Virus record (IMG/VR): IMGVR_UViG_3300042934_000580
Span: 1 to 21,047 of that record
Origin: a virus
Length of the DNA: 21,047 nt
Reading direction: 5' to 3' (one strand)
A program made the translations under genes and the position numbers. Of the stretch, positions 1 to 21,047 are shown one piece after another (position 1 is the stretch's first letter; each line of letters begins with the position of its first letter). The notes under the pieces were generated by a model, which made no database searches, was not told where the DNA came from, and saw only the letters and a program-made list of their open reading frames with translations.

Positions 1-822
1 GAAGATATTGCAGACCAAGTAATGGTAGATGGAGAATATCAAAGAAACACTTTCTTTAATCAATTCGTTGAAATTAAAAACTTAGCTTTAGGGGATAAAA
101 ATGAATTCTATGTTGATGTAAAAAATCAATTAGAAGTATCTGAATTTTCAGGTTCTCATTGGAATTTAAAAAGGAGACGTGTTGACGTTGGACAAAGCTT
201 CAGTTTGGAGATGAAAAATTTTGGAATTAAAGTATTTGAAGAAATCGAAAGAATAATGTCTGGTAGAGCAGATTTCGCTAAATTGGTATCATTTATAATT
301 GACGCAGTAGAAAGAAAATTAGCTGACATTGCGCAAACTACTTTTGCAACTGCTATAAATAATTTACCAGCAGAATTTACAGCTACAGGTTCTTATAATG
401 AAGCTAAAATTATCGAAGTTTTACAACATGTACAAGCTTCAAGTAATGTTAAACCAACAATTGTAGGTACTTCAGTTGGATTGGCAAAATTACAAAATAA
501 ATCTACTATAGCTTTATCTGATGGAATGGCTGATGAAATTAATAAACAAGGTTTTTTAACTGTATGGAATGGATATCCTTGTATGGAAATAGCACAAGGT
601 CATAAAATAGGTGGATTTGAATTCACTATGGATAACAATAAATTATATGCTTTAGTAGGTGGAGATAAATTAGTAAAAATTTGTCTTGAAGGAGAAACAG
701 AAGTTAATGAAGTAGCAGATGGAACAACAAATGCTGATAGAACTTCTGAATATACTTTACAATTTAGAGCAGGAAGTGCTGTTGCATATTCTGACCTTAT
801 TGGTTACATAGAATTAGCATAA
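1..822 (+). CDS. major capsid protein, 5' truncated
   Basis: The reading frame is open from base 1, so the first visible ATG at 22 is probably internal and the true start lies outside the window. The 273 visible residues end at TAA 820-822. The pattern fits the C-terminal part of an HK97-fold major head protein: a long helix with many charged residues (IERIMSGRADFAKLVSFI region), an Ala-rich segment, a TxVGTSVGLAKL-like strand, then a segment rich in GG and LVGGDKLVK turns. The protein would form the icosahedral shell. Position supports this, since neck and tail genes follow in the usual order. The call rests on overall sequence character and gene order, not on a single diagnostic motif. An inhibitor or scaffold role is much less likely given its size and place. 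Confidence 0.8.
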   Translation, partial: EDIADQVMVDGEYQRNTFFNQFVEIKNLALGDKNEFYVDVKNQLEVSEFSGSHWNLKRRRVDVGQSFSLEMKNFGIKVFEEIERIMSGRADFAKLVSFIIDAVERKLADIAQTTFATAINNLPAEFTATGSYNEAKIIEVLQHVQASSNVKPTIVGTSVGLAKLQNKSTIALSDGMADEINKQGFLTVWNGYPCMEIAQGHKIGGFEFTMDNNKLYALVGGDKLVKICLEGETEVNEVADGTTNADRTSEYTLQFRAGSAVAYSDLIGYIELA

Positions 823-840
823 TATCCAAACAAATTATAA

Positions 841-872
841 TATAAAGGGTTAATTAATTTTGACCCTTTATA
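841..872. other. perfect hairpin after the capsid gene
   Basis: TATAAAGGGT (841-850) pairs fully with ACCCTTTATA (863-872). Three further inner pairs, one of them G-U, leave a 6-nt loop. It starts 19 bases after the capsid stop codon. No run of T follows on the + strand, so it does not look like a simple intrinsic terminator. A structure that protects the abundant capsid mRNA or is processed by RNase is a reasonable inference. Confidence 0.6.
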
Positions 873-893
873 AAAAAATATGAGGTATATAAT

Positions 894-1076
894 ATGAATG
901 ATAATAATAAATATTTTCAAACCAAGTCAAAGGTATTTGCATATGCAATTCAATATATAACAAATCAAAATTATTATAAATTTCAAGACAATAAAAATAT
1001 AACAATCTATAGTTTTGAGATTAATGATAATTTTTATGAAAAAATCAATAAATTAAATGATATTAAATTTAGCTAA
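894..1076 (+). CDS. small phage protein, DUF5659-like
   Basis: A 60-residue protein starts at ATG 894, with GAGG at 882-885 giving an 8-nt spacer. It has the pattern YFQTKSKVFAYAI ... NYYKFQDN ... IYSFEINDNFYEKI, which resembles the small DUF5659-type proteins common in Firmicute phages (F-x-T-K-S, A-x-A-L, Y-x-F, VYSFE). The role of that family is not established to my knowledge. It lies between capsid and connector genes and is probably transcribed with them. No membrane segment or signal peptide is visible. Confidence 0.6.
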   Translation: MNDNNKYFQTKSKVFAYAIQYITNQNYYKFQDNKNITIYSFEINDNFYEKINKLNDIKFS

Positions 1077-1124
1077 GTTTAATAAGTCTAATATGAGTTC
1101 AAATATGAAAGGAAATGATGAATT

Positions 1125-1790
1125 ATGGCAGGAAGACCTAAAAAACCAAAAACAAAGATTAATGAAGAAATTGTTGAAAAACAACAAGAAAATAATAGTA
1201 CAAATGATATGTTTTCTCCTGAAAATATGGCGAAAATGTTTGCGATGTTTAAGCAATTTCAAACAATGGAGGAACAACAAGATATAAAAAAACAAGAAAC
1301 TATAAAAGATAATAGTAAAATAAAATCCACTAAATTTTCTAAAGCAATGTTAGCAAAAATCAGTGATGAAATGGTAGTTGTTAAAAGCGCAGTAGATAAT
1401 GTAACATTTATATCTCCAAAAACAAAAATAGAATATAATTGGTTAGCTAAAGGTGATGTTGAACCTTTACCAGTTAGTGAAATTTTAGCTATGGAGAGTG
1501 CAAGTAAAAGATTTTTACATACTCCTTGGCTTGTAGTTGAAGATGAAAGAGTAATTGACGCATTAGGATTAAAAAGAACTTATGACCTAATCAAAAAGGT
1601 AGAAGATGTTGATGAATTAATAACATTAAATAAAGATGATATATGTAAGATTTTTAATGAATTACCAAATCAATATAAAAATAATTTTAGAAATGAGATA
1701 TTTAAAAAGGTAAAAACCAGAGAACTAAATAACTTAAGCACAATAGATGATTTGAGTGAAATATTACATATTGACTTAAAATCTATTTAA
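1125..1790 (+). CDS. unknown structural-region protein with basic N-terminus
   Basis: I do not recognise this 221-residue protein. The start at ATG 1125 has an AAAGGAAATGATG site upstream. The first ten residues are very basic (AGRPKKPKTK, with a GRP core like an AT-hook). A Gln/Met/Asn-rich low-complexity stretch follows to about residue 65, and the remaining 155 residues look folded, mixed alpha/beta and lysine/glutamate-rich. Its place between the capsid and the connector genes suggests a head-associated or DNA-contacting role, but that is only inference from position and charge. The stop codon overlaps the first exact copy of the AATAAATTATAA repeat. Confidence 0.6.
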   Translation: MAGRPKKPKTKINEEIVEKQQENNSTNDMFSPENMAKMFAMFKQFQTMEEQQDIKKQETIKDNSKIKSTKFSKAMLAKISDEMVVVKSAVDNVTFISPKTKIEYNWLAKGDVEPLPVSEILAMESASKRFLHTPWLVVEDERVIDALGLKRTYDLIKKVEDVDELITLNKDDICKIFNELPNQYKNNFRNEIFKKVKTRELNNLSTIDDLSEILHIDLKSI

Positions 1791-1800
1791 TAAATTATAA
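1789..1800 (+). repeat. AATAAATTATAA intercistronic motif, copy 1
   Basis: Exact 12-mer overlapping the TAA stop of the preceding gene and ending 3 nt before the GGAAGGA ribosome site of the next gene. A looser relative (ACAAATTATAA) sits at 830-840 after the capsid gene. Confidence 0.7.
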
Positions 1801-1820
1801 AATGGAAGGACGTGTTTTTT

Positions 1821-2024
1821 ATGTATAAAATAAAAATAAATGAGGTAAAAGATTTAGAGGAAACATTAGAAGGTTTAGGAGCTGTAGATTTAACTGCATA
1901 TGCTAAAAAGACGGATATAAAAATGGCTACACAAGCTAACAGTACAGCTACAGATGTAGCAGGATTAGTAGCTGATTTTAATGCATTGCTTGCAAAACTA
2001 AAAGCTGTAGGATTAATGGCTTAA
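1821..2024 (+). CDS. probable short head fibre protein
   Basis: A 67-residue protein. GGAAGGA at 1804-1810 places the start at ATG 1821 (10-nt spacer); the in-frame GTG at 1812 is too close to that site. After a short N-terminal strand (MYKIKINEV) comes an Ala/Thr-rich helical region with TATDVAGLVADFNALLAKLK and a C-terminal AVGLMA. This ending resembles the C-terminus of phage head fibre proteins (Phage_fiber_2 family), which decorate the capsid surface. It is shorter than most of those, so it may be only the capsid-bound part. The genes on both sides are head or neck genes, which agrees. Confidence 0.5.
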   Translation: MYKIKINEVKDLEETLEGLGAVDLTAYAKKTDIKMATQANSTATDVAGLVADFNALLAKLKAVGLMA

Positions 2025-2034
2025 TAAATTATAA
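2023..2034 (+). repeat. AATAAATTATAA intercistronic motif, copy 2
   Basis: Overlaps the stop codon (2022-2024) and runs straight into the AAAGGAGG ribosome site (2033-2040) of the next gene, so here the motif fills the whole gap. Confidence 0.7.
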
Positions 2035-2049
2035 AGGAGGTGTTTTTAA

Positions 2050-2487
2050 ATGACATCTTTTCAAGAAGTGTATGATTATTTTTTATCTAAAATAACTACA
2101 TATAATGAATATATAAATTTAACACAAGAAGAATTGGAAGTTGAATTAAATCAATTATTAAGAGTATCATTATCTGAATGTGTGTCATTTAAAGACATAT
2201 CTGCTGATTATATATTAAATGAATTTAATAGAGATTTGACAGACTTAGAAATGAATATAATTTCTTATAATATGGTTGTACATTATTTATCACCTAAAAT
2301 TAATAATATAGAATTATTAAAACAATCTTTATCATCAAAAGATTACCAAATTTACAGTCAAGCTAATCATTTAAAAGAATTAATGAACTTGAGAAATGAA
2401 GGGATTCAACAATTTCATTATTGGATGAATAGATATGGCTATTTAGAAAGATTAAAAAATCCTAAGAAGGCAAAAGTATGGGAATAA
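2050..2487 (+). CDS. head-tail connector (adaptor-type) protein
   Basis: A 145-residue, mostly helical protein with AAAGGAGG 9 nt before ATG 2050. The pattern VVHYLSPKINNIELLKQSL-SSKDYQIYSQANHLKEL-MNL is typical of small connector proteins of Firmicute myophages that lie just after the capsid and head-fibre genes, where adaptor proteins bind the portal ring. The last codons overlap the next gene by 10 nt, suggesting translational coupling. The class is inferred from gene order and this sequence pattern, so the exact ring (adaptor versus stopper) is unsure. Confidence 0.6.
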   Translation: MTSFQEVYDYFLSKITTYNEYINLTQEELEVELNQLLRVSLSECVSFKDISADYILNEFNRDLTDLEMNIISYNMVVHYLSPKINNIELLKQSLSSKDYQIYSQANHLKELMNLRNEGIQQFHYWMNRYGYLERLKNPKKAKVWE

Positions 2488-3749
2488 GTTATTTTGATGT
2501 TTGGAAAAAGAGGATGATTAATGATGGTGGAGATATAATACAATCAAGATTAAATACTTCTAAAGATTTTTTTAATAGGAACTTTAAGGATGATCCATCT
2601 TACAAATTAGCAATATTAAAGAAAAAGAATCAGATAATATCAGATTTAGATTTAGACACAAGAATAGTAAATATAGATACAGATACTACAAAAAAGAAAA
2701 TATATGTAAGACCTGATACAAATATAGAAGTTGGTGATTATGTTGTATATCCTAATAAAACATATTTAGTATTAGAAGTTGAAGACAATTTAATATCTCC
2801 TTATGGAGATTGTAAGGAATGTAACCATTTATTTAAATGGATGTATAAAGGTGTTTTACATACCGCTTATGGTATAGGAACTAATCAGACAAAAAATATC
2901 CTTGGGATAGATTCAATTCAAGCTGGTATCATAGAAAGTGACTCAAGATATAATATACAAATGTCAAATAATGATAATACAAAAACAATCAAAGTCGGTC
3001 AAAGATTTCTATTTAATGATGGTGCTTGGAAAGTAACTCAAATAGAATATATAAGCACAAAGGACTGTATTCGTTCAATATTACTAGGCCAAGATAGTAT
3101 TAATACAGAAATAGATGATGTTGATAATGAAATAGCAGGAGCATCTATTAATAAACACACTTATACATATGATATTCCTACAAACTTTGAAGTTTCTAAA
3201 GATAATACTTATAATTTAGTTTTTAGTATTAAAGATGAAAATGGTAAGGACTTTGATTATAGTTTAGTTACTGTTACAACAACTAATAATACATTGGTTC
3301 AAGTATCTAATACTAATGGTGTGATTTCTGTTAAAGGATTGGCTGTTGGAAGTGGCACTATTAAATTATCAGTACCTATTGGTTCAACTAGTAAAGATTT
3401 TGATATTTTATTTGAGGTTAAGGAAGTGGTAGCCGATAAGATAGAATACAAATATGACTTTAAACAGGGAACGGCTATTAAACAATATGTTACTGATTTA
3501 GTTACAATAACTAGATTAATTAATGGAGTTCAAGATAATACATTGAAAGTTAATTATAGTTTTGATTCAAATGCGCAATCATTAATTGATTCTAAGAAAA
3601 TTATTGTTACTAAGGTTAGTGACTTAAGTTTCAATATTAAGAATGCTTTAATTACTGTTCCAACTACTATTTATCTTACTGTTAATGATGTAGATAAGGG
3701 TACTAAAGTTTTAGATAACTTCCCATTGGTTTTAACTAGTGGATTATAA
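2478..3749 (+). CDS. neck connector protein with Ig-like C-terminal domains
   Basis: A 423-residue protein whose ATG lies inside the end of the previous gene, with AAGAAGG upstream. Residues 1 to about 210 look like a head-closure/connector module: IxVRPDTNIEVGDYVVYPNKTYLVLEVE is the small beta-barrel pattern of head-completion proteins, and a cysteine pair CKEC lies near residue 115. From about 220 on the protein changes to Thr/Val/Asn-rich beta segments. NTLVQVSNTNGVISVKGLAVGSGTIKLSV resembles a bacterial Ig-like (BIG_2) fold, and a second, weaker unit fills the C-terminus. Such domains often decorate the outside of virions and bind sugars loosely. The N-terminal assignment is moderate and the Ig-like part fairly clear. 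Confidence 0.6.
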   Translation: MGISYFDVWKKRMINDGGDIIQSRLNTSKDFFNRNFKDDPSYKLAILKKKNQIISDLDLDTRIVNIDTDTTKKKIYVRPDTNIEVGDYVVYPNKTYLVLEVEDNLISPYGDCKECNHLFKWMYKGVLHTAYGIGTNQTKNILGIDSIQAGIIESDSRYNIQMSNNDNTKTIKVGQRFLFNDGAWKVTQIEYISTKDCIRSILLGQDSINTEIDDVDNEIAGASINKHTYTYDIPTNFEVSKDNTYNLVFSIKDENGKDFDYSLVTVTTTNNTLVQVSNTNGVISVKGLAVGSGTIKLSVPIGSTSKDFDILFEVKEVVADKIEYKYDFKQGTAIKQYVTDLVTITRLINGVQDNTLKVNYSFDSNAQSLIDSKKIIVTKVSDLSFNIKNALITVPTTIYLTVNDVDKGTKVLDNFPLVLTSGL

Positions 3750-3752
3750 AAA

Positions 3753-3764
3753 AATAAATTATAA
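3753..3764 (+). repeat. AATAAATTATAA intercistronic motif, copy 3
   Basis: Begins 4 nt after the stop codon at 3747-3749. Unlike most copies it is followed by a long leader (about 135 nt) before the next start. Confidence 0.7.
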
Positions 3765-3900
3765 AACATATAAATATCAAGATAAAAACACAATTTTATT
3801 CGGATTTTGTGCTTGAAAAATGGAGTATTAGAGAGCTTTTAAGAGTATGCGTGAGATAAAAAATGAGAAAAATTTATATTTATTAAAGGAGGTGATAATT

Positions 3901-4755
3901 GTGAGTGAATTAGATAATATAAGGGAGTTGGATAATTTTTATGAATTTAAACAGTATATAAAACAATCTATATTAGAATCAGAAGATTTATTTAGATTGA
4001 TTTATTTTTGTTTTAAGAATCCTTTTGATGAGCTAACATGTAGCTATCCAGAAAATCCTTATGAACTTTTTCAAGAATCATATAACACTTCAGATAAAAC
4101 TCATGGGGTTGTTTTGTTTAGTCAAAAAAATAATGAAATTCTTAATTATGAAACTCCTGTTATATTAATAAATTTTTCAACAGAATCATCTCAGGATAAT
4201 AAATCAATTAATTATACTCAAATCGAATTCAGCATAATTTGTAAAGGAACAAATATACAACAACTTGAAAACGGAAAATCTCGTTCTTATGCGATAGCAG
4301 AATTAATTGATAATTTCATGAATCATTCTAATATTGTTGGAAGTGACAAAGTTAAAAGACTATATTTTGATAATAATGTTTTAAATGAACAAAATTGTGG
4401 ATATAAACTTGCTTACCAAAGTGTATCTACATCTTATAAAGATGAAATTCAAATATATGAACATGTACAGAATGAAGATTCATATGGAATTACAAGAGAA
4501 AGTTTTTCATTAGTAGTAAAGGATAATCCAATATTAGTTGGAATCCAGCCATGTACAGTTTCAAAAGAAAATCTACAACATGGATATGATATAAATATGA
4601 TTAGAACTATGTATTGTGATATTATACCAGAAGTAGTAGAAAGTACATTAATTAAGTATAATAATATATTCTATAAAATAGAAAAGATTGTTGAATATGA
4701 AGACTATTTAGAATGTCTACTAGGGATAACTTATACTGCTAAAATTAATGAATAG
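3901..4755 (+). CDS. neck/head-completion protein, possibly a two-domain fusion
   Basis: The start is set by a near-perfect ribosome site, AAAGGAGGTGAT, ending 4 nt before GTG 3901. The in-frame ATG at 3847 has no such site. This gives 284 residues. The N-terminal two-thirds has strands such as TPVILINFSTES and a KSRSYAIAELIDNF helix, reminiscent of tail-terminator or completion folds. From about residue 205, NPILVGIQPCTVSKENL ... IIPEVVESTLIKYNNIFYKIEKIVEYEDYLECLL has the beta-barrel pattern of head-tail joining proteins (DxI.Y.GxxYxIxxVxxWxxY). The protein probably caps the neck. Being larger than a usual stopper, it may combine two neck functions. Confidence 0.5.
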   Translation: MSELDNIRELDNFYEFKQYIKQSILESEDLFRLIYFCFKNPFDELTCSYPENPYELFQESYNTSDKTHGVVLFSQKNNEILNYETPVILINFSTESSQDNKSINYTQIEFSIICKGTNIQQLENGKSRSYAIAELIDNFMNHSNIVGSDKVKRLYFDNNVLNEQNCGYKLAYQSVSTSYKDEIQIYEHVQNEDSYGITRESFSLVVKDNPILVGIQPCTVSKENLQHGYDINMIRTMYCDIIPEVVESTLIKYNNIFYKIEKIVEYEDYLECLLGITYTAKINE

Positions 4756-4776
4756 ATATGAAAGAGGTGATTTATA

Positions 4777-5208
4777 TTGGGTGGATTTACAAGTGGGTTT
4801 GAAGAACTGGTTAATAAATTAAATGATGCCAAGACATTAGTACCTAACGCTATTGATTATGCCTTAGAAGAGACTGGTGAAACTTGTGCCGAGGATACAG
4901 CTAATAGAAGTCCAGTTAAAACTGGTACATTACAAACAAGTTGGGAAGTAAACCCTGATACTAAACAGACAGGTGGTAATTCTGAAGATGATATTCATAG
5001 CTTGGAAGTATGGGCAAACCCAGAAATTATAGCAATTCATCCAGAGCATCCTGATGGAGAATATTACCCACCACTTATAGAAAATGGATTTATGAAAAAA
5101 AATGGAGAGTATTATGTAGGAGTACATATGCTTAAAAATTCCGTAACTTTAGCTAAAGATAATTTAAAAAATAATTTAACTAAAGAAATAAAGGATGTGT
5201 TTAGATAA
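4777..5208 (+). CDS. HK97 gp10-like neck/tail completion protein
   Basis: A 143-residue protein starting at TTG 4777 with AAGAGGTGA 6 nt upstream. The order fits the HK97 gp10 family: N-terminal amphipathic helix (FEELVNKLNDA), a helix with ETGETCAEDTANRSPVKTGTL, where the V-x-T-G-x-L turn is the most typical feature, a strand LEVWANPEIIAIH, YPPLIENG, and a C-terminal helix VHMLKNSVTLAKDNLKN. Members join the head to the tail at the neck. The stop overlaps the next start by one base (TAATG), so the two are probably translated as a coupled pair. Confidence 0.8.
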   Translation: MGGFTSGFEELVNKLNDAKTLVPNAIDYALEETGETCAEDTANRSPVKTGTLQTSWEVNPDTKQTGGNSEDDIHSLEVWANPEIIAIHPEHPDGEYYPPLIENGFMKKNGEYYVGVHMLKNSVTLAKDNLKNNLTKEIKDVFR

Positions 5209-5681
5209 TGAAAGTAAATTATGTTGATATTCTTTATTGGACAGCTAAAATGTTAAAAACAAATTTTCCGAATAACAATATATATATTGATAAGAATGAG
5301 CATGAAATAATTGTTCCTTCTTTTTTTTTACAAGTAAGTCCTCTTTCAATTGTTGAGGGGTTTGATTTGTTCAAATATAAAACAGTTAATTTGATTATTG
5401 AATATGTTGATAGAACAGCACTATCAGAAAAAAAACTACAAGTTATAGATGATTTACAAGAATTAATTGGAAGGGGAGTTACCGTAGCACAAGCTAATGG
5501 TGATAAAAGAACCTTACCAGTATTTAATAAGAAGCCAATTATAGCAGATGCAGGAATATTATTTGTAACATTGCAATACTATGATGGTCATGCTGAACCA
5601 TTGAATCCAGAAGATCCGGATAAGTCTTATGATGGTTTAATGGAGATATTAGCTTTAAATGTTAAAGCTAATGATAAATAA
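5208..5681 (+). CDS. tail terminator protein
   Basis: A 157-residue protein that begins in the TAATG overlap with the HK97 gp10-like gene. The pattern IYIDKNEHEIIVPSFFLQVS ... KTVNLIIEYV ... QVIDDLQELIGRG ... FVTLQYYDG fits the tail terminator family found in Firmicute phages just before the sheath gene. It has a beta-sheet with one long helix, and the family forms a ring closing the top of the tail tube. The gene lies 37 bp before the sheath gene, which supports this. Confidence 0.7.
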   Translation: MKVNYVDILYWTAKMLKTNFPNNNIYIDKNEHEIIVPSFFLQVSPLSIVEGFDLFKYKTVNLIIEYVDRTALSEKKLQVIDDLQELIGRGVTVAQANGDKRTLPVFNKKPIIADAGILFVTLQYYDGHAEPLNPEDPDKSYDGLMEILALNVKANDK

Positions 5682-5682
5682 A

Positions 5683-5694
5683 AATAAATTATAA
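5683..5694 (+). repeat. AATAAATTATAA intercistronic motif, copy 4
   Basis: Starts 1 nt after the stop codon at 5679-5681 and lies 10 nt before the AAAGGAATG ribosome site of the sheath gene. Confidence 0.7.
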
Positions 5695-5718
5695 CAATAG
5701 AAAGAAAGGAATGATGAT

Positions 5719-6846
5719 ATGCCTACTACTAATACAATGAGTAAATTAAAATTCTCATTACAAGCTCTTGCTAATTCTATAGCAACTAGAGCAGATAAAG
5801 GAGTTTTAATTTTAGTACTCGATGACAAGAATGTGCAAGGATTATATACATATAGGCAATTAAAAAAAGTAACCGAAAATTGGGAGACTGCAAATAAGAA
5901 TTATATATCTACAGCTTTTAGTGATTATGGAGTTGCTGAAATTATGGTCGTTTCACAACATACGAATGCAAATAGTACTGTTAATGGTAAAGACAACATT
6001 AGTAATTCTTTACCGAACTGTTTAGCACTATTAAATAAAGTATTTAAAAATGGTTGGTTAGTTGCACCTCAAATTAGTACTGATGCAGATAAAAAGATTG
6101 TAGCTGACTTTGTAAAATCGCAAAGAAAAGATTCTGATTATCCAATTAAAGCAGTTCTATATAATTATGAAGCAGATAATGAGGCGATAGTTAATTTTAC
6201 AGGTGCTAATTTAAAAAATACTATAAATGGAACTACAAGCCTTGTAGAATCTGGAGATTATACAGTAGAGGTTGCAAGTTATTTATGCATACTTGGTCCA
6301 AATGAATCAATTACTAATCATGTTGCTAAAAACATAACAGATTGTGATATAAAAGATGATGATGATGCATCTGTTGCAAATGGTGAGCTTTTCCTTTATA
6401 ACAACGGAACAAATATTGTATTCTCTAGAGGAGTTACATCAAAACAAACTTTTGCAACAAATGAATCAGAAGCATTATCTAAAATCAGAGTTGTTGAAGT
6501 AATAGATATGGTAAAGAGTGATTTAAGAGATACATTTAACAATAGTTATTTAGGTAAATACGGAAATAGTTATGCTAATCGTAAGAGTTTAGTTAGTAAT
6601 TTAAATGGTACTTATTTTAAAACCATATCAAAACAGGGATACCTTTCAAATGATGAAGTATCTTTCTGTGAATTAGATGTTGATGCTACTAGAAATTATC
6701 TTGAATCAAAAGGTACAGATACGGACAATATGAAAGATCAAGATATTTTAAAAGCAAAAATTGATACTCATGTTTTCATAAAATCTACATTATATATTAT
6801 GGACGTTATCGAGGACGTGAATTTTGTACTACAATATACAACTTAG
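5719..6846 (+). CDS. contractile tail sheath protein (XkdK-like)
   Basis: A 375-residue protein with AAAGGAATGATGAT ahead of ATG 5719. Evidence for a sheath: N-terminal helix SLQALANSIATRADKGVLILVLDD; alternating alpha/beta segments with WLVAPQISTDADKK and YPIKAVLYNYEADNEAIVNF; the core signature GELFLYNNGTNIVFSRGVTS; then KIRVVEVIDMVKSDLRDTFNNSYLGKYGNS; and a C-terminal strand DVIEDVNFVLQYTT, suited to the handshake between subunits. The protein polymerises around the tail tube and contracts on infection. It is shorter than PBSX XkdK but close to the sheaths of clostridial myophages. The tube gene follows at once. Confidence 0.85.
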   Translation: MPTTNTMSKLKFSLQALANSIATRADKGVLILVLDDKNVQGLYTYRQLKKVTENWETANKNYISTAFSDYGVAEIMVVSQHTNANSTVNGKDNISNSLPNCLALLNKVFKNGWLVAPQISTDADKKIVADFVKSQRKDSDYPIKAVLYNYEADNEAIVNFTGANLKNTINGTTSLVESGDYTVEVASYLCILGPNESITNHVAKNITDCDIKDDDDASVANGELFLYNNGTNIVFSRGVTSKQTFATNESEALSKIRVVEVIDMVKSDLRDTFNNSYLGKYGNSYANRKSLVSNLNGTYFKTISKQGYLSNDEVSFCELDVDATRNYLESKGTDTDNMKDQDILKAKIDTHVFIKSTLYIMDVIEDVNFVLQYTT

Positions 6847-6879
6847 ATAAAATATAAATAATGAAAGGAAGTGTAATAG

Positions 6880-7362
6880 ATGGCAGATGGTAATTTAAAT
6901 CCCTATGATATATTATTGGGAAATAAAGGAACATTAAAGATTGATGATATTGAACTTGCTGAATTAAAAGACCTTGAAATTAAATTAACTACTGAAACTA
7001 AAGAAGTTGGTTTAATGAACAGTTCAACTAAAGGTGAAGTTACAACAAGTTATAAAGGAGATATAAGTTTTGAATTAAATAAAGTTTATAGTAGATTCAA
7101 ACCTGTTATATTAGAATGTGCTAAAAAATTAAAACCTTTTACTTTTAATTTAGAAGCTACTGTAAAAAGACCAACCGATGATGATCAACAAGAAAGAATT
7201 TATATAAGTAATTGTTGGATAAAAGGTGATATAAATCTTTTTGCTCTAAAAGCAGAAAATGATTTCTTGACTGAAAAATATGAAGCGGGGTTCTTAATAG
7301 AGAATTGTGAGCTTGATGATATTATTGATGACAATGAAGATTGGAGTACATTAGAATCATAA
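6880..7362 (+). CDS. tail tube protein (XkdM-like)
   Basis: A 160-residue protein with AAAGGAAGTG before ATG 6880. It has the tube fold pattern: GNKGTLKIDDIELAELKDLEI, then KEVGLMNSSTKGEVTTSYKGDISFELNKVYSRF, a helix with LECAKKLKPFTFNLEAT, and CWIKGDINLFALKAENDFLTEKYEAGF. It polymerises into hexameric rings forming the inner tube around which the sheath packs. The order sheath, tube, chaperone is the conserved PBSX order. A second gene at 18177 encodes a clear paralogue (about 45% identical by eye). Confidence 0.85.
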   Translation: MADGNLNPYDILLGNKGTLKIDDIELAELKDLEIKLTTETKEVGLMNSSTKGEVTTSYKGDISFELNKVYSRFKPVILECAKKLKPFTFNLEATVKRPTDDDQQERIYISNCWIKGDINLFALKAENDFLTEKYEAGFLIENCELDDIIDDNEDWSTLES

Positions 7363-7364
7363 AA

Positions 7365-7376
7365 AATAAATTATAA
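7365..7376 (+). repeat. AATAAATTATAA intercistronic motif, copy 5
   Basis: Starts 2 nt after the tube gene's stop codon (7360-7362) and ends 5 nt before the GAGGAGAG ribosome site of the chaperone gene. Confidence 0.7.
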
Positions 7377-7396
7377 AAAATGAGGAGAGATAGATA

Positions 7397-7798
7397 ATGG
7401 CTATTTTAACAGCACAAGATATAATTAATAAGAAAACAGAACTTGATAAACAACAGGAAGTCAAACATGTAAATATACATAGTAAGATATTAGATGGAGA
7501 AATTGAATTTCATTCATTAGGAAAAGGGGATATCAAAGACTTTAGAGATAGATTAAAAGTTGATTCAGCTAAAGCGACTTTATATTTCATATATATATCA
7601 TCAGACCTTTTAAGAGATAAGACACTTTTAAAAGCTTTTGGTTATGAAAAACATGATCAGTATTTAATAGTGGAAAAAGTATTTCCACGTGAAGTAGAAC
7701 GAGATAAAGTATTAGAAATTCTATTTAAATTAAATGGCTTAGATGGTTTAAATCCTGAAGATATCTATGTTAAGGAAATTGAAGAAACAAAAAACTAA
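7397..7798 (+). CDS. tail assembly chaperone, short form (XkdN-like)
   Basis: The 133-residue product of normal decoding, from ATG 7397 (GAGGAGAG upstream) to TAA 7796-7798. Features: N-terminal helix TAQDIINKKTELDKQQEV, a strand pair ILDGEIEFHSLGKGDIKDF, then KATLYFIYISSDLLRDKTLLKAF and KVFPREVERDKVLEILFKLNGLDGLNPEDI. This is the pattern of XkdN-type chaperones, which coat the tape measure while the tube assembles and are absent from the mature virion. Position directly after the tube gene supports the call. The tape measure would normally be the next gene, but here it is 7.3 kb away. Confidence 0.75.
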   Translation: MAILTAQDIINKKTELDKQQEVKHVNIHSKILDGEIEFHSLGKGDIKDFRDRLKVDSAKATLYFIYISSDLLRDKTLLKAFGYEKHDQYLIVEKVFPREVERDKVLEILFKLNGLDGLNPEDIYVKEIEETKN

Positions 7799-8037
7799 TA
7801 AAGGGCGATATTGATTTATATACATACGCCCATTATGTTTATAACAGAGGATTAACTTTAGATGAATTAGAAAATGCAGATTCATCTAAAAGGCTATTTT
7901 ATACAGCTAGTATGAAATTAATACAAGAAGAAGAAAGAGATAATCAACTTGCGTTAATGTCTACGTTAGCTATGGCTATAAATAATCCTAAAATAGCAAG
8001 CAATATAATGAAAGATATAAATAAAAAAAAGAAATAA
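7397..8037 (+). CDS. tail assembly chaperone, long form made by -1 frameshift
   Basis: After a -1 slip at A AAA AAC (7789-7795), the frame continues as CTA ATA AAG GGC ... to TAA 8035-8037. This gives a 213-residue protein (133 + 80). The added part reads LIKGDIDLYTYAHYVYNRGLTL, then DELENADSSKRLFYTASMKLIQEEERDNQLALMSTLAMAI and a lysine-rich end. The extension has no start codon or ribosome site of its own but good coding character, and lies in exactly the frame a -1 slip needs. Long-tailed phages commonly make such a G/GT pair, where the T extension binds the tape measure. Frameshift efficiency cannot be judged from sequence. Confidence 0.8.
7789..7831 (+). promoter_or_regulatory. programmed -1 ribosomal frameshift signal
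   Basis: The slippery heptamer A AAA AAC (7789-7795) is in the correct phase (ACA AAA AAC TAA). The zero-frame stop follows at once. GGGCG (7803-7807) pairs perfectly with CGCCC (7827-7831) across a 19-nt loop. The 7-nt spacer between heptamer and stem is the usual optimum, and the stem is notably GC-rich for this AT-rich region. Confidence 0.8.
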
Positions 8038-8045
8038 TATTGATA

Positions 8046-8068
8046 ATGGATATCTAAATGGTATCCAT
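8046..8068. other. hairpin just after the chaperone extension
   Basis: ATGGATA (8046-8052) pairs with TATCCAT (8062-8068). Two more inner pairs leave a 5-nt loop. It begins 8 nt after the long-form stop codon and has no T-run, so it may be an mRNA 3'-end or processing structure rather than a terminator. Confidence 0.45.
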
Positions 8069-8110
8069 AAATAAGTATTATTAAATAAAAGGTTCATTTT
8101 ACTTAAATTA

Positions 8111-8200
8111 AATAAATTATAAATAAAGTAATTGACTTTGGATTTTATTGGTGATATAGTTATATCAAGCCAGTAAATAAATTATAAACAAAGTCAATCA
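8111..8200. repeat. two AATAAATTATAA copies flanking nested inverted repeats
   Basis: Copies 6 (8111-8122) and 7 (8176-8187) of the motif lie in a 20-of-24 direct repeat (8111-8134 and 8176-8199). Between and across them are nested palindromes: ATTGACTTTG (8131-8140) with CAAAGTCAAT (8189-8198), TTATTGG (8145-8151) with CCAGTAA (8170-8176, one G-U pair), and TGATATA (8152-8158) with TATATCA (8161-8167). As RNA this would be a long imperfect stem; as DNA it could be a protein-binding or recombination site. Confidence 0.6.
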
Positions 8201-8223
8201 TATTTATATATTGCACACTGGAA

Positions 8224-8361
8224 TGGTGTTTTCCTTACACCAAGTTTATTGAATGTGTATGGTAATTATGACTGAGGAGTAGCTACCTCAGTCTAGCTAT
8301 CCAAAGTTTAATAAATAGGGAAATACGATTCGAATGTGTAGAAAACACATATTCAATAAAT
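8224..8361 (+). ncRNA. structured leader before the antirepressor gene
   Basis: Part of the 348-bp stretch 8038-8385, which has no credible gene. Visible helices: TGGTGT (8224-8229)/ACACCA (8237-8242); GACTGAGG (8270-8277)/CCTCAGTC (8286-8293) with a loop containing TAGCTA, which is self-complementary to TAGCTA at 8294-8299; and AATGTGT (8333-8339) with ACACATATT (8345-8353). The same 3' arm ACACAT-ATTCAATAAA can instead pair with TTTATTGAATGTGT (8246-8259), giving two exclusive folds just before the ribosome site at 8371. It resembles a riboregulator or a stable small RNA; no known riboswitch class is recognised. Confidence 0.45.
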
Positions 8362-8385
8362 TAAAAATAAAAGGAGGTTTTCTTT

Positions 8386-9366
8386 ATGGGAGAAAACAAG
8401 ATTATTAAACTATTTACAGGAGAAAAGGTACAAACTAATGGAAGGGAATTTACTAAATTGTTAGGTGGTTTTGGAGAAAATAAGCCAATGTTTACAGTAT
8501 GGCAATCTAGTGAATTACTTGGAAAGGCTACAAGAGAAATAATTCAAAATTATAATAATAATTTTGATAAATTTGAATTAAATGTTGATGTTGTTGATTT
8601 AAAATCCGCTATCAATCAAAATGATAGCGACAGTAAAGCTAGCATTACCAACGTTTTGAAGAATATTGGGTACTCTCAAAATAAACTTAATGCAACAAGT
8701 CAATGGTTGGGGTTTAGTTTTAGTGGTATGATGAAATTAGTAAAAATAATTGAATCGGAAGAATCGTGGAATATTTATAATGAATTTCTAGAAGATTATT
8801 TTAAAACTAAAGCAGAAAATATTGTTATGGAAAAGACTTTAGAAGAAAGTAAACAAGCAATAATAGAAGAAAGAAAATACATATTAGGTAGTGTACTTTT
8901 TGAAAAAGATGCAATTAAGAAAATGGAATTACTTGAAAGGGATAAGAAGTTAGAAGAACAAGAAAAGCAAATAGATATTACTTTAGCTAAAGAAAAATTA
9001 ATGGAGCAAGTACAAGATAGTTTAGCTATTTCAGAAAGATTTACTAATTCAAATAAATTATATGATGTTGGCGAGTTTTCAAAGATATTAAATATTCCTA
9101 AGTTTGGACGTAATAAATTATTTGAATGGATGAGAGAGAATAAAATATTACGTCCAAATAATGAACCATATCAAAATCAAGTGGATATGAATCACTTTAA
9201 GGTTATACCAATAGAAGGAAATAGATTTGCTGATTCTAAAACGTTGATAAAATCACAAGGCATTTCATACATAGTTAAAAAGTTGATAAAAGATGGTAAA
9301 ATTGAATCTAAATCTTATGAAGACATCATAAAGAATATAGATCAAAATTTGAAGGTTGCGAATTAA
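8386..9366 (+). CDS. phage antirepressor with C-terminal ANT/KilAC-type domain
   Basis: A 326-residue protein with AAAGGAGG 8 nt before ATG 8386. Residues about 1-145 form an N-terminal domain with an SSELLGKATREIIQNYNNN segment, probably a DNA-binding or Bro/ORF6N-like module that I cannot name firmly. Residues about 145-215 are a charged coiled coil (EKTLEESKQAIIEERK ... KLEEQEKQIDITLAKEKL). From about 222, LYDVGEFSKILNIPKFGRNKLFEWMRENKILR followed by PYQN and FKVIP is the ANT domain typical of phage antirepressors. Such proteins relieve CI-type repression. The gene has its own structured leader and its own terminator at 9419-9451. Finding it inside the tail operon, not in the lysogeny region, is unusual. 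Confidence 0.75.
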   Translation: MGENKIIKLFTGEKVQTNGREFTKLLGGFGENKPMFTVWQSSELLGKATREIIQNYNNNFDKFELNVDVVDLKSAINQNDSDSKASITNVLKNIGYSQNKLNATSQWLGFSFSGMMKLVKIIESEESWNIYNEFLEDYFKTKAENIVMEKTLEESKQAIIEERKYILGSVLFEKDAIKKMELLERDKKLEEQEKQIDITLAKEKLMEQVQDSLAISERFTNSNKLYDVGEFSKILNIPKFGRNKLFEWMRENKILRPNNEPYQNQVDMNHFKVIPIEGNRFADSKTLIKSQGISYIVKKLIKDGKIESKSYEDIIKNIDQNLKVAN

Positions 9367-9418
9367 TAATAAATTAAAAACAATATAGAACGGACTGAAT
9401 TTAATGACTAAAATATTT

Positions 9419-9451
9419 GAGGCTAGACTTTTAATAAAGTTCTAGTCTTTT
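9419..9451 (+). terminator. intrinsic terminator after the antirepressor gene
   Basis: GAGGCTAGACTTT (9419-9431) pairs with AAAG-T-TCTAGTCTT (9436-9449), with one bulged T and G-U pairs. The loop is short and four Ts (9448-9451) follow. It would end the antirepressor transcript and would also block upstream late transcription unless read through. Confidence 0.7.
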
Positions 9452-9515
9452 GAAATTATAATCACCTTTTGTAAAAAATTAACTAACGATTTTGATACAT
9501 ATAATTGTAAATAAG

Positions 9516-9524
9516 TGGTAAAAT
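9516..9524 (+). promoter_or_regulatory. possible extended -10 promoter for the toxin-antitoxin pair
   Basis: TGG TAAAAT is an extended -10-like element about 100 bp before the first in-frame ATG at 9626. The nearest -35-like hexamer, TTGATA (9492-9497), is 21 bp away, which is too far. The call therefore rests on the extended -10 alone. Apart from this and the terminator I see nothing else in 9367-9625. Confidence 0.3.
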
Positions 9525-9721
9525 AGAAATGTGAAAAAGTATTATATACATTTTTAATAAAATTTATTCCAGTTTTTATAAAAAATCGTTCGACAATTTA
9601 ACAAAAATGTAAAGTAGGTGGTATAATGAATATAAAGAGATATAAGAAAAATATTAATATAGAACATATCAAACAAGTAAAAAACATTACAGAAATAACC
9701 AGTCAAGATGGAGGTGTTCGT

Positions 9722-9877
9722 ATGAATGCTAGAATACAAGAGTTACAAAGAAAATTATCCTTAAATATGGATAAGGCAGTATTATTAGCTGAGAAGAATA
9801 CTATTAGAAACGAACAAGGATACGTAGTATTGTGTAAAGATGATGAGTGGAGAGATGAGGATGAGTGGGAAGAATAA
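9722..9877 (+). CDS. acidic antitoxin-like protein
   Basis: A 51-residue protein from ATG 9722, chosen because GGAGGTG lies at 9710-9716. An in-frame ATG at 9626 also has an AGGTGGT site and would add 32 basic residues. The body MNARIQELQRKLSLNMDKAVLLAEKN is a helix, and the end KDDEWRDEDEWEE is strongly acidic with tryptophans. This is the kind of flexible tail that antitoxins lay across MazF-type toxins. The stop codon is beyond the toxin's start, so the genes overlap. Antitoxin function is inferred from this context. Confidence 0.6.
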   Translation: MNARIQELQRKLSLNMDKAVLLAEKNTIRNEQGYVVLCKDDEWRDEDEWEE

Positions 9878-10259
9878 AAAGAAAGATATACAACCACAAG
9901 AAGTGTGGTATGTTAAATTTCCTTTTGAGGAAAATCCCAACATAAAGAAAAGAAGACCAGTAGTGGTATTAGGAAAAACAAATGACAAAGTAACTGTGGC
10001 AGGGTTAGAAGAAGATGCCTATTTAAGTGTTAAAGTCACAAGTCATACAGAACGAGAAGAAGATGAATATGATACAGTAATAGTTAAATGGAAAGAAGCG
10101 AATTTAAAAAAAGAATCAGTGGCTAGAGTTTCGAAAACAATAATTCTACCTAAAAGTCAATTTATTGATAGAGTTGGAATAGCAGATGATGAAGATTTTG
10201 AGAATATATTAGTCAAATACATAGAATTAACTGAATCATTTAATGATGACAGAACTTAG
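9861..10259 (+). CDS. PemK/MazF-family toxin (mRNA interferase)
   Basis: A 132-residue protein starting at ATG 9861, with GGAGAG 8 nt upstream; earlier in-frame ATGs at 9840, 9843 and 9855 lack a better site. The family pattern is clear: QEVWYVKFPFEENPNIKKRRPVVVLG (N-terminal strand, a charged loop, then the RRPVVVL core), VKVTSHTEREEDEYDTVIVKW, and KKESVARVSKTIILPKSQF (S-x-A-R-x-x-K). MazF-type toxins cut mRNA at short sequences. In a prophage the pair would favour retention or block competing phages. The stop codon lies within the stem of a terminator. Confidence 0.8.
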   Translation: MSGKNKKKDIQPQEVWYVKFPFEENPNIKKRRPVVVLGKTNDKVTVAGLEEDAYLSVKVTSHTEREEDEYDTVIVKWKEANLKKESVARVSKTIILPKSQFIDRVGIADDEDFENILVKYIELTESFNDDRT

Positions 10260-10293
10260 TAAAAGTAATACAAGCTTTGCTGAGTTCTTTTTT
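10251..10293 (+). terminator. intrinsic terminator after the toxin gene
   Basis: AGAACTTAGTAAA (10251-10263) pairs with TTTGCTGAGTTCT (10276-10288) with two G-U pairs, followed by TTTTTT. The toxin's TAG stop is part of the 5' arm. Confidence 0.8.
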
Positions 10294-10327
10294 ATTATAA
10301 AAATATCTTGACCTTATCCGATTTTCG

Positions 10328-10345
10328 TATAATAATGTTATTATA
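10328..10345. repeat. 18-bp palindrome TATAATAA-TG-TTATTATA
   Basis: Perfect 8-bp arms with a TG centre, 15 bp after a TTGACC hexamer and about 20 bp before an extended -10 element. It could be an operator for the promoter of the secreted-protein gene, but AT-rich palindromes of this kind can arise by chance. Confidence 0.35.
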
Positions 10346-10363
10346 GAGTAATAATCCTACTTA

Positions 10364-10372
10364 TGGTATAAT
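10364..10372 (+). promoter_or_regulatory. extended -10 promoter for the secreted protein gene
   Basis: TGG TATAAT is a perfect extended -10 element. A second TATAAT follows at 10376-10381. No good -35 is seen at 17 bp. Transcription would start about 30 bp before ATG 10410. It lies directly downstream of a terminator, so the following two genes probably form their own unit. Confidence 0.5.
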
Positions 10373-10409
10373 ATTCTATAATTTGATATTATTAAGGGGG
10401 ATGAGGATA

Positions 10410-11348
10410 ATGAAAATCGGTTTAATAAGAAAATTAATGGCTATTACAATTGCTACTACTACAATTCTAAGTACAACATGTGTTAGCGCAAGTGCTGAAT
10501 GGAGACAAGATAATAATGGTTGGTGGAATAGTGAAGGGAATTCATATTCTACTGGTTGGAGAGATATAAATTCAAAATGGTATTACTTTAATCCAAATGG
10601 ATATATGAAAACTGGCTGGATAAGTGATAATGGTAAATGGTATTATTTAAAAGATGATGGATCAATGGCTATTAATGAAACTGTGAATGGATATAAAGTT
10701 GATAATAATGGAGTATGGATACAGAATACTACTGTAAATTCTAACAATACCAGTGTTAATAACGTAAATTCAAATAACACTACAAATACAAGTGTGACTA
10801 ATAATATTAATAATGGAATAGTTATTAATGGTAATGTTAATATTGGAAATACTACTAACACTAATACAGCTATACAACAAAACAATAACAATACAAGCAT
10901 ACAGACAAGTGTACCATCTATAGATTCGAATGATCAAATTAATAGTTTGTACCCTTGTTGGACAATTTTAAATGGAAAGTATTATCATATAAATAAAGAT
11001 AAAGAAATTGATTATGATAAAATTGTTGATGGATTTGTAATTGGTGCAGATGGGGCATGGAAGCAATATAATTCAATCAAACCGCCAAAAGTAGTTGAAG
11101 TACCATATGCTTATAAGCTACAAGCTTTACAAGTAATTCAAAAATTACAACATGAAGCAAAATTAGATGAGATAAAAAATGAAAGTAAAGAAGAAAAACA
11201 TCAATATAGAATAGAACAAATAAAAGAATTGCAAGATAAAATTGACAATATTAAAAAACACAACTATAATAATGGACAAGAAATGCTACAAAAATATGAA
11301 AATGAAATTAAAGCACTAGAAATAGAAGATTCAAATGATTATAAATAA
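10410..11348 (+). CDS. secreted choline-binding-repeat protein with coiled-coil tail
   Basis: A 312-residue protein starting at ATG 10410. AAGGGGG (10394-10400) is too close to the ATG at 10401. Residues 1-29 are a classical signal peptide (KIGLIRKL, hydrophobic core, ASA cleavage motif before Glu30). Residues about 30-105 carry cell-wall-binding repeats of the GW-x-K-WYYF-NG-MKTGW type. Residues about 106-180 are an Asn/Thr-rich low-complexity linker. Residues about 185-230 hold a degenerate repeat (GKYYHINKD ... GADGAWKQ). The C-terminus is a highly charged coiled coil. It would sit on the host surface bound to choline or a similar wall substituent. No enzymatic domain is visible. As a prophage cargo gene it could alter the host surface or exclude other phages. 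Confidence 0.75.
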   Translation: MKIGLIRKLMAITIATTTILSTTCVSASAEWRQDNNGWWNSEGNSYSTGWRDINSKWYYFNPNGYMKTGWISDNGKWYYLKDDGSMAINETVNGYKVDNNGVWIQNTTVNSNNTSVNNVNSNNTTNTSVTNNINNGIVINGNVNIGNTTNTNTAIQQNNNNTSIQTSVPSIDSNDQINSLYPCWTILNGKYYHINKDKEIDYDKIVDGFVIGADGAWKQYNSIKPPKVVEVPYAYKLQALQVIQKLQHEAKLDEIKNESKEEKHQYRIEQIKELQDKIDNIKKHNYNNGQEMLQKYENEIKALEIEDSNDYK

Positions 11349-11401
11349 TTTTATGCGATTTTTAAGTTTATCTTATATAATTAGATTATGGGAGATAAGT
11401 A

Positions 11402-11974
11402 ATGTATTGTAAATTTTGTGGTAAAGAAACTAGTGATACTGAGGACGTTTGTAATGATTGCAAGAAATTACATGTAAAGAATGAAAAAAGTGCTAAAAAG
11501 AAAAATGATATTTTTATTATAATAACTCCATGTCTTATTGTATTATTAATAGCATATATTATTATTACAGTAAATAGTAGTAATCAGAAGGACTCTTCAA
11601 TTAGATATAATGATAATTCAGCATATAATGTCAAGGAAAATACTGCTAATCAAATGATAACAACTACACCTAAAGAAATATATAAAGACTATGATAATAA
11701 TAAAATAAGTGCAAATATTAAATATAAAGATAAAGATATTTCTATTACAGGTAAGATATATATTATTACTGAAGATGGTGGAACACCATCAATTGGATTA
11801 GTGAATTCAGATGATAAATATGAAATAACTATACCAGAAGTATACTGCTCTTTTGCAGATAATAAACAAAATGATAAAATTGCAAAATTATCTAAAGGAC
11901 AAGTAATAACTATCAAAGGAGTTTTAGATATGGCAGGAAGTAGTGTATATATCAAAAATTGTATACTGAAATAA
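11402..11974 (+). CDS. zinc-ribbon membrane protein with tRNA_anti-like OB domain
   Basis: A 190-residue protein with GGGAG about 8 nt before ATG 11402. Residues 3-20 form a zinc ribbon (C3-x2-C6 ... C17-x2-C20). Residues about 37-57 are one membrane helix (IFIIITPCLIVLLIAYIII). After a linker, residues about 85-190 match the tRNA_anti-like OB fold: EIYKDYDNNKISANIKYKDK, an ISITGKI strand, PSIGLVNSDDKYEITI, and VITIKGVLDMAGSSVYIKNC at the C-terminus. The family is common in host genomes, with no agreed function. The membrane topology would put the zinc ribbon inside the cell and the OB domain outside. It is probably co-transcribed with the secreted protein upstream, as there is only a 53-bp gap. 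Confidence 0.7.
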   Translation: MYCKFCGKETSDTEDVCNDCKKLHVKNEKSAKKKNDIFIIITPCLIVLLIAYIIITVNSSNQKDSSIRYNDNSAYNVKENTANQMITTTPKEIYKDYDNNKISANIKYKDKDISITGKIYIITEDGGTPSIGLVNSDDKYEITIPEVYCSFADNKQNDKIAKLSKGQVITIKGVLDMAGSSVYIKNCILK

Positions 11975-11997
11975 TTTAAAAAAATATATATATATGT

Positions 11998-12028
11998 AAG
12001 ACTAGATATTTTATTATCTAGTCTTTTT
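11998..12028 (+). terminator. intrinsic terminator between convergent genes
   Basis: AAGACTAGATA (11998-12008) pairs perfectly with TATCTAGTCTT (12015-12025) with a 6-nt loop and a T-run to 12028. The 3' arm overlaps the last codons and stop of the minus-strand repressor gene, so the structure serves as coding sequence as well as terminator. Confidence 0.85.
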
Positions 12029-12664
12029 AATATGAGTATTTAATAAATTGTCAGATTCAGATATTAATATATTTAAGTCAACATCAGATGTTTCGTACAA
12101 CCCTCCATTATTATAAATTTTAATCATTTTTGATATGAAATCTATAAGGTGCTTATTATTTGATTGTTTTACAATTAATGCATATAAAGAACGATATGCA
12201 AGTATAAATTTAAATTGAAATGAAGTTGCTTTTTGATCTCTGTATGCTTCAATTTCTTTTTTTATTCTAATTGGTAAGGAAGATAAATCTGAATCATCTA
12301 TAATAGTGTTAATTATTAATTCTAAGTTTTCTTCTAATGTATACTCTAAATCTAATCTTTCTTGAATTTGTTCTATCTCATAGAGTTCTTCATTAGTAGG
12401 AATTGTAGTATTTTCTTTTTTAAGTTTGTCTATTAATTCTAATGTTGTTTTATTAAACAATCTTTTTTTAGGTTCAATTTCAAATATATCATTAGGAGTA
12501 ATATCTAATACATTGCATAAATTTTCAAGTATGTCATATTTAATTGAAGTAGTTTCACCCTTTATAAGTTTTCCTAAATTATTTTGAGCTACACCAATCT
12601 CTTTAGATAGAGAATAAATTGATATATTTTTATTATCAAGAATTTCTTGCAATTTAATTTTCAT
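12014..12664 (-). CDS. XRE/Cro-CI-type repressor
   Basis: A 216-residue protein on the minus strand. ATG is at 12664, with GGAGGTGG (complement of 12669-12676) just upstream. Residues about 1-65 are a helix-turn-helix domain of the HTH_26/XRE type: LQEILDNKNISIYSLSKEIG, VAQNNLGKLIKGETTSIKYD, LENLCNVLDITPNDIFEI. The rest is helical, with acidic stretches and no LexA-like protease motif that I can see, so RecA-triggered self-cleavage is not indicated. It is the only gene in the window read from the minus strand. It faces the acidic-protein gene at 12913 and probably represses the shared promoter region and itself. Confidence 0.8.
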   Translation of the reverse strand: MKIKLQEILDNKNISIYSLSKEIGVAQNNLGKLIKGETTSIKYDILENLCNVLDITPNDIFEIEPKKRLFNKTTLELIDKLKKENTTIPTNEELYEIEQIQERLDLEYTLEENLELIINTIIDDSDLSSLPIRIKKEIEAYRDQKATSFQFKFILAYRSLYALIVKQSNNKHLIDFISKMIKIYNNGGLYETSDVDLNILISESDNLLNTHIKKTR

Positions 12665-12689
12665 TTTACCACCTCCACTATTTAATTAT

Positions 12690-12718
12690 ATTATACTTCA
12701 ACATAGGGTATGTAGCAA
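12690..12718 (-). promoter_or_regulatory. promoter of the XRE repressor gene
   Basis: On the minus strand, TTGCTA (complement of 12713-12718) and TATAAT (complement of 12690-12695) are separated by 17 bp, an ideal sigma-A layout. The start codon is 26 bp beyond the -10. Confidence 0.7.
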
Positions 12719-12741
12719 TAAAAAAATATTATAAATATATG

Positions 12742-12771
12742 TTGACATACTGTATTTGATAGTATTATAAT
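12742..12771 (+). promoter_or_regulatory. strong promoter with operator-like repeat for the acidic-protein gene
   Basis: TTGACA (12742-12747) and TATAAT (12766-12771), both consensus, have an 18-bp spacer. The spacer contains the inverted repeat ATACT ... AGTAT (12747-12751 and 12761-12765), a likely binding site for the divergent XRE repressor. Such a good promoter must be switched off in the lysogen if the product is costly. Confidence 0.75.
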
Positions 12772-12781
12772 GTTCACATAA

Positions 12782-12880
12782 GGTAAGTTAATCCAACTTA
12801 TCCAAGTATAAAAAATAAGGCAATAACCTAAAATGTTATCACCTAACCCTCGCAAAGTTAGTATAACATAGTTATTCCTT
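12782..12880 (+). promoter_or_regulatory. structured 5' leader with a possible 12-residue leader peptide
   Basis: Two hairpins lie between the promoter and the gene. The first is GGTAAGTT (12782-12789) with AACTTA-T-CC (12794-12802). The second is long and interrupted: AAGG/CCTT (12817-12820, 12877-12880), AATAAC/GTTATT (12822-12827, 12871-12876), ATGTTAT/ATAACAT (12833-12839, 12863-12869) and CTAAC/GTTAG (12843-12847, 12857-12861). Inside it, ATG 12833 to TAG 12871 could encode MLSPNPRKVSIT, preceded by a weak AAGG. Leader control is inferred. Confidence 0.5.
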
Positions 12881-12912
12881 GATTTCAATAAAATTTAAGG
12901 GAGATGTTGTAT

Positions 12913-13437
12913 ATGGAAACAATTATTCAAACAGAAATGAAAAGAGAAGATTATTATGAAGGAACTATAATGGATATTAGAAATTTATTCATTAATTATG
13001 GGCATTGGTTAGAAAAGAAAGGGATAGAAAACGAAGGTTCGATTGAAGACTATGAAAATTACCTACATAATATAGAACAACAAAAATTAGAAGAATCTAA
13101 AGAAACACATTTAAACAATAGTATACCAACTAGAAATGATGATTTAATAGAGTTTCAATGTTGGCTAGCATATCAGAATGAATGGGATAATGAAATAATT
13201 ATTATAAAAAAGGAAGAATGGGACAGATTCTTTGAATCTAAAATAGAAGATGATGAAATGGATATGAAAATAGTACAAGCTGATGATTTCTATGAGGAAT
13301 TTGAGAAGCTGGTAGGTATATATGATTTTGATGAATGTTTTGTTCGTATGAACTACATAGATGAAGTGCAGAATTTAATTAGTTTAACAATAAATATTAA
13401 TGGTAAAGATGAAAGTTTTATGATTGATATTGCTTAA
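12913..13437 (+). CDS. very acidic protein of unknown function
   Basis: A 174-residue protein. AAGGGAG (12897-12903) fits ATG 12913 (METIIQTEMK); the in-frame ATG at 12904 abuts the site. I recognise no family. It is very rich in Glu and Asp, with far fewer Lys and Arg, and has acidic clusters such as KIEDDEMDMKI and DDFYEEFEKL and several tryptophans. No membrane segment, signal peptide or nuclease motif is seen. High net negative charge at this size recalls DNA-mimic anti-restriction proteins, but no ArdA, Ocr or anti-CRISPR motif is recognisable, so this is only a hypothesis. Strong promoter, repressor-facing position and own terminator indicate a self-contained, tightly controlled unit. 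Confidence 0.6.
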   Translation: METIIQTEMKREDYYEGTIMDIRNLFINYGHWLEKKGIENEGSIEDYENYLHNIEQQKLEESKETHLNNSIPTRNDDLIEFQCWLAYQNEWDNEIIIIKKEEWDRFFESKIEDDEMDMKIVQADDFYEEFEKLVGIYDFDECFVRMNYIDEVQNLISLTININGKDESFMIDIA

Positions 13438-13464
13438 GTAGGAAATAAATATAGTTGATTATAT

Positions 13465-13476
13465 CGCTGAAAAGCG
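13465..13476. other. GAAA-tetraloop mini-hairpin
   Basis: CGCT-GAAA-AGCG: four base pairs, three of them G-C, closing a GNRA tetraloop. It lies 28 nt after the stop of the acidic-protein gene and just ahead of the branched terminator. In this AT-rich gap it stands out as an RNA structural element. Confidence 0.45.
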
Positions 13477-13492
13477 TTTATAATATATATTG

Positions 13493-13564
13493 TAGAAAGG
13501 ATAGGTTGAAAAGTCGCGAGTTCAACTAATAAGCTATCTCCAATTAGTTTTCCTTTCTATTTTT
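13493..13564 (+). terminator. branched (three-way) terminator-like structure
   Basis: The outer stem TAGAAAGGA (13493-13501)/TCCTTTCTA (13551-13559) is perfect and is followed by TTTTT (13560-13564). Inside are GTTGAA (13505-13510)/TTCAAC (13521-13526), closing a loop with TCGCGA, and a second helix from TAAT (13527-13530)/ATTA (13543-13546). The second helix can extend to AACTAAT/ATTAGTT by taking three bases of the first. GATAG (13500-13504) can also pair with CTATC (13534-13538). It most simply ends the acidic-protein mRNA, but alternative folds suggest a regulated or stable RNA. Confidence 0.6.
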
Positions 13565-13607
13565 ATAAGTATTGGAGAAATAAATTATATATTGGAGGAT
13601 GTTAGTT

Positions 13608-15155
13608 GTGAAAGAATTTAATAGACAATTAAATGAGCAAGAATATTTAGCATATATAGAACAGTGGAAAACTGAACATAAAGAGTTGATTAAGGGTTAT
13701 AAATACAGAAAAGTATTTTTAGAGTGTTTACCTAGAAAAGGAAAGCTTATTAATTGGAAAAATTCAATTAATTACAAAGTATATTTTATATATGAAAATG
13801 TAGAAGATTGGATAAAAATAAAAGATTATGATAATAAAAGAATAGAGATACATTATTATGATAATAAAATTTCAATATCAACTGGAGATTTTTCAAATTG
13901 TCAACTAGGTAGAATATTAGGCAAAGTTACATCAGAATTTAAAGTTAAAATAAAAGAAACGTTTAAAGATGATAAAAGAGATTTAATTGTTATTGATAGA
14001 GAGTATAGAGTTAGGTATGACAAAAATAATCAAAAACATAATGAAAAATGGTATAAATATAAATGTAATAAATGCAATTTTACCAATTGGATAAGTGAAA
14101 CCATGTTAACACAACAAAATGTTGGATGTTCTTGTTGTTCTGGTCATAATATTGTTTTGGGGTATAATGACATTCCAACAACAGCTCCTTGGATGGTTAA
14201 ATATTTTGTTGGTGGATATGATGAAGCTAAATTGTATACTAAAACAGGTGGTGGAAATCCTAATAATCGATATGGATATATTAATCCGATTTGTCCAGAA
14301 TGTGGACAAGTGAAAAATAAGAAAATAAAGATTTATAATATTTATAATTGTCACTCTATTTTTTGTAGTTGTTCAGATAAAATTTCTTACCCAGAAAAGA
14401 TCATGTTTGGGTTTCTTAAACAATTAGGACTAGATTTTCAAACACAGTTGTCTAAAACTACTTTTAAATGGTGTAAAGATTATAAATATGATTTTTATTT
14501 TGAATTAAATAATGATAGTTATATTATAGAAACACATGGTAAACAACATTATGAAGAATGTACTGGTAATTGGAAAAATAAATTTAAAGAACAACAAACA
14601 ATAGACAAACATAAAAAAGAATTAGCACTAGCGAATGGTATTAAAGAAGAAAACTATATCATTATTGATTGTAGAAAATCTGAATTAGGGTTCATAAAAC
14701 AAAATATAATTAATAGTAGATTAACCGAATTGTTTGATTTAGCTAAAATAGATTGGAATGAAATTCAAGAATTTGCTTTATCTAATTTAGTTAAGACTGC
14801 GTGTGAATATAAAAGAAAAAATCCTGAATTAACAAGTGTTAAAATAGGTAAATTAATGAAATGTGATAAAACTACTATAATTGATTGGCTAAAAATAGGT
14901 AAAAAATTAGGTTGGTGTGACTATGATCCTCAAAAAGAAATAAAAAGAGGTTATAATAATAGAAAAGTAAAAAGCAAAGCAATAGAAGTATTTAAAGATG
15001 GTATATCAAAAGGGAAATACCCATCAGGAGCTTACTTATGGAAAAACGGTGAAAAACTATTCGGTGTAAAATTTGACTATAGAAGTATATCGGCCGTATG
15101 TCATAATAAGTTTAAGACACATAAAGGTTATAGTTTTAAATTTAGTTCTAATTAA
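13608..15155 (+). CDS. free-standing homing endonuclease with zinc ribbons
   Basis: GGAGG (13594-13598) fits GTG 13608 with a 9-nt spacer; the in-frame ATG at 13599 touches the site. The product has 515 residues. After a unique N-terminal region of about 145 residues come two cysteine clusters (CNKC ... CSCC near 153-177, and CPEC ... CSC near 229-255) around GYNDIPTTAPWMVKYF, the usual zinc-ribbon pattern of phage homing enzymes. A Vsr/PD-(D/E)xK-like nuclease core follows: SYPEKIMFGFLKQLGLDF, then YDFYF and IIETHGKQHYEE, with candidate residues Glu263, Asp295, Glu308 and Lys312. The C-terminus has a helix-turn-helix and a NUMOD-like segment (FGVKFDYRSISAVCHNKFK). It would cut phage genomes lacking the gene and spread itself. 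No intron or intein is seen around it. Confidence 0.75.
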   Translation: MKEFNRQLNEQEYLAYIEQWKTEHKELIKGYKYRKVFLECLPRKGKLINWKNSINYKVYFIYENVEDWIKIKDYDNKRIEIHYYDNKISISTGDFSNCQLGRILGKVTSEFKVKIKETFKDDKRDLIVIDREYRVRYDKNNQKHNEKWYKYKCNKCNFTNWISETMLTQQNVGCSCCSGHNIVLGYNDIPTTAPWMVKYFVGGYDEAKLYTKTGGGNPNNRYGYINPICPECGQVKNKKIKIYNIYNCHSIFCSCSDKISYPEKIMFGFLKQLGLDFQTQLSKTTFKWCKDYKYDFYFELNNDSYIIETHGKQHYEECTGNWKNKFKEQQTIDKHKKELALANGIKEENYIIIDCRKSELGFIKQNIINSRLTELFDLAKIDWNEIQEFALSNLVKTACEYKRKNPELTSVKIGKLMKCDKTTIIDWLKIGKKLGWCDYDPQKEIKRGYNNRKVKSKAIEVFKDGISKGKYPSGAYLWKNGEKLFGVKFDYRSISAVCHNKFKTHKGYSFKFSSN

Positions 15156-15203
15156 AACGATAATAATATATATGCTTTGATATTTTAAAATTAAAAATAA
15201 TAT

Positions 15204-15242
15204 TCTAATTTAGTTTGATGAAGGTTGGCATTTTAAATTAGA
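15204..15242. other. hairpin before the tape-measure terminator
   Basis: TCTAATTTA (15204-15212) pairs perfectly with TAAATTAGA (15234-15242). Its loop holds AAGGTTGGCA (15221-15230), which can also pair with the 3' arm of the next terminator (TTGCCAATCTT). The two folds would compete, as in an attenuator. Confidence 0.45.
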
Positions 15243-15250
15243 TATATAAT

Positions 15251-15287
15251 AAAGATTAGCAATAATTAAGTTGCCAATCTTTTTTAT
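15251..15287 (+). terminator. strong intrinsic terminator just before the tape measure
   Basis: AAAGATTAGCAA (15251-15262) pairs with TTGCCAATCTTT (15271-15282), with one A-C mismatch, an 8-nt loop and six Ts. It ends the homing-endonuclease transcript. Only about 30 bp separate it from the tape-measure start, leaving no room for a full promoter. Confidence 0.8.
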
Positions 15288-15317
15288 TATATATAAATAT
15301 GAAAGGAGGGGGATTAT

Positions 15318-17363
15318 ATGGCAGTTCAAGATGTTTTATCAGCAAGATTAGAGGTCAAAGATTCTTTTACAAGTAAATTAAGCACCTTTATTACAAAAAC
15401 AAATAATGCTGAAAAAGCCTTTGAAAAATTTATTAACAATACAGATAAGTCAGCAAGGATATTAGAAAAGACATTTGATGTACTTGATAAAAAAATAGAT
15501 TCTGTAATCACAAAACTTGGTGCACAAACAGAAGTCATGAATAACAAAATAGCAAATTCTGCAAAGAAAGTTGAACAAAGTCAAACAAAAGCTATAAGTA
15601 ATTTGGCAAGTAAATATGGTAAAATGGGACAAGATGTACAAGGTATATTTAAAACTATAAACAAAGATGCGGAAACTCTTGCTAAATCAGGTATAAAATT
15701 AAGTCTAGGCGGTGGGAATGGTGACTCAAATAATAAAGGAAAAGGTCATAATCATGGAGGAGGTTCAAATGTCTTAGGTGATGGTGAACGTGCATTTGGT
15801 TCATTATTAAGTGGAAATTTTGAAATGATGGCGATGCAACTAGGTATTATAGGTGGAGCAGTACTTGGAGTATCAAAAATATTATCAACAATAGATAATT
15901 CAGTACAGCAAGGATTTAATGTACTCAATAATTTGTCGGGAAATTTATTGAGTTATGATGGATTAAAAGAAGGATTACAAAATGCAGGTCAGTTTGAAAC
16001 AAATAGAGTGGCTATGGACGTCTTATATGGAAACGACTCAACAATAGGGCAAAAATATTATGCTATGGGTACTAAACTTGCAAAAGATACTCCATATTCT
16101 GAAAGTGATTTAGGAACTTTGCAAAAGAAGCTGGCGGGGGCGAAAATAAATTATACTCAGGATCAATTAATGACTATATTGGATATAGCATCTATAAAAC
16201 CAGAGCTTGGAGCCGACCATGTCGGATTTTCAATTGTAGACGCTATGGCTGGTCGTTCAACCTCATTAAAGACAAATTATATGCTCGATAATAAAGAAAT
16301 TAATAAATATTTACAATCACTAAAAAAAAGTAGTAACTCTGAAGATAGAACAAATGCAAAAAAATGGAAGGATGCGTTTAATAAAACTGGTACGGTTAAT
16401 AATAAACAAGAGTATTTAGATCTATTAGTAGATTATGTAAGAAAGGAAACAAAATATACTGGATTAACAAAAAGATATTCTGAAACTCTAAACGGTTTAA
16501 TAGATAGAATAAAAGGACAATGGGAAACAGTAGAAGCAGATTTATTAGGAATAGATGCAAATGGTACAGGTATGGCTAAATCTGGAACAAACGTATTCAA
16601 TTCTATAAAGAATTTTTTAGAGTATATGGATGATTGGTTACAAAGCTCTACTGCTACAAATGTGCTTGGTAAATTAGGAACAGGATTAGGAACGGGTGTA
16701 GATTCAATTACTAAATCAATTGAAAAAACAATGAAAAAAATTAATTGGGATAATGTCGGTAGTACCTTTGAAAAGGTTGGAGATTCTATTGCTAAAGTAG
16801 TTGATAAAATAACTTCAAGTCCACAGTTTTCAAAATTATTAGAAGAATTGCCAGATATAATCGAAAAAATAATAACCAGTAAAGCTCTTCAATATGTTTC
16901 AGATACCAATTCTGGAAGTAAATATGCACAAGGTGATGTAGTAGGAGGTATGTATTCAGATTTTAATGGATATATATCAAAAACTAGAAGTAATTTAGGA
17001 GCAAAAGATGCACTTGATACATATACAGCCACACAAAAAATAATAGATGAAGAAAGCGATAGAGGTACAGTTGGGAATTGGGAATATAATGCTTCTCAAT
17101 TATGGTCGCAATTGGGATCAGCTACGAAATCTTTATGGAACATATCAATGTCACCATATGATAATCCAATTTTAACAGATGCTAATGCTAGTACATATTT
17201 AGCGCAAAATCCAAATTTGAATGATGATCAAAGAGATCAAATTAAAAATATGATTAACGATGATAATCAGGCAAAATATAATATTACAATTCATGAAATT
17301 AGAGCCGACAATTTTGATGAAATTATGCAATCAATACAACAAGTACAAGCAAACCAAAAATAA
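15318..17363 (+). CDS. tail tape measure protein
   Basis: A 681-residue protein with AAAGGAGGGGG before ATG 15318. Residues 1 to about 115 are long helices with coiled-coil character (AEKAFEKFINNTDKSARILEKT, ARxEVKDxFTSKL start typical of tape measures). A Gly/Asn/His-rich linker (KGKGHNHGGGSN) lies near 140. A hydrophobic region follows (MMAMQLGIIGGAVLGVSKIL, about 173-192), as expected for the membrane-inserting part. A large helical remainder ends with ITIHEIRADNFDEIMQSIQQV. The tape measure sets tail length during assembly and is ejected on infection. In XkdN-XkdO type clusters it follows the chaperone directly; here the accessory block separates them. Confidence 0.85.
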   Translation: MAVQDVLSARLEVKDSFTSKLSTFITKTNNAEKAFEKFINNTDKSARILEKTFDVLDKKIDSVITKLGAQTEVMNNKIANSAKKVEQSQTKAISNLASKYGKMGQDVQGIFKTINKDAETLAKSGIKLSLGGGNGDSNNKGKGHNHGGGSNVLGDGERAFGSLLSGNFEMMAMQLGIIGGAVLGVSKILSTIDNSVQQGFNVLNNLSGNLLSYDGLKEGLQNAGQFETNRVAMDVLYGNDSTIGQKYYAMGTKLAKDTPYSESDLGTLQKKLAGAKINYTQDQLMTILDIASIKPELGADHVGFSIVDAMAGRSTSLKTNYMLDNKEINKYLQSLKKSSNSEDRTNAKKWKDAFNKTGTVNNKQEYLDLLVDYVRKETKYTGLTKRYSETLNGLIDRIKGQWETVEADLLGIDANGTGMAKSGTNVFNSIKNFLEYMDDWLQSSTATNVLGKLGTGLGTGVDSITKSIEKTMKKINWDNVGSTFEKVGDSIAKVVDKITSSPQFSKLLEELPDIIEKIITSKALQYVSDTNSGSKYAQGDVVGGMYSDFNGYISKTRSNLGAKDALDTYTATQKIIDEESDRGTVGNWEYNASQLWSQLGSATKSLWNISMSPYDNPILTDANASTYLAQNPNLNDDQRDQIKNMINDDNQAKYNITIHEIRADNFDEIMQSIQQVQANQK

Positions 17364-17384
17364 AATATATGGAGGTGAAAATAT

Positions 17385-18149
17385 ATGTCGGATTTAATAA
17401 TAGACTATACACTTGACCAAGCTGAGGATTTATTAAATGGTAATCCTAGAGTTTTAACAAGTATTGAAATTGGTTCTCAGATTGCATTATATCCTTTGTA
17501 TGGTGGATATTCATACTCAAGTACTAATGATAATGTTGTTATTTTTCCAATACCGCCTTCAGATATTATGTTTTCAGAATCTTCTGATCCACAAACTATA
17601 AAATTAGTAAACTATGGAGAGTTACCTGTGGGAATGAATAGAAAATTGGCAACTTGGGGTTTTGAAAGCTTTTTTCCTGCAAGAATAAATACAGCAACTT
17701 ATTCAAAAGATTCTCAAAGAGGATATGTTACTGATAAAAAATTTAAGTATTGGTTTGATAATAGTGATGGAACAACTGATCCATATTCTTATTATTGTGA
17801 TAAATTATTAGATTGGAAGAACAGTCAAACTCCTCTCGTCTTCTTTTTTGAAACTTGGGGAGGATATTATAATTGTCAAATTAAAGAGTTCAAATATGGT
17901 AGAAAAGATTCAATTGGTAATGTCTATTTCCAAATAGAATTTCAACAATATAAAGAATATAAAAAGGATGAAAGCATTGCTACCTCAGATTATTCAGGTG
18001 ATACATACTATCCAAAAGAAGGGGAAAACATTCTTCAAATAGCTAAAAAATTATATGGAGATAGTAATAAATATACTCAATTTATGGATTTAAATGGAAT
18101 GAAAAATCCTTTAGACATTGTTGTGGGACAGGCGTATAAAGTAAGATAA
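17385..18149 (+). CDS. LysM-domain baseplate protein (XkdP-like)
   Basis: A 254-residue protein with GGAGGTGAAAA before ATG 17385. The N-terminal 190 residues contain FPIPPSDIMFSESSDPQTIKL, WGFESFFPAR and TPLVFFFETWGGYYNCQIKEF, the pattern seen in XkdP-type proteins after the tape measure. Residues about 207-254 form a LysM domain (YPKEGENILQIAKKLYGD, NGMKNPLDIVVGQAYKV). In myophages, LysM baseplate proteins (T4 gp53-like) join the hub to the wedge or clamp the tube base. Here LysM probably acts in protein assembly, not in wall binding. Confidence 0.8.
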   Translation: MSDLIIDYTLDQAEDLLNGNPRVLTSIEIGSQIALYPLYGGYSYSSTNDNVVIFPIPPSDIMFSESSDPQTIKLVNYGELPVGMNRKLATWGFESFFPARINTATYSKDSQRGYVTDKKFKYWFDNSDGTTDPYSYYCDKLLDWKNSQTPLVFFFETWGGYYNCQIKEFKYGRKDSIGNVYFQIEFQQYKEYKKDESIATSDYSGDTYYPKEGENILQIAKKLYGDSNKYTQFMDLNGMKNPLDIVVGQAYKVR

Positions 18150-18176
18150 ATTATATAGTAAGAAGGTGAAATTATA

Positions 18177-18680
18177 TTGAATGAAAATAGAACGATAAAT
18201 CCATATAATATTGTATTAAGCAATCAAGGTTATATGAAAATTAATGATTATGAAATTGCAGAACTTAAAAACTTGGAAATTAAAATAGTCCCTGAAATGA
18301 AAGAAATTGGATTATTGAACACTGTTACAAAAGGAAAATTAATTACTAATGTAAGTGGAATGATTAATTTTGAATTTAATAAAATATATTCTAGATTTGT
18401 TCCTGCTGTATTGGAAGCATATAAATATCTTCAATTGTTTACTTTTAGTTTAGAAGCAGTTATACATTCACCAGACAAGACAAATGAAGAAGGTATTTTT
18501 ATTGATACATGTTGGTTAGAAGGAGATATTGATATATTTTCATTAAAATCGGACAATGATTTTTTGACACAAAAATTTCAAGCTGGCTTCAAAATAGAAT
18601 CTGCTGATTTTAGTAGTATACTCAGCGATAATGAAGATAGAGAAACTGATAAAGATTGGGCAACAACAAGTTATTGGTAA
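18177..18680 (+). CDS. second tail-tube-like protein (tube paralogue)
   Basis: A 167-residue protein starting at TTG 18177 with AAGGTGA 7 nt upstream. It aligns along its whole length with the tube protein at 6880: shared segments include NPY, IAELKNLEIK, KEIGLLN, TKGK, NKIYSRF, LFTFSLEA, CWLEGDIDIF and NDFLTQKFQAGF. By eye about 45% of residues match. It lies among baseplate genes, not beside the sheath. A tube-like protein here suggests a tube initiator or hub-to-tube adaptor, comparable in role to T4 gp48/gp54. That function is inferred from place and homology. A relative of the motif (ATAAATTATATA) overlaps the end of the LysM gene upstream. Confidence 0.8.
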   Translation: MNENRTINPYNIVLSNQGYMKINDYEIAELKNLEIKIVPEMKEIGLLNTVTKGKLITNVSGMINFEFNKIYSRFVPAVLEAYKYLQLFTFSLEAVIHSPDKTNEEGIFIDTCWLEGDIDIFSLKSDNDFLTQKFQAGFKIESADFSSILSDNEDRETDKDWATTSYW

Positions 18681-18692
18681 AATAAATTATAA
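18681..18692 (+). repeat. AATAAATTATAA intercistronic motif, copy 8
   Basis: Directly abuts the tube-paralogue stop codon (18678-18680) and lies 13 nt before the AAGGAGG ribosome site of the next gene. Confidence 0.7.
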
Positions 18693-18716
18693 TAAATATT
18701 AAGAAGGAGGTAAACT

Positions 18717-19499
18717 ATGGCTTTAGGTAATAGTAATGTTAAAGTATATGTCTATAAATTTGATAATTCGTATATAGAAATTTCTGATTTAATAAGTTCT
18801 ATGAAATATAGTTGTGGATTAGATAAAGTATCTCAACAGTTGGATATTACTATGGCTTATGGAGTTTATAGTACAGCTTTGCCTTCTATATTTTTTGATA
18901 CTGGACAGAAAATTGAAGTGTATATAGAGGATATTGTTTATTATAAAGGTAAAATTGAAACAACTACGTTATCTATAGATAAAGAAAATATAACAATAAC
19001 ATGCTTTGATTACATAAGAAATCTAACAAAATCTAAAGTATGCTACAACTTTTCAGGTATGTCTGCTTATGATGCAATATGTACAATCTTTAAAGATTTA
19101 CAGATACCTTATTCGGATGGTGGAATATTAGATGGTAAAGGTGGAAAAGGTTCTGAAATTCAAATAAATCATTTAATTAAAAATAAAAGTGGTTATGATG
19201 CTTGTATGATGATTGCAACAGAAGTTCATCGGAATACAGGTATTTTTTATTATATGTTTATGGATGTTGGTGGAAATGTTAATTTAATGCCTTGTGATAC
19301 ATATTGGAGTAGACAAACTATTCAAGCAACAACTAGTCCTACTTTAGATAATCCAGATGGAAATCTAATTTCAATGACTTATAAGAAAGATGTTTCTGAT
19401 TTAATTACAAAAGTTGCCGTTTATGATAGTAAAGGAAGTCCAGTAGATATAGAAGCCGGTATTCCATCTGATGATAATGATGAAGGTGGTGATGATTAA
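18717..19499 (+). CDS. baseplate hub protein, N-terminal part (XkdQ/gp27-like)
   Basis: A 260-residue protein with AAGGAGG 6 nt before ATG 18717. The pattern KVYVYKFDNSYIEISDLI ... KYSCGLDKVSQQLDITMAYG ... GQKIEVYIEDIVYYKGKI ... ITITCFDYIRNLTKSKVCYNFSGMSAYDAICTIF is that of XkdQ-type hub proteins, which form the ring through which the tube opens. The usual C-terminal strands appear to be missing, and the protein ends in an acidic tail (PSDDNDEGGDD). The next gene begins in a TAATG overlap and starts with what looks like the missing half. The two would be made together and assemble as one hub. Confidence 0.75.
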   Translation: MALGNSNVKVYVYKFDNSYIEISDLISSMKYSCGLDKVSQQLDITMAYGVYSTALPSIFFDTGQKIEVYIEDIVYYKGKIETTTLSIDKENITITCFDYIRNLTKSKVCYNFSGMSAYDAICTIFKDLQIPYSDGGILDGKGGKGSEIQINHLIKNKSGYDACMMIATEVHRNTGIFYYMFMDVGGNVNLMPCDTYWSRQTIQATTSPTLDNPDGNLISMTYKKDVSDLITKVAVYDSKGSPVDIEAGIPSDDNDEGGDD

Positions 19500-20905
19500 T
19501 GGCATATACTATAGGAACTAATATAGAAGATGGAGTTGATTTAAATTCTGCTAGAAGTGCTGTAGAAAATTATTTAAAGATGGATAATTTAACTACTAAA
19601 AGTAGTTCTGGTGAAATTGAAAAAGCTGAGGTAGTTAATAATTCAGTTACAGCATCAAAGTCTATTATAGATATTTATGGAATAAGACAAGAAATAGTCA
19701 TACAAAGCAATAAACAAGATCCTAAAGTAACAGCACTAAGGAAATTAAATGATAATTGTATACCTAAAGAGGAACTTATAGTAGAGGTTATTGGAGATAC
19801 AATGTATAGAGTAGGATATGGTGTTCACGTTATTCTTCCTTTTTTAAGAAATTATAATGATTGTTTTATGTATATAAAAGAAATGTCAAATGAATGGAAG
19901 AATAATGGTGTTTTTATCTCTACATTAACTTTAACCCCATCCCGAGTTATGGATGAACAAGAATGGTCAGATATGGATGAAAGTGATTCTATATCTACAT
20001 CAGGAGGTAGTGCAACTGCTAAGAAAATAGTAGCATTATTAACTCAACAAATTGGAAAACCATATGAATGGAGTAAATCGGGACCAAATTCATTTGATTG
20101 TTCTGGATTATTATATTATTGTTATAATCAATTTTCAAATGAATTAATTGATAGTAAACCAATAGGTAGAACAACATATGACCAAATAAAAGATGGCAAA
20201 GAGGTTAGTACAGATAAAAGTTCATGGGTTGCTGGGGACTTATTATTTTGGAAAGGTGATGGTAGTTTTGCAGCACCAGCACATGTATCAGCGTATATAG
20301 GAAATGACAAAATGATAGAAGCTCCTAAAACTGGAGTTCCAGTAAGATTAGTTGATGTAACTAGAAAAGATTTATATGCAGTTAGAAGGGTTATACCAGA
20401 AGATACAACTTCAAATACAGAAACAGCAAGTAAAAATACTGCATCAGAGAAGTTAATTGAATTTATAAAATCAAAAGAATCATTCTTTAGTACACCTTAT
20501 TATGATAGTGGAGGAGTATTAACTATAGGATATGGAACTACTAAAGATGCAAATCCTTCAGCTTTTAGCAGTGGATCTTGTACAGAAGAACAAGCCACAC
20601 AATGGTTAAAACAAGAGGTGAATAAATGTGCTACAGAAATACAGAACTTGTTAGATAAGAAAAATATAGCATTAATGCAATGTCAATTTGATGCATTAAT
20701 TGATTTTGCATACAATTGTGGTTCAGGAGCTTTAGAAAAATCTGGATTAATCAATTTTGTATATGGAGAGTCAAGCAAATCTGCAAGTGAAGCATTCATG
20801 GTTTATACACGTGATGAAAAAGGACAAGTTCAACAAGGATTAATAACTAGAAGGAAACAAGAAGCAGATATGTGGCTATATGGCAAATATGAAATGGGAT
20901 ATTAA
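19499..20905 (+). CDS. hub C-terminal half fused to NlpC/P60 and GH24 lysozyme
   Basis: A 468-residue, three-part protein translated from the TAATG overlap. Residues about 40-160 resemble the C-terminal strands of an XkdQ/gp27 hub (IYGIRQEIVIQSN, GDTMYRVGYGVHVILPF, NNGVFISTLTLTPSRV). Residues about 171-300 are an NlpC/P60 endopeptidase, with catalytic Cys201 in FDCSG, His262 in PAHVSAYIG and VAGDLLFW between them. Residues about 315-468 are a T4-type GH24 lysozyme, with Glu327, Asp336 and Thr342 in exactly the T4 lysozyme spacing (9 and 6). The protein would sit at the tail tip and cut both peptide and glycan bonds of the host wall during DNA entry. No holin or signal peptide is linked, so it is not the lysis enzyme. 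Confidence 0.85.
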   Translation: MAYTIGTNIEDGVDLNSARSAVENYLKMDNLTTKSSSGEIEKAEVVNNSVTASKSIIDIYGIRQEIVIQSNKQDPKVTALRKLNDNCIPKEELIVEVIGDTMYRVGYGVHVILPFLRNYNDCFMYIKEMSNEWKNNGVFISTLTLTPSRVMDEQEWSDMDESDSISTSGGSATAKKIVALLTQQIGKPYEWSKSGPNSFDCSGLLYYCYNQFSNELIDSKPIGRTTYDQIKDGKEVSTDKSSWVAGDLLFWKGDGSFAAPAHVSAYIGNDKMIEAPKTGVPVRLVDVTRKDLYAVRRVIPEDTTSNTETASKNTASEKLIEFIKSKESFFSTPYYDSGGVLTIGYGTTKDANPSAFSSGSCTEEQATQWLKQEVNKCATEIQNLLDKKNIALMQCQFDALIDFAYNCGSGALEKSGLINFVYGESSKSASEAFMVYTRDEKGQVQQGLITRRKQEADMWLYGKYEMGY

Positions 20906-20928
20906 ACTAAATAAAATCCACATTTTAA

Positions 20929-20940
20929 AATAAATTATAA
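20929..20940 (+). repeat. AATAAATTATAA intercistronic motif, copy 9
   Basis: Lies 23 nt after the tail-lysin stop codon and 7 nt before the GGAG ribosome site of the last, partial gene. Confidence 0.7.
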
Positions 20941-20959
20941 TATTAATGGAGCGATTATT

Positions 20960-21047
20960 ATGAGCAGTAAACATGATATTTTAGGAAAAATGCTTTTAGA
21001 AGCAATAAATGTTCAAACACAAAAGAATTTAATAGATGATGGTTTTA
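20960..21047 (+). CDS. next baseplate gene, 3' truncated
   Basis: ATG 20960 with GGAG at 20948-20951. The 29 visible codons read MSSKHDILGKMLLEAIN VQT... and stay open to the window edge. In PBSX-type clusters the gene after the hub is XkdR (DUF2577), and the short helical N-terminus is compatible with that. Too little is present to name it. Confidence 0.5.
   Translation, partial: MSSKHDILGKMLLEAINVQTQKNLIDDGF

Follow-up and report, generated by a model that had tools for sequence, protein, structure and literature searches.

The question raised by this locus is how an open reading frame without its own early start codon is expressed behind a tail chaperone gene, and whether the two form one unit. 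The DNA analysed, called the window here, is the whole 21,047-base IMG/VR virus record IMGVR_UViG_3300042934_000580. The 133-codon ORF at 7397-7798, G, ends with GAA GAA ACA AAA AAC TAA, and ACA AAA AAC TAA lies at 7787-7798 in frame with it. The -1 frame is closed on its upstream side by a TGA at 7780-7782, is open from 7783 to 8034 and stops at 8035-8037. A shift is therefore confined to the 16 bases from 7783 to 7798, which include the heptamer. When read from the CTA at 7795, the extension, T, has 80 residues. An earlier note had described the heptamer, the stop codon, a GGGCG/CGCCC pairing after a 7-nt spacer and a -1 frame up to 8037, and every base was found as described. Translation of the predicted frameshift product also reproduced its 213-residue form (133 + 80 amino acids). 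The claim that the extension lacks a start held for the first 39 codons but not beyond, where an ATG without a Shine-Dalgarno sequence is present at 7912. The ends of all 38 ORFs with 60 or more codons, counted on both strands of the window, were then compared, and only this one had an in-frame X XXY YYZ near its end together with a -1 extension of at least 20 codons. The 80 codons stayed open in 0 of 5000 dinucleotide shuffles. The features are listed in Table 1.

Table 1. Tail genes and elements of the candidate frameshift site in the window
Feature	Position	Strand	Basis or remark
Tail sheath	5719..6846	+	phrog_1480 E 4.5e-88; PF17482 E 5.4e-9
Tail tube, DUF2001/XkdM type; expected T partner	6880..7362	+	PF09393 E 5.1e-13; phrog_365 E 1.1e-25
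G, XkdN-type tail assembly chaperone, 133 aa, 0 frame	7397..7798	+	phrog_4976 E 1.4e-17
Slippery heptamer A AAA AAC	7789..7795	+	In frame in G; same heptamer in 87/93 non-redundant family members
T, -1 frame extension, 80 codons + stop	7795..8037	+	Homology to T of relatives; purifying selection
0-frame stop UAA abutting the heptamer	7796..7798	+	Adjacency enriched over codon usage across the family
Spacer, 7 nt	7796..7802	+	Family mode 6-7 nt
Stimulatory stem-loop	7803..7831	+	GGGCG 7803-7807 pairs with CGCCC 7827-7831; candidate by RNA folding
Tape measure; expected G partner	15318..17363	+	Homology to the ORF after T in relatives

The identity of G was examined with profile and structure searches. 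Residues 2-133 matched positions 3-129 of the 129 positions of phrog_4976, 'tail assembly chaperone'. The Pfam family PF08890 (Phage_TAC_5, XkdN-like) gave no match to the window G; the relative L012 scored 19.5 bits against a gathering cut-off of 27, and more distant relatives scored 101-152 bits. Since PF08890 misses the window G yet strongly matches farther relatives, we term G a divergent XkdN-like protein, which by its score lies outside this Pfam family. A sequence search against solved structures gave chance matches only. The AlphaFold2 model of G (mean pLDDT 79) consists of a helix, a beta-hairpin and further helices. Its best solved match in Foldseek was YqbN of B. subtilis (3klu, TM 0.54-0.59) with an E value of 0.022, which is below the usual significance, and the HK97 tail assembly chaperone gp13 (2ob9) ranked lower (TM 0.42-0.53, E 1.9 and 3.6). 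From the profile, and tentatively from this predicted fold, G is assigned as a tail assembly chaperone.

G lies directly 3' of the tube gene, and the tape measure gene, which adjoins in relatives, is found downstream beyond a 7.3-kb insert. The tape measure protein is 28-31% identical over its full length to the ORF that adjoins T in L017-L025 and L038, among other relatives. Judged by its sheath and tube genes, the tail is of the contractile type. The insert at 8038-15317 is an accessory block with a KilA-C antirepressor, a choline-binding protein, an HTH regulator on the minus strand, a homing-endonuclease-like ORF at 13599 and a PemK-like toxin at 9840 that is preceded by a small ORF at 9626. 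L012 carries non-tail genes at the same point, different from those of the window, and in L017-L025 the tape measure gene directly follows T. After the tape measure gene and a Dit-like gene, a second tail tube (DUF2001) paralogue was observed at 18177-18680; it shares 53% identity with the tube encoded at 6880-7362. It is unusual for a contractile tail module to encode two tube-type proteins, and the paralogue may form the tail tip or an initiator ring.

DNA and protein searches with the chaperone or the extension gave no direct relatives. The relatives were instead reached via the tail sheath protein, whose divergent alignments contained no stretch conserved enough for scanning, and by a phrog_4976 profile search that covered phage records and Clostridia genomes, 391 at class level and 207 at family level. 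Nearly all phrog_4976 matches were inspected, and the loci were chosen by protein profile or sheath similarity, blind to the heptamer. The filter passed 134 loci, which together with L006 (A AAA AAG CCA TAG) gave 135 usable loci; 93 remained in a non-redundant set cut at 80% identity of T. L011 and L024 are truncated. The close relatives are the IMG/VR loci L011-L014, with 65-70% sheath identity, and L092 from a Clostridium-family genome. At middle distance are L015-L025 and the Clostridium weizhouense prophage L038, and the far relatives are Clostridioides, Terrisporobacter, Lachnospiraceae, Fusobacterium, Bacillus, Brevibacillus, Sporosarcina, Geobacillus and Streptococcus phages. The Clostridium host assumed in the earlier note agrees with the relatives, which include loci in C. 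weizhouense and in further genomes from the same family.

In each of the 135 usable intact two-frame loci, A AAA AAN occurs where G ends and the -1 frame is open, and the heptamer noted in the window thus proved conserved among related phages. No relative with T as a separate gene, and none with the heptamer lost and both frames open, was found among the surveyed loci. The heptamer of the 93 non-redundant loci is AAAAAAC in 87, AAAAAAG in three, AAAAAAA in two and AAAAAAT in one. Asparagine is encoded here by AAC and not AAT in 87 of 88 cases, whereas AAC makes up 28% of the Asn codons elsewhere in these genes; the chance expectation of the heptamer at x-Lys-Asn is 0.07. These counts indicate that selection acts on the seventh base over and above the amino acid need. 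In the close relative L092, AAG stands in place of the AAC of the window and L012, with the stem and both frames kept.

The stop codon directly follows the heptamer in 74 of the 93 loci and is one codon away in another 15. The adjacent UAA arises because the first T codon, CUA, creates the stop. CUA was observed in 57 of the 86 cases with a CUN codon at this place, compared to 17% of the CUN codons elsewhere, whereas CUU, the commonest elsewhere (48%), is the first T codon in four cases only. A need for Lys-Asn and Leu-Ile codons alone was considered as the source of the heptamer and the adjacent stop and was ruled out by this codon usage. The adjacency of the stop codon appears to be selected, with a firm direction but not firm P values: the non-redundant loci are mutually related and therefore binomial figures (naive counts) overstate the significance.

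There are two exceptions in the family. L094, the sole match that lacks a -1 frame altogether, is located next to ribosomal protein genes and was rejected as a decayed remnant. Compared to the near-identical MismyG (L111), the Streptococcus phage EJ-1 (L115) carries one additional base 5' of the A6C run, and this base fuses the frames to a continuous G-T ORF of 198 amino acids. The fusion is either a natural obligate one or an old sequencing error.

The RNA downstream of the heptamer was analysed by folding. In the window, the segment 7796-7845 has a minimum free energy of -9.9 kcal/mol and a z of -1.95 against shuffles, which is modest for the stem alone. Over the 93 loci, the mean folding z was -2.08 for the region from +5 to +64 after the heptamer, compared to -0.54 in the 60 nt that follow; two upstream controls gave -0.17 and -0.22. 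The paired probability climbs family-wide from 0.21 at +0-4 to 0.86 at +10-14, and the most frequent start of the first helix is 6-7 nt past the heptamer. These values point to a significant structure downstream of the heptamer across the family, and it is because of this signal that we find the stem convincing. The stem proposed for the window is conserved: in the window, L012 and L092 all five pairs are intact with three further pair types, including changes from C-G to U-G and from G-C to G-U, whereas a shifted-partner control was 27-67% paired. Since these changes are wobble and synonymous third-position changes in three close orthologues, they are consistent with, but not strong evidence of, covariation. 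A search of Rfam gave no match in the window.

T itself was compared with its relatives. The window T matched the family T profile with an i-Evalue of 1.2e-12 in hmmsearch and a probability of 97.7 in hhalign. In the -1 frame, dN was lower than dS in nearly all pairs tested, with 0.30 versus 0.48 for the window and L012 and 0.02-0.11 versus 0.30-0.71 for several closer pairs; the L018-L025 pair had too few changes to judge. We conclude from these ratios that T is under purifying selection. Its length ranges from 43 to 80 codons among the 93 loci, the window T being the longest, and it begins with a conserved LIK.D. The model of T is all-helical (mean pLDDT 78), and a fold search with it against solved structures gave no match. 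In the non-coding stretch 3' of the window T, a 21-nt direct repeat TAAATAAATTATAAAYAAAGT was observed at 8109-8129 and 8174-8194, along with inverted repeats. In L092, a terminator-like hairpin and a T-run directly follow the T stop, suggesting that the transcript may end there.

T might also be made as a separate protein by ribosomes that terminate at the G stop and reinitiate (translational coupling). An ATG, GTG or TTG occurs within the first 15 T codons in 60 of the 93 non-redundant loci, and the loci nearest to a separate T gene form a Clostridium clade (L015-L021, L023, L025 and L038) whose -1 frame has an ATG 2-4 nt past the stop. However, the other 33 loci have no start within the first 15 T codons, the window T has none in the 39 codons mentioned above, and a 5-base Shine-Dalgarno-like match is found upstream of only 13 of the 60 early starts. 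Even in the Clostridium clade the heptamer is kept and the ATG has no Shine-Dalgarno sequence. The start has been gained and lost, as it is missing from the sister locus L022 and the window, whereas the heptamer was never lost. T is conserved from its first codons, since LIK.D lies upstream of most candidate starts, and reinitiation would leave the bias at the seventh base and the RNA structure unexplained. We regard it as a very unlikely source of T overall. Because the ATG is just past the stop in some relatives, coupled reinitiation may contribute there, but not in the window, and a dual expression of T by frameshifting and reinitiation is possible in this clade.

Even less probable is transcriptional slippage, in which an A of the A-run is gained or lost during transcription and the altered mRNA is then translated normally to GT. 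Such an event is possible in L057, L058, L067, L070 and L073, where A AAA AAA is part of a longer A-run, with nine A before TAG in the sequences read. The window and most loci, however, carry six A only, which is short for slippage of RNA polymerase. The in-frame phasing, the C at the seventh base, the 3' stem and the adjacent stop are hallmarks of ribosomal slippage that transcriptional slippage does not need. That a sequencing error or a decaying gene splits the frames and the extension is accidental, as the uninterrupted frame of EJ-1 could suggest, is refuted by conservation, with an identical two-frame layout in more than 100 loci from many genomes and phages and with purifying selection on T.

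Taken together, we assign a probability of about 0.93 to ribosomal frameshifting, in which G and T would be one translational unit and a -1 slip at A AAA AAC would yield GT. Most ribosomes would translate G and end at the UAA at 7796. With the AAA and AAC codons in the ribosome, a pause would be caused by the stem, 7 nt further on, and probably by the adjacent stop as well, and a minority of the ribosomes would slip back by one base and continue with CUA AUA AAG into T, giving the GT protein. We infer a rate of a few per cent. By analogy to gpG and gpGT of lambda, many G and few GT would cover the tape measure protein, and tail tube subunits would be recruited by the T part, which would let the tube polymerise to its correct length; G and GT would leave the tail after the assembly of the tube. 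Against the frameshift stand the shortness of the GGGCG stem, its modest z and limited covariation, the weak fold match of G and the low efficiency of A AAA AAC in E. coli (PMC4066793, PMC5009743); the earlier note had called this heptamer weaker there than A AAA AAG. IS elements use it nonetheless (PMC4066793). It is conceivable, but we think rather doubtful, that in the Firmicute XkdN family the tRNA-Asn slips onto AAA and the UAA in the A site and the stem are active in the mechanism, unlike in the E. coli rule. If this is true, the slippage rule would differ from the cognate A-site re-pairing on A AAA AAG in E. coli and would be tuned to the tRNA-Asn/tRNA-Lys sets and the release factor speed of Firmicutes.

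In the deposited phage records examined, T was either omitted or annotated as a short 'hypothetical protein' that begins at an internal start, and the GT protein is missing from the gene calls. XkdN is sometimes labelled 'portal protein': in some Clostridioides phage records (behind L002, L008, L109 and L119) this label was given to XkdN or the sheath, and the tube was called 'terminase'. In the virion proteome of phiCD508, the XkdN-like gp57 and the small gp58 were undetected (PMC11948020), as expected for chaperones; gp58 probably corresponds to the T frame. A search of the literature library gave no description of a frameshift in the XkdN family, but the survey of Xu, Hendrix and Duda (2004), considered here through its summary in PMC5009743, may include members. 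What appears to be new is that A AAA AAC is used almost exclusively, that the stop codon is kept next to it by selection, and that database records miss the extension or call it hypothetical. Through the survey, many naturally occurring bacterial A AAA AAC sites are available that appear clearly selected despite their poor efficiency in E. coli. Since close relatives differ at the seventh base with all else kept, the efficiency of -1 frameshifting in bacteria outside E. coli is directly testable.

The closest parallels were found in tail chaperones. According to the summary in PMC5009743 of Xu, Hendrix and Duda (2004), the G/GT frameshift of lambda is conserved in long-tailed phages; in lambda, G binds the tape measure protein and T the tail tube subunit (PMC5009743). 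The window resembles lambda in that the chaperone gene follows the major tail protein gene upstream of the tape measure gene, and in a -1 slip predicted near its 3' end with a short T in the overlapping -1 frame. It differs in its contractile Firmicute XkdN-type module, and no sequence match was found between its chaperone and G of lambda. The heptamer of lambda is G GGA AAG, whereas here it is A AAA AAC, with the stop directly adjacent and the tape measure gene displaced by 7.3 kb. With XkdN and YqbN of PBSX-like elements and Clostridioides phages (PF08890, phrog_4976, 3klu), the window shares phrog_4976 and the gene order sheath, tube, XkdN and tape measure, and the same layout of A AAA AAC, stop and T is present in PBP180, phiC2, JD033 and other XkdN-type relatives. 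Unlike these chaperones, the window protein scores below PF08890 and carries the longest T. A precedent in Firmicute phages comes from Paenibacillus larvae phages, to which a G/GT frameshift at AAAAAAG (in Dragolir possibly at AAAAAAC) was tentatively assigned in a genome announcement without comparative or structural analysis (PMC6003738). In IS1, the insA/insB frameshift also uses A AAA AAC in a bacterial element and avoids a stop by a -1 slip at a low rate of about 2% (PMC12428005), but its product is a transposase, which is unrelated to tail chaperones. The GeneTack survey lists A_AAA_AAC among the consensus heptamers of frame transitions and gives 6-7% measured for a phage chaperone cluster (PMC3711429). 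In conclusion, the comparison of sequences places the locus in a known kind, the tail chaperone frameshift of the lambda G/GT type, of which it is an ordinary but unusually clean and wide example.
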